Shown here: positions 1 to 64,000 of the stretch, piece after piece
How positions within the stretch are numbered: the first letter of the stretch is position 1
How the letters are laid out: each line of letters starts with the position of its first letter
NCBI RefSeq assembly: GCF_013426895.1
Contig: NZ_AP023174.1
Span: forward strand, 3,472,001-3,536,000
Direction: 5' to 3'
Length of the DNA stretch: 64,000 nt
Origin: Paraburkholderia largidicola
GTDB lineage: Bacteria > Pseudomonadota > Gammaproteobacteria > Burkholderiales > Burkholderiaceae
Program-made: the position numbers and the translations under genes
Notes under the pieces: generated by a model
Databases searched by the model: none
Seen by the model: only the letters and a program-made list of their open reading frames with translations
What the model was told of the DNA's origin: nothing

Positions 1-39
1 GATTTATCGACGACTTTTCGGCGATTGGAGAGATCGCTG

Positions 40-65
40 CTGCCGGCCGCTCGCGAGGCCGGCAG
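40..65 (-). terminator. GC-rich hairpin after the TpsA-like gene
   Basis: A 9-bp perfect stem (CTGCCGGCC and its complement) with an 8-nt loop begins 14 bp past the stop codon of the leftward gene. No clear T-tract follows, so termination is inferred from position and stem stability. Confidence 0.45.
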
Positions 66-79
66 CGTAGGTGGCGCGA

Positions 80-3000
80 TTAGCTCGTCAGATCGATACC
101 ATCGGATGCGCGCGACGGCTCGGCATGCATTGGATCGATCCCTCGTTGCAGCCAGCCGTGCGCTTTCACGACATACGGCTTCCCGTTCGACACACCGCTC
201 TCCGTATAGAAGAACTCGTGCGTCTGCATGTTCACCGACAGATCGGCCTTCGTTTGTGACGTCGTATCTTCAAAATCGAAGTGTTTGATGCCGTCGGCGG
301 CATCGCGCAAGGTCAGATGACGATTCAGAGCGCCGTTCCCCGTGAGCAATCGTGCATCCGCCACGTGGGTTGTCATGTCGATCGTGACGTGATCGAGCGA
401 TGCTTTGGCCCAGTACGACGATTCGCCGGCCTCGAGCGTCAACGGCTGCGCTTTCGCCAGATACCAGTGCTCCTCCGTGTGCGTAATGAAATAGGCTGCT
501 GCGCCGCCGATGCCCATTGTGCCCACCACGCCCGCCGCCACCGCTGCGCCGCTGCTGGAACCGCCTCCCGATGCGCTGCCCTGAGTCTGGCTCGATGCTC
601 CGTTCGTTCCACCGGCAGGAATGTCGCCCGATGTGCCGTTCGCGTCGTTGTTGATCGCGCCGTTGTCTGTGTTGGTATTGGCTCCGTTATTCCAGCCATT
701 GTCGGAATGGCTGCCCGACTCGTTGCTGGAGTTGTTGTCGGTGCTGCCGCCGTCGTCGGGTGTTCCGTTCGATCCGCCGTCATCCGCGTTGCTCGCGCCG
801 TTGCTGATGTTGATGATGAGCTTGCCGTTGTCGGTGATATCGATCGCGCCGCTCTGGTCGTAGCCGTATGCATGCGTCGAGTTGCCATCGATCACCAGCG
901 TGCCGTTTCCGGAGACATCGATCGTGCCGTTCATGTCGACACCCGTCGCGTTCACCGAATCGCCACGGATCTCGCCGTTCGCGTTGTCGCCAATGTTGAT
1001 GTTGCCGTTCAGATCTATGCCGTCGCCTTCGGACGATTGACCCGTCAGGTTCGACACGCCGCTGTCGGCGACTTCGATCGTGCCGTTTTGTGCGATGCCT
1101 GCGCCGTTTGTCGACAAGCCCCAGATATTGCTGGTGCCGTTGTCCGCGACATGAATCGTTCCCGTCTGGTCGACGCCTTCGCCATTGACGGACGTGCCCG
1201 TGATATTCGACACGCCGTTGTCCGCGACTTCGATCGTGCCGTTCTGGTCGACGCCCACTGCATTCGACGATACGCCCCAGATATTGCTGGCACCGTTGTC
1301 CGCGACATGAATCGATCCCGTCTGATCGACGCCGTCACCCTTGACGGACGTGCCCGTGATATTCGACACGCCGTTGTCCACAACTTCGATCGTGCCGTTC
1401 TGGTCGACGCCCGCTGCATCCGACGATACGCCCCAGATATTGCTGGCACCGTTGTCCGCGACATGAATCGCGCCTGTCTGATCGACGCCGATGCCCTCGT
1501 CCGAGCGTCCGCTGATATTCGACACGCCTGCGCCCGACACCGCGAGCGACCCGTTCTGCTCGACGCCCGCCGCATTCGCAGAGATGCCGCTGATGTCGCT
1601 CGTGCCTGTATCCGCAACGACAATCGCGCCGTGCAGATCGACGCCTTCTGCATCGATCGATCGGCCTGTAACGCTGGACGCACCAGTCTCCGATATCACG
1701 ATTGCGCCGCCCAACGCGACGCCGTCACCGGCATTGGACATGCCCTCGATCCGGCTCGTCCCGTTGCCAGCAACGGCAATCGAACCATTGCCGCGTTGTA
1801 CGACACCTTCGGCATTCGTCGATGTCCCTGCAATGCTGGATGCCCCGTCCCCGGAAATCGCGACCGCACCATTCTGCGCGACGCCCGCGGCATTGATCGA
1901 CGCGCCTTCGATCCAACTCGTCGCCTGCTCACCGATATTCAGCGTGCCATTCAGATCGACGCCATCACGACCAGTCGAATTACCCGTCACATTCAACGAG
2001 CCTTGGCCGGCAAGGTCGATCACACCGTTCTGCGACACGCCCGCGCCGGCTGTAGACACCCCCGACACAGCGGCCGCGCCGTTTTCCTCGACGAGCAGTG
2101 CGCCGTTCTGCTCGACACCGCTGCCAGTCGTCGATACGCCGTTCACCACGAGCTGACCCGTTCCGCTGACGCTCGCCGCGAGGTTGTTCGCCATCGTCAC
2201 GCCCGCGCCCGTTTGCGCACTGCCGCTGACGAATGCCGATGCGTTGCCGGAAACATCGAATGCGTCTTTCAGCAGTACGCCCGAATTGCCGCCCGACTTA
2301 CCGTCGACGTGAAGCGTTCCGTTATCGCCGACATCCGTGGTCGAAAGCGCGACGCCGTAGCCGTTACCGCCCGATACGCCGCGCACGTTGGCCGTCCCAT
2401 TGCCGCTGACATTCAGATGATTGCCCGACTGATTGCCGACCGATACGCCCGTTCCCGAACCTGACGTGCCATTCAGATCGAAGCTGCCGTTGCCCGTCAC
2501 GTCGATACTGCCGAAGCCGACGAAACCCGTCGTCGAACCCGATGCGTTTCCGGTGATGCTCAATGCGCCATCGTCTGCCACCGACAGGCTGCCGTTGCTC
2601 TGAATGGCGTTCGCGTTAGTCGAACTGCCACTGATGTCGAGCTTTCCCTGCTGGTCGACGGCGGTGTGGCCCGTAAGCGAAATGCCGTTGCCATTCACCG
2701 ATGTCCCGGCGACATCCGCCGAGCCGTCACCGGCAACATGAATGCTCGCGGTCGACGATTGACTCACGCCTATGCCGTTGAATGAAGTGCCGCTGATCGT
2801 GAGCACCGCGGCGTCGCGCACGGCTAAATTGCCGTTCAGGCTGACGCCATCGGCGTTGCGCGACGAGCCGGAGATGTTCAGCGTGCCATTGCCGTTCGCT
2901 TCGAGCGCGCCCGTCAGATAGACGCCTGCCCCAGTCGACGCAGCGCCCGCGATCGTGCCGCTGCCGATGTTCAGCGCATGGCCATCGAGTTCGACGGCGC

Positions 3001-4723
3001 GCCTTCCCGCGGCCTGACCGGGGCCGCCTGTCGTGTTGCCGCTGATCGTGAGGTCGCCGCCATTCAGATCGAATGTACTCGCGGCCGTCTGGTTGACGGA
3101 TCCGTTTGCCGCGCCCATCGCGGCCGTCAGGTTCAGATTCAGTTTGTCGGACGTCGACGTGATGTTGCCGTTCAGTGCGATGCTGCCGTCGGCCGCGAGC
3201 GTCAGGTTCGCCACGCCGCCTGCCGTCTTCGTGATATCCGCACCGGCCTGCTGCACGATGTTGCCCGTCGCCGTGCCCGCGCTTGCCGTCGTGATCGTCA
3301 CGTCCGTGCCCGCGTTCAGCGCGTTGCTGATCGTCGTGTTCTTTACCGTCGCGCTCGTGTTTGAGCCGCCGCTGAACGTGCCGTCGAATACGTTGCCGCT
3401 GTAGTTCGCATCCGCGCCCGTCGCGATGGTGATATTGGTCGGATCGATCAGCCATTCGCCAGACTTGCCATTCGGCGCTGCTGCGCTCACCGTGCCTTCG
3501 ACATTCAGGCTATGGCCCGAGGTTTCGACGAAGCCGCCGTTACCCTGGCTCGAACCTGCCTTGATCGACGCGCCCGCATCCACCTGCGTGAAGTTCGCGA
3601 ACTGCACGCCGTCCTGCAGCATCGATTGCGCCTGCGTGCCGTCCAGCTTGTGCAGGCTGTCACCACCGATGATCACCTTGCCGCCTTGCGTCGCACCGCT
3701 TGCATCGATGCTCGCGTTACCGAATACACCGACGCGGTCGCCCGACAGCACCACCGTGCCGCCCGCGCCCGTCGCGTTCGATGCATCGATCCTGCCCGTC
3801 ACCGCCACATCGCCCGTGTTGCCTGCATCGGCCACCACCGTGCCCGCGCGCGTCACGCCATCCAGATTCACCACCGTGTTCAGCAGCGTGTTGCTGCCGC
3901 GTGCCGTCAGCAGCACCGCACCGTTCTGTGCGTTGATTGTGCCGCTGTTTTCTGCCAGCGCGTTCGCCGTCGCGTTCGTCAGCGTCAGCTGGATGCCCTG
4001 GCCGTTAGCCAGCGCCACCGTCGCACTGTCGCCTGCTGCGAGCACCACCTGGCCGCCCGGCGCCGTCGTGATCGAGCCTGTGTTACGCGCCTGATCGCCC
4101 ATCAGCGTCACATAGCCCTGCGCCTGGATCGTACCGTCGTTGACCACGCCTGCGTTCGTGCCCGACGACTTCAGTTCCAGCGGGCCGCCCGCCATGAACT
4201 GGTTCGTATCGATCGGTTTGGTCGTCGCCAGCAGCGAGCCCACGTTGACCACCGCCCCCTTGCCGAACAGCACGCCGTTGGCGTTCTGGATCAGCACCTG
4301 GCCGTTGGCCAGCAGCGTGCCCTGAATGTTCGACGGCACACCCGTCACCACGCGATTCAGCGCCTGCGCCTGCGCGTTGGGCTGGTTGAATTGCACCGTA
4401 TTGCCCTGGCCGACGTTGAACGTATCCCAGTTGATGACCGCGCGCTGGCTGCCCTGGTTGATGTTCATCGTGTTCGCATTCTGCGAGATCGCGGCTTGGC
4501 CCGCGACCACCTGGCCGTTGGTCGGCAGCGCCTGTGCGTGTGCGAGCGACGGATCCAGTGCCAGCAGCGCGAGCGCCGCCGTTGCCGTCAGCGAGGACAC
4601 AATGCGGGCACCTCGTCCTCTCTTGCTCGACGAACTCTTGCGCTGGCTGGATCTGTTTTCTGCGACCGCGATCAACATGCCCAGTCGTTTGCTGAACTTG
4701 AGGCGGAATCGTTTTTTGTTCAT
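80..4723 (-). CDS. Filamentous hemagglutinin-like TpsA protein with tandem repeats and a C-terminal membrane segment
   Basis: The protein has 1547 residues from the chosen ATG at 4723. That start begins a typical extended signal peptide (MNKKRFRLKFSKRLGMLIAV), a hydrophobic segment at about 41-56 and an AHA cleavage site near residue 63. An in-frame ATG at 4780 would add 19 unlikely residues. Residues 64 to about 320 resemble the TPS/haemagglutination-activity domain, with GQ and asparagine-rich motifs and NANGVLFG. The middle consists of degenerate units of about 26 residues containing NGV, GVDQ and ADNG motifs. An Asn/Gly/Ser/Asp-rich linker, a Gly/Ala-rich hydrophobic helix and about 130 further residues complete it. 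TpsA proteins are exported by a TpsB partner; none lies on the visible side. The C-terminal membrane segment is atypical for a secreted TpsA exoprotein. Confidence 0.8.
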   Translation of the reverse strand: MNKKRFRLKFSKRLGMLIAVAENRSSQRKSSSSKRGRGARIVSSLTATAALALLALDPSLAHAQALPTNGQVVAGQAAISQNANTMNINQGSQRAVINWDTFNVGQGNTVQFNQPNAQAQALNRVVTGVPSNIQGTLLANGQVLIQNANGVLFGKGAVVNVGSLLATTKPIDTNQFMAGGPLELKSSGTNAGVVNDGTIQAQGYVTLMGDQARNTGSITTAPGGQVVLAAGDSATVALANGQGIQLTLTNATANALAENSGTINAQNGAVLLTARGSNTLLNTVVNLDGVTRAGTVVADAGNTGDVAVTGRIDASNATGAGGTVVLSGDRVGVFGNASIDASGATQGGKVIIGGDSLHKLDGTQAQSMLQDGVQFANFTQVDAGASIKAGSSQGNGGFVETSGHSLNVEGTVSAAAPNGKSGEWLIDPTNITIATGADANYSGNVFDGTFSGGSNTSATVKNTTISNALNAGTDVTITTASAGTATGNIVQQAGADITKTAGGVANLTLAADGSIALNGNITSTSDKLNLNLTAAMGAANGSVNQTAASTFDLNGGDLTISGNTTGGPGQAAGRRAVELDGHALNIGSGTIAGAASTGAGVYLTGALEANGNGTLNISGSSRNADGVSLNGNLAVRDAAVLTISGTSFNGIGVSQSSTASIHVAGDGSADVAGTSVNGNGISLTGHTAVDQQGKLDISGSSTNANAIQSNGSLSVADDGALSITGNASGSTTGFVGFGSIDVTGNGSFDLNGTSGSGTGVSVGNQSGNHLNVSGNGTANVRGVSGGNGYGVALSTTDVGDNGTLHVDGKSGGNSGVLLKDAFDVSGNASAFVSGSAQTGAGVTMANNLAASVSGTGQLVVNGVSTTGSGVEQNGALLVEENGAAAVSGVSTAGAGVSQNGVIDLAGQGSLNVTGNSTGRDGVDLNGTLNIGEQATSWIEGASINAAGVAQNGAVAISGDGASSIAGTSTNAEGVVQRGNGSIAVAGNGTSRIEGMSNAGDGVALGGAIVISETGASSVTGRSIDAEGVDLHGAIVVADTGTSDISGISANAAGVEQNGSLAVSGAGVSNISGRSDEGIGVDQTGAIHVADNGASNIWGVSSDAAGVDQNGTIEVVDNGVSNITGTSVKGDGVDQTGSIHVADNGASNIWGVSSNAVGVDQNGTIEVADNGVSNITGTSVNGEGVDQTGTIHVADNGTSNIWGLSTNGAGIAQNGTIEVADSGVSNLTGQSSEGDGIDLNGNINIGDNANGEIRGDSVNATGVDMNGTIDVSGNGTLVIDGNSTHAYGYDQSGAIDITDNGKLIINISNGASNADDGGSNGTPDDGGSTDNNSSNESGSHSDNGWNNGANTNTDNGAINNDANGTSGDIPAGGTNGASSQTQGSASGGGSSSGAAVAAGVVGTMGIGGAAAYFITHTEEHWYLAKAQPLTLEAGESSYWAKASLDHVTIDMTTHVADARLLTGNGALNRHLTLRDAADGIKHFDFEDTTSQTKADLSVNMQTHEFFYTESGVSNGKPYVVKAHGWLQRGIDPMHAEPSRASDGIDLTS
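1019..1486 (-). repeat. Three tandem 156-bp coding repeats in the TpsA-like gene
   Basis: Three consecutive 156-bp units encode 52 residues each, and each unit is made of two related 26-residue halves. One half contains VDQTG and IHVADNG, the other VDQNG, TIEV and DNGVSN. The motif atgaatcg recurs at 1151, 1307 and 1463, exactly 156 bp apart. Units are far more alike at DNA level than the rest of the repeat region, which suggests recent duplication or gene conversion. Confidence 0.85.
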
Positions 4724-4966
4724 GTAGGCGGACTGACGGAGAGGTAAACGATAAGATCGCTTCGTTTCAGAGCGATCCATTTATATGGATACCTAATCAA
4801 AATGATCAGGCAAGCCAACCCGTAATCCTAGAACGCGAGGACCACACCCGTTGTAGTCACGTTCCGAATGCTCGTCGTATTTGTCTGAAATTCGGCGCGT
4901 GATTCGCGTCGCTTCACCGAAAAGCGAATAGACGAGTGAAACTTCCGCCGAACGGCGATGAAGCTT

Positions 4967-6016
4967 CTATCGACACCCGCCAAATCGTTCATCGACTTCA
5001 CGCGGAATATTCTCCGGCGTGACGACGACCACCGACGACGACGCACTCACCGCCGACGCCGGCAACAGCTTGTGAAAGCTCATCACATGCTGGCACGCGC
5101 ACCGCATGTCCTGCCGCAGATCGTGATACAGAACTGCGGTGATTTCGCGCCCATGCAGCAGCTGCACGTTTTCGCGGTCCAGATCGTGCCCGATGAAGCA
5201 CTTCGGATGCTGATTCACCGCCTTCAGCGCGCGCAGAATGGCGGCATTGCCGCCACCCATCGAATAAACCGCGGTGATTTTCTGTCCCGCTCCCACAGCC
5301 TGGCGCACCCGCTCTTCCGTTTCCGCATCGAGCCCCTGCCCGCCGCTCGCGTCGATCAGGTCAAGATGCGCGTAGCGCTCGCGCAGCGTGGCACGAAAAC
5401 TGGCCTCGCGTTGCTCTTCGCCGCGAAAGCGTTCATTGCTCATCGTCACGAGCACGTTGCCCGCGTGCTTGCCGAGCGAATGTCCGATCAGATACGCCGC
5501 CGTCGCGCCGCCGACACGATTGTCCAGTCCCGCATACGCAATGCGTTCCGACGCCGGGATGTCGGTGAACATCGTCACGACGGGAATCTCGCGCTGTTTC
5601 AAATCGGCGATAGCCTGCGCAATCTCGGGCACGTCCCGCGCTTTCAGGAAAACACCGTGACTGCCGCGTCGCGCAATGGCGCGCAGCGCATCGACGACCT
5701 GCGCCGTCGTCATCGTTTCCTGCATCAGAAAGCGCGGCCGGAAGATCGCAGGATGCAGGCCCGGCACGATGTCTTCCAGGGCATCGCGGATTTCGTCTGC
5801 AAAACGGCGCGGCGCCTCGACCACCACGTCGATGACGAGCTTGCGGCCGCTCGTCGCCATCGTCAGCTGCTGCTTCTCCAGTTCCCGGATCGCTTGCTCG
5901 ACGCGCCGCCGCGTGTGCTCGCGAACGTGCGCGCGGCCGTTCAGCACGCGGTCGACGGTCGCCGTGCCGAGTCCCGCCTGCAAAGCGATTTCCTTGATCA
6001 GAAAGGGATGACTCAT
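4967..6016 (-). CDS. LacI-family transcriptional regulator
   Basis: This 349-residue protein has the standard LacI-family length and layout. Residues 1-50 form the helix-turn-helix (IKEIALQAGLGTATVDRVLN, then RAHVREHTRRRVEQA), followed by a hinge and a periplasmic-binding-protein-like sugar domain. It is divergent from the dioxygenase gene, with 128 bp between the starts, so it probably controls that dioxygenase and dehydrogenase pair. The effector cannot be read from sequence; a sugar, inositol-like compound or other small metabolite is possible. Confidence 0.9.
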   Translation of the reverse strand: MSHPFLIKEIALQAGLGTATVDRVLNGRAHVREHTRRRVEQAIRELEKQQLTMATSGRKLVIDVVVEAPRRFADEIRDALEDIVPGLHPAIFRPRFLMQETMTTAQVVDALRAIARRGSHGVFLKARDVPEIAQAIADLKQREIPVVTMFTDIPASERIAYAGLDNRVGGATAAYLIGHSLGKHAGNVLVTMSNERFRGEEQREASFRATLRERYAHLDLIDASGGQGLDAETEERVRQAVGAGQKITAVYSMGGGNAAILRALKAVNQHPKCFIGHDLDRENVQLLHGREITAVLYHDLRQDMRCACQHVMSFHKLLPASAVSASSSVVVVTPENIPREVDERFGGCR

Positions 6017-6117
6017 GGCTCACCGAACGAACGCGCCGCCCGTTCTTGATGTGTTTTTGATGTTTCGATGGTAACGCAGCGACGGAGATTGCGGATAAGC
6101 TGGTTCGCAGCATCGGA

Positions 6118-6129
6118 CAAACCGGTTGC
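6118..6129. promoter_or_regulatory. Candidate LacI-family operator upstream of the dioxygenase gene
   Basis: The sequence CAAACCGGTTGC is a near-palindrome with a central CG, as many LacI-family operators have. It ends 15 bp before the start codon at 6145, where a repressor would block transcription or initiation. The assignment is inference from symmetry and position; no second copy was noticed nearby. Confidence 0.3.
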
Positions 6130-6144
6130 ATCGGAGGAGACGAG

Positions 6145-7335
6145 ATGAACCCCCAGCATCTGCCTTCAGGCGGACAAACATGGTTTCGCGAAGCCGACTG
6201 TTCCGTCGACGACTTCGCGTCGCTGATCGAAACCTCACGTGAAATGCGACCACGGCCGCGTCTTGCCGCCGACGTCGCCCACGCCATCCCCGTCTACGAC
6301 GGCGATGCGCTGCGGCCCATCGTGGCCGACGCGCATCGCCGTCCCGAACTGCTCGCCGAATGGGCCAGCGTTCTACTCGACGGCGCCGGCGTATTCGTGC
6401 TGCACCGCGCGTACGACGACACGACCGCCATCGACGACGCGACCGCAATCTTCGAATCGATCATTCGTAGCGAGCGCAAGGCGGGCGGCGGTGCCGATCA
6501 CTTCGCGAAGGCGGGCGCGAACGACCGCATCTGGAACGCGCAGGAAAAGCTGTGCCTCGCGGCACCGGAGGTGTTCGTCCGCTACTTCGCGAATCCCGTT
6601 CTGGTGGCGGCCGCCGAAGCGTGGCTCGGGCCCGCGTATCAGATGACGTCACAGGTGAACGTCGTGCGGCCGGGCGGCGAAGCGCAACAGGCGCACCGCG
6701 ATTTCCATTTGGGCTTTCTCACCGTCGACGAAGCGCAGCGTTTTCCCGCGCATGTGCACACGATGTCGGCGCTGCTGACGCTGCAAGGCGCCGTCGCACA
6801 CACCGACATGCCCGTCGAGAGCGGCCCGACCAAGCTGCTGCCGTTCTCGCAGCGTTACCCGCAGGGCTATGTCGCGTGGCGACGCGCGGACTTCCGCGCG
6901 TATTTCGAATCGCACTACGCGCAGTTGCCGCTGCGAAAAGGCGACGCGCTGTTCTTCAATCCCGCGCTGTTTCACGCTGCCGGCTCGAACCGCACGCAAG
7001 ACGTGCAACGGATGGCGAACCTGCTGCAGGTGTCGTCGGCGTATGGGCGCGCCATGGAATCGCTCGATCGCACGAGAATGTGCAACGCCGTGTTTCCCGT
7101 GTTGCGGGACATGCGCGCGCAGCAGCGTCTCGACGCGGCGCAAACGGCGGCTGTCATCGCGTCGTGCGCGGAAGGCTACGCGTTCCCGACGAATCTCGAT
7201 CGCAATCCGCCTGTGGGCGGACTCGCGCCAGCCAGTCAGCAGCAGATCCTCGCGACCGCGCTCGACGAAAGCTGGTCCGACGAGCAATTCGCCGACGCGC
7301 TGCGCAACCTCGAGTTCCGCAACGCGACGCATTAG
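6145..7335 (+). CDS. Phytanoyl-CoA dioxygenase (PhyH) family protein
   Basis: This 396-residue protein is a predicted Fe(II)/2-oxoglutarate-dependent oxygenase. The iron-binding triad is visible as His184-x-Asp186 (in QQAHRDFHLGF) and His277 (in ALFHAAGSNRT); Arg283 can bind the 2-oxoglutarate carboxylate. The start is supported by a strong GGAGGAG ribosome-binding site. A dehydrogenase gene follows after 30 bp, so hydroxylation followed by oxidation of one substrate is plausible. The substrate is unknown; the family is not restricted to phytanoyl-CoA. Confidence 0.85.
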   Translation: MNPQHLPSGGQTWFREADCSVDDFASLIETSREMRPRPRLAADVAHAIPVYDGDALRPIVADAHRRPELLAEWASVLLDGAGVFVLHRAYDDTTAIDDATAIFESIIRSERKAGGGADHFAKAGANDRIWNAQEKLCLAAPEVFVRYFANPVLVAAAEAWLGPAYQMTSQVNVVRPGGEAQQAHRDFHLGFLTVDEAQRFPAHVHTMSALLTLQGAVAHTDMPVESGPTKLLPFSQRYPQGYVAWRRADFRAYFESHYAQLPLRKGDALFFNPALFHAAGSNRTQDVQRMANLLQVSSAYGRAMESLDRTRMCNAVFPVLRDMRAQQRLDAAQTAAVIASCAEGYAFPTNLDRNPPVGGLAPASQQQILATALDESWSDEQFADALRNLEFRNATH

Positions 7336-7365
7336 CCCCGCACATTCGATAACGACGGAGACGAC

Positions 7366-8520
7366 ATGGTGACAGGCACGATTGGCCGGCGCATCCGGCT
7401 GGGATTGATCGGCGGCGGGCCGGGCTCGATCATCGGCGAGACGCATCGCATTGCGGCGCGCCTGGACGGCCAGTACGACATCGTTGCAGCCGCGCTGTCG
7501 TCGAATCCCGACCGCGCGCGGCAGGCGGCGCTCGACCTCGGCATCGGCGCGGACCGCGCGTACGCGTCGTGGCAACAGATGCTCGAAGCGGAAGCGGCGC
7601 GCCCCGACCGCATCGACGCCGTCGCTGTGATGACGCCCAACGACTCGCATCACCCGATCTGTATGCTGGCGCTGGAGCGCGGCTTCCATGTGATCTGCGA
7701 CAAGCCGCTGGCCAACGATCTCGCGCAGGCACGCGAGATCGCCGCGCGCGTGGAGGCGACGCACGCGGAGTTCTGCGTGACCTATTGCTACACCGGCTTT
7801 CCGATGGTGCGTCAGGCGCGCGACATGATCCGCGCGGGCGAACTCGGCGAGATTCGCCAGGTGCATCTGCAGTATGTGCAGAGTTATCTGGCCGGCCACG
7901 ATCTGCCGGCCGGCTGGCGCACGGAAGCGGGACGCGCGGGCAGTTCGCTCGTGCTGATGGATATCGGCACGCATGCGTTTCATCTGGGTGCTTACGTGAC
8001 GGGGCTAGACGTAACGCGGTTGTGCGCGGACGTCGGGTCCGCAATTCCCGGCCGCACCGTCGACGACTACGTTTCCGCGTTGCTGCGCTACGAGAACGGC
8101 GCGCGCGGTTCGCTGTGGGTCACGAATGCGGCAGCGGGCTCGGAGCACGGATTGAGCTTCCGCATTCACGGCGACAAGGGCGGGCTGGAGTGGCATCAGG
8201 AAGAGCCAAACCGGCTGATCCATCGGCGGCAGGACGCGTTCGAAGAAATCATCACGCGCCGGCTGGGGCCTGCGACGAGCGAAGGCGCACAGCGTTCGAC
8301 GCGTATCGCGATCGGTCATCCCGAAGGTTATCTGGAAGCGTTCGCGAATCTTTATACGGAGTTCGCGCAACGCGTTGCGACACGAATAGCGGGAACACCT
8401 GGCGACGACCAGCCGACGCTCTTTCCCGGCGTCGGCGACGGCGTGAAGGGACTGGCATTCGTTGCCGCATCGGTGAAAAGCATGGCGACGGGTGGCTGGC
8501 AGGAGGTCGAGCGCGTGTGA
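7366..8520 (+). CDS. Gfo/Idh/MocA-family NAD(P)-dependent oxidoreductase
   Basis: The 384-residue protein has an N-terminal Rossmann motif (GLIGGGPGSIIG, residues 13-24), the family's KP motif as CDKPLAND, and a DIGTHAFH motif at the active-site region. Family members oxidise or reduce sugars, inositols and related polyols. A GGAG site precedes the ATG, and the gene is co-directional with the dioxygenase just upstream, so both are probably one operon under the divergent LacI regulator. Substrate and direction are not determinable here. Confidence 0.9.
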   Translation: MVTGTIGRRIRLGLIGGGPGSIIGETHRIAARLDGQYDIVAAALSSNPDRARQAALDLGIGADRAYASWQQMLEAEAARPDRIDAVAVMTPNDSHHPICMLALERGFHVICDKPLANDLAQAREIAARVEATHAEFCVTYCYTGFPMVRQARDMIRAGELGEIRQVHLQYVQSYLAGHDLPAGWRTEAGRAGSSLVLMDIGTHAFHLGAYVTGLDVTRLCADVGSAIPGRTVDDYVSALLRYENGARGSLWVTNAAAGSEHGLSFRIHGDKGGLEWHQEEPNRLIHRRQDAFEEIITRRLGPATSEGAQRSTRIAIGHPEGYLEAFANLYTEFAQRVATRIAGTPGDDQPTLFPGVGDGVKGLAFVAASVKSMATGGWQEVERV

Positions 8521-8536
8521 GACGCGCTCACTGCAC

Positions 8537-8570
8537 GAAAAAAAAGCCCTGTTCCGCGGGGAACAGGGCT
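8537..8570 (-). terminator. Strong intrinsic terminator for leftward transcription
   Basis: A perfect 11-bp stem (AGCCCTGTTCC paired with GGAACAGGGCT, loop GCGG) is preceded on the + strand by a run of eight A. On the - strand this is a stem followed by T8, the classical intrinsic-terminator order. It lies just after the rightward dehydrogenase gene, but its polarity serves a leftward transcript from 8.6-9.0 kb. Confidence 0.75.
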
Positions 8571-8990
8571 CGGTGGATGAGTCATATCGAACAGGCGCGT
8601 GGATGCTTGCCGACTGCTGCTCATCACGAGAAGCTGTTATTAGTAAAAGCTCTTTTTGCTTCGATTGGCCCCGCGCCTACTCCTTGCTGCTAACCCCAAC
8701 TGCATTTGATGAACCGGTCTTTCGACTGCCTGTTGTTCGTGCTGCCTGTGTTGCTTGCGTTGCTTGTGTTGCCACTGCGACTGCAACTTCAAACCGCCAA
8801 TTCAAACTGCTGATTCCATTGCTGCGAGTACTTCGGTTGTTACATCGACTTCCGTTGCTGCGCCTACTGCTACTTCGGTGACTGCCACTGCCGGTGCTTC
8901 CGTTACTTCTGCTACGACTGCTGGCAACCTGCGGTCTTGCGCAACGCGGAGGGGAACCGCGTCGATGGGCTGTTGAATCGTCGCGCCATG
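8545..8990 (-). ncRNA. Candidate small RNA or short-peptide transcript
   Basis: A leftward unit of about 440 nt is delimited by a -10 box (TATACT) near 9000 and the T8 terminator at 8537-8570. No convincing protein spans it. A 25-codon frame starts at 8989, almost at the predicted +1 (MARRFNSPSTRF at its start, ending at 8912). Much of the remainder is 3-nt-periodic, low-complexity sequence rich in GCA, GTA, GAA and ACA, unlike the GC-ending codons of neighbouring genes. It could be a regulatory RNA, a leaderless basic peptide gene, or degenerate coding sequence. Confidence 0.35.
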
Positions 8991-8996
8991 GAAAGA

Positions 8997-9025
8997 AGTA
9001 TAGGAGCCGGCACGCGCATTCAATC
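8997..9025 (-). promoter_or_regulatory. Candidate sigma-70 promoter of the orphan leftward unit
   Basis: The -10 box TATACT (8997-9002) is paired with GATTGA at 17 bp spacing or TTGAAT at 15 bp. The predicted start of transcription is about 8990. The -35 match is weak; the -10 match and the downstream terminator make the case. Confidence 0.4.
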
Positions 9026-9109
9026 GATGGAAGCGAGGGCGAATCGTGGCCCAGTTCGGCCGTTTGTCCGCACGCACGCACGCCAGCCGGCGTGCGCGCC
9101 ACGTCACGC

Positions 9110-9376
9110 TCAGTTCGCGAAGCGGCTGCTCATCGCGTGCGATCGATAGTGGCTGCCAAACAGCACATCCGGATCGGCGCGGTCTTCGACGGGCGTTTCG
9201 CTCAGCTCGCGGAATGTCGCGACAAGGCTTTGCCACGACGCAGACCAGCGTGTCTCTCTCAAACGGCTGCCAGTGCTGTCGGTGATGCGCAGGACGCCGG
9301 TGTCAGGGAAAAAGGTCAGCGTGACCGCGATTCCATCGATGACACAGGTCGCAGTACACGGTTTTGTTGCCAGCAC
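9110..9376 (-). CDS. Small protein of unknown function (88 residues)
   Basis: The chosen start is GTG at 9376, preceded by GGAGG with 5-nt spacing; the upstream ATG at 9466 lacks such a site. The protein contains a beta-rich stretch (IDGIAVTLTFFPDTGVLRIT), then a more polar part with RWSASWQSLVATFREL and an acidic, His-containing tail. There is no signal peptide or membrane segment. It has no obvious partner; the orphan leftward transcript lies downstream. I do not recognise a family. Confidence 0.55.
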   Translation of the reverse strand: MLATKPCTATCVIDGIAVTLTFFPDTGVLRITDSTGSRLRETRWSASWQSLVATFRELSETPVEDRADPDVLFGSHYRSHAMSSRFAN

Positions 9377-10043
9377 GATCGCCTCCGGGGTGTTTTGGTG
9401 AGGTCCGCTTCGATTAGCGGGCGCGCCCAATAACAGCAAGGTGTATGCCCGTATGCCGCGCGCCAACTGTGTCGCTTGCTACGTGCGCCCTGGCGGCGAT
9501 TCGGGCTCGCGTGATCGCGCGCCGCGAACGAACTCGGGCACAGAAGTGTTGGCTCGGACCCTACACATGACCCGCTTGCTGGTTGCGAATTCCGACAGCG
9601 CGTTTTTGCTGCTGGATGCTGTTCGCCGGAGAGGCAGATTCATCGTCCTGCCACGGATGCAGGCGGCACGCGCGGTTTGTTTACCGTCTTTGAAGTTATC
9701 AATATGTATACGTAGTAGCAGTTAACAAGGGCATCCACTTTCTGTGGACAAGCGCCAAATCCGCTTTGCGCTCAACGGATTGCGAAACGTATACCTTTGC
9801 GCATAAGCTTGGGACGATTGACCGGAAGTTTGAATAACTTGTCCCATGTTCGGGCACACATCGTGTTTACCCAGAATCTGCCCACAGCAATCGCCTCCGT
9901 GATATCCCCATGTTGTCCATAGCTTCGTGTGGACATCTGGATGTCTAAAGGCCAGCTGGATGTTCTCGCGACGATTGGTCGTTGACCTCTGACGCGAGGG
10001 TCCTATAACGGAAAGTGACTTGAAGCACCAAGGGGGAACGGCC
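9377..10043. other. 667-bp intergenic region without a supported gene
   Basis: The region should hold the promoters of the leftward 88-residue gene and the rightward methyltransferase. An AT-rich stretch near 9690-9725 contains GTATAC, and CGTATAC recurs near 9789. Several TGTGGAC or TTGTCCA words occur between 9740 and 9940, but none matches a full DnaA box. A leftward 107-codon open frame at 9722-10045 has an unnatural composition and no ribosome-binding site, so it is not called. Confidence 0.5.
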
Positions 10044-10856
10044 ATGAATGAAGACCAGTTCAGTGCTTTCGAACATCGGGGATGGGAGCGCGTCGCGCAG
10101 CCCTATCACACGTTCTTCGGCAATCTGACCATCCAGTCGCACTGTGCGCTGCTCGATGCGCTGGCCGTGCGCCGTGGCGTGCGTTTGCTCGATGTCGCCT
10201 CGGGCCCCGGCTATCTCGCTGCTGCGGCGGCGCAGCGCGGCGCGGATGTCGTCGGGGTGGACTTCGCGGATTCGATGGTCGATCAGGCGAGGCGCATCTA
10301 TCCCGCGCTGACGTTTCGCATCGGCAGCGCGGAAGACCTGCCGTTTGACGATGACGAATTCGATGCCGTCGGCATCAGCTTCGGCATGCTGCACTTCTCG
10401 CATCCCGAGAAGGCGATCGAGGAAGCGTTCCGCGTGCTTCGGCCGGGCGGCAAGGTCGGCTTCACGGTATGGGCTGCGCCGGACAAGGCCGTCGGTTTCT
10501 CGATCGTACTGAAGGCGATCGAGGCGCATGGACGGATGGACGTCCAGTTGCCGCCCGGGCCGGCGTTTTTCCGATTCAGCGACTGGGCAGAGTGCGAGCG
10601 CGTGTTGCTCGCGGCGGGCTTTCGCGAACCGCGCATCGAGGAAGTCGACCAGACCCTGCATGCCCGCTCGCCGGATGCGCTGTTCGAGATGCTGTTGCGC
10701 GGCGGCGTACGGGTTTCGGCGATTCTGAATGCGCAGACGCCGGATGCGCTGGCTGCCATCAGCAAGACCGTGCGCGAAGGCGCGGCGCGCTATGCCAGCG
10801 AGGATGATGTGCGGATACCGATGCCGTGCGTGCTGGCCTGTGCGACGAAGCCTTGA
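10044..10856 (+). CDS. Class I SAM-dependent methyltransferase
   Basis: The 270-residue protein has the SAM-binding motif I (LLDVASGPGYLA) followed by GADVVGVDFADSMVDQAR, and the later motifs AEDLPFDDDEFDAV and RVLRPGGKVGFTVW, the order seen in UbiE/methyltransferase-11 proteins. ATG 10044 is chosen over 10020 because AGGGGGAAC precedes it at proper spacing. The target is unknown; the UbiE-like fold alone does not make it a quinone methyltransferase. It stands alone, convergent with glmS. Confidence 0.85.
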   Translation: MNEDQFSAFEHRGWERVAQPYHTFFGNLTIQSHCALLDALAVRRGVRLLDVASGPGYLAAAAAQRGADVVGVDFADSMVDQARRIYPALTFRIGSAEDLPFDDDEFDAVGISFGMLHFSHPEKAIEEAFRVLRPGGKVGFTVWAAPDKAVGFSIVLKAIEAHGRMDVQLPPGPAFFRFSDWAECERVLLAAGFREPRIEEVDQTLHARSPDALFEMLLRGGVRVSAILNAQTPDALAAISKTVREGAARYASEDDVRIPMPCVLACATKP

Positions 10857-10904
10857 AGGCTACGCGAAGGAAACATCAGGGGGAGCAGAAAGGAGATTTG
10901 ACTG

Positions 10905-10944
10905 GTTCTGGATACGTCCGCGAACGCGGCGCCGTATCCAGAAC
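10905..10944. terminator. Long nested hairpin between convergent genes
   Basis: GTTCTGGATACG (10905-10916) is perfectly complementary to 10933-10944, and the interior contains a second stem, CCGCG-AA-CGCGG. It lies between the convergent methyltransferase and glmS genes, so it could terminate both. There is no T-tract on either side, so factor-assisted termination or another function is also possible. Confidence 0.45.
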
Positions 10945-10991
10945 GCAGGTGAGACGGTTACGACAACGACATCAACACAAGGCGAACCACC

Positions 10992-12809
10992 TCACTCCAC
11001 CGTCACCGATTTCGCGAGATTACGCGGCTTGTCGACGTCCGTGCCGCGCGAGCACGCCGTGTGATACGCCAGCAACTGCAGCGGCACGACGTGCAGGATC
11101 GGCGACAGCAGGCCGTAATGCTCCGGCATGCGAATCACGTGGATGCCTTCGTCGTTGACGATCTTCGTATCGGCATCCGCGAACACGTACAGCTGGCCGC
11201 CGCGCGCGCGCACTTCCTGAATGTTCGACTTGAGCTTTTCGAGCAGCGCATCGTTCGGCGCGACCGTCACCACCGGCATCGCTTCCGTCACGAGCGCGAG
11301 CGGCCCATGCTTCAGCTCACCCGCCGGATAAGCCTCGGCGTGGATGTACGAGATTTCCTTGAGCTTGAGCGCGCCTTCCAGCGCGATCGGATAGTGCAGG
11401 CCGCGACCGAGGAACAGCGCGTTTTCCTTGCGCGAGAACTCTTCCGACCACGCGATGATCTGCGGCTCCAGCGCCAGCACGCTATTGAGCGCGGCAGGCA
11501 GGTGACGCAGCTGGCGGATGTAGTCCGCTTCCTGCGCTGCGCTGACATGGCCGCGCATCTTGCCGAGGGTCATGGCGAGCACGAACAGCGCGACCAGCTG
11601 CGTCGTGAAGGCCTTCGTCGACGCGACGCCGATTTCGCGGCCCGCATGCGTGAGGAACGACAACTCCGTCAGGCGCACCATCGCGCTCGTACCGACATTG
11701 CATACCGACAGCGTGTGCTTGTGTCCCAGCGACTGCGCGTGCTTCAACGCCGCGAGCGTGTCGGCCGTTTCACCCGATTGCGAAATCACGACGACGAGCG
11801 CCTTCGGATTCGGCACCGAATCGCGATAACGATATTCGCTCGCGATCTCGACCTGGGTCGGAATCTTCGCGACGGATTCGAGCCAGTACTTCGCCGTCAG
11901 GCCCGAGTAGTAGCTCGTGCCGCAAGCGAGAATCAGCAGGCTGTCGATCTCCGAAAACGCTTTCTGCGCGTGTTCGCCGAACAGCGCCGCATCGAATGCA
12001 TCGGTTTGCGGGATCGTGTCGGTGATCGCGCGCGGCTGCTCGAAGATTTCCTTCTGCATGAAATGGCGATACGGTCCGAGTTCGACCGCGCCGCCGTAGG
12101 CTGCTACCTGGCGCACTTCGCGATCGGCCGGATTGCCGTCGCGATCGAATACACGCACTTTTTCGAGCGTCAGTTCGCAGACGTCGCCTTCTTCGAGGAA
12201 GATGAAGCGGTCCGTGCTGCCCGCCAGCGCGAGCGCGTCGGACGCGAGGAAGTTCTCGCCTTCGCCGAGGCCGACCACGAGCGGGGAACCTTGACGCGCG
12301 CCCACCACCGTATGCGGCTGCTTCTTGTGCAGCACGGCGATCGCGTAGGCGCCATGCAGTTGCGCCGTCGCTTCGCGCACGGCCGCGAACAGATCGCCGC
12401 GATACAGGCTATGGACCAGATGCGCGATCACTTCCGTATCGGTCTGCGAGACGAACTCGTAGCCTTTGCCGCGCAGCATCTCGCGCAGCGACTCGTAGTT
12501 CTCGATGATGCCGTTGTGCACCAGCGCCAGTTCGTTGCGCGAGAAGATCGGGTGCGCATTGTCGGTCACGGGCGCGCCATGCGTGGCCCAGCGCGTGTGG
12601 GCGATGCCCGTTGCGCCCTCGAGATGCGTCTCGCGCACCTGATCGTCGAGATCGGCGACGCGCGCCACGCTGCGCGCGCGCTTCGGCTCGCCGTTCGCCA
12701 GCACGGCGACGCCACACGAGTCATAGCCGCGATATTCGAGGCGGCGCAATCCTTCGATCAAAACGGAAACGATATTTCGCTGCGCTACTGCGCCGACGAT
12801 GCCGCACAT
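10992..12809 (-). CDS. glmS: Glutamine-fructose-6-phosphate aminotransferase (isomerizing)
   Basis: This 605-residue enzyme makes glucosamine-6-phosphate from fructose-6-phosphate and glutamine, the entry to UDP-GlcNAc for peptidoglycan and LPS. The N-terminus MCGIVGA gives the catalytic Cys exposed after Met removal; a class II glutamine amidotransferase domain covers the first ~215 residues. Two SIS isomerase domains follow, with [13 protein letters not shown] in the first, and the C-terminus ends in KSVTVE as in the family. It lies 58 bp downstream of glmU and is probably cotranscribed. No glmS ribozyme-like sequence is evident in that gap. Confidence 0.98.
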
Positions 12810-12867
12810 AGTGAATGGTCCTTTGCAGTGTTAGGGGCCGAAAGCGCACCTCGTGCGCGCGTTTGCC

Positions 12868-14229
12868 TCAGCTTTTCTTTTTCGTCGGGCGCACGTAGCC
12901 CGTCTTGCCTATCTGGGTCTTTTCGTTGAGCACCAGCAGACCTTCTTCGACATCCTTCCAGACCGTCGTGCCCGCCGCGATCGTCACGCCGCGACCGATG
13001 CGCACGGGCGCCACCAGTTGCGTATCCGAGCCGACGAACACATCGTCTTCGATGACCGTGCGAAATTTGTTCGCGCCGTCGTAGTTGCAGGTGATCGTGC
13101 CCGCGCCGATGTTCACGCGCGCGCCGACGTCCGAATCGCCGATATACGACAGGTGATTCGCCTTCGATCCATGACCGAGCACCGCGTTCTTCACTTCGAC
13201 GAAGTTGCCGACGTGCGTTTCGTCCGCTAGCGTCGCGCCGGGACGCAGCCGCGCGTACGGGCCGAGCACGGCCTGCGCGCCGACCTGCGCGCCTTCGATA
13301 TGCGTGTACGCGTCAATGCGCGTGCCCGCGCCAACCGACGCATTGCGGATCACGCAGTTCGGCCCGATCGATACGTTATCGGCCAGCGTCACCTTGCCTT
13401 CGAACACGCAGTTCACGTCGATCGACACATCGCGGCCGCATTCGAGCGTGCCGCGCACGTCGATGCGCGCCGGGTCGGCGATCGTCACGCCTGCGACGAG
13501 CAGTTCGTCCGCGACGTTGCGCTGATGAATGCGTTCGAGCTCCGCGAGTTGCTGCTTGCTGTTGACGCCGAGCGTTTCCCATTCTTCGTCGGGCTGCGCG
13601 GTGACGGCTTCGATGCCCGCTTCAATGGCGAGTTCGACCACGTCGGTGAGATAGAACTCACCTTGCGCATTGTCGTTCTTCAGCGACGACAGCCAGCCGT
13701 CGAGGCGCTTCGTCGGCATCACGACGATGCCCGTGTTGATCTCGGCGATCTTCTGCTGTTCCGGCGTTGCGTCTTTCTGCTCGACGATGCGCTCCACCTT
13801 GCCCTGCGCATCACGCACGATACGGCCGTAGCCGGTAGGATCGTCGAGCGTGACGGTCAGCACGCCGTAGCCGTCGTGGCCCGCTGCGTCGGTCAGACGC
13901 TTGAGCGTGCTCGTCTTCGTGAGCGGCACGTCGCCATACAGCACGAGCGTCGGCGCGGACGCATCGAGCAGCGGCAAGGCCTGCTGTACCGCGTGTCCTG
14001 TGCCGAGCTGCTGCTCCTGCAAGGCGAACTGCACATCGGGCGCCGCAACGGCTTCGCGCACCTGTTCCGCGCCATGACCGATCACGACGACGAGGCGCGT
14101 CGGGTTCAGTGTGCGAGCGGTGTCGATGACGTGAGCAAGAAGCGGCCGACCGGCCAGGGGATGAAGCACCTTTGGCAATGCAGAGCGCATGCGCTTGCCG
14201 GTGCCTGCCGCCAGAATCACGATGTTCAT
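12868..14229 (-). CDS. glmU: Bifunctional UDP-GlcNAc pyrophosphorylase / GlcN-1-P acetyltransferase
   Basis: The 453-residue protein carries both last steps of UDP-GlcNAc synthesis. The N-terminal nucleotidyltransferase begins with LAAGTGKRM and [11 protein letters not shown] and contains YGDVPL. From about residue 250 the left-handed beta-helix of hexapeptide repeats forms the acetyltransferase, including [14 protein letters not shown] and [15 protein letters not shown]. Length is normal. It is first of the glmU-glmS pair, and coupling of both genes to one promoter upstream of 14229 is inferred. Confidence 0.98.
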
Positions 14230-14314
14230 GACGTGGGCGTATTCGACGAGTTTGGAGTGGGCGATTCTAGCACGCTGCGTGTGACTGCAACGTGGCCTTC
14301 CAGATCGACATCAC

Positions 14315-14347
14315 CCCGCAAATACCTGTTTTAAAAGGCTTTGCGGG
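14315..14347 (-). terminator. Hairpin downstream of ttcA
   Basis: CCCGCAAA (14315-14322) pairs with TTTGCGGG (14340-14347) around an AT-rich loop that can extend the stem with CCT and AGG. It begins 13 bp beyond the ttcA stop codon and lies upstream of glmU, so it probably ends the folB-ttcA transcript. Confidence 0.5.
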
Positions 14348-14359
14348 ATGAGGAAAGTG

Positions 14360-15364
14360 TTAAACATCGTCGAATTGCACGAAGGAAATCGTTTGCGATG
14401 CCTGCTGCATCCCTTCTGATGCGGAATCGGTCGAACACGGCTCTTCGTCGAAAGCGATATCGCCTTGTGCATCGGCTTCGCCTGTGGCTCGCAACGAGGT
14501 GAACGGAAACAGCTTGTGATCCATCAGATGCGACGGCACGATATTCGACAACGCATTGAACATGTTGTCGACGCGACCCGGGAAACGCTTGTCCCATTCG
14601 CGGATCAGCGCCTTCATCTCCGCACGTTTCAAATTGGGCTGGCTGCCGCACAGGTTGCACGGAATGATCGGGAATTGACGCAGTTCCGCGTATTTCTCGA
14701 GATCGGTTTCCTTCACATACGCGAGCGGCCGGATCACGACGTTCTTGCCATCGTCCGATTGCAGCTTGGGCGGCATGCCTTTCAGCTTGCCGCCGTAGAA
14801 CAGGTTCAGCAGCAAAGTTTGCAGGATATCGTCGCGATGATGGCCGAGCGCGATCTTGGTCGCGCCGAGTTCGCCCGCCACGCGGTAGAGAATGCCGCGC
14901 CGCAGACGCGAGCACAGCGAGCACGTCGTCTTGCCTTCGGGCACGAGCCGCTTGACGATGCTATACGTGTCCTGGTTCTCGATATGAAACGGAATGTCGA
15001 GCTTGCTCAGGTACTCGGGCAGCACGTGTTCCGGAAAGCCCGGCTGCTTCTGGTCGAGATTCACGGCGACGATGTCGAAGTTGATCGGCGCGCGCTCGCG
15101 CAGCCGCATCAGGATCTCCAGCATCGCGTAGCTGTCCTTGCCGCCCGACAGGCACACCATCACCTTGTCGCCGTCCTCGATCATGTTGAAGTCGCCGATC
15201 GCCTGGCCGACCTGGCGCGCGAGGCGCTTGAACAGCTTGTTGTTCTCGTACGCCTCTTTCTGCTCGCGGCGCGTGAGCGCGCGCTTGGGTTCGGCTGCTT
15301 CGACTTGAGCTTCGGCAATGGGCGCGGCCGCGTCGACGCCCGTCAGCGTTTCGGGAGCGTTCAT
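14360..15364 (-). CDS. ttcA: tRNA 2-thiocytidine(32) synthetase
   Basis: TtcA thiolates cytidine 32 of certain tRNAs using ATP and an Fe-S cluster. The 334-residue protein shows the PP-loop SGGKDS at residues 73-78 and the family's two CxxC pairs, TTCSLCSR and IPCNLCGS, that hold the cluster. An N-terminal extension of about 30 Ala/Glu-rich residues precedes the conserved part. The gene follows folB with only 3 bp between, so the two are one transcript. Confidence 0.96.
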
Positions 15365-15367
15365 CGC

Positions 15368-15763
15368 TCAGACCTCTTTGATATGGAAGACTTCGACGCC
15401 TACTGCATCGCAGTCGGGATAGACATCGGGCTTTTCCGTCGACAGACGCACGGCGCGCACTTGCGGATGCGCAAGCAGCGCTTTCGCAAGGTCGTCGCAC
15501 AGCGTTTCCTGCAGATGGATATGCCCCTGGCTCACGCGTTTCGCGATCGTCGAGCGCATGAAGTCGTAATCGACGACTTCGCGCAGCTTGTCTTCGACGG
15601 GCGTGGACAGCGCGAGCGGCACGAACAGTTCGACGTTGATCACCACGCGCTGCTCGCCGCGCTTTTCGAAGTCATGCACGCCGATGTTGATGTGCACCTC
15701 GTAATCGCGCAGAAAGAGCCGGCGGCAATCAGCGAGCCGGGGATGAAGCAAAGCGGCAGACAT
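15368..15763 (-). CDS. folB: Dihydroneopterin aldolase family protein
   Basis: This 131-residue protein matches FolB, which cleaves or epimerises dihydroneopterin in folate synthesis. The start at 15763 (MSAALLHPRL) is preceded by GGAAC and gives the normal length; longer readings add an atypical Cys/Arg-rich leader. Recognisable parts are LRDYEVHINIGVHDFEKRGEQ near the N-terminus and DYDFMRSTI in the middle. The pteridine reductase-like gene upstream and ttcA downstream run the same way. Confidence 0.9.
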   Translation of the reverse strand: MSAALLHPRLADCRRLFLRDYEVHINIGVHDFEKRGEQRVVINVELFVPLALSTPVEDKLREVVDYDFMRSTIAKRVSQGHIHLQETLCDDLAKALLAHPQVRAVRLSTEKPDVYPDCDAVGVEVFHIKEV

Positions 15764-15881
15764 GTTCGTTCCAGTACAAAAAGGGTGCGTGCGAACGCGC
15801 ACGCAGTTGCAAATTGGGCGCGCTGTGCGGCGCGCCGGTGGGCGCAACGTCTAACGGCCGTAACGTTCGATCAACTGTCGG

Positions 15882-16712
15882 TCAGCGGTCGGCGCCCGTC
15901 AAAAACATCACATCGCGCGGCAGCGGCACGAGATGCTGGCCGCCGTCGACAACCAGCGTCGTGCCCGTGACGCCACGCGCATCCGCCAGATACAGCGCCG
16001 CCGCGACGAGATCTTCGACGCGCGACGCATGGCCGAGCGGTGTCACCTTGTGCGCGGCCGCGAAGCTTTCCGCCGTCTGATCGCCGGATTGCAGCGTGAG
16101 GCCGGGCGCAAGACCGACGACGCGCACCTTCGGCGCCAGCGCCTGCGCCAGCGCGACGGTCGCCGTGCCGAGCGCGGCCTTCGACAGCGTGTACGACAGG
16201 TAATCCGGATTCATGTTGTAGAGCTTCTGGTCGAGCACGTTGATGACGGCCGCGCGCAGCGACTCGTCGTGACGCGCCGCCTCGGGCGTGACCTCATACA
16301 ACATCCGCGCGAGCACGAGCGGCGCGCCGACGTTGATCGACGTCAGATGCAGCAGCTTGGCGTAACCGACGTCGAGCGCGGTGTCCTCGTCGAACAGCGA
16401 CGCGTTGTTCACGATGCACGACGGACGCCCGAGCGCCGCCGTGCAATCCGGCACGAGCCGCTCCACTTCCGCCTCGACGGACAGATCCGCCTTCAGCGCG
16501 ACGGCGCGCCGCCCGAGTTCGGCGATTTCCGCGACCACTTCGTCGGCTTTCGCTTTCGACGAGCCGTAATGCACGGCCACGTCCCAGCCCGCTGCGGCGA
16601 AGCCCAGCGCGAGTCCACGGCCGATCCGGTGCCCGGCGCCCGTGACGAGCACGGTGCGGGCAGGACGGCCGGGACGGCCGCTGGCGGCGAAAGTATCGTT
16701 CGAGGCGGTCAT
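15882..16712 (-). CDS. folM: FolM/PTR1-like pteridine reductase (SDR family)
   Basis: The 276-residue protein is a short-chain dehydrogenase. Its nucleotide-binding motif TGAGHRIG has the TGX3RXG form that distinguishes FolM and pteridine reductase 1 from ordinary TGX3GXG reductases. The catalytic YTLSK (YxxxK) is present. FolM reduces dihydromonapterin to the tetrahydro form and has weak dihydrofolate reductase activity, which fits its place directly upstream of folB. The name is an inference from motif plus context. The start lies 13 bp from that of the divergent methyltransferase. Confidence 0.75.
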   Translation of the reverse strand: MTASNDTFAASGRPGRPARTVLVTGAGHRIGRGLALGFAAAGWDVAVHYGSSKAKADEVVAEIAELGRRAVALKADLSVEAEVERLVPDCTAALGRPSCIVNNASLFDEDTALDVGYAKLLHLTSINVGAPLVLARMLYEVTPEAARHDESLRAAVINVLDQKLYNMNPDYLSYTLSKAALGTATVALAQALAPKVRVVGLAPGLTLQSGDQTAESFAAAHKVTPLGHASRVEDLVAAALYLADARGVTGTTLVVDGGQHLVPLPRDVMFLTGADR

Positions 16713-16713
16713 T

Positions 16714-16719
16714 TACAAT
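16714..16719 (+). promoter_or_regulatory. -10 box immediately before the MidA-like start codon
   Basis: TACAAT lies 6 bp before the ATG at 16726, so transcription would begin at or next to that ATG and give a leaderless mRNA. The overlapping - strand reads TATTGT just before the folM start codon. No good -35 was found within 16-18 bp, so this is a candidate only. Confidence 0.35.
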
Positions 16720-16725
16720 ACGGGG

Positions 16726-17919
16726 ATGAATCCGATAGCTCACCAACCCGATAGTTTACCTGCTCCCGGCCCGACCGCGCTCGCGCAGTCGGAAGCGCTG
16801 GTTTCGCAGATTCGCGCGGAGATCGACGCAAACGGCGGCTGGATGCCGTTCGATCGCTACATGGAGCGCGCGCTCTACGCGCCGGGACTGGGCTATTACA
16901 GCGGCGGTTCCGTCAAATTCGGCCGCCGCACGGAGGATGGCAGCGACTTCGTGACGGCGCCGGAACTGTCGCCGCTGTTCGCGCAGACGCTGGCGCGGCC
17001 AGTCGCGCAGGCTTTGGAGATGAGCGGCACGCGTCACGTGATGGAGTTCGGGGCGGGCACGGGCAAGCTGGCGTCCGGCCTGCTCAACGCTCTGGCTGAA
17101 CTCGGCGCGCAGTTCGACACGTATTCGATCGTCGATCTGTCTGGAGAATTGCGCGAGCGTCAGCGGGAAACAATCGAAGCGCAAGCGCCCGGGCTGGCCG
17201 CGCGCGTGCGCTGGCTCGACGCGCTGCCGGAGCAGTTCGAAGGCGTCGTGGTCGGCAACGAAGTGCTCGACGCGATGCCCGTGCGACTGTTCGCGCGCAT
17301 CGGCGATACGTGGGCCGAGCGCGGCGTCACGATGAAAGACGGCGCGCTGCAGTTCGAGGACCGCCCCGTCCAGTCGACGCACGACGCCGCTTTTCTGCGC
17401 GATCTGGACATCGAAGGCGATCACGACTACGTGACGGAAACGCACGATGCCGCCCTCGCCTTCACGCGAACCATCTGCACGATGCTCACGCGCGGCGCGG
17501 TGTTGCTGATCGACTACGGCTTTCCGCGTCACGAGTTCTATCATGCGCAGCGCGCGCAGGGCACGCTGATGTGCCACTACCGGCACCGCGCGCATGGCGA
17601 TCCGTTTCTCTACCCCGGCTTGCAGGACATTACCGCGCACGTCGAATTCACCGGTATCGCCGAAGCCGGCGTCGATGCGGGCGCGGACCTGCTCGGCTTT
17701 ACATCGCAGGCGCGCTTTCTGATGAATGCGGGCGTGACGGAAGCACTGAGCGCGATCGATCCATCCGATATTCCCAACTTCCTGCCCGCCGCCAACGCGG
17801 TGCAGAAGTTGCTGTCGGAAGCGGAGATGGGCGAACTGTTCAAGGTGATCGCATTTTCGCGCGGTATCGAGGGCACGCTCGACGCGTTCGCGCGCGGCGA
17901 CCGCTCCCACACGCTCTAA
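16726..17919 (+). CDS. MidA/NDUFAF7-family class I methyltransferase
   Basis: The 397-residue protein belongs to the DUF185 SAM-dependent methyltransferases. The start at 16726 gives the familiar N-terminal segment (GGWMPFDRYMERALYAPGLG, then YYSGG). Motif I is VMEFGAGTGKLASGLL, and VVGNEVLDAMPVRL is typical of the family. The mitochondrial homologue NDUFAF7 dimethylates an arginine of a complex I subunit; the bacterial substrate is uncertain. A small DUF2905 gene follows after 24 bp. Confidence 0.88.
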   Translation: MNPIAHQPDSLPAPGPTALAQSEALVSQIRAEIDANGGWMPFDRYMERALYAPGLGYYSGGSVKFGRRTEDGSDFVTAPELSPLFAQTLARPVAQALEMSGTRHVMEFGAGTGKLASGLLNALAELGAQFDTYSIVDLSGELRERQRETIEAQAPGLAARVRWLDALPEQFEGVVVGNEVLDAMPVRLFARIGDTWAERGVTMKDGALQFEDRPVQSTHDAAFLRDLDIEGDHDYVTETHDAALAFTRTICTMLTRGAVLLIDYGFPRHEFYHAQRAQGTLMCHYRHRAHGDPFLYPGLQDITAHVEFTGIAEAGVDAGADLLGFTSQARFLMNAGVTEALSAIDPSDIPNFLPAANAVQKLLSEAEMGELFKVIAFSRGIEGTLDAFARGDRSHTL

Positions 17920-17943
17920 GCGCTCCGAGCCGAGGCACACACG

Positions 17944-18138
17944 ATGATCCGCTGGCTGCTGACTACTTTCATCGCGGTGGCCGTGCTGTCGGCGTGCTGG
18001 CCGTGGCTACGCAAGATCGGCATCGGCAGGATGCCGGGTGATGTCACGCTGCGGCTGTTCGGGAAGGAGTATCCGTTTCCGTTCATGTCGACGCTGGTGC
18101 TGTCGATGCTGCTGTCAATCATTGCGCGGCTGCTTTAG
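17944..18138 (+). CDS. DUF2905 family small membrane protein
   Basis: This 64-residue protein has two hydrophobic helices separated by a short region (LRKIGIGRMPGDVTLR, then LFGKEYPFPFMSTLVLS) that is characteristic of DUF2905. It is probably an inner-membrane protein of unknown function. It is cotranscribed with the MidA-like gene and ends 12 bp from the convergent helicase gene. Confidence 0.85.
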   Translation: MIRWLLTTFIAVAVLSACWPWLRKIGIGRMPGDVTLRLFGKEYPFPFMSTLVLSMLLSIIARLL

Positions 18139-18150
18139 ACCCGGCTGCCG

Positions 18151-21100
18151 TCACCTTTCCTGTTTGGCGGTTGTCCTTTTTGTGCGTGGCTTCGTTGAAG
18201 GAGCAGTCGTTGCCGCTGCGGGAATGGGTTCGAACAGCGCCGCAAGATCATCTTCGGAGAACTTGACGGCGCCCGCACCATCCTCAGAAAGAATAGCGTC
18301 TGCCAGCGCCGCCTTCCGCCCCTGCATCGCGACGATTTTCTCTTCCACGCTGCCTGCCGTGATCAGCTTGTAGACGAACACGGGCCGATCCTGTCCGAGA
18401 CGATGTGCGCGATCAGTGGCCTGGTTCTCGGCGGCGGGGTTCCACCACGGGTCGTAGTGAATCACCGTATCGGCAGCCGTCAGGTTCAGGCCGACGCCGC
18501 CCGCCTTCAGGCTGATCAGGAACAGCGGAACTTCACCCTTTGTGAAGCGCTTGACGGGCGTGACCCGGTTGGTGGTCTCGCCCGTCAGCATCACGTACGG
18601 AATCTGCGCCTCGTCGAGTGCAGCAGCGATCAGGTCCAGCATGCCTGTGAACTGGGAGAACAGCAGGATACGGCGGCCTTCCTCTATCAGTTCGGGCAAC
18701 ATATCCAGCAGGAGTTCCAGTTTGGCCGACTCCCGGATGCGCGCGCTCTGAGCGTTCTTGACAAGCCGCGGATCGCAGCACACCTGGCGCAGCTTGAGCA
18801 GCGCCTCGAGTACGACGATATGACTGCGTGCAAGCCCCTTCTCGGCGACGGCTGCCCGGACTTTTTCCTGCATCGCCGAGCGGACGGTTTCATAGAGGTC
18901 GCGCTGCGCGCCCTCGAGCTCGATCGTGCGAACGATGGTCGTTTTCGGCGGCAGCTCGGTCGCCACTTCGTCCTTGCGCCGACGCAGCATGAACGGGCGG
19001 ATGCGTCGCGCGAGCAGCTCGCGCCGCGTCGTGTCGCCGCCCTTTTCGATCGGCGTGCGCCAGCGCCGCGTAAAGTCCTGTCGCGTGCCGAGAAAGCCGG
19101 GCAGCAGGAAATCGAATTGCGCCCACAGCTCACCGAGGTGATTCTCGAGCGGCGTGCCCGTCAGGCACAGCCGATGCGTCGCCTGTAGTTCGCGAATCGT
19201 GGCGGCGGCCTTGGTGGCGGCGTTCTTCACGTACTGCGCTTCGTCCAGGATCAGCAGGTGGTAGCTGTGTTGAGCGAGCACCGCCTGGTCGCGCCACAGC
19301 AGCGCATACGTGGTGAGGATCAGGTCGTAGCGGCCGATTTCATCGAAACGCTCATGACGCTGCGGCCCGTGCAAGTCGAGCACGCGCAGGTCCGGCGTGA
19401 ACCGCCGCGCTTCCTCGGTCCAGTTATGCATCAGCGTGGTGGGCACGACGATCAGCGCGGGACGGTCGAGTCTGCCCGCTTCCTTTTCAGCGAGGATGTG
19501 GGCCAGCGTCTGGACGGTTTTGCCCAGGCCCATGTCGTCGGCAAGCACGCCTGCGAGGTTTTGTTCACGCAGAAACTGCATCCAGCTGAGACCTTGCCGC
19601 TGGTAAGTGCGCAGTTCCGCGCGCAGCCCACGCGGCACGGGCGTTTCGCCCACGCCGGGTCCGGCGACCAGACGCTGGGCGAGCTGCCGGACCGAATCGT
19701 CGCCGTGAAACTGCCAGCGCCCGCTCTTGTCCAGTGCGTCGAACCGCGCCGCGTCCCATTTCGAGATGCGCACCTTTCCCTCGCCAAAGAAATCAAAGAG
19801 GTCGATCAGTACGCGCACCACGGGCTTCAGGCGCTCAGCGGGTAGATGCAGGCGCTCGTTGCGGTCGGTCACGAGCTGTACGTATTCATCGTCGCCGATC
19901 TCATCGAGCCGGCCCAGCAGCCATCTTCGATCGCGCCGGAACAGGTCCGTCAGCAAAGGTTCGAGCCGCACGGTCCGACCGTTGACGGAGACACCCATTT
20001 CGACGTCGAACCAGCCGTCGCCGGTCTCGCGGAGATCTCCTTCGATGGTGTCGATCTCGATGACATTGAAGCGAAAGGTATCGCTCATCGTCACCTGCCA
20101 GCCCTTCTCGCGCAGTGTCGGCAGATCGCGTGTGACAAAGGCGAGCCAATCGCCGGCGTTCTCCGGCGCCAGCATGTGTTCAGGAAACGGGCGCGGGCCA
20201 TACGCGTGCCGGGTCGAAAACTTCTTGAGGCCGACCTTGCCCAGTTCCTTTATGCGCCTCTCTTCGGCGTCGTGCTGACGCGTGATCTGGACGGCATCAC
20301 CCTTTGAATCGCGTACGAGCGTGGTGTCGCTATAGGCGTCGACGCTTTCGCCCGCGTAGTCGAACTTGACGGTCGCGAAATCCACCGCATTGGACGACGA
20401 GGCGCTTCCATATGTCGGCCGCGTATCGAACGACAGCACGGGAACTGGCGTCGCGTCGATGACGCGTAGGGCGGCCCGATCATGCGCAGGTGGCAGTGGC
20501 AAATCTGGCGCTACCTCACGCAACACCTTGCCGACGAGGACGGCCTCTTCGGGCGTGACGGGCGGCATCGACAGATACTCGCTGAGCTGGTCGGCCGGCC
20601 ACGGCACATCAACGATTCCAGCTTCCCCCGTTTGCGCATCGACATACCAGCAGGGCTGCGTGGTCGTCATGAGCATCGTCGCGGGCGGCTCGGTCTGAAG
20701 TACGGGGCGCACGCTCGTATCCGCCTGCGTGCGCCATTCGATCTGGCCGCGACGCGATGCGCCGGAACGCAGCGCGCGAGTCTCTCCAGACTGAACGATA
20801 CGGGTGGTCAGCGAAACAAATGCCCGGCCGGTCGCGAGGACCTTTTCCATGGTCTCGGCGCCCGCGGCGCCATCGAGCTTGTAGGTTCCCACGTAGCCGC
20901 GCGAAGGGCCCAACCACAACCGGCGCAAGATCGCCAGGTCGTCCGAGGTCACGAACTTCGGCGGTTGAACCAGCGCCTTCTCCACGTTATACCAGGGATC
21001 GTCGAGTTTCTGGATCAAGCCGTCCACATTCGTGCGGGTCTTGTAGAGACTGACGGCCGGATATCCCATGAACGATTCCGAAATCACGTAGGCGAGCACC

Positions 21101-21495
21101 TGCGTCGATCTCGGGGACTTTCCGCCGGTGCCCGCTGCGGACGGTGCGTGTTTCACCCGGAAGCCCTCGACCCACTTGAGCACTTCCGGGCGCACGCCGC
21201 TGGCCGGCAGCTTCTGGTGGTGCGGAAGGGCGGCGATCAACAAGGCCGCGACGTGCTTGCAATTGAATCCGACGGGGCACGAACATTGGCCCTCTATCCA
21301 GTCCGATGCGCTGCGCTCGAAGAATTGCACTCGCACGTCATAGGGCTTTGAACGACTACCCTGCACCAGACCGGCCAGGATTTTGCTGCTCACCCAGCGC
21401 ACCTCAGAGACGGCATTCAGATAGTCGCGCGCCTTGGCTCTCGTGTGCGAACTTAGCCACAGGTTAACTTGATTGCGATCGTAGGAGACGGACAT
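18151..21495 (-). CDS. SWIM zinc-finger SNF2-family helicase
   Basis: The 1114-residue protein combines an N-terminal SWIM zinc finger (Cys71-x-Cys73 ... Cys79-x-His81) with a C-terminal SNF2/Swi2 ATPase. Walker A is ADDMGLGKT near residue 655, motif II is LILDEAQYVKN, motif III LTGTPLENHLGELW, and the helicase C-terminal motifs include LKAGGVGLNLT and ATDRAHRLGQ. Such proteins are predicted DNA translocases that remodel protein-DNA complexes; the bacterial SWIM-SNF2 class has no settled role. It is last in a leftward series after cca, with a 70-bp gap. Confidence 0.93.
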   Translation of the reverse strand: MSVSYDRNQVNLWLSSHTRAKARDYLNAVSEVRWVSSKILAGLVQGSRSKPYDVRVQFFERSASDWIEGQCSCPVGFNCKHVAALLIAALPHHQKLPASGVRPEVLKWVEGFRVKHAPSAAGTGGKSPRSTQVLAYVISESFMGYPAVSLYKTRTNVDGLIQKLDDPWYNVEKALVQPPKFVTSDDLAILRRLWLGPSRGYVGTYKLDGAAGAETMEKVLATGRAFVSLTTRIVQSGETRALRSGASRRGQIEWRTQADTSVRPVLQTEPPATMLMTTTQPCWYVDAQTGEAGIVDVPWPADQLSEYLSMPPVTPEEAVLVGKVLREVAPDLPLPPAHDRAALRVIDATPVPVLSFDTRPTYGSASSSNAVDFATVKFDYAGESVDAYSDTTLVRDSKGDAVQITRQHDAEERRIKELGKVGLKKFSTRHAYGPRPFPEHMLAPENAGDWLAFVTRDLPTLREKGWQVTMSDTFRFNVIEIDTIEGDLRETGDGWFDVEMGVSVNGRTVRLEPLLTDLFRRDRRWLLGRLDEIGDDEYVQLVTDRNERLHLPAERLKPVVRVLIDLFDFFGEGKVRISKWDAARFDALDKSGRWQFHGDDSVRQLAQRLVAGPGVGETPVPRGLRAELRTYQRQGLSWMQFLREQNLAGVLADDMGLGKTVQTLAHILAEKEAGRLDRPALIVVPTTLMHNWTEEARRFTPDLRVLDLHGPQRHERFDEIGRYDLILTTYALLWRDQAVLAQHSYHLLILDEAQYVKNAATKAAATIRELQATHRLCLTGTPLENHLGELWAQFDFLLPGFLGTRQDFTRRWRTPIEKGGDTTRRELLARRIRPFMLRRRKDEVATELPPKTTIVRTIELEGAQRDLYETVRSAMQEKVRAAVAEKGLARSHIVVLEALLKLRQVCCDPRLVKNAQSARIRESAKLELLLDMLPELIEEGRRILLFSQFTGMLDLIAAALDEAQIPYVMLTGETTNRVTPVKRFTKGEVPLFLISLKAGGVGLNLTAADTVIHYDPWWNPAAENQATDRAHRLGQDRPVFVYKLITAGSVEEKIVAMQGRKAALADAILSEDGAGAVKFSEDDLAALFEPIPAAATTAPSTKPRTKRTTAKQER

Positions 21496-21565
21496 CAGAC
21501 AGGGGCGGTCGTGAACCGGTGAATTTCGTGAGTAGGTTGCATGTGTCCCGGGTGACCGCGTGCGA

Positions 21566-22813
21566 TCAGTCCGGCGCCGTTTCGCTCAGCGCCTGCGCGA
21601 CCGCCCGAACACGCTCGCGATGCACGGCATCCTTGATCTTCGCCGGATCGCTTTCGTAGGCTTTCGCGACCGCGCCGGCATCGACGGCACGCGCAGCGAC
21701 CAAAGCCACGCGCAGACGCTCCGCCTGCGGATAGGCTTTCGCTTCGAAGCCAAGACGGCCGCGCGCATCGGCCTCGCAGGCCTGCAACGCTTCGGCAAAA
21801 CGCGCCGGCTTGCGTAGCGCGTCGCTGCGCTCGAACAGCCGCACGATGCCCGCCGCCTTCGTCTCCATCACGCGATGAATATTGCCGTGCTCGCGCGCCA
21901 CCAGCAGCGCGAGATCGCGGCATTCGTTCGGCACACGCAGACGTTCGCACAGTGGCTTCAGCAGATCGACACTGCGCCCTTCGTGGCCGATATGACGCGG
22001 CAATACGTCTTCGGGCGTGGTCGCCTTGCCGAGATCGTGCGTCAGCGCGGCGAACCGCACCGCGAGCGCATAGTTCTGCGCGGCGGCATGATCGACGACC
22101 ATCATCACGTGCACGCCCGTATCCACTTCCGGGTGATAGTCGGCGCGCTGCGGCACGCCGTAGAGCGCATCGATCTCCGGCAGAATCCGCCCGAGCGCCC
22201 CGCATTCGCGCAGCACGTCGAACATCCGCGACGGTTTCTTCTCCATCAGTCCGCGCGACAGTTCCTGCCACACACGCTCGGGTACGAGCGCATCCACTTC
22301 GCCCGCTTCGACCATCTTGCGCATCAGCGCCAATGTGTCGGGCGCGACAGCGAAATCCGTGAAGCGCGCAGAGAAACGCGCGACGCGCAGAATGCGCACC
22401 GGGTCTTCGAGAAACGCATCGCTGACATGCCGGAACACGCGGTGCTGCAGATCGTCCTCCCCGTTGAACGGATCGATCACGGGACCGATCAGCTCGCCGT
22501 CCGGCGTGACTTCGCGCGCCATTGCATTGACCGTGAGATCGCGCCGCGCGAGGTCTTCTTCGAGCGTCACATCGGGCGCATAGAAAAACTGGAAACCGTG
22601 ATAACCCGCCGACGTTTTGCGTTCGGTCCGCGCAAGCGCGTATTCCTCATGCGTGTCGGGATGCAGAAAAACCGGAAAGTCCTTGCCGACGGGGCGAAAG
22701 CCCTTGGCGACCATCTGCTCTGGCGTGGCGCCGACCACGACGTAATCGCGGTCTTGCACGGGCATCCCGAGCAGCTCATCGCGGATCGCACCGCCTACTG
22801 CGTAGATATTCAT
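21566..22813 (-). CDS. cca: Multifunctional CCA tRNA nucleotidyltransferase
   Basis: This 415-residue enzyme adds or repairs the 3'-CCA of tRNAs. The start MNIYAVGGAIRDELLG is the canonical N-terminus; longer upstream readings are out-of-frame shadow of gst. The core shows DYVVVG and the DLARRDLTVNAMA motif, and an HD domain (LTHDLGKATT) gives the bacterial phosphatase/phosphodiesterase half. Its ATG overlaps the gst stop in an ATGA, implying translational coupling. Confidence 0.96.
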   Translation of the reverse strand: MNIYAVGGAIRDELLGMPVQDRDYVVVGATPEQMVAKGFRPVGKDFPVFLHPDTHEEYALARTERKTSAGYHGFQFFYAPDVTLEEDLARRDLTVNAMAREVTPDGELIGPVIDPFNGEDDLQHRVFRHVSDAFLEDPVRILRVARFSARFTDFAVAPDTLALMRKMVEAGEVDALVPERVWQELSRGLMEKKPSRMFDVLRECGALGRILPEIDALYGVPQRADYHPEVDTGVHVMMVVDHAAAQNYALAVRFAALTHDLGKATTPEDVLPRHIGHEGRSVDLLKPLCERLRVPNECRDLALLVAREHGNIHRVMETKAAGIVRLFERSDALRKPARFAEALQACEADARGRLGFEAKAYPQAERLRVALVAARAVDAGAVAKAYESDPAKIKDAVHRERVRAVAQALSETAPD

Positions 22814-23457
22814 GCGCAGGTGTCTTGATAGGGGATGCGATGTGTCTCTTGCAGCGCCTCGTCGATCCACGCCTTGACCGCGGGCTGTGCCGTCACGCGG
22901 CGCGAATAGGCAAGCGCCGCTTCCGATAGTTTCGGTTGCCAGGTATTGAAGCGCATTACGACGGGCGCATACATCGCATCGGCAATCGTGAACTCGCCGA
23001 ACAGGAACGGGCCGCCGTATGCGTCCAGGCACTCGCGCCATATCGTGTCGATGCGCTCGATGTCGGCCAGGGCTTCCGGTGTCGCGCCCTTGCCCGGGAA
23101 CGACGCGCGAATGTTCATCCACATGTTGTTGCGCAGCGCGCCGAAACCGGAGTGCATCTCGGCGCTGACGCTGCGCGCACGGCCCCGCGCCACGGCGTCG
23201 CGCGGCCACATTGCATGTTGCGGATAGCGTTCGGCGAGCGTCTCGCAGATCGCGAGCGAATCCCAGACGGTGACGCCGTCGTCGGCAATCAGACACGGCA
23301 CTTTACCGGACGGCGAATGCTCGAGAATCGAGGCTTTGGTCTGCGGCTCGTTCAGCAAAACCATCACCTCTTCAAATGCAATGCCGAAATGCTTGAGCAC
23401 TAGCCACGGCCGCATCGACCACGACGAATAGTTCTTGTCACCGATAACGAGTTTCAT
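22810..23457 (-). CDS. Glutathione S-transferase family protein
   Basis: The 215-residue protein starts with the thioredoxin-like domain (KLVIGDKNYSSWSMRPWLVL), has the SGKVPCLIADD stretch around the cis-proline, and a helical C-terminal domain. Ser residues near position 11-13 could activate glutathione. It is cytosolic, probably conjugating or reducing electrophiles, but the substrate is unknown. It sits between the NDUFA9-like gene and cca and overlaps cca by 4 bp. Confidence 0.92.
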   Translation of the reverse strand: MKLVIGDKNYSSWSMRPWLVLKHFGIAFEEVMVLLNEPQTKASILEHSPSGKVPCLIADDGVTVWDSLAICETLAERYPQHAMWPRDAVARGRARSVSAEMHSGFGALRNNMWMNIRASFPGKGATPEALADIERIDTIWRECLDAYGGPFLFGEFTIADAMYAPVVMRFNTWQPKLSEAALAYSRRVTAQPAVKAWIDEALQETHRIPYQDTCA

Positions 23458-23491
23458 GCTTCGCCAGAAAGTGGAATGAACGATAAAAAGT

Positions 23492-24448
23492 TTAGCGGCC
23501 TGCGCTCGCGCGAAACGCGTTGAAGCGCGAGCGGAACGACGAACCCGTCAGATACACGGGCGCGATCGTTTCGATGCTGGCCGGTTCGATATCGAGCTCG
23601 GGCGCGAGCGGCGCGCTCAGCACGGCGTCGATTTTCATCGAATCGAGATTGTCGCGCGAAATCACGGGTTCGCCGGGCGCCAGCTCGAACGACAGCGCCT
23701 GCAAACGCGCCAGCGAATCCGGCAAGCGGATGATGCGCGCATGCTTGCCAATCACGTCGCCGCAATACTCGACGAGCGCCTCGAGCGTGTACACCGACGG
23801 CCCGCCAAGCTCGTACGTGCGGCCCGTCGATGCATCGAGATCCAGCACGTTGACGATCGCCTTGGCGACATCGCCGACAAAGATCGGCTGAAAGCGGGCG
23901 TTGGGTTTCGCGAGCGGAATCACCGGGAACATGCGCTGCAGGAACGCGAACTTGTTGAGGAATGCGTCTTCGGGACCGAACACGACGGACGGACGAAAGA
24001 TGGTCGAAGCCAGCATCGACGATGCATGCACCGCGCGCTCACCGTCGCCCTTCGAGCGCAGATACATGCTCGGACCGCGCGGGTCGGCGCCGATCGCGCT
24101 CATGTGAATCAGCCGGTGGACGCCCTTGCCTTCGCACGCGGAGACGATCTTCGTCGGCAGTTCGACATGGGCTTTGGCGAACTCGGGCCCATACGGGTCG
24201 CCGCGATGACCGTGCAATACGCCCACGAGATTGACGACGGCATCCGCGCCCTCGACGAAACGCGCAAGCTGGATCGGATCGAACACATCCGTTTCGATCA
24301 CGTCGATGGGAAGCAGCGTGAGATGCCGCGCGTTATAGCGGCGGCGGGTGGCAATGCGTACCGTCTTGCCGAGTTCGACGAGCGCGTTGACGAGATGACT
24401 GCCAATGAACCCGGAACCGCCGACGACTGCGATGGTTTGATGTCGCAT
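23492..24448 (-). CDS. NDUFA9-like complex I NAD(P)-binding protein
   Basis: The 318-residue protein is an atypical extended SDR with a Rossmann motif VVGGSGFIGSHLVNAL near the N-terminus and the family sequence VNLVGVLHG. ATG 24448 is chosen because GGGAG precedes it. In mitochondria NDUFA9 stabilises complex I; bacterial homologues may be complex I-associated or act as quinone or lipid-related reductases. Only 34 bp separate it from gst downstream. Confidence 0.85.
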   Translation of the reverse strand: MRHQTIAVVGGSGFIGSHLVNALVELGKTVRIATRRRYNARHLTLLPIDVIETDVFDPIQLARFVEGADAVVNLVGVLHGHRGDPYGPEFAKAHVELPTKIVSACEGKGVHRLIHMSAIGADPRGPSMYLRSKGDGERAVHASSMLASTIFRPSVVFGPEDAFLNKFAFLQRMFPVIPLAKPNARFQPIFVGDVAKAIVNVLDLDASTGRTYELGGPSVYTLEALVEYCGDVIGKHARIIRLPDSLARLQALSFELAPGEPVISRDNLDSMKIDAVLSAPLAPELDIEPASIETIAPVYLTGSSFRSRFNAFRASAGR

Positions 24449-24494
24449 TTTTCGACTCCCTGATGGAAGCCGCGGCAACGGCTGAGGTTCGAAC

Positions 24495-24526
24495 GCCGCC
24501 GCGAGCGTGACGTGTCACGCGGCGGC
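24495..24526 (-). terminator. GC-rich hairpin between slt and the NDUFA9-like gene
   Basis: GCCGCCGCG (24495-24503) pairs with CGCGGCGGC (24518-24526). The interior can alternatively form GCGTGAC-GT-GTCACGC. It lies in the 91-bp gap after the slt stop and may partly terminate or stabilise the slt transcript. There is no T-run. Confidence 0.4.
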
Positions 24527-24539
24527 GGCAGGCGCATCG

Positions 24540-26513
24540 TTACTGCAACGGCTGGATATAACCCAGACGCGCCTTCAGCGATTGCGGACGGCCTTCGAAC
24601 AACGCTGCATAGTAGACCGTGTTGGACAGCACGTTCTTCACGTAGTCGCGCGTTTCCTGGAACGGAATGGCTTCCGCGAAAATCGCGCCTTCGACACCGC
24701 GCGGCAACGTTGAGCGCCAGTTGCGCGGACGGCCCGGACCTGCGTTGTAACCTGCCGTGGCGAGCACGGCGGACCCGTCGAACTCATTGTAGATCATCGA
24801 CAGATAGTTCGTGCCGAGCAGGATGTTGGTGTTGATGTCGTTCATCTGCGCGCGCGAAATCGTGCCGAGACCGATCTTCTTCGCCACCAGTTGCGCGGTG
24901 CCCGGCATCAGCTGCATCAGGCCGCTCGCGCCGACTTCCGAGCGCGCGTTCATGATGAAGCGCGACTCCTGGCGGATCAGACCATATGCCCATTCGACGT
25001 CGAGCCCGTTCGACTGGGCGTCGCGCTCGACGATATCGCGGAACGGCGACAGGTAGCGCAGCGAGAAATCGTGCTCGGTCTTCGTGCGGTCGGCCGTGTT
25101 CACGGCGCGGTCATACAGTTCGATACGGCGCGCGTATTCGGCGGTGGCGATCAACTGGCGGTCCGTCATGCTGCGCAGCGGCCAGTTCCATTCGCGGTTG
25201 CCTTCCAGACGCAGATTCAGCTGATAGAACTTCTGAGCAAGCGCGAAGCCCGGTGTGTTCCCCGCCTGTTCGACTTCGGCGTCCGTGACCGTGGTCTTGG
25301 GCGGCACGACGATCTTCTGGCCGAGTTCTTCCGCGGCAAGCTGGCCGTAGAAATTGAACTGCTGCGAGATCGACTCGAACTCCTGGTTCGCCGTGACGAC
25401 GTCGCCCGCCTGTTTCAAGGCACGCGCGTGCCAGTATGTCCACGCGGGCTGGCTGCGCAGCGCTGGCGGCATCTGTTCGACCGACCAGCGCACCATCGTC
25501 CAGTCGCCGTTGAGCAGCGCGAGGCGCGTGCGCCATTCGTATGCGGGATTCGACAGCGGCGCATTCGCCGACAGCCGGTACCAGTCGACGGCGCCCGGCA
25601 TCTGCTTGGCGGCCGCCTGATAGGCGATGGTGCCCCAGCCGATGGCGCGCTCGGGCGACGTCAGCGACGGTGCGACGGAACCGAAGGTCGCGGCGGCCAT
25701 GGCGGGATCGTTGCGGGCCATGCGCGTGATGGCGAGCAGCGCGAGCTGATGCGATTGCGGATCGGCGCCGACGCCGCGCGCGAGCAGAAGCGGCGGCGTG
25801 GTCGCGGCCTGGTCGAACAGCGTCGGATCAGGACGGGCGTTGCCCAGTGCGTCGACGAGCTTGGCGCCCGTGCCGGTCTGGTTCTGTTCGTACGCGAGGC
25901 GGATTTGCTGCCAGACGTCGTCGGTGGTGAACTGCTGGTTGATCGCCAGCGACGTGATCAGATCGACACAGCCGTCGCCATAATTGCGCGGATCGACGAG
26001 CAGTGCGCGCGCCGCATCGACGACGTTCTCACCTTTCGCCGCACGCGATTCGAGCGCGTAACACTTGACCTGCGTGTCGTCGTTCAGCACGAAGCGCGCG
26101 TATTGCTGGTCGAAGTTTTTCCAGTCGTGACGCGCGCCGAGCACGACGAGGTAGTCGTTGCGCATGCGGTCAGCGATGGCCTGGCCGTCGTAGCGTTGCA
26201 GGAACGACAGCACGGGCGCGTCGGGCGCGTCGATGCGCGGATGCCCAGAGCCGTCGAACAGCTGCGGCTTCAACTGGAAATATTCCAGATATGACGGCGC
26301 CGGATAGTCCGGAATCATTGCTGCGAGCTGCGCGGCGCGGCCTGCGTCGTTATTGCGCGCTGCCTCGCGCAATTGCACGAAAGTCTGGTCGTCGTTGGTG
26401 AGTTGGGAAAGCGGGATCGGCTTGACGGCGGAGGCCGTGCTGCACGCGACGAGTGCCGCCGCGGCGAGCGCCAGACTGGCCGCGCGATATACTCGGAAGA
26501 GGCGTTTGGACAT
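24540..26513 (-). CDS. slt: Lytic murein transglycosylase (Slt70-like lipoprotein)
   Basis: This 657-residue protein cleaves peptidoglycan between MurNAc and GlcNAc. The chosen start (MSKRLFRVYR) gives a lipoprotein signal with lipobox LVAC and Cys24 as lipidation site. A long alpha-helical U-domain follows. The SLT catalytic domain near residues 490-640 shows GLIRQESRF with the catalytic Glu, GASGLMQLMPGTA, and AGYNAGPGR. Its start is only 31 bp from that of the divergent 5-FTHF cyclo-ligase, so the promoters must overlap. Confidence 0.93.
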   Translation of the reverse strand: MSKRLFRVYRAASLALAAAALVACSTASAVKPIPLSQLTNDDQTFVQLREAARNNDAGRAAQLAAMIPDYPAPSYLEYFQLKPQLFDGSGHPRIDAPDAPVLSFLQRYDGQAIADRMRNDYLVVLGARHDWKNFDQQYARFVLNDDTQVKCYALESRAAKGENVVDAARALLVDPRNYGDGCVDLITSLAINQQFTTDDVWQQIRLAYEQNQTGTGAKLVDALGNARPDPTLFDQAATTPPLLLARGVGADPQSHQLALLAITRMARNDPAMAAATFGSVAPSLTSPERAIGWGTIAYQAAAKQMPGAVDWYRLSANAPLSNPAYEWRTRLALLNGDWTMVRWSVEQMPPALRSQPAWTYWHARALKQAGDVVTANQEFESISQQFNFYGQLAAEELGQKIVVPPKTTVTDAEVEQAGNTPGFALAQKFYQLNLRLEGNREWNWPLRSMTDRQLIATAEYARRIELYDRAVNTADRTKTEHDFSLRYLSPFRDIVERDAQSNGLDVEWAYGLIRQESRFIMNARSEVGASGLMQLMPGTAQLVAKKIGLGTISRAQMNDINTNILLGTNYLSMIYNEFDGSAVLATAGYNAGPGRPRNWRSTLPRGVEGAIFAEAIPFQETRDYVKNVLSNTVYYAALFEGRPQSLKARLGYIQPLQ

Positions 26514-26544
26514 CGTTATTTCTAGAGCGTTTCTGGAGCGCGAA

Positions 26545-27135
26545 TTGAACTCAAGCATAGCATGCAACCCCGGCGCGAAATCGAAAAAGGAACTGCGCGC
26601 AACGCTGCTGGAAGCACGTCTGCATGCGGCTCTCGATGCGGCGGGCAATGATGCGCTGAGGCGTCGGGTGCTGGATGTGTTATCGGTTTATTCGCCCGCA
26701 AGTGTAGGGTTGTACTGGCCTTTGTCAGGGGAGTTCGATATTCGATCTGTCATTGCCACGTGGCTCGATGGCGATAGTGCGCGGCGCGCGAGCCTTCCGG
26801 TGATTACTGGCCGGGATCGGCCGCTGGAGTTTCATGTCTGGTCGGCTGATATGCCCATGCGGGTCGGCGCGCATCGCATTCATGAGCCGACTTCCGGTGA
26901 CGTGATTACGCCTGATTTGCTGTTTGTGCCGTGTGTTGGGTTTGATGCCGATCGGTATCGGCTTGGATATGGCGGTGGGTACTACGATCGGACGCTCGCC
27001 GCGTTTCGCGAGGCGGGGAAAGTGCCTGTGACCGTCGGTGTCGCGTATGAGGTGTGCCGGGCTGGCACGCTGCAGCGTGAGGCGCACGATATTCCGCTCG
27101 ATGTTGTGGTTACTGAGGTTGCTTCCTATAGGTAA
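26545..27135 (+). CDS. 5-formyltetrahydrofolate cyclo-ligase
   Basis: The 196-residue enzyme converts 5-formyl-THF to 5,10-methenyl-THF with ATP. The N-terminal KSKKELRATLLEAR supplies basic nucleotide-binding residues, and LGYGGGYYDRTL is the hallmark motif. No in-frame ATG suits the N-terminus; TTG at 26545 is chosen because GGAG lies 7 bp upstream and the length is then normal. In some proteobacteria 6S RNA precedes this gene, but here the slt start leaves no room. Confidence 0.9.
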   Translation: MNSSIACNPGAKSKKELRATLLEARLHAALDAAGNDALRRRVLDVLSVYSPASVGLYWPLSGEFDIRSVIATWLDGDSARRASLPVITGRDRPLEFHVWSADMPMRVGAHRIHEPTSGDVITPDLLFVPCVGFDADRYRLGYGGGYYDRTLAAFREAGKVPVTVGVAYEVCRAGTLQREAHDIPLDVVVTEVASYR

Positions 27136-27167
27136 AGGTAGGGGTGGCTTGTAGGTTGTTGGTTTGC

Positions 27168-27213
27168 GTTTTCGCTGGCATCCGCGATTTGCCTTTTCGC
27201 TGGCATCCGCTAG
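27168..27213. repeat. Short tandem duplication at the left edge of the palindromic element
   Basis: TTTTCGCTGGCATCCGC occurs twice in a row about 24 bp apart. The same word, complemented, forms the right edge of the element near 27850. It looks like a duplicated end of the repeat. Confidence 0.6.
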
Positions 27214-27220
27214 ATGTTAT

Positions 27221-27890
27221 TGGTCTGCTAGCGTTGCCCCTGTGCGGGGCGGCACCTACTTTTCTTTGCCGCCGCAAAGAAAAGTAGGCAAAAGAAAGCG
27301 GCTCATACCGCCAGCCCGTGTTCCTATCCACGGGCCCCCAACGTCCCCACACGTCACACGGTAACGCATTGTTCGTTGCCCGTTGCCAACGCTTCGAACA
27401 ATCGCATCACCCGCGTCAGGCACCCGTACAACGGCAGACGGCAGCGAATGGTAGGTGCCTCCCAGGTGGCAAACTGTGTGTAGGTTGTCGCGGCGTATAG
27501 CCTGGCGCTCTTACAGGGTGGGGCGCGTGCGCTATCGGTCCGGAGTGAGGCGTGTGGAGCACTTGGGCCGACACACAGTTTGCCACCTGGGCGGCGGTGG
27601 ACTGTGTGGCGCGGCATGCTGTAACGCGGGAGGGTGAAGCGGGTGAGGCGCATCGAAAGAGCGCTGGCAACGAACGTGGGTCACGTGGTTGCCGTGTGAC
27701 GTGTAAGAACCTTTGGGGGCCCTCAGGCAAATACTAGAACTGGCGGTGTGAGCCGCTTTCTTTTGCCTACTTTTCTTTGCGGCGGCAAAGAAAAGTAGGT
27801 GCCGCCCCGCACAGGGGCGACGCTTGAAGCATGCTAACAAATCGCGGATGCCAGCGAAAAACACAAGCAGACCACCCAGCGTCGCAGACA
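27221..27890. repeat. 670-bp imperfectly palindromic intergenic element, copy A
   Basis: Perfect 70-nt inverted arms lie at 27236-27305 and 27749-27818. Each arm holds its own 15-bp-stem palindrome (CCTACTTTTCTTTGC ... GCAAAGAAAAGTAGG). A second perfect 20-nt inverted pair lies at 27461-27480 and 27572-27591 around a ~90-nt centre. The parts between are diverged but alignable inverted copies, so the element resembles a ~290-nt unit duplicated head to head. A near-identical copy of nearly equal length lies at 43086-43754. Open frames inside are spurious. The right edge runs into CCAAAC-type tandem repeats (27892-27923) and the 3' end of the MarR-like gene. Confidence 0.9.
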
Positions 27891-27923
27891 ACCAACCCCA
27901 AACCCAACCCCAAACCCAAACCC

Positions 27924-28436
27924 TTACAGAGATGCCGCCGCCCGCGCAGCGGTGTCATAAAGCCCGGAAGCATTCCGCATCAGTTGCGCCGCCTCCCCAA
28001 TCTGCTCATTAGTGAGCCCACTCTCCTTGAGCGTCGCGATCAGACAACTCTCCCTTACCTCACGGTACTTCAGACACAGATCACGCCCCGCCTGCGTAGC
28101 AGAAAAAAACACTTCCTTGCCGGTCTTTTCGCTTTTTACATACCCTCTAGCTACGAGCTTCTTGAGCGCATAAGTCGCGACATGCGTGTCCTCGATATTC
28201 AACACGAAACAGATATCGGCAATCTTCTTGCGACGCTCGCGGTGGCTCACATGATGCAGCAGCGACACTTCGATCGCCGTCATGTCCTTGTCGCCGGCGG
28301 CCGCCATGCACCGGACCATCCAACGGTTGAACGCGTTGCTCGCCATGATCAGTCCGTACTCGAGTTCGGATAACTCCGCACTAAATTCAGACACAAGATG
28401 TTCCGATGAGACGATTTTGGTCGGATGACGCGCCAT
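27924..28436 (-). CDS. MarR-like winged-helix transcriptional regulator
   Basis: This 170-residue protein has a central winged helix (TAIEVSLLHHVSHRERRKKIADI, then VATYALKKLVARGYV with basic wing residues) and helical ends for dimerisation. It belongs to the winged-helix/MarR-like group. It is divergent from pxpB across 191 bp that contain a palindrome, so it probably regulates the 5-oxoprolinase cluster and itself. Its C-terminal end abuts simple tandem repeats and the palindromic element. Confidence 0.85.
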   Translation of the reverse strand: MARHPTKIVSSEHLVSEFSAELSELEYGLIMASNAFNRWMVRCMAAAGDKDMTAIEVSLLHHVSHRERRKKIADICFVLNIEDTHVATYALKKLVARGYVKSEKTGKEVFFSATQAGRDLCLKYREVRESCLIATLKESGLTNEQIGEAAQLMRNASGLYDTAARAAASL

Positions 28437-28576
28437 GGTGATTTTTCTAAGCGAAGCGTGGTGGTTGACCGAAGTGTACGACGTCCCTCCTCCACCGGCG
28501 AGCCTGGGGACATCGCTTATTGATAAATTGTCGATATTTTATTGAGAATGTAGGCTAGCCCTGTCGTGAGAAATTG

Positions 28577-28600
28577 GCAGACTTCGTCAGACGAATCTGC
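28577..28600. promoter_or_regulatory. Candidate operator palindrome upstream of pxpB
   Basis: Two 11-nt inverted arms, GCAGA-TTCGTC type with one extra C in the left arm, are centred 40 bp before the pxpB start. Dimeric winged-helix regulators bind such sites, and one is encoded divergently next to it. An AT-rich stretch at 28518-28545 may hold the promoter. The link is inference. Confidence 0.4.
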
Positions 28601-28627
28601 TGCTTCTCTACTTGAACCTGGACATTG

Positions 28628-29281
28628 ATGACTGAACCCCGCATCTTTTCGTTTGGTGATAGCGCACTGGTCTGCGAAGCGCCGCCGCCTGCCACGCTGG
28701 ATTGCCAGCGGCGCGTGTGGTCGGCCGCGCAGGCCGCGCGCGACTGGCCGCACGTGTTCGAAGTGGTGCCCGGCATGAACAACCTGACCGTGATCTTCGA
28801 TCCCCTCGAAGCCGATCCCGACGATCTGACGGCCCGGCTCAAGGCCGCGTGGGAGCGGCCAGGCAGCGCGCAGGACCTGGGCCGCGAAGTGGAAATCCCC
28901 GTGCAGTACGGTGGTGAGTTCGGACCGGACCTGAAGACGGTCGCCGATCACACAGGACTCTCGGTGAAAGAAGTCGTCGAGCGGCACGCAGGCGGCGAGT
29001 ACATCGTGTTCTTTCTCGGCTTCCAGCCCGGCTTCGCCTACATGGGCGGGCTCGCGGACGTGCTGCACACGCCGCGCCGCGCCGAGCCGCGTCTCGAAGT
29101 GCCGGCCGGCTCGGTGGGCATCGGTGGCGCGCAGACGGGCATCTATCCGGCCACTTCGCCAGGCGGCTGGCAACTGATCGGCCGCACGGCGCTGAAGCTC
29201 TTCGACCCGTCGCGCTCGACGCCCACGCTTCTGCAACCGGGCGATCGCGTCCGCTTCACCATCGCGGGGTTGCACGCATGA
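28628..29281 (+). CDS. pxpB: 5-oxoprolinase subunit PxpB
   Basis: The 217-residue protein is a KipI / allophanate hydrolase subunit 1-like protein. PxpB works with PxpC and PxpA to hydrolyse 5-oxoproline (pyroglutamate) to glutamate with ATP. Typical segments are RIFSFGDSALVCE at the N-terminus, VVPGMNNLTVIFDP, and FLGFQPGFAYMGGL. ATG 28628 is used; a TTG one codon earlier is not preferred. Its TGA overlaps the pxpC start by 4 bp. Confidence 0.93.
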   Translation: MTEPRIFSFGDSALVCEAPPPATLDCQRRVWSAAQAARDWPHVFEVVPGMNNLTVIFDPLEADPDDLTARLKAAWERPGSAQDLGREVEIPVQYGGEFGPDLKTVADHTGLSVKEVVERHAGGEYIVFFLGFQPGFAYMGGLADVLHTPRRAEPRLEVPAGSVGIGGAQTGIYPATSPGGWQLIGRTALKLFDPSRSTPTLLQPGDRVRFTIAGLHA

Positions 29282-30330
29282 TCGACGTGATACGCGCGGG
29301 TCTGTTGACCACCATTCAGGATCTCGGCCGGCACGGCTTCCGGCATCTCGGCGTCGCGATGGGCGGCGCACTCGACCGGCTGTCGCTCGAAGTCGGTAAT
29401 CGTCTCGTCGGCAACCGGCCCGATGCCGCCGGGCTCGAAATCACCTTCGGTCCGACCGTGTTGCGCTTTTTGCGCCCGACGCGCGTCGCGATCACGGGCA
29501 CCGAGTTCGGCGCGACCCTCGACGGCAAACCGGTCTATTCGTGGTGGAGCCTGCCCGTGCAGGCCGGCCAGGAACTGACGCTGAACGCGGCGAAGCGCGG
29601 CATGCGCGGCTACGTGTGCATCGCGGGCGGCGTCGACGTGCTGCCGATGCTCGGCTCGCGCAGCACCGATCTGCAAGCAGGCTTCGGCGGCCTGGGCGGC
29701 CGTGCGCTGCGCGACGGCGACCGTCTGCCCGTCGGCGCGCCGCGCGCGGGTGCGGGCTCCGGCTTTTCGCCCGACGCGCCCGAGTTCGGCGTGAAGGCGC
29801 CCGCCTGGTGCAAGTTCGTGCTCGTCGACGAGCCGGTGCGGCGCGGCCGTCACCCGTCGGGCGTCGCGTGGGCGCCGCCCATCCGCGTGCTGCCCGGCCC
29901 CGAGTACGACAGCTTCACCGCCGACGCACACAACGCCTTCTGGAATGACGAGTGGCTCGTCACGCCGAACAGCAACCGCATGGGCTTCCGGCTGGCGGGA
30001 ACCGAACTGAAGCGCACGCACAAAAGCGATCTGCTGTCGCACGCGGTGATGCCCGGCACGATCCAGGTGCCGCCGAACGGCCAGCCGATCATCCTGATGA
30101 GCGACGCCCAGACCACGGGCGGCTATCCGAAGATCGGCGCGGTGATTCACGCGGATTTATGGAAGCTCGCGCAGATCCGTCTGAACGGCGCGGTCCGTTT
30201 CATTCCGACCACGCCTTACGAGGCGCGCCAGGCGCTGATCGAAGAACGCAAGTACCTGCGGCAGATCGATGCCGCAATCGGCATGCATGAAGAACGCTGC
30301 GCGCGGCTCGCCGCGTCCGCAGCCGTGTGA
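29278..30330 (+). CDS. pxpC: 5-oxoprolinase subunit PxpC
   Basis: The 350-residue protein is a biotin-dependent carboxyltransferase/allophanate hydrolase subunit 2-like protein. The N-terminus [19 protein letters not shown], the [10 protein letters not shown] motif and the [10 protein letters not shown] segment are typical. It overlaps pxpB by 4 bp, and pxpA follows after 17 bp. All three subunits in order B-C-A support the 5-oxoprolinase call over urea amidolyase fragments. Confidence 0.93.
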
Positions 30331-30347
30331 GACCTACGAGGAACATC

Positions 30348-31100
30348 ATGGAAATCGACTTGAACGCCGATCTCGGCGAAGGATGCGGCTCCGACGAGGC
30401 GCTGCTCGACCTCGTCAGCTCGGCGAACATCGCCTGCGGCTGGCATGCAGGCGGACCCAACGCGATGCGCGAATGCGTGCGCTGGGCGGTGGAAAAAGGC
30501 GTGTCGATCGGCGCGCATCCGAGTTTCAACGACCCGGAAAACTTCGGCCGCAAGGAAATGGACTTGCCCGCGGGCGAGATCTACGCGGGCGTGCTGTATC
30601 AGCTCGGCGCGCTGTCGGCGATCGCGCAGGCCGAGGGCGGCCGCATCGCGCACGTGAAGCCGCACGGCGCGCTCTACAACCAGGCCGCGCGCGACCCGAA
30701 GATCGCCGATGCCATCGTCTCCGCCGTGCATGACTTCGATCCGTCCGTGGCCGTGTTCGCGCTCGCCAACAGCGGGCTCGTGACGGCTGCGCGCAACGCC
30801 GGCCTTGTCGCCATCGAAGAAGTGTTCGCCGATCGCGGCTATCGCGCGGACGGCTCGCTCGTGCCGCGCAAGGAGCCCGGCGCGCTGCTCGAAGACGAAG
30901 ACGAAGTGCTCGAACGCACGTTGAAGATGGTGCGCGAGCAGCGCGTGCAGGCCGTGAGCGGCGAATGGGTGCCGCTGAACGCGCAGACCATCTGCCTGCA
31001 CGGCGACGGCCCGCATGCGCTCGCGTTCGCGCAACGCATCCGCAAGGCGCTCGAAGCGGCGGGCATCGGCGTGCACGCGGCCGGCGCGGCGCGCGTCTGA
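30348..31100 (+). CDS. pxpA: 5-oxoprolinase subunit PxpA (LamB/YcsF family)
   Basis: This 250-residue protein is the LamB/YcsF component that completes ATP-dependent 5-oxoproline ring opening. It starts with the family signature [20 protein letters not shown] and contains [19 protein letters not shown] and [13 protein letters not shown] 30348 is chosen over an in-frame codon 21 bp earlier because GAGGAAC precedes it. Confidence 0.95.
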
Positions 31101-31142
31101 GCCGGGCACGCATCCCGTTAAACGCAATCTCGCAGCACCCCA

Positions 31143-31167
31143 TGCCCCGCTTTTCGCGGGGCATTTT
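31143..31167 (+). terminator. Intrinsic terminator after pxpA
   Basis: TGCCCCGC and GCGGGGCA pair around TTTTC and are followed by TTTT. It lies about 40 bp after pxpA, so the transporter genes may have their own promoter in the remaining ~225 bp before 31396. That gap also contains the short direct repeat GTACCCG and no gene. Confidence 0.7.
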
Positions 31168-31395
31168 CCAGAAAGCAACATCCTCTGTTGCCAATGGAAT
31201 TTTGAAGCATCAGAAGTTCGGCAGTACCCGTGGAAGTACCCGCAGCAACGACAGGCAGCAGGCAGTGCACCCGAAGCGGCCATTGAAGCGCCGCAGGGCG
31301 CCGAGGAAAGCCGGACCCAAAAAACAAGGCCCGGCGTCATTAAAGTTCGCCGCCACGAGCGGTGTCCCAATGCAGGACCACCTCTGGAGATCTAG

Positions 31396-32169
31396 ATGCA
31401 GTCAACCGTCAACCTATGGCCGCTCATTGGAGTCGCGGTCATCATCGTCGGGTTTGTGTTGCGCTTCAACCCGATGCTGATCGTGGCCGCCGCCGCAGTC
31501 ATCACCGCGATTGCCGCGCACTTTCCGCCGGACCGGATCCTGGCCGCGATCGGCAGCGGCTTCATCAAGACGCGCAATATTCCCCTCATCATCCTGTTGC
31601 CGCTCGCGGTGATCGGCCTGCTCGAACGGCACGGACTGCGCGAGCGCGCCCAGACCTGGATCGCCAGCATCAAGGCTGCGACGGCCGGGCGTCTGCTGAT
31701 CGTCTATCTGCTCGTGCGCGAACTGACGGCGGCCGTCGGCCTGACGGGTCTCGGCGGGCATCCGCAGATGGTGCGTCCGCTGATCGCGCCGATGGCGGAA
31801 GGCGCCACGGAAACGCGCTTCGGCAAGCTCAGCGATGCCGTGCGCTACAAGCTGCGCGCGTTCTCGGCGGCGACGGACAACGTCGGCCTGTTCTTCGGCG
31901 AGGACATCTTCGTCGCATTCGGCGCCATCGTGCTGATGGTCACGTTCCTGAAGGAAGCGGGCATCACGGTCGAGCCGATGCACGTCGCGCTGTGGGGCAT
32001 TCCGACGGCTATCAGCGCCTTCCTGATCCACGGCTTCCGGCTCTGGCTGCTGGATCGCAGGCTCGAACGCGAGTTGCGCGGCAACGCGGCATCGCAAGCG
32101 ACTGCGAGCGTCAACACGAACAACCACGCGAGCCACAACGCGACGCGCACGACCGGGGACGAAGCATGA
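31396..32169 (+). CDS. 5-oxoproline transporter, DUF969 family subunit
   Basis: The 257-residue membrane protein has about six hydrophobic segments and typical DUF969 parts (TRNIPLIILLPLAVIGLLER, LTGLGGHPQMVRPL, ATDNVGLFFGEDIF). DUF969/DUF979 pairs are found beside pxpABC and are annotated as 5-oxoproline transporters; this rests on context. A hydrophilic Asn/Thr-rich tail ends the protein. A GGAG site precedes the start, and the stop overlaps the next gene in ATGA. Confidence 0.88.
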   Translation: MQSTVNLWPLIGVAVIIVGFVLRFNPMLIVAAAAVITAIAAHFPPDRILAAIGSGFIKTRNIPLIILLPLAVIGLLERHGLRERAQTWIASIKAATAGRLLIVYLLVRELTAAVGLTGLGGHPQMVRPLIAPMAEGATETRFGKLSDAVRYKLRAFSAATDNVGLFFGEDIFVAFGAIVLMVTFLKEAGITVEPMHVALWGIPTAISAFLIHGFRLWLLDRRLERELRGNAASQATASVNTNNHASHNATRTTGDEA

Positions 32170-33122
32170 CACTCACCATCAACTATCTGTTCTGGCTGCT
32201 CGGCATCGTGCTGCTGGTGATCGGCGGCATGATCGTCACCGATAAGGACCACCCGCGCCGCCTCACGGCGGGCGGCTTCTGGATCATCTACGCGCTGATC
32301 TTCCTGGTCGGCGACAAGTTGCCCGTCGAAGTGGTGGGCGTGCTCGTCATCGCGATGGCGCTGATCGCGGGCTTCGGCGGCGTGACGGCGGGCAAACCCA
32401 AGGTGCTCTCAGAAGCGGCGCGCAAGGCGAGCGCCGCGCGCCTCGGCAACAAGCTGTTCGTCCCCGCGCTGACGATTCCCGTCGTCACAGTGATCATCAC
32501 GTTGTCGGCGAGCCATCTGGTGTTCGGCGGCACGCCGCTGGTCGAGCAGAAGAACGTCACGCTGATCGGCTTCGGCATCGGTTGCGTGATCGCGCTGGCG
32601 TTCGCCTGCGTCATGACGCGCGACACCGTCGGCCAGTCGATGAAGGAAGCGCGGCGTCTCGTCGATGCGCTGTCGTGGGCGGCCGTGCTGCCGCAAATGC
32701 TCGGCATGCTGGGCCTCGTGTTCTCGGACGCGGGCGTCGGCAAGGCGGTCGCGCACGTGACGACGGCCTATATCAGCCTCGACTACCGGCTGATCGCGGT
32801 GGCCGTCTACTGCATCGGCATGGCGCTCTTCACGATGGTGATGGGCAACGGCTTCGCGGCGTTCCCGGTGATGACGGGCGGCGTCGGTGTGCCGATCCTC
32901 GTCAACGTGTTTCACGGCAACCCGGCCGTGATGGTCGCGATCGGCATGTTCTCGGGGTACTGCGGCACGCTGATGACGCCGATGGCCGCGAACTTCAACA
33001 TGGTACCTGCCGCGCTGCTCGAACTCCCCGACAAGAACGCGGTGATCAAGGTGCAAGTTCCGACGGCGCTCACGCTGCTCGTCGTGAATATCTTCCTGCT
33101 CAACTTCCTGATGTTCCTGTAG
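32166..33122 (+). CDS. 5-oxoproline transporter, DUF979 family subunit
   Basis: The 318-residue protein has about nine membrane helices, starting MTLTINYLFWLLGIVLLVIG. GMIVTDKDHPRR, MGNGFAAFPVMTGGVG and FSGYCGTLMTPMAANFN are characteristic of DUF979. The ATG at 32166 overlaps the DUF969 stop by 4 bp, so the subunits are translationally coupled. The same frame stays open upstream to 31362, but that part is out of frame with the DUF969 gene and is not coding. Confidence 0.88.
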   Translation: MTLTINYLFWLLGIVLLVIGGMIVTDKDHPRRLTAGGFWIIYALIFLVGDKLPVEVVGVLVIAMALIAGFGGVTAGKPKVLSEAARKASAARLGNKLFVPALTIPVVTVIITLSASHLVFGGTPLVEQKNVTLIGFGIGCVIALAFACVMTRDTVGQSMKEARRLVDALSWAAVLPQMLGMLGLVFSDAGVGKAVAHVTTAYISLDYRLIAVAVYCIGMALFTMVMGNGFAAFPVMTGGVGVPILVNVFHGNPAVMVAIGMFSGYCGTLMTPMAANFNMVPAALLELPDKNAVIKVQVPTALTLLVVNIFLLNFLMFL

Positions 33123-33144
33123 CGTTGTCGTGCGGTTGCCGGTT

Positions 33145-33191
33145 GCGGGCGGTTCGCCATTTCCTATTTTCAGGATAGGCGAACCGCCCGC
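33145..33191 (+). terminator. Long hairpin after the transporter genes
   Basis: A 14-bp perfect stem (GCGGGCGGTTCGCC and its complement) encloses a 19-nt loop with an inner TCCT/AGGA pairing. It begins 23 bp after the DUF979 stop. No T-run follows; its position supports transcript termination or 3'-end protection. Confidence 0.55.
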
Positions 33192-33343
33192 GCGGCTGGT
33201 TTCAAAAGGCGCGCCGCCATTTTTAGGATGCCTCTGATAGTTTGGCCGAGGCCCTGGACCTAACCTGTGAATGTTCCATCGTTCACAGTCCGGCGCGTCG
33301 ACAGGTCTGCGCCGGCTCTTTCGAGAGTCTGGAGAGCATCGCC

Positions 33344-34051
33344 ATGCAACCGCAATCCGCTGTTTCTACTTCCTCCGCTTCTACCGCCTCCGCAACCCGG
33401 CATTTCCCGGTGACGCTCGCGTTCGCGCTCGAAGCACATCGCGCGTGCCGCTACGTCGAAGCCGAGTCGCTGTACCACGAAGCACTCGATATCTGCCCGG
33501 AACAACCGGATGCGCTGCATTACTACGGCGTGCTGCTGCATCAGCGGGGCCAGCATAGGCTGGCGCTCGAGTACATCGACCTTTCGCTCGAACTCGAGCC
33601 GGACAACGCGGAGTGCTGGAACGACCGCGGCTTCGTGGCCAATGCGCTCGGAGACAAAGCGCTCGCGCTGCGCTGCTATCGGGTGTCGCTGGCGCTCGAT
33701 CCGCGCTCGCCCGATGCGCACAACAACATCGCCGTGGCACTGGAAGCGGGCGGCAAGCTCGGTGAAGCCGTGCATCACTATCGCGAGGCGCTGAAAATCG
33801 ACCCGACGCTCGCCGACGTGCATCTCAATCTCGGCTCGGCGCTCGACCGCCTGATGCGATTCGACGATGCCGACGAGCACTACCGCGCGTTGCTGTCGCT
33901 GAATGCGCGCACGGTCAACGTCTGTCTGAAGACGAGCGGTTCGAAAGACCTGTCGCTCGACGCACTGGAAGCCGCGCTGAAGCTCGCGTCGCAAACGGGC
34001 CGAGGGCGTATCGCTAACGGCGCATTCGGCGCGGTAGGCGCCACCGTTTAG
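33344..34051 (+). CDS. Tetratricopeptide repeat protein
   Basis: This 235-residue protein has a Ser/Thr/Ala-rich N-terminus and then four or five TPR units from about residue 30 (for example AESLYHEALDICPEQPDALHY, ALRCYRVSLALDPRSPDAHNN). The last ~40 residues are not repeat-like. The start is set by GGAGAG before ATG 33344. No signal peptide is seen, so it is probably a cytosolic scaffold; partners are unknown. It resembles the TPR part of O-GlcNAc-transferase-like proteins but lacks a catalytic domain. Confidence 0.8.
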   Translation: MQPQSAVSTSSASTASATRHFPVTLAFALEAHRACRYVEAESLYHEALDICPEQPDALHYYGVLLHQRGQHRLALEYIDLSLELEPDNAECWNDRGFVANALGDKALALRCYRVSLALDPRSPDAHNNIAVALEAGGKLGEAVHHYREALKIDPTLADVHLNLGSALDRLMRFDDADEHYRALLSLNARTVNVCLKTSGSKDLSLDALEAALKLASQTGRGRIANGAFGAVGATV

Positions 34052-34087
34052 CGGTCGCTCGCTTTGAGCGCACCGGCAGCGCGCGTA

Positions 34088-35288
34088 TCAATACGGTTCG
34101 ACGACGAAACCCCGCTGCCGCAACAACTGCAGCACACCCTTTTGCCCGCCCAGATGCAGCGCGCCGATCGCGACGAACACCGGTTTGTTCGGCGCCGCGA
34201 TCAGTACCATCCGGTTGACGAAGCGCCGGTTGCGATCGAACAGTATCTTGTTGTCGACCTGCGCGGAGATGCGCTTGTCGCGCGCGAGTTTCTCCGACTT
34301 CGCCGCTTCCCACGCGGAAATCGCGTCCGCATCGCCGACGCGCCATAGCCGGTGCAAGGTCTGCACATCGGCGACATTCTCGGCGGGCGTCTGCACGAGA
34401 TCCTGCGCGAGCATTTCGCGCTGCTGCGCGAGCGTGAGCCCCGTGAACGCCCGCATCTGCTCGCCGAGCGTCTCCAGCCCGACAATCTTTCCCTTCTGCC
34501 GCAGATACACGTTCTGCAACTGCGCTTCCGTGCCGTACTCCGTCTGCAGCCCGGCGCTCAGCGAATCGTAGGTTTCGACCAGCAGGGAGGCGAGCCACGG
34601 CCGCATCTTGCGGATTTCGTCGAGCGCAGCGGGATTGCCGCGCAGACGCATCGCGAGCTTGTGCCACAGCGGCTCGGGCAACAGCTTCGGCAGACATTCA
34701 TACGTGCAGATGCCGTATTTCGACACATCGTCCTGCGAGACGAGCAGATCGTCGGGCGACAGTTCGAGCGCCAGCGTGGGCGATGCGGCTAGTGCACCGA
34801 GAATCGGCGCACGGAATGGCTGGTTGGGTGGATAGTCGTTGGGATCGCCGACATGCAGCGTGCCCAGAAGGTAAATCGTGGTCTTGCCGCGTGTCGCGAC
34901 ATAGAAAGGCATGCGCGCCGGTTGCGCGCGCACCGGACCGCTCGCCGTGGTGCCGCTTGCATACGAAGGCGGCGGATTGAAACCCGGCAGCGTCGCGCGC
35001 GGTGGCGACGGCGTGTGCGGCACGGGGACGGCCGGGCGGCCAACCTGATTGGCCTGCGCGCCCTGCACGGGGGTATTCGCCGCGGCGCCTGCCGCATGCG
35101 CGGAGGCGATCGGATCGAACGAACTGAATGGGTGTGGAAGCAAAACGCATTGCGCCGCCACGGCGAGCAGCGCGCCCATCAGGACGCGCGCGACCCGCCG
35201 GGGCGTAAGCGCAACGCGCGCGCCGCCCGCATGATTCACATGCAAACGACGCGCGTGACGGCGCGCAACATCACGCGCCGCCACCCGT

Positions 35289-35296
<8 letters not shown>
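34088..35296 (-). CDS. TraB/GumN family protein
   Basis: The 402-residue protein has a long basic N-terminus, then a hydrophobic signal-like segment (VLMGALLAVAAQCVLL) and AHA near residue 70, suggesting export. The TraB/GumN domain starts near residue 125 with FYVATRGKTTIYLLGTLHVGDP and ends with VFVAIGALHLGGQKGVLQLL; these GTLHxG and GALHLGG motifs belong to the predicted metalloprotease-like fold. Its ATG overlaps the dppF stop by 8 bp, so it is translated from the dipeptide-transporter message. Function is unproven. Confidence 0.87.
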
Positions 35297-36322
<1,026 letters not shown>

Positions 36323-36326
<4 letters not shown>

Positions 36327-37327
36327 CGTGCGCCTCCCGGTTGAATGGCATCGCGAATCAGGTTCAGCGGCTTGATGCAGCGAACCTGGGCGGCGGGGTC
36401 GTGATCGGCCAGCGGCGAAAGTGCGGGACGCGCCTTGTTGCATTCGTCGACGACGTATTTGCAGCGTGGCGCGAAGAGACACCCTTTGGGACGGTCGTCG
36501 CGTCCCGGCACCATGCCCGGCAGCGCGGCCAGCCGCACTGCGCCGACGTTGTGCTCGGGAATCGCGGCCAGCAGCGCTTCCGTGTACGGATGATGCGGCG
36601 CCTTGAAGATATCGGGCACACGGTTCGTTTCGATGACTTCGCCCGCGTACATCACGGCCACGCGCTGCGCGACTTCCGACACGACGGCCAGATCGTGCGA
36701 AATCAGCACGAGCGCCATGCCGCGATCTTTTTGCAACTGCACGAGCAGTTGCATGATCTGCGCCTGAATGGTCACGTCGAGCGCCGTGGTCGGCTCGTCG
36801 GCGATCAGCAGCTTCGGGTTGCACGCGACCGCCATCGCGATCATCACGCGCTGGTTCATGCCGCCCGACATCTGATGCGGGAACGTGTTGATGCGGTTCT
36901 TCGCGTCGGGAATGCCAACCTGATCGAGCAGTTCGAGCGCACGCTTGTGCAGCGCGTCGCCGCGCAGCCCTTCGTGCAGCTTCAGCACTTCCTTGATCTG
37001 ATAGCCGACGGTGTAGCTGGGATTCAGGCTCGTCAGCGCGTCCTGAAACACCATCGCCACGTCTTTGCCGATGATCGTGCGGCGTTGCTTGGGCGTCGCG
37101 TTCAGCAGGTCCTTGCCGTCGAAGGTGACTTCGTCGGCGGTGACCTTGCCGGGCGCGTCGATCAGGCCCATCAGCGCCATCATCGTCACGCTCTTGCCCG
37201 AGCCCGATTCGCCCACGACGCCGACCACTTCGCCCGGCGCCACGTTCAGATTGATTCGATCGACAGCGGGCAGGCCGCTGAAGTTCACCGCGAGATTGCG
37301 GATGGTCAAAAGGTTAGCGTTGCTCAT
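36323..37327 (-). CDS. dppD: Dipeptide ABC transporter ATP-binding protein DppD
   Basis: This 334-residue ATPase has Walker [11 protein letters not shown], signature [14 protein letters not shown], Walker [13 protein letters not shown], and a Cys-containing C-terminal domain ([20 protein letters not shown]) as in the OppD/DppD group, where such cysteines can hold an iron-sulphur cluster. One base separates it from dppC, and it overlaps dppF by 4 bp. Confidence 0.95.
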
Positions 37328-37328
37328 G

Positions 37329-38246
37329 TCAGGCCATCCGCTTGAGTTTCGGGTCGAGTGCGTCGCGCAGCCCGTCGCCGAGCAGGTTGATCGCGAGCAC
37401 CGAGATCAGGATGGCGAGACCGGGCATGGTGACGATCCACCATGCGCTGTCGATGTAGTCGCGTGCCGACGCGAGCATCGCGCCCCACTCCGCCGACGGC
37501 GGCTGCACGCCGAGGCCGAGGAAGCCGAGCGCGGCGGCATCGAGAATCGCCGACGAAAAACCGAGCGTCGCCTGCACGATCAGCGGCGCCGTGCAGTTCG
37601 GCAGCACCTGCGAAAACATCAGGCGAGCCGTGCCGGCACCCGCGACACGCGACGCCATCACGTATTCCTTGTGCAGTTCGCCGAGCGCCGACGCACGCGT
37701 CAGACGCACATAGCCCGGCAGCGCGACGATCGCGATCGCAAGCATCGTGTTCACCAGACCCGGACCGATGATGGCAACCACTGCCACCGCGAGCAGCAGC
37801 GACGGCAGCGCGAGCAGCACGTCCATGATGCGCATGATGGGCGTGTCGGCCCATTTCTCGAAGAACGCGGCGATCAGACCGAGCACGACGCCGGGAATCA
37901 GCGCGAGTACCACCGAAACGAAGCCGATCCAGAACGACAGGCGCGCGCCGTACATCAGGCGCGAGAGGATGTCGCGGCCTGCTTCGTCGGTGCCGAGAAT
38001 GAACTTCCAGTTGCCGCCGTCGAGCCAGGCGGGAGGAATCTTCACGGAATCGCGGTATTGCTCGATCGGGCTGTGCGGCGCGATCAACGGCGCGAAGATC
38101 GCGACGAAGATCAGGATCAGCACGATGACGCCCGCGCCGACTGCGCCACGATTGCGCGAGAAGTTGGACCAGAATTCACGGGCGGCCAGTGCACGGCCGC
38201 TGGGCGGTGTTACTGCCTGGGGGACTGTATTTTGAATGTCTGCCAC
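37329..38246 (-). CDS. dppC: Dipeptide ABC transporter permease DppC
   Basis: The 305-residue permease has a cytosolic N-terminus, a first helix ([20 protein letters not shown]) and five more, plus the EAA-like cytoplasmic loop ([26 protein letters not shown] in part). The N-terminal OppC_N region precedes the periplasmic loop with [18 protein letters not shown]. It pairs with DppB in the inner membrane. Confidence 0.95.
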
Positions 38247-38256
38247 GATTTTTACC

Positions 38257-39270
38257 TCACCTCGTATGACGGATGCGTGGATTCAGCACGCCGTACAACA
38301 GGTCGACGACGAGGTTCACGACGATCACGAGTGTCGCGATCATCAGGATACCGCCCTGCACGACGGGATAGTCGCGCCGGCCGATCGCGTCGATCAGCCA
38401 TTTGCCGATGCCCGGCCACGAGAACAGCGTCTCCGTCAGCACAGCGCCCGCGAGCAGCGTGCCGACCTGCAGACCGATCACCGTCACGACGGGAATCAGC
38501 GCGTTACGCAGCGCATGCACGACGATTACGCGTCCCGGCGACAAGCCCTTCGCGCGCGCCGTGCGGATGTAGTCTTCGCGCAGCACTTCGAGCATCGACG
38601 AACGCGTCATCCGCGCGACCACCGCGAGCGGAATCGTGCCGAGCACGATCGACGGCAGGATCAGGTGCGACAGCGCCGAGCGGAACGAGCCTTCGTCCGT
38701 GCCGGGCAGCAGCGAGTCGATCAGCAGGAATCCGGTCACGTGCGGAATGTCGTATTCGACCGCGATGCGACCCGACACGGGCGTCCAGCCGAGCTTTGCC
38801 GAGAAGAACATGATGAGGATCAAGCCCCACCAGAAAATCGGCATCGAGTAGCCAGTGAGCGCGGTGCCCATCACGCCGTGATCGACTGCCGTGCCGCGCC
38901 GCAGCGCAGCGAACACGCCCGCCGGCAGGCCGACGATCAACGCGAACAGCATCGCGCAGATCGATAGCTCGACGGTGGCGGGGAAACGGGCCAGGAATTC
39001 GTCCATCACGCTGGTATTGGTGATGATCGACGTGCCGAGGTTCCCCTGCAGCGCGTGGCCGACGTAATGGAGGTACTGGATGGGCAGCGGTTCGTCGAGC
39101 CCGAGGCGATGCATCGCGGCGGCGTGCATGGCCGGGTCGACGCCGCGCTCGCCCATCATGACTTCGATGGGGTCGCCCGGAATCAGGTGAATGAGCGCGA
39201 ACGCGAGGATCGTGATACCGATGAAAGTCGGTATGACCATCCCGATGCGGCGCAAAACGAATCGGAACAT
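38257..39270 (-). CDS. dppB: Dipeptide ABC transporter permease DppB
   Basis: The 337-residue permease begins MFRFVLRRIGMVIPTFIGIT with the first helix, followed by a periplasmic region with PGDPIEVMMGERG and the permease domain with RMTRSSMLEVLREDYIRTAR as EAA loop. Six helices are expected. A terminator-like hairpin lies 26 bp upstream of its start, which may lower permease expression relative to the binding protein. Confidence 0.95.
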   Translation of the reverse strand: MFRFVLRRIGMVIPTFIGITILAFALIHLIPGDPIEVMMGERGVDPAMHAAAMHRLGLDEPLPIQYLHYVGHALQGNLGTSIITNTSVMDEFLARFPATVELSICAMLFALIVGLPAGVFAALRRGTAVDHGVMGTALTGYSMPIFWWGLILIMFFSAKLGWTPVSGRIAVEYDIPHVTGFLLIDSLLPGTDEGSFRSALSHLILPSIVLGTIPLAVVARMTRSSMLEVLREDYIRTARAKGLSPGRVIVVHALRNALIPVVTVIGLQVGTLLAGAVLTETLFSWPGIGKWLIDAIGRRDYPVVQGGILMIATLVIVVNLVVDLLYGVLNPRIRHTR

Positions 39271-39295
39271 GGTTCGTCCCTATGGTCTTGGTGAG

Positions 39296-39339
39296 AAAAA
39301 ACGCAACCGGCGACGAGGGCTCGTGACCCCGGTCGCCGG
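39296..39339 (-). terminator. Attenuator-like hairpin between dppA1 and dppB
   Basis: On the leftward transcript CCGGCGAC pairs with GTCGCCGG and is followed after 5 nt by T6. It lies between the binding-protein gene and dppB, where partial termination would give excess binding protein over membrane subunits, a usual arrangement in ABC importers. Confidence 0.6.
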
Positions 39340-39424
39340 ACCATTTCGACCAGTCTTCTAACCGAACGAAAAGCGTACTGCGTATGGGATGCAGCAGGCA
39401 ACGAAGCCCACCGCATCACGTGAT

Positions 39425-41056
39425 TTACTTCATGCTGACGCCGTCGAAGCGCGCGTAGCCGAGCGGCTCGATGCGCATGTCGACAACCTTCTTGCTCACC
39501 GGCTGATACACCGTCGAGTGAGCGATCGGCGAGAACGGCAGTTGCTGCGCGAAGATCTGCTGCGCCTGCACATACGCCTTCGTGCGATCTGCCTGGCCCG
39601 TCGTTTCACGGCCCTTCTGCACGAGTTCGTCGAACGGCTTGTAGCACCACTTCGAGAAGTTGTTGCCGTTCACTGCGTCGCAGCCGAGCAGCGTACCGAG
39701 CCAGTTGTCCGGGTCGCCGTTGTCGCCCGTCCAGCCGATCAGCATCGTGTCGTCTTCGCCCGCGTGCGCGCGCTTGATGTACTCTCCCCATTCGTACGTG
39801 ACGATCTTCGCCTTCACGCCGATCTTGGCCCAGTCGGCCTGGATCATTTCCGCCATCAGCTTGCCGTTCGGGTTGTACGCGCGCTGCACGGGCATGGCCC
39901 ACAGCGTGATGTCGAAACCGTTCGGGAAGCCAGCCTTGGCGAGCAGCGCCTTGGCCTTTTCCGTGTCGTAAGCGGGGAGCTTCAGGCTCTTGTCGTACGA
40001 CCATTGCGTAGGCGGCATCGGATTCGTCGCGGCCTGGCCTGCGCCCTGGTAGACGGAATCGATGATCGCCTTCTTGTTGATCGCCATGTCGAGCGCCTGA
40101 CGCACTTCGAGCTTGTCGACCGGCTTGTGCGACACGTTGTACGCCAGATAGCCCAGGTTGAAGCCCGGCTGCGACGGCATGTCGATGTTCGAATCGGCCT
40201 TCAGGGGCGCGATGTCGGCGGGACGCGGATAGCTCATCACCTGGCATTCGCCGGCCTTGAGCTTCTGCACGCGCACGCCGGCATCCGGCGTGATCGAGAA
40301 GATCAGCTTCGAGATCTTGACCGTGTTCGGCTTCCAGTAATCCGGATTGCCGTCGAAACGGATCGTCGCGTCCTTCGTGTAGCTGCGGAAAATGAACGGG
40401 CCCGTGCCAACCGGCTTCTGGTTGATGTCGGCGGCCTTGCCATCCTTCAGCAGCGAATCCGCGTATTCAGCCGACAGGACCGACGCGTATTCCATTGCCA
40501 GATTCTGGATGAACGGCGCGTTGACTTCCTTCAGCGTGAACTTGACCGTGTACGGGTCGACCTTTTCGACCTTGTCGATCAGCTTGTCGAGGCCCATGTC
40601 GGTGAAGTACGGGAACTGCACCGGGTAAGCCTTGCGGAACGGCTGGTTCGTGTCCAGCATGCGCTGGAACGTGAACACGACGTCATCCGCGTTGAATTCG
40701 CGGGTCGGCTTGAACCATGACGTGGTGTGGAACTTGACGCCGTGGCGCAGATGGAACGTGTACGTCTTGCCGTCCGGCGAGACATCCCACTTTTCTGCGA
40801 GGCCCGGCTCGACTTTCGTGCCGCCGCGTTCGAATTCGACGAGGCGGTTATAAACCGTGAACGTATTGGCCGTGAAATCCACGCCCGTGGTGTACTGCGC
40901 CGGATCAAAGCCCGCCGGACTGCCTTCCGAGCAGTAGACGAGGGTTTTGTTCGGGATATCGGCGGCGTTCGCCAGTTGAGTCCCCGCCATCGATGCCGCT
41001 GCCGTCGCGACCAGCATCGTGAGCCGTGCCGCGCGCAACAGTTTGTTTTGCTTCAT
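39425..41056 (-). CDS. dppA: Dipeptide ABC transporter periplasmic substrate-binding protein (paralogue 1)
   Basis: This 543-residue SBP_bac_5 protein has a signal peptide ending ANAADIP near residue 31 and the mature N-terminus KTLVYCSEGSPAGFDPAQ. FNADDVVFTFQRMLD and PVGTGPFIFRSYTKD are family blocks of DppA-type proteins that bind di- or tripeptides, haem or glutathione. It is the gene closest to dppB. Ligand cannot be predicted. Confidence 0.93.
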   Translation of the reverse strand: MKQNKLLRAARLTMLVATAAASMAGTQLANAADIPNKTLVYCSEGSPAGFDPAQYTTGVDFTANTFTVYNRLVEFERGGTKVEPGLAEKWDVSPDGKTYTFHLRHGVKFHTTSWFKPTREFNADDVVFTFQRMLDTNQPFRKAYPVQFPYFTDMGLDKLIDKVEKVDPYTVKFTLKEVNAPFIQNLAMEYASVLSAEYADSLLKDGKAADINQKPVGTGPFIFRSYTKDATIRFDGNPDYWKPNTVKISKLIFSITPDAGVRVQKLKAGECQVMSYPRPADIAPLKADSNIDMPSQPGFNLGYLAYNVSHKPVDKLEVRQALDMAINKKAIIDSVYQGAGQAATNPMPPTQWSYDKSLKLPAYDTEKAKALLAKAGFPNGFDITLWAMPVQRAYNPNGKLMAEMIQADWAKIGVKAKIVTYEWGEYIKRAHAGEDDTMLIGWTGDNGDPDNWLGTLLGCDAVNGNNFSKWCYKPFDELVQKGRETTGQADRTKAYVQAQQIFAQQLPFSPIAHSTVYQPVSKKVVDMRIEPLGYARFDGVSMK

Positions 41057-41173
41057 GTTTCCTCCAGGATCGGCGCCGGCAAAAACCAGCGTAGCGCGAT
41101 ATTACTGAGCTTTGCCAGGGGCCGCAATTGGAGGAAATTAACTTTGTTGACGATCGGAAACAGCTTTCATTCA

Positions 41174-41198
41174 GGTTGCCGCGCGTGACGCGGCAACC
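41174..41198 (-). terminator. Perfect hairpin between the two binding-protein genes
   Basis: GGTTGCCGCG and its complement form a 10-bp stem with a 5-nt loop in the 185-bp gap. It has no T-run and may be an mRNA-stabilising or processing element rather than a terminator. Confidence 0.45.
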
Positions 41199-41241
41199 GA
41201 CCCGAATTTCAGCGGAATTGGGGAGAGAAGCCGTAAATTGC

Positions 41242-42897
<1,656 letters not shown>

Positions 42898-43085
42898 GGC
42901 GTTCTCCGCGAGGCAGCTGGGGCGAGTGCCCTTGGATCATAGTCAGCCAATAATCGGATTCAATATGGGTTTTCACTCCACTTTTGCTTTTGCCTTTTCT
43001 GGTATTTGGGATTTGGGTTCGGGGCAGGGTGGGTTTGGTTTGGTCGTATTTGGTCGTGTTTGCGCTGGCATCCGCGTGATGTCTT

Positions 43086-43754
43086 TGGTCTGCTAGCGTT
43101 GCCCCTGTGCGGGGCGGCACCTACTTTTCTTTGCCGCCGCAAAGAAAAGTAGGCAAAAGAAAGCGGCTAACACCGCCAGCCCATATTCTTATCCACGGGC
43201 CCCCAACGTCCCCATCCTTCACACGACAGTGCCCTCGCCGGTGCTCGTTGCCAACGCTTCGAACAAGCGCATCACCCACTTCAGGCACCCATACAACGGC
43301 AGACGGCAGCAAATGGTATGCGCCGTCCAGGTGGCAAACTGTGTGTAGATTGTCGCGGCGTATAGCCTGGCGCTCTTACAGGGTGGGGCGCGTGCGCTAT
43401 CGGTCCGGAGTGAGGCGTGTGGAACACTTGGGCCGACACACAGTTTGCCACCTGGGCGGCGATGGACCGTGTGGCGCGGCATGCTGTAACGCGGGAGGGT
43501 GAAGCGGGTGAGGCGCATCGCAAGAGCGCTGGCAACGAACGTGGTCACGTGGTTGCCGTGTGAAGCGTAAGAACCTTTGGGGGCCCTCAGGCAAATACAA
43601 GAACTGGCGGTGTGAGCCGCTTTCTTTTGCCTACTTTTCTTTGCGGCGGCAAAGAAAAGTAGGTGCCGCCCCGCACAGGGGCGACGCCTGAAGCACGCTA
43701 ACAAATCGCGGATGCCAGCGAAAAACACAAGCAGACCACCCAGCGTCGCAGACA
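43086..43754. repeat. 669-bp imperfectly palindromic intergenic element, copy B
   Basis: It is the same element as 27221-27890 in the same orientation. The 68-nt outer inverted arms are at 43101-43168 and 43615-43682. The central ~140 nt differ from copy A at only a few positions, while the segments just inside the outer arms differ more. Its right edge again meets a simple tandem repeat and the 3' end of a leftward gene (metF). Open frames inside are not genes. Confidence 0.9.
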
Positions 43755-43784
43755 GAAAAGCAGAAAAGCAGAAAAACAGAAAAA
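43753..43784 (+). repeat. Four 8-bp tandem repeats at the metF 3' end
   Basis: The units CAGAAAAG, CAGAAAAG, CAGAAAAA and CAGAAAAA follow one another directly between the palindromic element and the metF stop at 43789. Confidence 0.85.
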
Positions 43785-43788
43785 CCGA

Positions 43789-44619
43789 TCAGACGCCCAA
43801 CCGCTCGCAAATAGCCTTAGTAGCAGCCGACCCGTTAAGGGTATAAAAATGCAGCCCCGGCACCTTCGCCTCAACAAGCCGACGACAAAGATCCGCCACC
43901 ACATCGAGCCCAAACGCCCGAATCGACTCGCGGTCATCACCAAAACTTTCGAGCCGTCGCGCGACCCATCGCGGCACTTCAGCACCGCACATTTCGGAGA
44001 ACCGCATCAACTGCGAAAAGTTCGTGATAGGCATGATGCCCGGCACGATAGGCACATCAACACCAAGCTTGTGCGCATCGTCGACAAAACGGAAATACGC
44101 GTCAGCGTTAAAGAAGTACTGCGTGATCGCCGAATTGGCACCCGCCTTCACCTTGCGCGCGAAGTTCTCGAGATCATGCTTCGGTGAACGCGACTGCGGG
44201 TGATACTCGGGATATCCCGCCACTTCGATGCGGAACCAGTCGCCGAATTCGGCGCGAATAAAACTCACCAGTTCCGACGCGTAGCGCAACTCGCCGACTG
44301 CGCCCATGCCCGACGGCAAATCACCGCGCAACGCGACGATATGGCGGATGCCGTGCGAGCGATATTCGTTGAGAATCGCGCGCAGGCTTTCCCTCGACGA
44401 GCCAATGCACGACAGGTGCGGCGCGGCTTCGAGGCCGTCCTTCGCCATGTCGAGCACCGTGTCGAGCGTGCCTTGCTGGGTCGAACCGCCGGCGCCGAAC
44501 GTGACGGACACGAACTTGGGCTTGAGCGGCAACAGTTCTGCGCGCGTCGCACGCAGCTTGTCGAGCCCTTCCTGTGTCTTCGGCGGGAAGAATTCGAATG
44601 AAAGTTCGATGGGGTTCAT
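43789..44619 (-). CDS. metF: 5,10-methylenetetrahydrofolate reductase
   Basis: The 276-residue flavoprotein reduces methylene-THF to 5-methyl-THF, the methyl donor for methionine synthesis. The start MNPIELSFEFFPPKTQEG contains the conserved EFFPPK; VTFGAGGST, HIVALRGDLP and ITQYFFNADAYFRF are family motifs. It is last in the ahcY-holin-like-metF series, so the SAH riboswitch could control both ends of the methyl cycle. The 3' end touches a tandem repeat next to the palindromic element. Confidence 0.97.
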   Translation of the reverse strand: MNPIELSFEFFPPKTQEGLDKLRATRAELLPLKPKFVSVTFGAGGSTQQGTLDTVLDMAKDGLEAAPHLSCIGSSRESLRAILNEYRSHGIRHIVALRGDLPSGMGAVGELRYASELVSFIRAEFGDWFRIEVAGYPEYHPQSRSPKHDLENFARKVKAGANSAITQYFFNADAYFRFVDDAHKLGVDVPIVPGIMPITNFSQLMRFSEMCGAEVPRWVARRLESFGDDRESIRAFGLDVVADLCRRLVEAKVPGLHFYTLNGSAATKAICERLGV

Positions 44620-44636
44620 GGTTCTGTTGGCACCCG

Positions 44637-44990
44637 TCAGCTCAGGCCGCGGTTGCCGAAGATGAGCGCGGACAACAGCCACGAAACGATGCTGTACAGG
44701 ATCGAGCCGAAGAACGCCGACCAGAATCCCGACACTTCGAAGCCCTTCAGCAGCGACGCGCACAGCCAGAAGCACAGCGCATTCACCACCAGTATGAAGA
44801 GCCCAAGCGTGAGAATCGTGACGGGCAACGTCAGCAGGATCAGCACCGGCCGCAAGACGGCATTGATGAGCCCCAGCACGAGCGCGACGATCAGCGCAGT
44901 GCCGAAACTGCGAATGTGGATCGACGGCACGAGGTAGGTGATGATCAGCAGCGCGAGCGCATTGATCACCCAGGTCAGCAATACAGTCAT
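44637..44990 (-). CDS. Phage holin family / YvlD-like four-helix membrane protein
   Basis: This 117-residue protein has four hydrophobic helices, starting MTVLLTWVINALALLIITYLV and with LGLINAVLRPVLILLTLPVTI between helices, as in the PF04020 family. ATG 44990 has GGAG at good spacing. The holin name is historical; no lysis genes are near. It lies 17 bp before metF and is probably cotranscribed with ahcY and metF. Confidence 0.85.
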   Translation of the reverse strand: MTVLLTWVINALALLIITYLVPSIHIRSFGTALIVALVLGLINAVLRPVLILLTLPVTILTLGLFILVVNALCFWLCASLLKGFEVSGFWSAFFGSILYSIVSWLLSALIFGNRGLS

Positions 44991-45093
44991 GAACAGCTCC
45001 TGGTCGTCTGTGGTGTGAAGTCCGGATTGAACTCGAAGGCACGCGAAAAGCGTCAGCCGATGCAATGTCTCGCATGGGCCTGTGCTTCGTCCG

Positions 45094-45147
45094 GTGCAGC
45101 CGCCCGCCGAAGCAGGCGGCCGCACCTGTCATGCCGCTTTTTGCGGC
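45094..45147 (-). terminator. Two successive hairpins between ahcY and the holin-like gene
   Basis: One hairpin pairs GTGC-A-GCCGCC (45094-45104) with GGCGGC-C-GCAC (45115-45125). The other is GCCGC-AAAAA-GCGGC on the - strand (45133-45147), starting 12 bp after the ahcY stop. Neither has a T-run. They may attenuate or process the transcript before the small gene and metF. Confidence 0.45.
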
Positions 45148-45159
45148 CTGGCGTGCGGC

Positions 45160-46581
45160 TTAATAACGGTAGTGGTTCGGCTTGAACGGACCGTTCTTGT
45201 CGACGCCGATGTAGCCAGCCTGTTCCGTCGACAGCTCCGTCAGGTTCGCGCCGATGCGCGCGAGGTGCAGACGCGCGACCTTCTCATCGAGTTGCTTCGG
45301 CAGAACATAAACCTTGTTCTCGTACTTGGCGCCGTCGACGAACAGTTCGATCTGCGCGAGCGTCTGGTTCGTGAACGAGTTCGACATCACGAACGACGGG
45401 TGGCCCGTGGCGCAGCCCAGGTTCACGAGGCGGCCTTCAGCCAGCAGGATCACGCGCTTGCCGTCCGGGAAAATGATGTGGTCGACTTGCGGCTTGATGT
45501 TTTCCCACTGGTACTGGCGCGTCGACGCAACGTCGATTTCCGAGTCGAAGTGGCCGATGTTGCAGACGATCGCGTTGTTGCGCATCGCCTTCATGTGATC
45601 GTGGTTGATCACGTGGTAGTTGCCCGTTGCCGTCACGAAGATGTCTGCGTGCGGCGCAGCGGCTTCCATCGTCACGACGCGGTAGCCTTCCATCGCGGCT
45701 TGCAGCGCGCAGATCGGATCGATTTCCGTGACCCACACCGTCGCGCCCAGACCGCGCAGCGATTGCGCGCAGCCCTTGCCCACGTCGCCGTAACCGGCAA
45801 CCACCGCGATCTTGCCGGCGATCATCACGTCGGTCGCGCGCTTGATGCCGTCGACGAGCGACTCGCGGCAGCCATACAGATTGTCGAACTTCGACTTCGT
45901 GACCGAGTCGTTGACGTTGATCGCGGGGAACGGCAGACGGCCTTCCTTCTCCATCTGATACAGGCGGTGCACGCCCGTCGTCGTTTCTTCCGTCACGCCC
46001 TTGATGTGCGCGAGGCGCTTCGAGTACCACGTCGGGTCGATCTCGAGATGCTTTTCGATCGACTTGTACAGTGCGACTTCTTCCTCGTTGGTCGGCTTCG
46101 CGATCACCGAGCGATCCTTCTCGGCCTTCGAGCCGAGGATCAGCAGCAGCGTTGCGTCGCCGCCGTCGTCGAGGATCATGTTGGCGAACTCACCGTTCGG
46201 CCATTCGAAAATGCGGTGCGAGAACTCCCAGTATTCGTCGAGCGATTCGCCCTTGAACGCGAACACGGGGGTGCCGGCCTTCGCGATGGCGGCGGCGGCG
46301 TGATCTTGCGTCGAGAAGATGTTGCACGATGCCCAGCGCACGTCCGCGCCCAGCGCGGTCAGCGTCTCGATCAGCACGCCCGTTTGAATGGTCATGTGCA
46401 GCGAGCCCGCGACGCGCGCGCCCTTCAGCGGCTGCTGCGTCTTGTACTCTTCGCGGGTTTGCATGAGACCGGGCATTTCGGTCTCGGCGATGGTGAGTTC
46501 CTTGCGGCCCCAGTCGGCCAGCGACAGGTCGGCAACAACGAAATCCTGGGAATTTTTGGAATCCATAACTGCGGCGTTCAT
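45160..46581 (-). CDS. ahcY: Adenosylhomocysteinase
   Basis: The 473-residue NAD-dependent enzyme hydrolyses S-adenosylhomocysteine to adenosine and homocysteine. Characteristic motifs include [34 protein letters not shown], the NAD-binding [15 protein letters not shown], and C-terminal KPNHYRY. The start at 46581 has an AGGAGGG site. A SAH riboswitch in the leader places the gene under direct substrate control. Confidence 0.98.
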
Positions 46582-46614
46582 CACGCCCTCCTTTCTAAAA
46601 ATGACTAGAAATTT

Positions 46615-46731
46615 GACGTGAGCGCCGTTCGATGCGGTTGGTTTGTAGGCGCGGCGCGCGTCCAATCCTTCCGATTGAAAGCCTTCGAGCCTGGCGGGTG
46701 GAGCCCGTCGCAACGCTCCTCGAAGACGAAC
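46615..46731 (-). promoter_or_regulatory. S-adenosylhomocysteine (SAH) riboswitch
   Basis: The ahcY leader contains, in order on the - strand, GAGGAGCGTTGCGAC (around 46706-46720), CAGGCTCG (46686-46693) and AACGGCGCTCACGTC (46615-46629). These are the conserved core pieces of the SAH-riboswitch class, which activates ahcY when SAH builds up. The spacing and the AGGAGGG site ~30 bp downstream fit an expression platform at the ribosome-binding site. Exact ends are approximate. Confidence 0.9.
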
Positions 46732-46735
46732 GGCG

Positions 46736-46744
46736 ATTGTAGCA
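46736..46744 (-). promoter_or_regulatory. Extended -10 promoter of ahcY
   Basis: TGCTACAAT on the - strand is an extended -10 element. Transcription would begin near 46729, exactly at the start of the riboswitch. No clear -35 is seen, which is common for extended -10 promoters. Confidence 0.65.
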
Positions 46745-46776
46745 AAACGAGATGGCTTGCGGTATGACGATTCAGC

Positions 46777-47586
46777 TTATGCCGATTGATCTGGCGCCGA
46801 ATCCGCGCCTTGCTGCGCGGTCAGATGCGGCGCGAGTTCGACGCCGCGCAATACCTGTATCGCTTCATATGCGCGGCGCACGAAGCGCCACGACGCATCG
46901 CGGGTCGAGTCGACGAGTTCGTCCGAGGCCTGGACCATGCCCATCGATATGCGGAAGTAGCGTTCTGCGTGGATGTTCGGGTGATAGTGCATGCGCACGC
47001 GCTTTCGGTCGTCGAGTCGCGGATTGCCGAAAATATTGAGCAGCGCCAGCGAAAACGCACCATCCTCGCCGCCGTGACGCCGGAACACGTCATCAGGCGG
47101 AAATCCGCCGAATGCCGCATAGATGGATCGGCGGATCACGAGGCTGCTCGGCACCGTGTTGCTCAGCGTCGCCGCGTGAGTCTCGAATTGCGGATGATCG
47201 GTGATGTCGGCGGGGAAGCCGCAATAGTCGACGTCGAGGCGAATCGAAGATTGACCTGGATGATCGTGCAGGAAGGCAGCGGCAGCGGTGAGCGCGTGCA
47301 GCATGTATTCGTCGTCGGCATCGATGAAAGCCAGCAGCGGATGCAGCGCGTGCATCGCGCCCCAGTTTCGCGCGCGTGCCGCGCCGCCGTTTTGCGGCAT
47401 GCGCAGCAGTTCGATCTGCGGATGCGTCTGCGCATACAGCGCGGCGATATCGGGCGAAGCGTCACGCGAGCCGTCGTCGACGACGAGAATCTGCGCGGCT
47501 TCGGGCTGCGCGATGCAACTGTCGAGCGTGCGCGCCAGCGTCTGTTCGGCGTTGTAGCAGGGAATGATGACGGAGATGGGAAGCAT
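46777..47586 (-). CDS. Family 2 glycosyltransferase
   Basis: The 269-residue protein has the GT-A start PISVIIPCYNAEQTLARTLDSC, ILVVDDGSRDAS and the metal-binding LAFIDADDEYM. It lacks C-terminal membrane helices, so it is a soluble or peripheral transferase of an envelope polysaccharide or protein. Donor and acceptor are unknown, and no polysaccharide genes lie beside it. Confidence 0.9.
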   Translation of the reverse strand: MLPISVIIPCYNAEQTLARTLDSCIAQPEAAQILVVDDGSRDASPDIAALYAQTHPQIELLRMPQNGGAARARNWGAMHALHPLLAFIDADDEYMLHALTAAAAFLHDHPGQSSIRLDVDYCGFPADITDHPQFETHAATLSNTVPSSLVIRRSIYAAFGGFPPDDVFRRHGGEDGAFSLALLNIFGNPRLDDRKRVRMHYHPNIHAERYFRISMGMVQASDELVDSTRDASWRFVRRAYEAIQVLRGVELAPHLTAQQGADSAPDQSA

Positions 47587-47678
47587 TGCCTGGACTGGCC
47601 TCGGGAATGAACGACGGCGGCAATCATAGAGCCAGCGCGCCGCCGTTCATCCCAAATTTGCTGCCGATCCCGGCTACG

Positions 47679-48401
47679 TCAAAGCGGAAGCATCCCGAAC
47701 AGCGGCGCGAGCAGCACCATCACGACGCCGGCGATCATCATCGTCAGGCTCGCGACGACGCCTTCTTCGCTGCCCAGTTCGCGCGCCTTCGCGGTGCCGA
47801 CGCCATGAGCCGCCGCGCCGAACAGCGCGCCGCGCGCGAGCCGCGTGCGCAGCGGCACGAGCGCGAGCACGAGTTCACCGAACAGCATCCCGCAGACGCC
47901 CGTCGCGATCACGAACAGCGCAGTCAGGTCCTTCGGCGCGTGAATCTTGTCGGAAACGGCGAGCGCGAAAGGCGTCGACACCGAGCGCGTCATCAGGCTG
48001 CGCTGCAGTTCTGGCGACAGATGCAGCAGCTTCGACAGCGCGAGCGAACCACCCACGGCAACCACGATGCCGACCGTGACGCCAACCGTGAGCGAAATCC
48101 AGTGCCGCCGCAGCAGATCGCGGTATTCATAGATAGGCACCGCGAATGCGACCGTGGCCGGGCCGAGTAGCCACATCAGCCAGCGCGTGTCCTGAAAGTA
48201 GACGGCGTACGGAATCCGCGCGATCACGACGATCGCGGCAAGCACAGCGGGCACGGCGAGAAGCGGCGTCAACCACGGCGATTTGAAGCGCGCATACAGC
48301 GCCTTCGATGCGAAATAGAGCGCCACCGTCAGCACGAAGCAGCCTGCCGCGATGAGCCGGGAGGCGTCGTCGGCGAAAAGGGACGTGTAGAAGGCGCTCA
48401 T
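47679..48401 (-). CDS. lrgB: LrgB family membrane protein
   Basis: The 240-residue polytopic protein has the LrgB/CidB motifs SVSTPFALAVS and AAAHGVGTAKARELG. With LrgA upstream it forms a pair linked in other bacteria to autolysis control and to pyruvate or organic-acid transport. The gap to lrgA is 24 bp, so they are cotranscribed. Confidence 0.9.
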   Translation of the reverse strand: MSAFYTSLFADDASRLIAAGCFVLTVALYFASKALYARFKSPWLTPLLAVPAVLAAIVVIARIPYAVYFQDTRWLMWLLGPATVAFAVPIYEYRDLLRRHWISLTVGVTVGIVVAVGGSLALSKLLHLSPELQRSLMTRSVSTPFALAVSDKIHAPKDLTALFVIATGVCGMLFGELVLALVPLRTRLARGALFGAAAHGVGTAKARELGSEEGVVASLTMMIAGVVMVLLAPLFGMLPL

Positions 48402-48425
48402 CGGCGGAATGGTCCCGGTCGTGGA

Positions 48426-48917
48426 TTAGAGGAAGTTGCGGCTGACAGGAGGACGTTCGACGGGCGCGCGCTGAATCATCACGCGACGCAGCGCGAGACG
48501 GCGTTCGAGCCGCGCGGCCTGTTCGACGGCGAATGCGACGGCCACCATCACCATCAGCGTGCCCGCGACCACGACGAGCGCAAGGCGCCAGCCGTCTTCG
48601 CGAAACAGGCCGCCGTACTGGACGGCCGCGACGGCGGCGGGAATGAAGAACAGCAGCATGTCCGACAGCAACCAGTCGGCGCCCGCCTTCACCCAGCGCG
48701 GCGCGACGCCGCCGCAGAACAGCAGCGCGAGCAACGCGACGAGGCCCACGACGCCGCCCGGCACCGGCAAGCCAAAACGGCGCACGATGTAGTCGGCGGC
48801 GAACCAGACGGCGGCGATCCCAGCGCTCTGCACGGCGATCCGGCCGATCTTCGCGACGGGCGACGTCGCATCGAGGCGGACAGAAGCGGCAAGACGGGCG
48901 ATCAGCGGCGAGATCAT
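48426..48917 (-). CDS. lrgA: CidA/LrgA family membrane protein
   Basis: This 163-residue protein has four hydrophobic segments. LPVPGGVVGLVALLALLF and LLSDMLLFFIPAAVAAV match the CidA/LrgA pattern. A basic C-terminal tail of about 30 residues is longer than usual. It is divergent from a LysR regulator across 114 bp containing a perfect palindrome. Confidence 0.9.
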   Translation of the reverse strand: MISPLIARLAASVRLDATSPVAKIGRIAVQSAGIAAVWFAADYIVRRFGLPVPGGVVGLVALLALLFCGGVAPRWVKAGADWLLSDMLLFFIPAAVAAVQYGGLFREDGWRLALVVVAGTLMVMVAVAFAVEQAARLERRLALRRVMIQRAPVERPPVSRNFL

Positions 48918-49000
48918 GGCAAACCCTAGGTGACTTTTAGATGAGATTCAGTATAGGGTGCAGTGCAACATAAATATAATGACTTAGAATTATCTGCTTC

Positions 49001-49015
49001 ATTCCAAATTGGAAT
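49001..49015. promoter_or_regulatory. Candidate LysR-type operator between lrgA and the LysR gene
   Basis: ATTCCAAATTGGAAT is a perfect 15-bp palindrome containing the T-N11-A pattern of LysR-type sites. It ends 16 bp before the regulator's start codon, where autorepression is expected, and lies between the divergent genes. Confidence 0.6.
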
Positions 49016-49031
49016 TCCGAGGGCTACGAAC

Positions 49032-49991
49032 ATGGAACTGCGCGCGCTCCGCTATTTCGTCGAGGTCGTTCGACAACAGAGCTTCACCGTCGCCGCCGAG
49101 CAGATGTTCGTCACGCAGCCGACCATCAGCAAGATGGTGAAGGCGCTGGAGGACGAAACCGGCTCGCCGCTGCTGCTGCGCGACGGCCGGCAGATGGTAC
49201 TGACGGATGCCGGGCGCATCGTCTATCAGCGTGGCCAGGACGTGCTTGCCGCCTACGCGCAGTTGCAGGCCGAACTGAACGACCTCGACAAACTCGGGCG
49301 CGGCGAACTGACGATCGGCATTCCGCCGATGGGCGGGTCGCTGTTCACGCCCGCCATCGCCGCGTTCCGTCAGCGCCATCCGAAGATCGAACTGAAACTC
49401 TTCGAACAGGGGTCGAAGGCCATCGAAGCCGCGCTGATTTCCGGCGAACTGGAACTGGGCGGCGTGCTGCAACCCGTCGACGACATGATCGACGTGCTGC
49501 CGATGAGCCGCCAGGTGCTGTGGCTCGTTGCTCGTCAAGGCTCGCGCTGGGACGAGTTGCACGAAGTGCCGCTCGCCGATCTCGCCAGCGAGCCATTCGT
49601 CTTCTACGGCGAAAGCCTCGCGCTCAACGACGTCGTGCTGACGGCGTGCCGCACGGCCGGTTTCGCGCCGACCATCGTCGGGCGTAGCGGGCATTGGGAT
49701 TTCATGGCGGCGCTGGTGCTGGCGGGCGTCGGCATTGCGCTTCTGCCCGCGCCGTATTGCCGGCGGCTCGATGCGGCGCAGTTCACCTGCCGGCCTGTCG
49801 TCGCGCCGGAGATACCGTGGGAAATGGCGATTGGCTGGCGGCGCAAGGGCTATCTGTCGCATGCGGCGCGCGCATGGCTCGAGGTCGCGCGTGAAACGCT
49901 GCCGGGACTGACCACCGACAACTTCACGCACCCGCTGACCTTCGACGCGCCCACGACTACGCCGGATCGCGCGAAACCGCCGCTGAAATAA
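49032..49991 (+). CDS. LysR-family transcriptional regulator (CidR-like position)
   Basis: The 319-residue protein has the LysR helix-turn-helix in the first 60 residues (MELRALRYFVEVVRQQSFTV, AAEQMFVTQPTISKMVKALE) and a co-inducer-binding domain. The start at 49032 has GAGG upstream and replaces a longer reading with an unnatural leader. By position it controls lrgAB, as CidR does; the inducer is unknown. Confidence 0.92.
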   Translation: MELRALRYFVEVVRQQSFTVAAEQMFVTQPTISKMVKALEDETGSPLLLRDGRQMVLTDAGRIVYQRGQDVLAAYAQLQAELNDLDKLGRGELTIGIPPMGGSLFTPAIAAFRQRHPKIELKLFEQGSKAIEAALISGELELGGVLQPVDDMIDVLPMSRQVLWLVARQGSRWDELHEVPLADLASEPFVFYGESLALNDVVLTACRTAGFAPTIVGRSGHWDFMAALVLAGVGIALLPAPYCRRLDAAQFTCRPVVAPEIPWEMAIGWRRKGYLSHAARAWLEVARETLPGLTTDNFTHPLTFDAPTTTPDRAKPPLK

Positions 49992-50021
49992 AAATGCCGC
50001 CCGGTTTGCGCCGGGCGGCAT
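49987..50021 (-). terminator. Terminator shared by the LysR and OmpA-family genes
   Basis: GCCGCCCGG and CCGGGCGGC form a 9-bp stem, extended by flanking TG/CA and A/T pairs, with loop TTTGCG. On the - strand it is followed by TTTTATTT, so it best serves the leftward OmpA-family gene. Its position also ends the rightward LysR gene. Confidence 0.75.
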
Positions 50022-50055
50022 CGTGTCTCACGTCTTTACGCTGCGTAGCAACGCT

Positions 50056-51837
50056 TTATTTGGTCTGAACCTGCGTTTGGGCCTGAGTCTGAGCTTGCGC
50101 CTCGCTGAATTCGATCCGGCGATTCGCAAAGCGTCCGCTCTCCGTCGCGTTGCTCGCTACAGGATGGACGTTGCCGTAGCCCTGCGCGACGAGCGCATCG
50201 GCGGGCACACCGGCCTTCACGAGGTAGGCGCGCACGGCGTCGGCGCGTTCCTTCGACAGTTCCAGATTCGCCGATTCGCTGCCGACGTTATCCGAGAAAC
50301 CCGCCACTTCCAGCTTCAGCGCGTGGACGTTCGTCGTGCACGACTTGAGCAGTTGTGCGGACTGGTTCAGATCGTCGAGCGCGGACTGCGGCACGTGCGC
50401 GTCGCGTGACGCGAAATTGACGACCTGCAGGTTCAGCGTCTTCACGACATCCGCAGCCGCGCACGATGCGCCCAGCGATTTCGCCGCGTTCCTGAACGAC
50501 TGCGCGGCGTTCGCAACGGCTTGCGCAGCATCGAATGCGCTCACCTGATACGGCGCGCCGAACAACGATTTCAGACGGTCGAGCCAGCCCGATTTTGCAT
50601 CGGCGGCCGCGCCGCTCAGTTCGACATGCGTGCCGTCGATCTTCATCTCCGCACCCGGCATCGACAGCAGCGGCATCAGCGCGTCGATCTGCGCGAGCCA
50701 ATCGGCAGCCTTACGGCTTTCGTCGACGGTGATGTCGGCGTTGAAGTTGCCGGCGCCGAATTTCTTCGTCAGCGCGTTGAGCAGCGCCGATTTCTCCGCA
50801 ACGTTCTGCACGACCGCGGTCACCGTCGGCTTGCCCTTCCCGTCGACGGAAACGATCAGTTGCGAGTCCTTCGCGACGGCGGGCGCCGCTTCGGTTTCGA
50901 CTTTGCCGGCTGCCCTGGCCGCGCTGTCCTGCGGTGCTTGCGAGGCGGGCTGCACATCCACTTGCGCTTGAGCAGCCGGCGCTGCAACGGTAGCCGCGAC
51001 CGCGTCGCGGCCGAGGAAGCTGGTCGCCGCCGGGCACAAGGCCAGCGCCACCCACGTCAGCATCGCAGCGATCGCGCCGATCAGCGCGGACAACGTCGCC
51101 ATGCCGAACCAGTGCTTCGCCTTCGGGCCGACATGACGCACTTCGCGCGCGGGCAGCACAACAGACGTCGCAGTGGGGGACAACGTGGGTTCGACGGGAA
51201 CGCGCGCGGTCGTCGACGCCGGCGCGGCGGCGGGATGCTCGAAATGCGACGACACGGCGCGCACCTGCGAGCCGATCGTCTGCGCGAAGGCAGCTGCGCC
51301 GCCCAGACCCAGCACGGTCGTGAGGCCGTCGTTCAGAAACGGCGCGATGATCGGCAACTGCTGGCCGAGCAAGGTCGGCAACTGACCAATATTGCCCCGA
51401 TGCTCAAGGATATGACGCTTGAGCACGCCCATCAGAATGCTGCCCGCAATGCCCGACACGGCGTGCGTCGCATGCGCGGGCACGCCCGTTTGCATCGACA
51501 CGGTGTCGCTCAGTCCGTCGATGCGTCGCTCGAACGAATGCTCGAGCAACTGGCGTCCCGTCGACGACAACTGCGTGACGCCCGTCGTGCTCGAGAAGAG
51601 GCGTGGCAGCTGTTCGGCGACATCCGCGTTGACTTCCTGACCGAGGATCGTCGCGAACAGCGCACGCGCGCCATCGAGCGTCGTGCACTTGTTCAGCAGG
51701 CCGGCAACGAGCGCGGGCGTGGTGACGTCCATGACTTTCGCCGTCGCTTCCGGCGGCAATCCGAGGCAGTTCGACAGCTGTTGAACCACGGTGTCCGGCA
51801 ACACAGACCGGACGAGTTGAATCACATTGACACTCAT
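50056..51837 (-). CDS. DUF937-OmpA fusion protein
   Basis: The 593-residue protein has an N-terminal DUF937-like region (about 1-200, with PDTVVQQLSNCLGL and QQLPIIAPFLNDGLTTVLGL), one membrane helix near residues 245-265 (MATLSALIGAIAAMLTWVAL), an Ala/Gln-rich linker, BON-like beta segments, and a C-terminal OmpA domain with EVAGFSDNVGSESANLELSK and RANRRIEFSE-type ending. The OmpA part would bind peptidoglycan, anchored from the inner membrane. No operon partner is seen. The C-terminal TQAQTQ tail is low-complexity. Confidence 0.85.
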   Translation of the reverse strand: MSVNVIQLVRSVLPDTVVQQLSNCLGLPPEATAKVMDVTTPALVAGLLNKCTTLDGARALFATILGQEVNADVAEQLPRLFSSTTGVTQLSSTGRQLLEHSFERRIDGLSDTVSMQTGVPAHATHAVSGIAGSILMGVLKRHILEHRGNIGQLPTLLGQQLPIIAPFLNDGLTTVLGLGGAAAFAQTIGSQVRAVSSHFEHPAAAPASTTARVPVEPTLSPTATSVVLPAREVRHVGPKAKHWFGMATLSALIGAIAAMLTWVALALCPAATSFLGRDAVAATVAAPAAQAQVDVQPASQAPQDSAARAAGKVETEAAPAVAKDSQLIVSVDGKGKPTVTAVVQNVAEKSALLNALTKKFGAGNFNADITVDESRKAADWLAQIDALMPLLSMPGAEMKIDGTHVELSGAAADAKSGWLDRLKSLFGAPYQVSAFDAAQAVANAAQSFRNAAKSLGASCAAADVVKTLNLQVVNFASRDAHVPQSALDDLNQSAQLLKSCTTNVHALKLEVAGFSDNVGSESANLELSKERADAVRAYLVKAGVPADALVAQGYGNVHPVASNATESGRFANRRIEFSEAQAQTQAQTQVQTK

Positions 51838-52018
51838 CGATTCGTTTCCCTGAATTTCGAACGCGCGCCCATGCGCCCTTCGTTGGGCGGCGATTATAGG
51901 AGCGGGGAAATCTCAGAATTGAAGCGATCAATGATTTTCAAACGTTATCGGAATTCTCTTACTGCGCTTTTTGCGCTTTATCACAATTCACGGCGTGCGC
52001 CGCAGGAGCCACGTCGCT

Positions 52019-53659
52019 TCACGTGGCGCGCGCCGGCTCGTTCGCGATCGCCGCACTCGGGCCAGCACGGCGCGCAGCGGCGATGAAATCGGCGGCACGC
52101 TCGCCGATCATCACCGTCGGCGCATTCGTGTTGCCACCGATCAGCGTCGGCATCACGGAAGCATCGACCACGCGCAGACCCGTCACGCCGCGCACGCGCA
52201 GCTGCGTATCGACGACGGATCGATCGTCGCCGCCCATCCGGCACGTCGAAACGGGGTGATAGATCGTGTCGGCATGCGCGGCGATCGTCGCGCGCAATTC
52301 GGCGTCCGTCTGACCATGCCGCGTATAAAGCTCGCGGCCGCCGCACAGCGCGAGCGATGGCGCATCGAGAATGCGCCGCGACAGATGCACGCCCTCGACC
52401 AGCAGGTTGAGATCGCGCGGATCGCTGAGAAACGCCGGATCGATGACGGGTGCTTCGCGCGCATCGCTGCTTGCCAGCGTCACCGAGCCGCGGCTATGCG
52501 GACGCAGCACGCACACATGCAGCGAATAGCCGTGCCCCCAATGCATGCGACGGTTGTGATCGTCGACAAGCGCCGTACAGAAGTGCAGTTGCAGATCGGG
52601 CCGGTCGAGTGTCGGCCGGCTTTTCAGAAAGCCGCCCGCTTCCGCGACGTTGCTCGTCAGCATGCCGCGCCCGCTGCGCAGATACGAGACAAAACCCGGC
52701 ACCATCTTCGCGAAGCCGCGCAGCGAGAAGCCGATGGTCTGCGCCGACGACACGCGCTTGTTGATCGTGAAGTCGACGTGATCCGTGAGGTTGCGCCCGA
52801 CCTCGGCCGCGTCGTGCAGCACGGGAATGCCGAGCGCGCGCAGATGATCGGCGGGACCGACGCCCGAGCACATCAGCAGTTGCGGCGAGTTGAACGTCCC
52901 CGCCGACAGCACGACTTCCGCGCGCGCCTCGATCGTCTCCGTGACGCTGTTGCGCACCACTTCCACGCCCTTCGCGCGCTTGCCGTCGAATACCACGCGC
53001 AGCACAGCCGCGTCGGCGATCGTGTGCAGGTTCGCACGCGCGTGGCCATAGATATACGCGCGTGCGACGCTCCAGCGCTGTCCGTCGCGCTGCGTCACCT
53101 GATAGAAGCCGATGCCTTCCTGCTGCGTGCCGTTGAAGTCGTCGTTGCGCGGGAAGCCCGCTTCGACGGCGGCTTTCACGAAACGATGCGAAAACGGATT
53201 CTGAAAGCGCAGGTTCGACACGCTGAGCGGGCCGTCCGCGCCGTGCAGCGCATCGGCGCCGCGCTCGTTGCCTTCCGCGCGGCGGAAATACGGCAGCACG
53301 TCGTCGAATGCCCAGCCGTCGCAGCCCAGACGCGCCCAGTCGTCGTAGTCGAGCGGATGGCCGCGCGTGTACACCATCGCGTTGATCGCGCTCGATCCGC
53401 CGAAGCCGCGTCCGCGCGGCTGATAACCGCGCCTTCCACCGAGGCCGGGTTGCGGCGTCGTCAGATAGCCGTAGTTGGTCTTGCGCCGGAACGGCACGAC
53501 GGCCGCGACACCGAGCGGCATGTTGACGAACAGATTGCGTTCGGTGTGCGGGCCGGCTTCGATGAGCGCGATGGTCGCATCGGGACATTGCTCGGCGAGA
53601 CGCCCGGCGAGCGAACAGCCGCCCGAGCCTGCGCCGACGATGACGTAGTCGTATTGCAT
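52019..53659 (-). CDS. GMC family oxidoreductase (choline dehydrogenase-like)
   Basis: This 546-residue FAD enzyme starts MQYDYVIVGAGSGGCSLAGR with the dinucleotide motif; AGGAGGAG precedes ATG 53659. GMC signatures are RGRGFGGSSAINAMVYTRGH and the C-terminal HPVSTCRMG plus GLRVVDASVMPTLIGGNTNA. It oxidises an alcohol to an aldehyde; substrate class cannot be fixed. The aldehyde dehydrogenase at 55680 could take the product, although the two genes are divergent. Confidence 0.92.
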   Translation of the reverse strand: MQYDYVIVGAGSGGCSLAGRLAEQCPDATIALIEAGPHTERNLFVNMPLGVAAVVPFRRKTNYGYLTTPQPGLGGRRGYQPRGRGFGGSSAINAMVYTRGHPLDYDDWARLGCDGWAFDDVLPYFRRAEGNERGADALHGADGPLSVSNLRFQNPFSHRFVKAAVEAGFPRNDDFNGTQQEGIGFYQVTQRDGQRWSVARAYIYGHARANLHTIADAAVLRVVFDGKRAKGVEVVRNSVTETIEARAEVVLSAGTFNSPQLLMCSGVGPADHLRALGIPVLHDAAEVGRNLTDHVDFTINKRVSSAQTIGFSLRGFAKMVPGFVSYLRSGRGMLTSNVAEAGGFLKSRPTLDRPDLQLHFCTALVDDHNRRMHWGHGYSLHVCVLRPHSRGSVTLASSDAREAPVIDPAFLSDPRDLNLLVEGVHLSRRILDAPSLALCGGRELYTRHGQTDAELRATIAAHADTIYHPVSTCRMGGDDRSVVDTQLRVRGVTGLRVVDASVMPTLIGGNTNAPTVMIGERAADFIAAARRAGPSAAIANEPARAT

Positions 53660-53967
53660 CCGCTCCTCCTGTCGACCGCGCTGATTTGCTGGCGGCATCT
53701 GTCTCGTGCACACTTGTCTACGTGCGTTTGTTTGCGCATTGTAGGGAGCGCCGGCCGTTCGCGCGCTGGTGGCGTCAGAGCGATCACTCTAAACGGAACC
53801 CGCGACGCGCCCCTATGATGAAAGATGCTGTCCGCGCCCGGCACCGCGCGCGGAACTCATTCAAACACGGTCTTTCGCGCATCGTCTTATACGCGTATGG
53901 CTCGCGCACTCCAATAAAACAGCGCCCGCACAATGGACGGCGCGCGTGCATCGACTGGAGACATCAG
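53660..53967. other. 308-bp divergent intergenic region
   Basis: It separates the starts of the GMC oxidoreductase and acyl-CoA dehydrogenase genes and should carry both promoters. I saw no convincing operator or promoter. Open frames across it have no ribosome-binding site. Confidence 0.5.
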
Positions 53968-55641
53968 ATGGAACGGTTCGGCCCCGGCAACACGCATGAA
54001 GTGACCAATCAGGTCCCGCCCCTCGCGAACTACAACCTGTTTGCGAGCGATGCCGCGCTGGCCGCTGCTGTCGAGCGCGAAGGCGCGGCGTGGCATCGCG
54101 AGGCGCTCACACGCGACGGCGCCGCGCTGACAGCACCTGAAGTGCTCGCGCTCGCCGATCTGGCCAATCGCCACACGCCCGAACTCGCGAGCTTCAGCCC
54201 GCGCGGCGAGCGCATCGACGCGCTCGAGTTTCATCCCGCGTGGCAAACGCTGCTCGGCTTGCTGCGCAGCGAAGGACTTCACGCGCTGCCGTTTTCCGAT
54301 CCGCAGCCCGGCGCGATGGTCGCACGCTGCGCGGGTTATTTTCTGCATGCGCAACTCGAATCCGGCTCGCTCTGTCCGCTGACGATGACCTTCGCCAGCA
54401 TCCCCGTGCTGCAACGTGAGCCTGCGTTGTTCGCCACGCTGCGCGACAAGCTCTATTCGCGTGAGCACGATCCGCGCGACGTCCCGCTCGATCAGAAAAT
54501 ATCGATGATGGTCGGCATGGGCATGACCGAGAAGCAAGGCGGCTCGGACGTGCGCAGCAACCGCACGCAGGCGTTCGCGGCGGACGGCGGCGGACGCGGC
54601 GCGGCGTATCGGCTGGTCGGCCATAAGTGGTTTTTTTCCGCGCCGCAGTGCGACGCACATCTCGTGCTCGCGCGCACCGAAGATCAGGAAGCGCTGTCAT
54701 GCTTTTTCGTGCCGCGCTTCGCGCCCGATGGAAGCAAGAACGCCGTGCGCGTGCAGCGTCTGAAGGACAAGCTCGGCAACCGTTCGAACGCGAGCAGCGA
54801 AGTCGAATTCTTCGACGCCCACGGCGTGATGATCGGCGACGAAGGACGCGGCGTGCCAACCATCATCGAAATGGCGAACTACACGCGGCTCGACTGCGTG
54901 ATCGGCAGCGCGGCGCTGATGCGCGCGGCGCTCGTGCAAGCGATCCACCACGCGCGGCATCGCAGCGCATTCGGCAGGCATCTTGCCGATCAGCCGCTGA
55001 TGCGCAACGTGCTCGCGGATCTGTCGCTCGAAACGGAAGCGGCCACGGTCCTGTTCATGCGCCTCGCGCGCGCCTTCGAAGACACCACGAACGCGCCCGA
55101 AGAACGCGCGTGGCGGCGTCTCGTCACGCCCGCCGCAAAGTACTGGGTTTGCAAACGCACGCTCGAATTCACGGGCGAAGCGATGGAAGTCTGGGGCGGC
55201 AACGGCTACGTCGAAGAGGGGCCGATGGCGCGCTTCTACCGCGAAGCGCCCGTGAACTCGATCTGGGAAGGCTCGGGCAACGTGATGTGTCTCGACGTGT
55301 TGCGCGCGATGGAGCGCGAGCCCGACGCCGCACAGGCCTTGCTTGCCGCGTGGCGCGAAGCGGCGCGAGCGCATCCCGCGCTGAACGCAGCGCTCGAACG
55401 TTTGATGAGCGCGCTGTCGTCGGCGCCCGAAGAACGCGAGGCGTCCGCGCGCCGCATCGCGCAACAGATCGTGCTGATCGCGCAGGCCGTACTGCTCGTG
55501 CAGCATGCGCCTGCCTTCGTCGCCGATGCGTTCATCGCGACGCGGCTGGGCGATGGCTGCGGCGAAAGCGGCCGCGTGTACGGCACGCTGCCCGCCTCGT
55601 TCGACCATAAGGCGATCGTCGATCGCGCGTTCACCGGCTGA
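53968..55641 (+). CDS. AidB-like acyl-CoA dehydrogenase family protein
   Basis: The 557-residue protein matches the longer AidB-type branch. GMGMTEKQGGSDVRSNRTQA and the region MEVWGGNGYVEEGPMARFYR are typical. ATG 53968 has GGAGA at good spacing. AidB is induced by alkylating agents in E. coli and binds DNA, while relatives act as acyl-CoA dehydrogenases. No Ada or Alk gene is nearby, and the link with an aldehyde dehydrogenase 38 bp downstream favours a catabolic role. Confidence 0.9.
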   Translation: MERFGPGNTHEVTNQVPPLANYNLFASDAALAAAVEREGAAWHREALTRDGAALTAPEVLALADLANRHTPELASFSPRGERIDALEFHPAWQTLLGLLRSEGLHALPFSDPQPGAMVARCAGYFLHAQLESGSLCPLTMTFASIPVLQREPALFATLRDKLYSREHDPRDVPLDQKISMMVGMGMTEKQGGSDVRSNRTQAFAADGGGRGAAYRLVGHKWFFSAPQCDAHLVLARTEDQEALSCFFVPRFAPDGSKNAVRVQRLKDKLGNRSNASSEVEFFDAHGVMIGDEGRGVPTIIEMANYTRLDCVIGSAALMRAALVQAIHHARHRSAFGRHLADQPLMRNVLADLSLETEAATVLFMRLARAFEDTTNAPEERAWRRLVTPAAKYWVCKRTLEFTGEAMEVWGGNGYVEEGPMARFYREAPVNSIWEGSGNVMCLDVLRAMEREPDAAQALLAAWREAARAHPALNAALERLMSALSSAPEEREASARRIAQQIVLIAQAVLLVQHAPAFVADAFIATRLGDGCGESGRVYGTLPASFDHKAIVDRAFTG

Positions 55642-55679
55642 CTTCACGCGGCATACAAGAAAATGGGAGAGACAACGAA

Positions 55680-57098
55680 ATGAAGAACGATCGGCCGGAT
55701 ATCGCGGCCCTGGAAGAGCTGTTGCGCGAGCAGCGGGCGGCATATCTGAAAGCGCCGTATCCGTCATGGGATCAGCGTGCCGCGCATCTGAAGGCGCTAC
55801 GCGAAGTGCTGCTCGACCATCGCGACGCGCTCGCCGATGCGATGCACGCCGACTTCGGCAATCGCGCGAAGGAAGAAATCCTGCTGGCCGAATTTCTGCT
55901 CATCAAAGAGGAAATCGACGGCGCGCTGCGTCACGGCAAGCGCTGGATGAAAGCGCAGCGCCGCGCGACCAACAAGTGGCTCTTGCCTGCCCGCGCCAAG
56001 GTCGTGCCGCAGCCGCTCGGCGTGGTCGGGATCATCGTGCCTTGGAATTATCCGGTGCTGCTGGCGGCCGGACCGCTCATCAGCGCGCTCACGGCCGGCA
56101 ATCGCGCGATCATCAAGATGTCGGAATTGACGCCGCGTACCTCGCTGCTCTTCGAGCAACTGATCGCGCAGACCTTCGCCCGCGATCACGTCGCCGTCGT
56201 GAACGGCGACGCCGCGCTTGCGGCGGCATTCAGCGCACAGCCATTCGACCATCTGCTGTTCACCGGCTCGACGAAAGTCGGCCATGAAGTGATGCGCGCC
56301 GCCGCGACGCATCTGACGCCCGTGACGCTCGAACTCGGTGGCAAGTCGCCCGCCATCGTCGGGCCGCAGGCGCGCTTCGACTACGCCGTCGACAGCATCG
56401 TCGCGGGCAAGACGCTCAACGCGGGACAAACCTGCATCGCGCCGGATTACGTGCTGGTGCCGCGCGGCAAGGAACAGGCGTTCATCGAGCGGGCACGCTC
56501 GCGCATGACGCGCCTGTATCCCGATTTCGCCCGCAACCCCGATTACACGTCGATCATTTCGCCGCGCCATTTCGAGCGCCTGCAGCGTCTCGCCGACGAA
56601 GCCTGCGAACAGGGCGCGCAGCTGCACGCGCTCACCGATGCCGCGCCCGATGCCAACGCGCGCCGCTTTCCGCTCGTCGCCGTGACGCACGCGCCCGACA
56701 CGTCCATGCTGATGCAGGAAGAGATTTTCGGGCCGTTGCTGCCCGTGATTCCCTACGATTCGCTCGACGACGCCATCGCCTATGTCAACGCGCGCCCGCG
56801 TCCGCTATCGCTCTATCTGTACGACGACGACAAGGCGACGATCGCGCGCGTCACGCACGAAACGATCGCGGGCGGCATGTCCGTCAACGAAACGCTGATG
56901 CATCTTGCGTGCGAAAGCCTGCCGTTCGGCGGCGTCGGCGCGAGCGGGATGGGTGCGTATCACGGGTACGAAGGCTTCGTCACGTTCTCGAAGATGAAGC
57001 CGGTCTTGACGCAGGCGCGCTTCAACGCGCGCGGCCTGATCGCACCGCCGTATGGCAGGCGCGTGCGGGCGCTGCTCAGTCTGATGATGCGGTTCTGA
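55680..57098 (+). CDS. Coniferyl-aldehyde-type dehydrogenase
   Basis: This 472-residue NAD(P)-dependent aldehyde dehydrogenase has PLGVVGIIVPWNYPV, the catalytic Glu in LELGGKSPAIVG and Cys in NAGQTCIAPDYVLVP. The length and the N-terminal EELLREQRAAYLKAPYPSW pattern match the coniferyl-aldehyde dehydrogenase (CalB-like) group. A GGGAGA site precedes the start. Substrate may be an aromatic or long-chain aldehyde. Confidence 0.9.
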   Translation: MKNDRPDIAALEELLREQRAAYLKAPYPSWDQRAAHLKALREVLLDHRDALADAMHADFGNRAKEEILLAEFLLIKEEIDGALRHGKRWMKAQRRATNKWLLPARAKVVPQPLGVVGIIVPWNYPVLLAAGPLISALTAGNRAIIKMSELTPRTSLLFEQLIAQTFARDHVAVVNGDAALAAAFSAQPFDHLLFTGSTKVGHEVMRAAATHLTPVTLELGGKSPAIVGPQARFDYAVDSIVAGKTLNAGQTCIAPDYVLVPRGKEQAFIERARSRMTRLYPDFARNPDYTSIISPRHFERLQRLADEACEQGAQLHALTDAAPDANARRFPLVAVTHAPDTSMLMQEEIFGPLLPVIPYDSLDDAIAYVNARPRPLSLYLYDDDKATIARVTHETIAGGMSVNETLMHLACESLPFGGVGASGMGAYHGYEGFVTFSKMKPVLTQARFNARGLIAPPYGRRVRALLSLMMRF

Positions 57099-57110
57099 CG
57101 CCGGGCGTCA
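57096..57110. terminator. Short hairpin spanning both convergent stop codons
   Basis: TGACGCCGGGCGTCA contains the stop codons of the rightward aldehyde dehydrogenase and the leftward FlhB-like gene in its two arms. A 5-bp stem is weak, so termination here is a possibility only. Confidence 0.3.
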
Positions 57111-57443
57111 AAGCTCGCTGGACGTGTCGGGCGGAAGATCGGTGGCAACGATGTCGATGACGGGCGAATCATCGCCGGCACCGCTCTCCAGCCGATGCAG
57201 CCAGGCGAGCAGTTCCGCGACGGCCTGATAAAGCCGCGGCGGAATGCGCGAGTCGACATCGACCTGCATCAGCAGCGACACCATTTCGGGCGATTGATGC
57301 ACGTACAGGCCCGCTTCCTTCGCGCGCTGCACGATCATCTCGGCGACGATCCCGTAGCCTTTCGCGACGATGCGCGGCGCGTCGTCGTGACCGTGCGAAT
57401 CGTAGACCAGCGCCGCCGCGCTCTTGCGACTCGTACGGCTCAT
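57108..57443 (-). CDS. FlhB C-terminal-domain-like flagellar protein (EscU/YscU/HrcU family)
   Basis: The 111-residue protein aligns with the cytoplasmic domain of FlhB: AAALVYDSHGHDDAPRIVAK, then a helical part and IPPRLYQAVAELLAWL. The NPTH autocleavage motif is absent; the corresponding place reads SRKSAA. It has no membrane domain. The start overlaps the fliK stop by 4 bp, so it works with FliK, perhaps in export specificity switching. Such stand-alone FlhB C-terminal proteins (FlhX/YlqH-like) are known. Confidence 0.88.
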   Translation of the reverse strand: MSRTSRKSAAALVYDSHGHDDAPRIVAKGYGIVAEMIVQRAKEAGLYVHQSPEMVSLLMQVDVDSRIPPRLYQAVAELLAWLHRLESGAGDDSPVIDIVATDLPPDTSSEL

Positions 57444-58831
57444 TGCATGTCCCAATCGAAATCGCGGTCGTCGGCATCGTTCTGCGCGGGCTTGTCCGCC
57501 GTCGAGCGCGCATACGCCGATGCCGCAGCGGCAGCCGCCGCCGCGCCGCCCGCCGGCATGCTTCCGCCGATTTCGCGGATCGACAGGCCGCTCAGTTCGA
57601 TGCCCGCTTGCGCGAGCCGCTCGCGGAAGGTTTCGCCCTGCGCCGCGAGCCGCACCGCGCCGCCGGGGCTCGCCTGCACGCGCGCGACCAGCCGCGAGCC
57701 CGTCAATGTGAGTTCGGCGTCGACGGTACCGAGCGACGGCAGCGACAGCGTGAGGCGCGTGCGCCACGGGTATTCGTCGTCGGCAGAGGCGGCACCGTTG
57801 CCGCTGCGCCGCCATTCGTCACCGTCCTGCTCGATCGTCCAGTCGAGGCGCGCGCCCGGCCACGCTTCACCCGTCCAGCGGAATTGCCCGGTCGCGAGCA
57901 GATCGAGTTGCTGGCGCACGAGCGGTATCGTCGCGGGATGCAACGCCGCCGCCATCGATTGCTGCTGGTGCGCGTTGGCGTCGTCCATGCCCGCGGCATG
58001 GGCCGCCGCCGGGTTCTGCGCCGGTTGCCCCGCCTGGTCGGGCGTGTCGATGATGTCGTGGGTCGCGAGATCGAACGTCGTGAAGCGCGCCGACTGCGTC
58101 TGCGGGCCTTCCGGCGTGCCGCGCGCAGCGGCCACCGCAGCCGCGAAAGCCGCGGCGCCCGTGTTGCCTGAGGGACGGCCTTGCGTCCAGGAGTTCGATT
58201 CGTCGGCGTCGTGGCTCAAGTCGAGCGGCATTTGCGACGCCGCGTCGGCAAGCCGGTTCTGCGCTTCGCCCGCAAGCGATTCGACGGGTCGTTGCCCCGA
58301 CAGCCACTGCGCGAGATGCGATTCGTAGAACAATCCGCTTTCGTCGACGGTGCGCCTGAGGGCGGCCGCCAGCTCGGCGACGGGCAACGGCGCGGCGACG
58401 ATGTTCGCCGCCGCGTCCGTGCCGTGTGCGGCATTCGCGCCGCCTGCGGTCTGCGAAGGCGCGGCACCTGTTGGGGCGTTACCCGAAGCAGCCGCCTGCG
58501 ATGCGCTCGCGCCCGTGTCGAAGAGCGGCAGCGGCGCGATGTCGATGGCGGGTGCAGCGGGCCAGACGGGAATCTGCCCGACCAGCGCGGGTGTCGCTTC
58601 GCCGCCGGATCGGGTAATCGCGTCGAGCGTCAGCGCGACGGCCGACAGCACCGTCTGCGCGGATGCCGGCAACGGCGCAGGCATCATTGCGATGGGCGCA
58701 CCGGGCGGCTGCCTGACGTTCAGGGACGCGTCGGTCTGCGCGGTCGTCGCGCTGGATCGCGAGCCGAGGGGAAGCAGGCTGTCGATGCGGCTAGCCAGCA
58801 ACGAGGCCACCGCCGTGTCGATTCCGTTCAT
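57440..58831 (-). CDS. fliK: Flagellar hook-length control protein FliK
   Basis: The 463-residue protein has a long Ala/Pro/Gln-rich N-terminal ruler region and a C-terminal hook-length domain near residues 300-430 (PLVRQQLDLLATGQFRWTGE, then EYPWRTRLTLSLPSLGTVDA). FliK measures the hook and triggers FlhB switching. It lies between fliT and the FlhB-like gene, overlapping the latter. Confidence 0.9.
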   Translation of the reverse strand: MNGIDTAVASLLASRIDSLLPLGSRSSATTAQTDASLNVRQPPGAPIAMMPAPLPASAQTVLSAVALTLDAITRSGGEATPALVGQIPVWPAAPAIDIAPLPLFDTGASASQAAASGNAPTGAAPSQTAGGANAAHGTDAAANIVAAPLPVAELAAALRRTVDESGLFYESHLAQWLSGQRPVESLAGEAQNRLADAASQMPLDLSHDADESNSWTQGRPSGNTGAAAFAAAVAAARGTPEGPQTQSARFTTFDLATHDIIDTPDQAGQPAQNPAAAHAAGMDDANAHQQQSMAAALHPATIPLVRQQLDLLATGQFRWTGEAWPGARLDWTIEQDGDEWRRSGNGAASADDEYPWRTRLTLSLPSLGTVDAELTLTGSRLVARVQASPGGAVRLAAQGETFRERLAQAGIELSGLSIREIGGSMPAGGAAAAAAAASAYARSTADKPAQNDADDRDFDWDMQ

Positions 58832-58899
58832 GCCCGCTTCCTCTCGCGCATTGACGCTGCGTGGCCGCTAGCGGCTCGTATTGGACGTTATGAAAGCGC

Positions 58900-59229
58900 T
58901 CAGCGCGCCTGGTAAAGTTCTTTCAGCACGATGGCCGGGCGGCTCGGCGCGAACAGCGCCTGCAGCTTGGCCATGCGCGGGTTCGCGAGATCGCGGACCG
59001 TCGCGTCGTTGGCGAGGATCTGGCGGATCAGGTCGAATTTGCGCGAGCGCTCGTCGTCGGACAGGCGTACGCCGTCTTCCGCGTGCTTCAGCGCGTCGAC
59101 GAGATGCCGGTACTCGTCCTGCAACAGGACGAGCTCGTTCCAGAGCGCCTCTCGCGCCGCCATCACCATCTGGACTGAAATCGCTGCGATCGCCTCGTAG
59201 CGGGCGAAATATTCTGCGTTCGAACTCAT
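58900..59229 (-). CDS. fliT: Flagellar export chaperone FliT
   Basis: This 109-residue all-helical protein starts MSSNAEYFARYEAIAAISVQ and has the FliT pattern of two helical hairpins with an Arg/Lys/Asp-rich middle. FliT chaperones the cap protein FliD and in enterics restrains FlhDC. Its start overlaps the fliS stop by 4 bp. Confidence 0.87.
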   Translation of the reverse strand: MSSNAEYFARYEAIAAISVQMVMAAREALWNELVLLQDEYRHLVDALKHAEDGVRLSDDERSRKFDLIRQILANDATVRDLANPRMAKLQALFAPSRPAIVLKELYQAR

Positions 59230-59660
59230 CTCATGCTTTCGGCGGATGACTGCATCGCCATCCGCGCAATCTCCGGCGCGATTCCAATCCAGGCTTCCTC
59301 GAGCGTCGCCAGCAAGCCGTCGACTTCGACGAGCATCGCATCGCTCTGTTTGAGGTTCGCCTCGAGCAGTCGCCGTGTCATATAGCTATAGAGCGCGTGG
59401 AGACGCTCCGCGATTTCACCGCCTGCTTCTACGTTGAGCGCCTGCTGCAATCCGTCGCCGATGATCTGAATCGCCTTGCCGATCGCCTCGCCGCGCGCCG
59501 CAATGTCGCCCTGCTGCAGATGCATGCGCGCCTGCGCAACGGCCTTGCGTGCCCCCTGGTAGAGCATCACGATCAGGCGATGGGGACTGGCGCCCATCAC
59601 CCCTGTCTCCACGCCAACCCGAGCGTAGGCATTGGCTCCAGAGTGTCCCGGGGAAAACAT
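59226..59660 (-). CDS. fliS: Flagellar export chaperone FliS
   Basis: The 144-residue flagellin chaperone starts MFSPGHSGANAYARVGVETG and contains PHRLIVMLYQGARKAVAQAR and LYSYMTRRLLEANLK. ATG 59660 has AGGAGGAG upstream. It is first of the fliS-fliT-fliK-FlhB-like unit, behind a sigma-28 promoter. Confidence 0.95.
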   Translation of the reverse strand: MFSPGHSGANAYARVGVETGVMGASPHRLIVMLYQGARKAVAQARMHLQQGDIAARGEAIGKAIQIIGDGLQQALNVEAGGEIAERLHALYSYMTRRLLEANLKQSDAMLVEVDGLLATLEEAWIGIAPEIARMAMQSSAESMR

Positions 59661-60054
59661 CGGCGCTCCTCCTGTATTGCAGATGACGATCAGATCAGAC
59701 TGACAGCGGACAGCCCGCCAAAACGCCGCGAGATTCTGCCGCACGCGTTCCGGCCAGCCCTTGTATCAAGGTTATCGGTTCATACGAATAAAGCTTTAGC
59801 CCGCTGGAAGGAAGCGTCAGGAAAGATACGCGGCGCGGCGCCCGGGCGCCGCGCGCGGGCGCAGGTTGGCTGCGCATGGCGGGCCGCCGCACCGGCACGG
59901 TGCACGGAACCCGCGCGCGAGGCCGCCCGGCGAGGCGGGCGACGGGACGCTGCGCACGCTTGCGACAGACGCGATGCCGCCTGCATCGACCGCGTTCCGC
60001 CGCCCGGAGGCTGGCGGCGGCTCGCGATCGCACGCGGCATGCGCCGCAGGCGTC
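59661..60054. other. 394-bp intergenic region between fliE and fliS
   Basis: It holds the sigma-28 promoter at 59772-59798 and, further from fliS, very GC-rich sequence with a perfect 22-nt palindrome at 59833-59854 built on GCGCC/GGCGC. The segment next to fliE may contain its terminator. No open frame here is convincing. Confidence 0.6.
59772..59798 (-). promoter_or_regulatory. FliA (sigma-28) promoter of the fliS operon
   Basis: On the - strand TAAA (59795-59798), 15 bp and ACCGATAA (59772-59779) match the sigma-28 consensus TAAA-N15-GCCGATAA at all but one position. It lies ~112 bp before fliS. This makes fliSTK and the FlhB-like gene late (class III) genes. Confidence 0.85.
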
Positions 60055-60390
60055 TCAGACGGCCATCTGCATGATGTCGTTGTAGGCCGACACGAGCTTG
60101 TTGCGCACCTGCAGACCGAACTGGAAGCCGACGTTGGCCTTCTGCATGTCGACCATCACGTCGTTCAGCGACACGTTCGGCGCGCCGATTTCGAACGCAT
60201 GGGCTTCGCCGATCGCGCTCTTCTGGTCGCCGCTGATCTTGTCGATCGAGGCTTTCAGGGCCGACGCGAAGCCGCCTGCCGTGGCCGCGCCATTGTCATT
60301 CCCAACCGGGGCGCTGCCGCCCGTGGCCTGAGCCGCCATCTCCTGCATCTGCTGCAAGGCCGACTGGAGCGGATTGATGAGTGCCGTCAT
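60055..60390 (-). CDS. fliE: Flagellar hook-basal body protein FliE
   Basis: The 111-residue rod-adaptor protein joins the MS ring to the rod. The start [20 protein letters not shown] has GGAGAG upstream; the C-terminal [13 protein letters not shown] helix ([20 protein letters not shown]) is the family signature. It is divergent from fliF across 232 bp. Confidence 0.95.
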
Positions 60391-60476
60391 GTTCTCTCCT
60401 GAGTGAGATGCAGGCGAGCGTTCGCGCCATACACCGATTGGACAGGAAGCATAGCAGTGGCCCTTTTGCGAAAGCC

Positions 60477-60513
60477 GTGAAAGTAAGGGGAAACCCCCCG
60501 CTATTCGGCGCAT
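60477..60513. promoter_or_regulatory. Candidate FlhDC-type site between fliE and fliF
   Basis: GTGAAAGTAAGG (60477-60488) and CGCTATTCGGCGCAT (60499-60513) face each other about 10 bp apart. The second resembles a FlhDC half-site; the first is poor. The place, upstream of divergent early flagellar genes, is right, but the match is weak. Confidence 0.25.
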
Positions 60514-60622
60514 CGGGTTGCTTACCCATGCGGATAATCCCTAGCGTGAAAGTCTCTGTCGGCAGGCAAGGTAAGGCGCCGTAAGCCGCAGAACGCAAAA
60601 GCATTCCGGAGAAACCCGACGC

Positions 60623-62404
60623 ATGGATTCGTCAGCCAACTCTTTGATCAACCCCGACGCCCGCATGGGCCTCGCCGGCGCGCAGCCGGGCGCAGCGGGA
60701 GCAGCCGGCGGCGCTGCAGGCCTCGACCTCGGCGGCACGGGCGGTGGTTTCGCCACGCGCTTCCCGGGCCTTCCCACGTCGCTGTCGCAGATGCGCGGCA
60801 ACCCGCGCGCGCCGCTGATCTTCGCCGTCGCGCTGCTGGTCGCCGTGGTCGCGGGGCTGATCCTCTGGTCGCGCGCTCCTGACTACAAGGTGCTGTACAG
60901 CAATGTCTCCGATCAGGACGGCGGCGCAATCGTTGCCGCGCTCCAGCAGGCGAACGTGCCGTACAAGTTTTCCGATGCGGGCGGCGCGATTCTGATTCCC
61001 GCCGACCAGGTGCACGAAATGCGTCTGCGCCTCGCGTCGCAGGGCTTGCCGAAGAGCGGCTCGGTCGGCTTCGAACTGATGGACAACCAGAAGTTCGGCA
61101 TCAGCCAGTTCGCCGAGCAGATCAACTATCAGCGCGCGCTCGAAGGCGAGTTGCAGCGCACGATCGAATCCATCTCGACGGTCAAGACGGCGCGCGTCCA
61201 TCTGGCGATTCCGAAGCCGACCGTGTTCGTGCGCGACCGCGAAGCGCCGTCGGCATCCGTGATGGTCAATCTGTATCCGGGCCGCATGCTCGACGAAGGC
61301 CAGGTCGTGGCGATTACGCATATGGTCGCCTCCGCCGTGCCCGACCTGCCCGTGCGCAACGTGACGATCATCGACCAGGACGGCAACCTGCTCACGCAGG
61401 CAGGCGTCAGTGGCAGCGGCCTCGACGCCACGCAACTGAAGTATGTGCAGCAGATCGAACGCAACACGCAGCAGCGCATCGACGCGATCCTTGGGCCGCT
61501 GTTCGGCTCGGGCAATGCGCATTCGTCGGTGAACGCAGACATCGATTTCTCGAAAGGCGAGCAGACGTCGGAAGACTACGGCCCGAACGGCAACCCGCAG
61601 CAAGCCGCGATCCGCAGCCAGCAGACCAGCACGGCCACCGAAATGTCGCAGAGCGGTGCGTCGGGCGTGCCGGGCGCACTGTCTAACCAGCCGCCGCAGC
61701 CGGCCTCCGCACCGATCGTCGCGAGCGCAAATGGCGCAAGCGGCGTGACGACGACGCCCGTCAGCGACCGCAAGGATGCGACCACCAACTACGAGCTGAA
61801 CAAGACCGTGAGCCACACGGAAAAGGCGATCGGCGGCATCAAGCGCCTGTCGGTGGCGGTGGTGGTGAACTACATGCGCGTGGTCGACGCGAAGGGCCAC
61901 GCGACCATGCAGCCCGTCCCCGCCGACAAGCTCGCGCAGGTCACACAGCTGGTGAAGGACGCGATGGGCTACGACCAGGCACGCGGCGACTCGATCAACG
62001 TGGTGAACAGCGCGTTCACGCAGATCGTCGATCCGGATGCCGACCTGCCGTGGTGGCGCACCAAGGACATGATCGCGATGTACAAGCAGATCGCGACGTA
62101 CGTGGGCATCGGCGCGGTCGCCCTGTTCCTCTACTTCGTGATGGTCAAGCCGGCGCTGCGCCGCGCGTTCCCGCCGCCGGAGCCGGCTGTCGCCGCGCTG
62201 CCGTCGCCGGACGAGCCGGTGCTCGACGGCCTGCCGAGCGCAGCCGCCATCGCCGCCGAAGAAGAAGTCGAAGGATCGCTGGTCTCGCTGGAAAGCGACA
62301 AGGCCAAATATGAGCGGAACCTCGAATATGCGCGTCAGATCGCGCGTCAGGATCCGAAGATCGTTGCAACCGTCGTGAAGAGCTGGGTGTCCGATGAGCA
62401 CTGA
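60623..62404 (+). CDS. fliF: Flagellar MS-ring protein FliF
   Basis: This 593-residue protein forms the MS ring in the inner membrane. It has membrane helices at about 70-90 (APLIFAVALLVAVVAGLILW) and 485-505 (YVGIGAVALFLYFVMV), ring-building motifs between them (DGGAIVAALQQANVPYKFSD, ARVHLAIPKPTVF), and a C-terminal FliG-binding tail. An 11-bp overlap with fliG indicates coupling. Confidence 0.97.
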   Translation: MDSSANSLINPDARMGLAGAQPGAAGAAGGAAGLDLGGTGGGFATRFPGLPTSLSQMRGNPRAPLIFAVALLVAVVAGLILWSRAPDYKVLYSNVSDQDGGAIVAALQQANVPYKFSDAGGAILIPADQVHEMRLRLASQGLPKSGSVGFELMDNQKFGISQFAEQINYQRALEGELQRTIESISTVKTARVHLAIPKPTVFVRDREAPSASVMVNLYPGRMLDEGQVVAITHMVASAVPDLPVRNVTIIDQDGNLLTQAGVSGSGLDATQLKYVQQIERNTQQRIDAILGPLFGSGNAHSSVNADIDFSKGEQTSEDYGPNGNPQQAAIRSQQTSTATEMSQSGASGVPGALSNQPPQPASAPIVASANGASGVTTTPVSDRKDATTNYELNKTVSHTEKAIGGIKRLSVAVVVNYMRVVDAKGHATMQPVPADKLAQVTQLVKDAMGYDQARGDSINVVNSAFTQIVDPDADLPWWRTKDMIAMYKQIATYVGIGAVALFLYFVMVKPALRRAFPPPEPAVAALPSPDEPVLDGLPSAAAIAAEEEVEGSLVSLESDKAKYERNLEYARQIARQDPKIVATVVKSWVSDEH

Positions 62405-63389
62405 AGGCGTATTGAAGAGCGCGCTCCTGCTGATGTCGATCGGCGAGGAAGAGGCAGCTCAGGTATTCAAGTTTCTGGGGCCGCGTGAGGTCCAGAAGAT
62501 CGGCGTCGCGATGGCGTCGCTGAAGAACATCACCCGCGAGCAGATCGACGAGGTGCTGCACGAGTTCGTCTCCGAGGCGGACAAGCACACTGCCCTCTCG
62601 CTCGATTCGAACGACTACATCCGCTCGGTGCTGACCAAGGCGCTCGGCGACGACAAGGCAGGCGCGATCATCGACCGTATCCTGCAAGGCAGCGATACGA
62701 GCGGCATCGAAGGCCTGAAGTGGATGGATTCGGCGGCCGTCGCGGAACTCATCAAGAACGAGCACCCGCAGATCATCGCGACGATTCTCGTGCACCTGGA
62801 CCGCGATCAGGCGTCGGAGATCGTCGCATGCTTCACGGAGCGTCTGCGCAACGACGTACTGCTGCGCATCGCGACACTCGACGGCATTCAGCCCGCCGCG
62901 CTGCGCGAACTCGACGACGTGCTGACGGGCCTGCTCTCGGGCAGCGACAACCTGAAGCGCAGCCCGATGGGCGGCATTCGCACGGCGGCGGAAATTCTCA
63001 ACTTCCTGCCGGGCAATCACGAAGAGTCCGTCATCGACAACGTCCGCCAGTACGACGCGGAACTCGCGCAGAAGATCATCGACCAGATGTTCGTGTTCGA
63101 CAACCTGCTCGACCTGGAAGACCGCGCGATCCAGCTGCTGCTGAAGGAAGTCGAGTCGGAAACGCTGATCATCTCGCTGAAGGGCGCGCAGCCCGCGCTG
63201 CGCCAGAAGTTCCTGTCGAACATGTCGCAGCGAGCGGCCGAACTGCTCGCGGAAGACCTCGATGCGCGCGGCCCGGTCCGCGTGTCGGAAGTGGAAACGC
63301 AACAGCGCAAGATCCTCCAGGTCGTGCGCAATCTCGCCGAGTCCGGTGCAATCGTGATCGGCGGCAAGGCGGAAGATGCATATGTCTGA
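62394..63389 (+). CDS. fliG: Flagellar motor switch protein FliG
   Basis: The 331-residue rotor protein has the three FliG domains: N-terminal FliF-binding (SALLLMSIGEEEAAQVFKFL), middle with the EHPQIIA motif, and C-terminal torque helix (DLEDRAIQLLLKEVESETL) carrying the charged residues that meet MotA. Length is normal. It overlaps fliF by 11 bp and fliH by 8 bp. Confidence 0.97.
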   Translation: MSTEGVLKSALLLMSIGEEEAAQVFKFLGPREVQKIGVAMASLKNITREQIDEVLHEFVSEADKHTALSLDSNDYIRSVLTKALGDDKAGAIIDRILQGSDTSGIEGLKWMDSAAVAELIKNEHPQIIATILVHLDRDQASEIVACFTERLRNDVLLRIATLDGIQPAALRELDDVLTGLLSGSDNLKRSPMGGIRTAAEILNFLPGNHEESVIDNVRQYDAELAQKIIDQMFVFDNLLDLEDRAIQLLLKEVESETLIISLKGAQPALRQKFLSNMSQRAAELLAEDLDARGPVRVSEVETQQRKILQVVRNLAESGAIVIGGKAEDAYV

Positions 63390-64000
63390 GCACGACTCCC
63401 CGCGCAAGGAGAGCCTCTCGGCCTACCAGCGCTGGGAGATGGCCTCGTTCGACCCGGTTCCCGAGCCGGAACCCGAAGTCGACGACGGCGCGTTCGAAGC
63501 CGAACTGCAACGCCTGCGCGACACCGCGCATGCGCAGGGCGTCGCGTCCGGCCATGTGGCTGGCCAGGCGCTCGGCTATCAGGCCGGCTACGAACAGGGC
63601 CGCGCTCAGGGCTTCGAACAGGGTCAGACGGAAGCGCGCGCGGAAGCCGAACAGCTCGCCGCGCTCGCCGAGACCTTCAAGGCAGCGCTCGACAATGCGC
63701 AGCACGAATTGTCCGAAACGATCGTCGCGCTCGCGCTCGACATCGCGCAACAAGTGGTTCGCCAGCATGTCCAGCACGATCCGACGGCACTGATCGCCGC
63801 CGCGCGTGAGGTGATGGCGACGGAACCGGCGCTGGTCGGCGCGCCGGCGCTGATCGTGAGTCCCGCCGATCTGCCCGTCGTCGAAGCGTATCTGCTGGAA
63901 GAACTGCAGACGCGCGGCTGGAGCGTGCGCACCGACCCCGCGGTCGAACGCGGCGGCTGCCGTGCCGTCTCCACGACAGGCGAAGTGGACGCCGGCATCG
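63382..64000 (+). CDS. fliH: Flagellar assembly protein FliH (partial, runs off the window)
   Basis: The first 206 residues are present, from ATG 63382 (MSEHDSPRKESLSAYQRWEM). GQALGYQAGYEQGRAQGFEQ is the glycine-repeat helix typical of FliH, and the later part (ALDIAQQVVRQHVQHDPTAL) starts the FliH/V-type E-subunit domain. FliH regulates the export ATPase FliI, which should follow. The 3' end lies beyond the window. Confidence 0.93.
   Translation, partial: MSEHDSPRKESLSAYQRWEMASFDPVPEPEPEVDDGAFEAELQRLRDTAHAQGVASGHVAGQALGYQAGYEQGRAQGFEQGQTEARAEAEQLAALAETFKAALDNAQHELSETIVALALDIAQQVVRQHVQHDPTALIAAAREVMATEPALVGAPALIVSPADLPVVEAYLLEELQTRGWSVRTDPAVERGGCRAVSTTGEVDAGI

Follow-up and report, generated by a model that had tools for sequence, protein, structure and literature searches.

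It has long been asked whether the palindromes dispersed in bacterial genomes are parasitic or functional, and whether they are spread and homogenised by gene conversion; Higgins and others reportedly asked in 1988 whether REP sequences evolve by gene conversion. The question is raised by a locus in the 64,000-nt stretch of the Paraburkholderia largidicola genome analysed here (the window), in which a large nested palindrome, copy A, makes up together with its tails the entire gap (27136-27923) between the stop codons of two convergent genes, a 5-formyltetrahydrofolate cyclo-ligase family gene (PF01812; 26353-27135, plus strand) on the left and a gene for a winged-helix (HTH_27/MarR_2) protein (27924-28436, minus strand) on the right. 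An earlier note, made from the letters of this DNA, had described 70-nt palindromic arms enclosing an inner inverted pair and a centre, and this architecture was confirmed. The outer arms are complementary without a mismatch over at most 70 nt (27236-27305 with 27749-27818), a stretch nested within a 121-nt pair (27194-27314/27740-27860) that is 90% complementary, and each arm contains a 34-nt palindrome (27255-27288 and 27766-27799) with 15-nt stems and a 4-nt loop. The inner pair is perfect over 21 nt (27461-27481/27571-27591) and flanks an 89-nt centre (27482-27570). Between outer and inner arms lie two variable interior halves, the right one (27592-27748) being a diverged inverted copy of the left (27306-27460), and the element as a whole is 70.8% identical to its own reverse complement, which agrees with the note's view of a unit duplicated head to head and since diverged. 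The extent originally given, 27221-27890, is occupied by the element but proved too short, as conserved tails run on towards the neighbouring stop codons: the left outer tail (27163-27235) carries two CGCTGGCATCCGC repeats (27163-27185 and 27188-27210), and the right outer tail (27819-27893) ends in CGTCGCAGAC (27880-27889), which is the motif that family members carry on the side of the stop codon. A second copy in the window, copy B (43059-43754), is 94% identical to copy A, with palindromes at 43120-43153 and 43630-43663, perfect 68-nt arms (43101-43168/43615-43682) and inner arms at 43326-43346/43436-43456; it is flanked by the 3' end of an MTHFR-domain ORF (43789-45132, minus strand) and by the start of an ORF for a solute-binding protein (41242-42897, minus strand). 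In the window there are 8 occurrences of the arm word AAAGAAAAGTAGG, in 100 shuffles none.

The two copies belong to a large family. The arm word is present 180 times in forward and 178 times in reverse orientation in the 9.47-Mb genome of this strain (5 contigs; referred to below as G000), and the inner arm 173 and 176 times on the two strands, the reversed control yielding no hit. As the listed arm pairs are mostly ~540 bp apart, the genome is estimated to hold about 180 two-armed copies, some of which are split by insertions, and at 180 x 690 bp the family would account for ~1.3% of the genome; this number disposes of the possibility, allowed for in the earlier note, that only two copies exist. 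A short variant with arms ~185 bp apart instead of ~400 was also observed (G000:C1:3539771-3540178), at a site common to three species (G000, G065 and G076). Within the genus the arm motif was found in 102 of 117 genomes at 1 to 494 occurrences each (control 0), corresponding to a range of 0 to about 250 pairs across the genus, and the element or its arms were matched in 29 of 35 genus genomes (this one included) as opposed to none of 24 genomes of other genera. Among plasmid records 21 matched at all (Paraburkholderia 10, Burkholderia 7, Caballeronia 4), and the six that matched over most of the element were all Paraburkholderia plasmids or chromids. The exact arm gave at least 80 matches in named genomes, the titles among those listed being exclusively Paraburkholderia and Burkholderia. 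None of the phage records searched holds the arm, and a phage origin was rejected on this ground.

Alignment of 70 copies from the own genome established which parts of the element are kept. The majority base is present in 99.7% (27236-27314) and 99.2% (27740-27818) of cases in the arms and in 97-98% in the inner arms, as compared to 83-85% in the interior and just 78.6% in the centre. The centre had been thought better conserved than its flanks, and between copies A and B it is indeed so (98.8%), but this impression arose because only these sister copies had been compared; across the family the centre is the least conserved part, and the function that its conservation had seemed to suggest is to be sought in the arms.

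The position of the copies relative to genes is markedly biased. In 66 of 70 full-length copies the distance to a gene 3' end is at most 150 nt; 32 of the 70 lie in convergent gaps, 35 in tandem gaps, 2 in divergent gaps and 1 in a gap of undetermined type, as compared to 50 convergent and 50 divergent pairs among 382 adjacent gene pairs taken as background. Genes were called with a simple codon-usage caller at three thresholds, which give 32-34 convergent copies of 70 and a convergent excess with Fisher probabilities of 3.5e-9, 1.5e-9 and 1.9e-9; the strict setting misses the cyclo-ligase gene, and copy A is consequently counted there as tandem. No copy overlaps a called gene at the strict setting, while looser settings give 5 and 21 overlaps, which were taken as spurious since the frames of the interior are not conserved from copy to copy. 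Where the gap is tandem, the gene 3' end meets the right arm 27 times and the left arm 8 times (binomial 0.002). Outside the arms the copies carry a tail with CGCTGGCATCCGCG and further out, in many copies, GTCTGCGACGC; the end motif GTCTGCGACG, with small variants, was present at 39 of 85 gene ends, at a median of 13 nt past the stop codon. The tail is followed by a T- and G-rich spacer which starts at the stop codon of the neighbouring gene and was recognisable at all but 1 of the 85 gene ends. In 47 short spacers the gene-strand composition is A 3, C 14, G 35 and T 48%, as compared to 20, 30, 31 and 18% at control gene ends. Simple repeats, for example of GCTTTTT or TTTTGG units, with hardly any A on the gene strand, were noted to fill the space between stop codon and element (at L015, L065 and L104 among others).

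A scan for hairpins followed by T-tracts detected terminator-like signals in copy A pointing inward at both ends and outward in both arms (5 sites, as compared to 1.3 +/- 1.3 in shuffles). The inward signal, T1, consists at the left end (27233-27268, plus strand) of the hairpin GTTGCCCCTGTGCGGGGCGGC (-13.4 kcal/mol) followed by ACCTACTTTTCTTTG, and at the right end (27786-27821, minus strand) of the hairpin GTCGCCCCTGTGCGGGGCGGC (-15.4 kcal/mol), again followed by ACCTACTTTTCTTTG. The outward signal, T2, was identified by the same scan in the left arm (27287-27312, minus strand) as the hairpin GGCGGTATGAGCCGCT with TTCTTTTGCC behind it, and in the right arm (27742-27767, plus strand) as GGCGGTGTGAGCCGCT (-8.5 kcal/mol) with TTCTTTTGCC behind it. 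After full-length filtering, which 62 of the 70 own-genome loci passed, and merging of duplicates, 88 copies from three genomes were available, and T1-like signals were present at 175 of their 176 ends and T2-like signals at 172 of 176 (letter-shuffled ends, 7 of 176), counts which are not independent because the copies are homogenised. Both elements of an intrinsic terminator, a GC hairpin and a T-rich tract behind it on the transcribed strand, are thus present, albeit not in textbook form, as the T-tract ACCTACTTTTCTTTG of T1 is interrupted and begins ~5 nt past the stem.

The relationship of the arms to genomes outside the genus was followed through the palindrome TACTTTTCTTTG-N6-CAAAGAAAAGTA, which occurs in 13 of 369 genomes of the class (this one included), a shorter form being present in 3 of 369. 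In distant Gammaproteobacteria a hairpin stands just ahead of the T-tract on the outer side of 16 of 16 palindromes (10 genomes), with letters that differ between genomes; its score is >=13 in all 16 and >=15 in 15, a value reached by 8.9% of random 45-mers. On the inner side, where CTTTCTTTTGG or a similar word intervenes, a hairpin was present in 7 of 16, the two sides having been assigned by eye from the CTTTCTTTTGG-like word in these 10 genomes only. The outer hairpin is kept across distant genera while its letters change. Four of the distant loci (L133, L134, L136 and L137) have by eye the appearance of one-sided forms, with one palindrome arm and small hairpins behind a long hairpin.

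Terminators were also sought between the gene ends and the element. None of the 47 short spacers contains a terminator of its own, where 2.4 would be expected from length-matched control windows, a deficit that is not significant (chance of none 0.08); a comparison with 75-nt control windows, 24 of 151 of which hold a terminator (Fisher 0.0015), overstates it, as the spacers are shorter (8-75 nt, median 49). In long spacers 14 of 37 gene ends have a terminator ahead of the element, which would therefore be redundant there, and these copies look as if they sit behind a native terminator.

The explanation that we favour, with moderate confidence, is that the element is a dispersed intergenic repeat working as a two-way transcription terminator, its copies being old and fixed and their interiors overwritten by gene conversion. 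Each arm would then present two opposed signals which share one T/A-rich palindrome: T1, read inward, would comprise the gene-side GC hairpin with TACTTTTCTTT behind it, and T2, read outward, another hairpin, on the side of the interior, with TTTCTTTTGCC behind it, so that a transcript running out of the gene on either side would first reach the T1 of the nearer arm and, ~500 nt on, the T2 of the farther one. Recombination between copies fixed in place would overwrite the interiors, and such overwriting would render the set of each species alike and keep the two halves roughly complementary. Judging from sequence features, T1 and T2 probably terminate transcription in the cell, and the arms may be kept by selection for termination. 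The tail-to-tail placement would result also from selection against harm elsewhere, and the near-palindromic interior of 450 nt is more than a terminator needs.

The history of the copies was traced in a 464-kb block in which 11 sites of G000 (ten full copies and one short variant) are all occupied, and in unchanged order, in both G065 and G076, with inserts splitting two of the 11 counterparts in G076. The flanks of these sites are 90-96% identical (ten sites as compared to G065, eight as compared to G076), and independent insertion at the same places, the main other account of shared sites, is improbable. Copies at the same site are nevertheless no more alike than copies at different sites: orthologous and non-orthologous copies are 81.6 and 81.7% identical between G000 and G065, and 83.0 and 82.8% between G000 and G076, as compared to 83.5, 87.3 and 91.0% among the copies within G000, G065 and G076, respectively; this comparison excludes the short-variant site and the two copies that are split in G076. 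The copy closest to a given one comes from the same genome in 26 of 28 cases and is the ortholog in 0 of 28, and in a tree the G076 copies, and those of G065 apart from one, form groups of their own. Paralogs within a genome are therefore closer than same-site orthologs, and in the block tested there is complete concerted evolution at fixed sites. The orientation of the element is the same in G000 and G065 at 8 of 10 full sites, so that exchange mostly keeps register; at two of the ten sites (G000:C1:3280422 and 3515059 versus G065:C1:3177216 and 3401351) the interior was seen to be inverted relative to its flanks in G065. The pattern of orthologs and paralogs suggests that the homogenising process is gene conversion. 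At the site of copy A both arms are present in G000, G065, G076 and G066, and G019 has part of one arm followed by other sequence; 25 of 30 orthologous loci read, from among 58 genomes that have the gene, are empty (no arm match), all with less similar genes, and in these 25 relatives the two stop codons are 7-131 nt apart (median 58). The element at this site was most simply gained once, before G000, G065, G076, G066 and G019 split.

It may tentatively be proposed that some 180 transcription boundaries evolve here as one unit, their sites fixed, new versions swept through all copies by recombination, the terminator arms invariant and the long palindrome rebuilt after its letters have turned over. 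If true, this would be direct evidence, open to dating, for the gene-conversion model that was put forward for REP sequences, obtained in a family which is subject to selection for termination and is not purely selfish. The fixed sites, the long and numerous copies and the availability of three genomes in 3-5 contigs make conversion rates, tract lengths and direction measurable.

The earlier note had also supposed that the element, once transcribed, forms one giant branched hairpin. Copy A does fold very stably as RNA (z = -24 and -20 on the two strands, 20 shuffles each), and the halves of the family's copies are far more complementary than chance (63-71% in eight genomes, shuffled 35.8%), but halves from one copy are no more complementary than halves combined across copies: 66.1 and 67.0% in G000 (12 copies sampled), 69.6 and 69.3% in G065 and 66.7 and 66.9% in G076, with small differences the other way in G003 (66.9 and 64.1%) and G030 (65.2 and 64.3%), each genome being represented by 2 to 12 copies. 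In G019 and G004 the cross-copy values were the higher, probably because the copies had not been turned to one orientation. As the interiors of the two main lineages (G000, G004, G019, G065 and G076 as compared to G003, G017 and G030) match at only 5-55%, it is to the family of each species that the complementarity of the halves belongs, which is what exchange among copies and also among halves would be expected to produce. Mismatches over the 88 copies comprise 1083 G-T and 994 A-C (47 copies with more G-T, 38 with more A-C). An element kept whole as an RNA hairpin should tolerate G-T more than A-C on the transcribed strand, and with the two kinds about equal neither strand appears to be selected as RNA over the interior. 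Cells in which both sides had changed numbered 541 in register and 184-305 when slid by 1-4 columns, an excess put down to the allele pool shared by both halves. A single giant hairpin kept by compensation was rejected on the copy-level and mismatch tests; the absence of compensatory changes, which the note had named as fatal to its proposal, applies to the interior at the level of the copy and does not extend to the small outer hairpin, which is rebuilt in all 16 distant palindromes.

For the same reasons it is very unlikely that a structured non-coding or small RNA is expressed from the element, as suggested by the Rfam family RF02421 (Bp1_684), which matches both outer arms. The stable fold and the in-register excess of double changes would accord with such an RNA; the near equality of G-T and A-C mismatches and the lack of copy-level compensation in G000, G065 and G076 speak against it, the Rfam scores (41.4 and 37.7 bits) fall below the gathering threshold of 44, and a search of 27100-27950 for a sigma-70-like site found none. 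On each arm Bp1_684 spans the outer portion, starting in the middle of the palindrome and running in the direction of the end motif, and it was modelled as a single 113-nt sRNA, whereas here the matching sequence is part of a repeat with hundreds of arms; the Bp1_684 number does not appear in the main text of two B. pseudomallei sRNA papers. That the element encodes a protein is next to inconceivable: the minus strand of copy A does have open frames of 104 and 119 codons, but the same frames are open in just 15 and 9 of 70 copies, and coding was rejected as the frames are not kept.

Insertion sequences found within copies are guests with ends of their own. An IS481-type element is located at the palindrome tip in two G000 copies (its domain was found in L059, the same ends in L003), with CGGCGG repeated on either side of the insert in L059; an insertion sequence of another kind is located at the tip in the G076 copy C1:3310940-3313088, and an element which we take to be IS30-like is present at the palindrome foot in two separate copies, L063 and L079. 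No target-site duplication was recognisable for the family itself at the one site compared by eye with empty relatives, in which the gene is at most 80% identical. The link to REP-associated tyrosine transposases (RAYT) proposed in the earlier note was not borne out: the two Y1-transposase-like ORFs of this genome lack the HUH residues, judged by what we take to be the HUH consensus, and the surrounding DNA read contains no copy of the element. The arm palindrome was found at 0 of 15 Y1-family loci of nine genomes, and at 10 of these loci AVQ occupies the position expected of HUH, the other 5 not fitting the motif used. The single Y1 match of G065, G066, G019, G486 and G020 is a 237-aa ORF with AVQ instead of the expected HUH, while G498 has two strong matches and G473 two with a stop inside. 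A REPIN mobilised by a RAYT was rejected, as no HUH RAYT gene flanked by the repeat was present at the 15 loci.

These observations bear on two further readings of the family. It is possible, though we regard it as rather doubtful, that the element is a selfish or formerly selfish mobile element of MITE/BIME-like nature, which was spread by a transposase in trans and survives behind genes because it is least harmful there, the terminator hairpins being a by-product of its ends. Its high copy number, its inverted ends and the variable arm counts across the genus accord with this, as does site A, which must have been gained, being empty in most orthologous loci; the arms, like REPs (PMC1525189), receive insertion sequences, and Silby et al. 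(PMC2718517) have read the position of P. fluorescens repeats as a "least worst" location. Against it, no gain or loss was observed at 11 sites in three species, no intact partner was found in a search limited to the Y1 family, and if the hairpin were purely a by-product, one would not expect to see it rebuilt with other letters in distant genera. We consider it very improbable that the element is a site of DNA-level architecture, namely a cruciform or a site bound by a protein of the nucleoid or of DNA topology, a role that some BIMEs have been proposed to play, even though palindrome tip and foot are repeatedly struck by insertion sequences, positive supercoils gather at convergent gene ends (PMC1525189) and the complementarity of the halves is kept despite near-complete sequence turnover, as the T-tract behind the hairpin exceeds what a cruciform needs.

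Among known systems the two-way terminator repeat proposed here is best read as BIME-like in habit. REP and BIME sequences are likewise intergenic, located downstream of genes mostly in convergent or co-directional gaps, often arranged as inverted pairs and targeted by insertion sequences (PMC3733652, PMC1525189), and the family shares with them its many dispersed intergenic palindromic copies, its inverted pairs (similar forward and reverse counts) and its place behind genes. Unlike REP/BIME, in which the unit measures 20-40 bp and is tagged GTAG or CGTC, the element is ~700 bp long with arms of ~84 nt around a 450-nt interior, showed no RAYT link at the loci read, and has sites common across species with a sequence homogenised within each; in this genus a GTAG does stand at the palindrome foot, and of the 9 distant loci L131 and L133-L140 just 1 retains it. 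The R0, R2 and other repeats of P. fluorescens resemble it in having inverted repeats around a variable core, a tail-repeat-tail bias and terminator-like hairpins, and differ in being shorter (50-352 bp, Table 3); the ends of R0 and R2 match resident insertion sequences, and the comparison of orthologs with paralogs made here has no counterpart in the parts of that paper covered (PMC2718517). BRE, compared by description only, is a short and mostly intergenic betaproteobacterial repeat, which at ~90 bp may stand in tandem and for which Table 2 contains no Burkholderia (PMC3110155). A published description of the family was found neither in titles and abstracts nor by a search of open-access texts with four short sequence words. 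The copies of rRNA operons are dispersed and homogenised within a genome by gene conversion (PMC8022953), as is proposed here for ~180 short non-coding copies, among which no ortholog signal is left in the block tested. The placement, the inverted pairing and the idea of termination are accordingly already known from the accounts of REP/BIME and the P. fluorescens repeats cited above, while the size of the element, the rebuilt hairpins and the complete concerted evolution at fixed sites are new.
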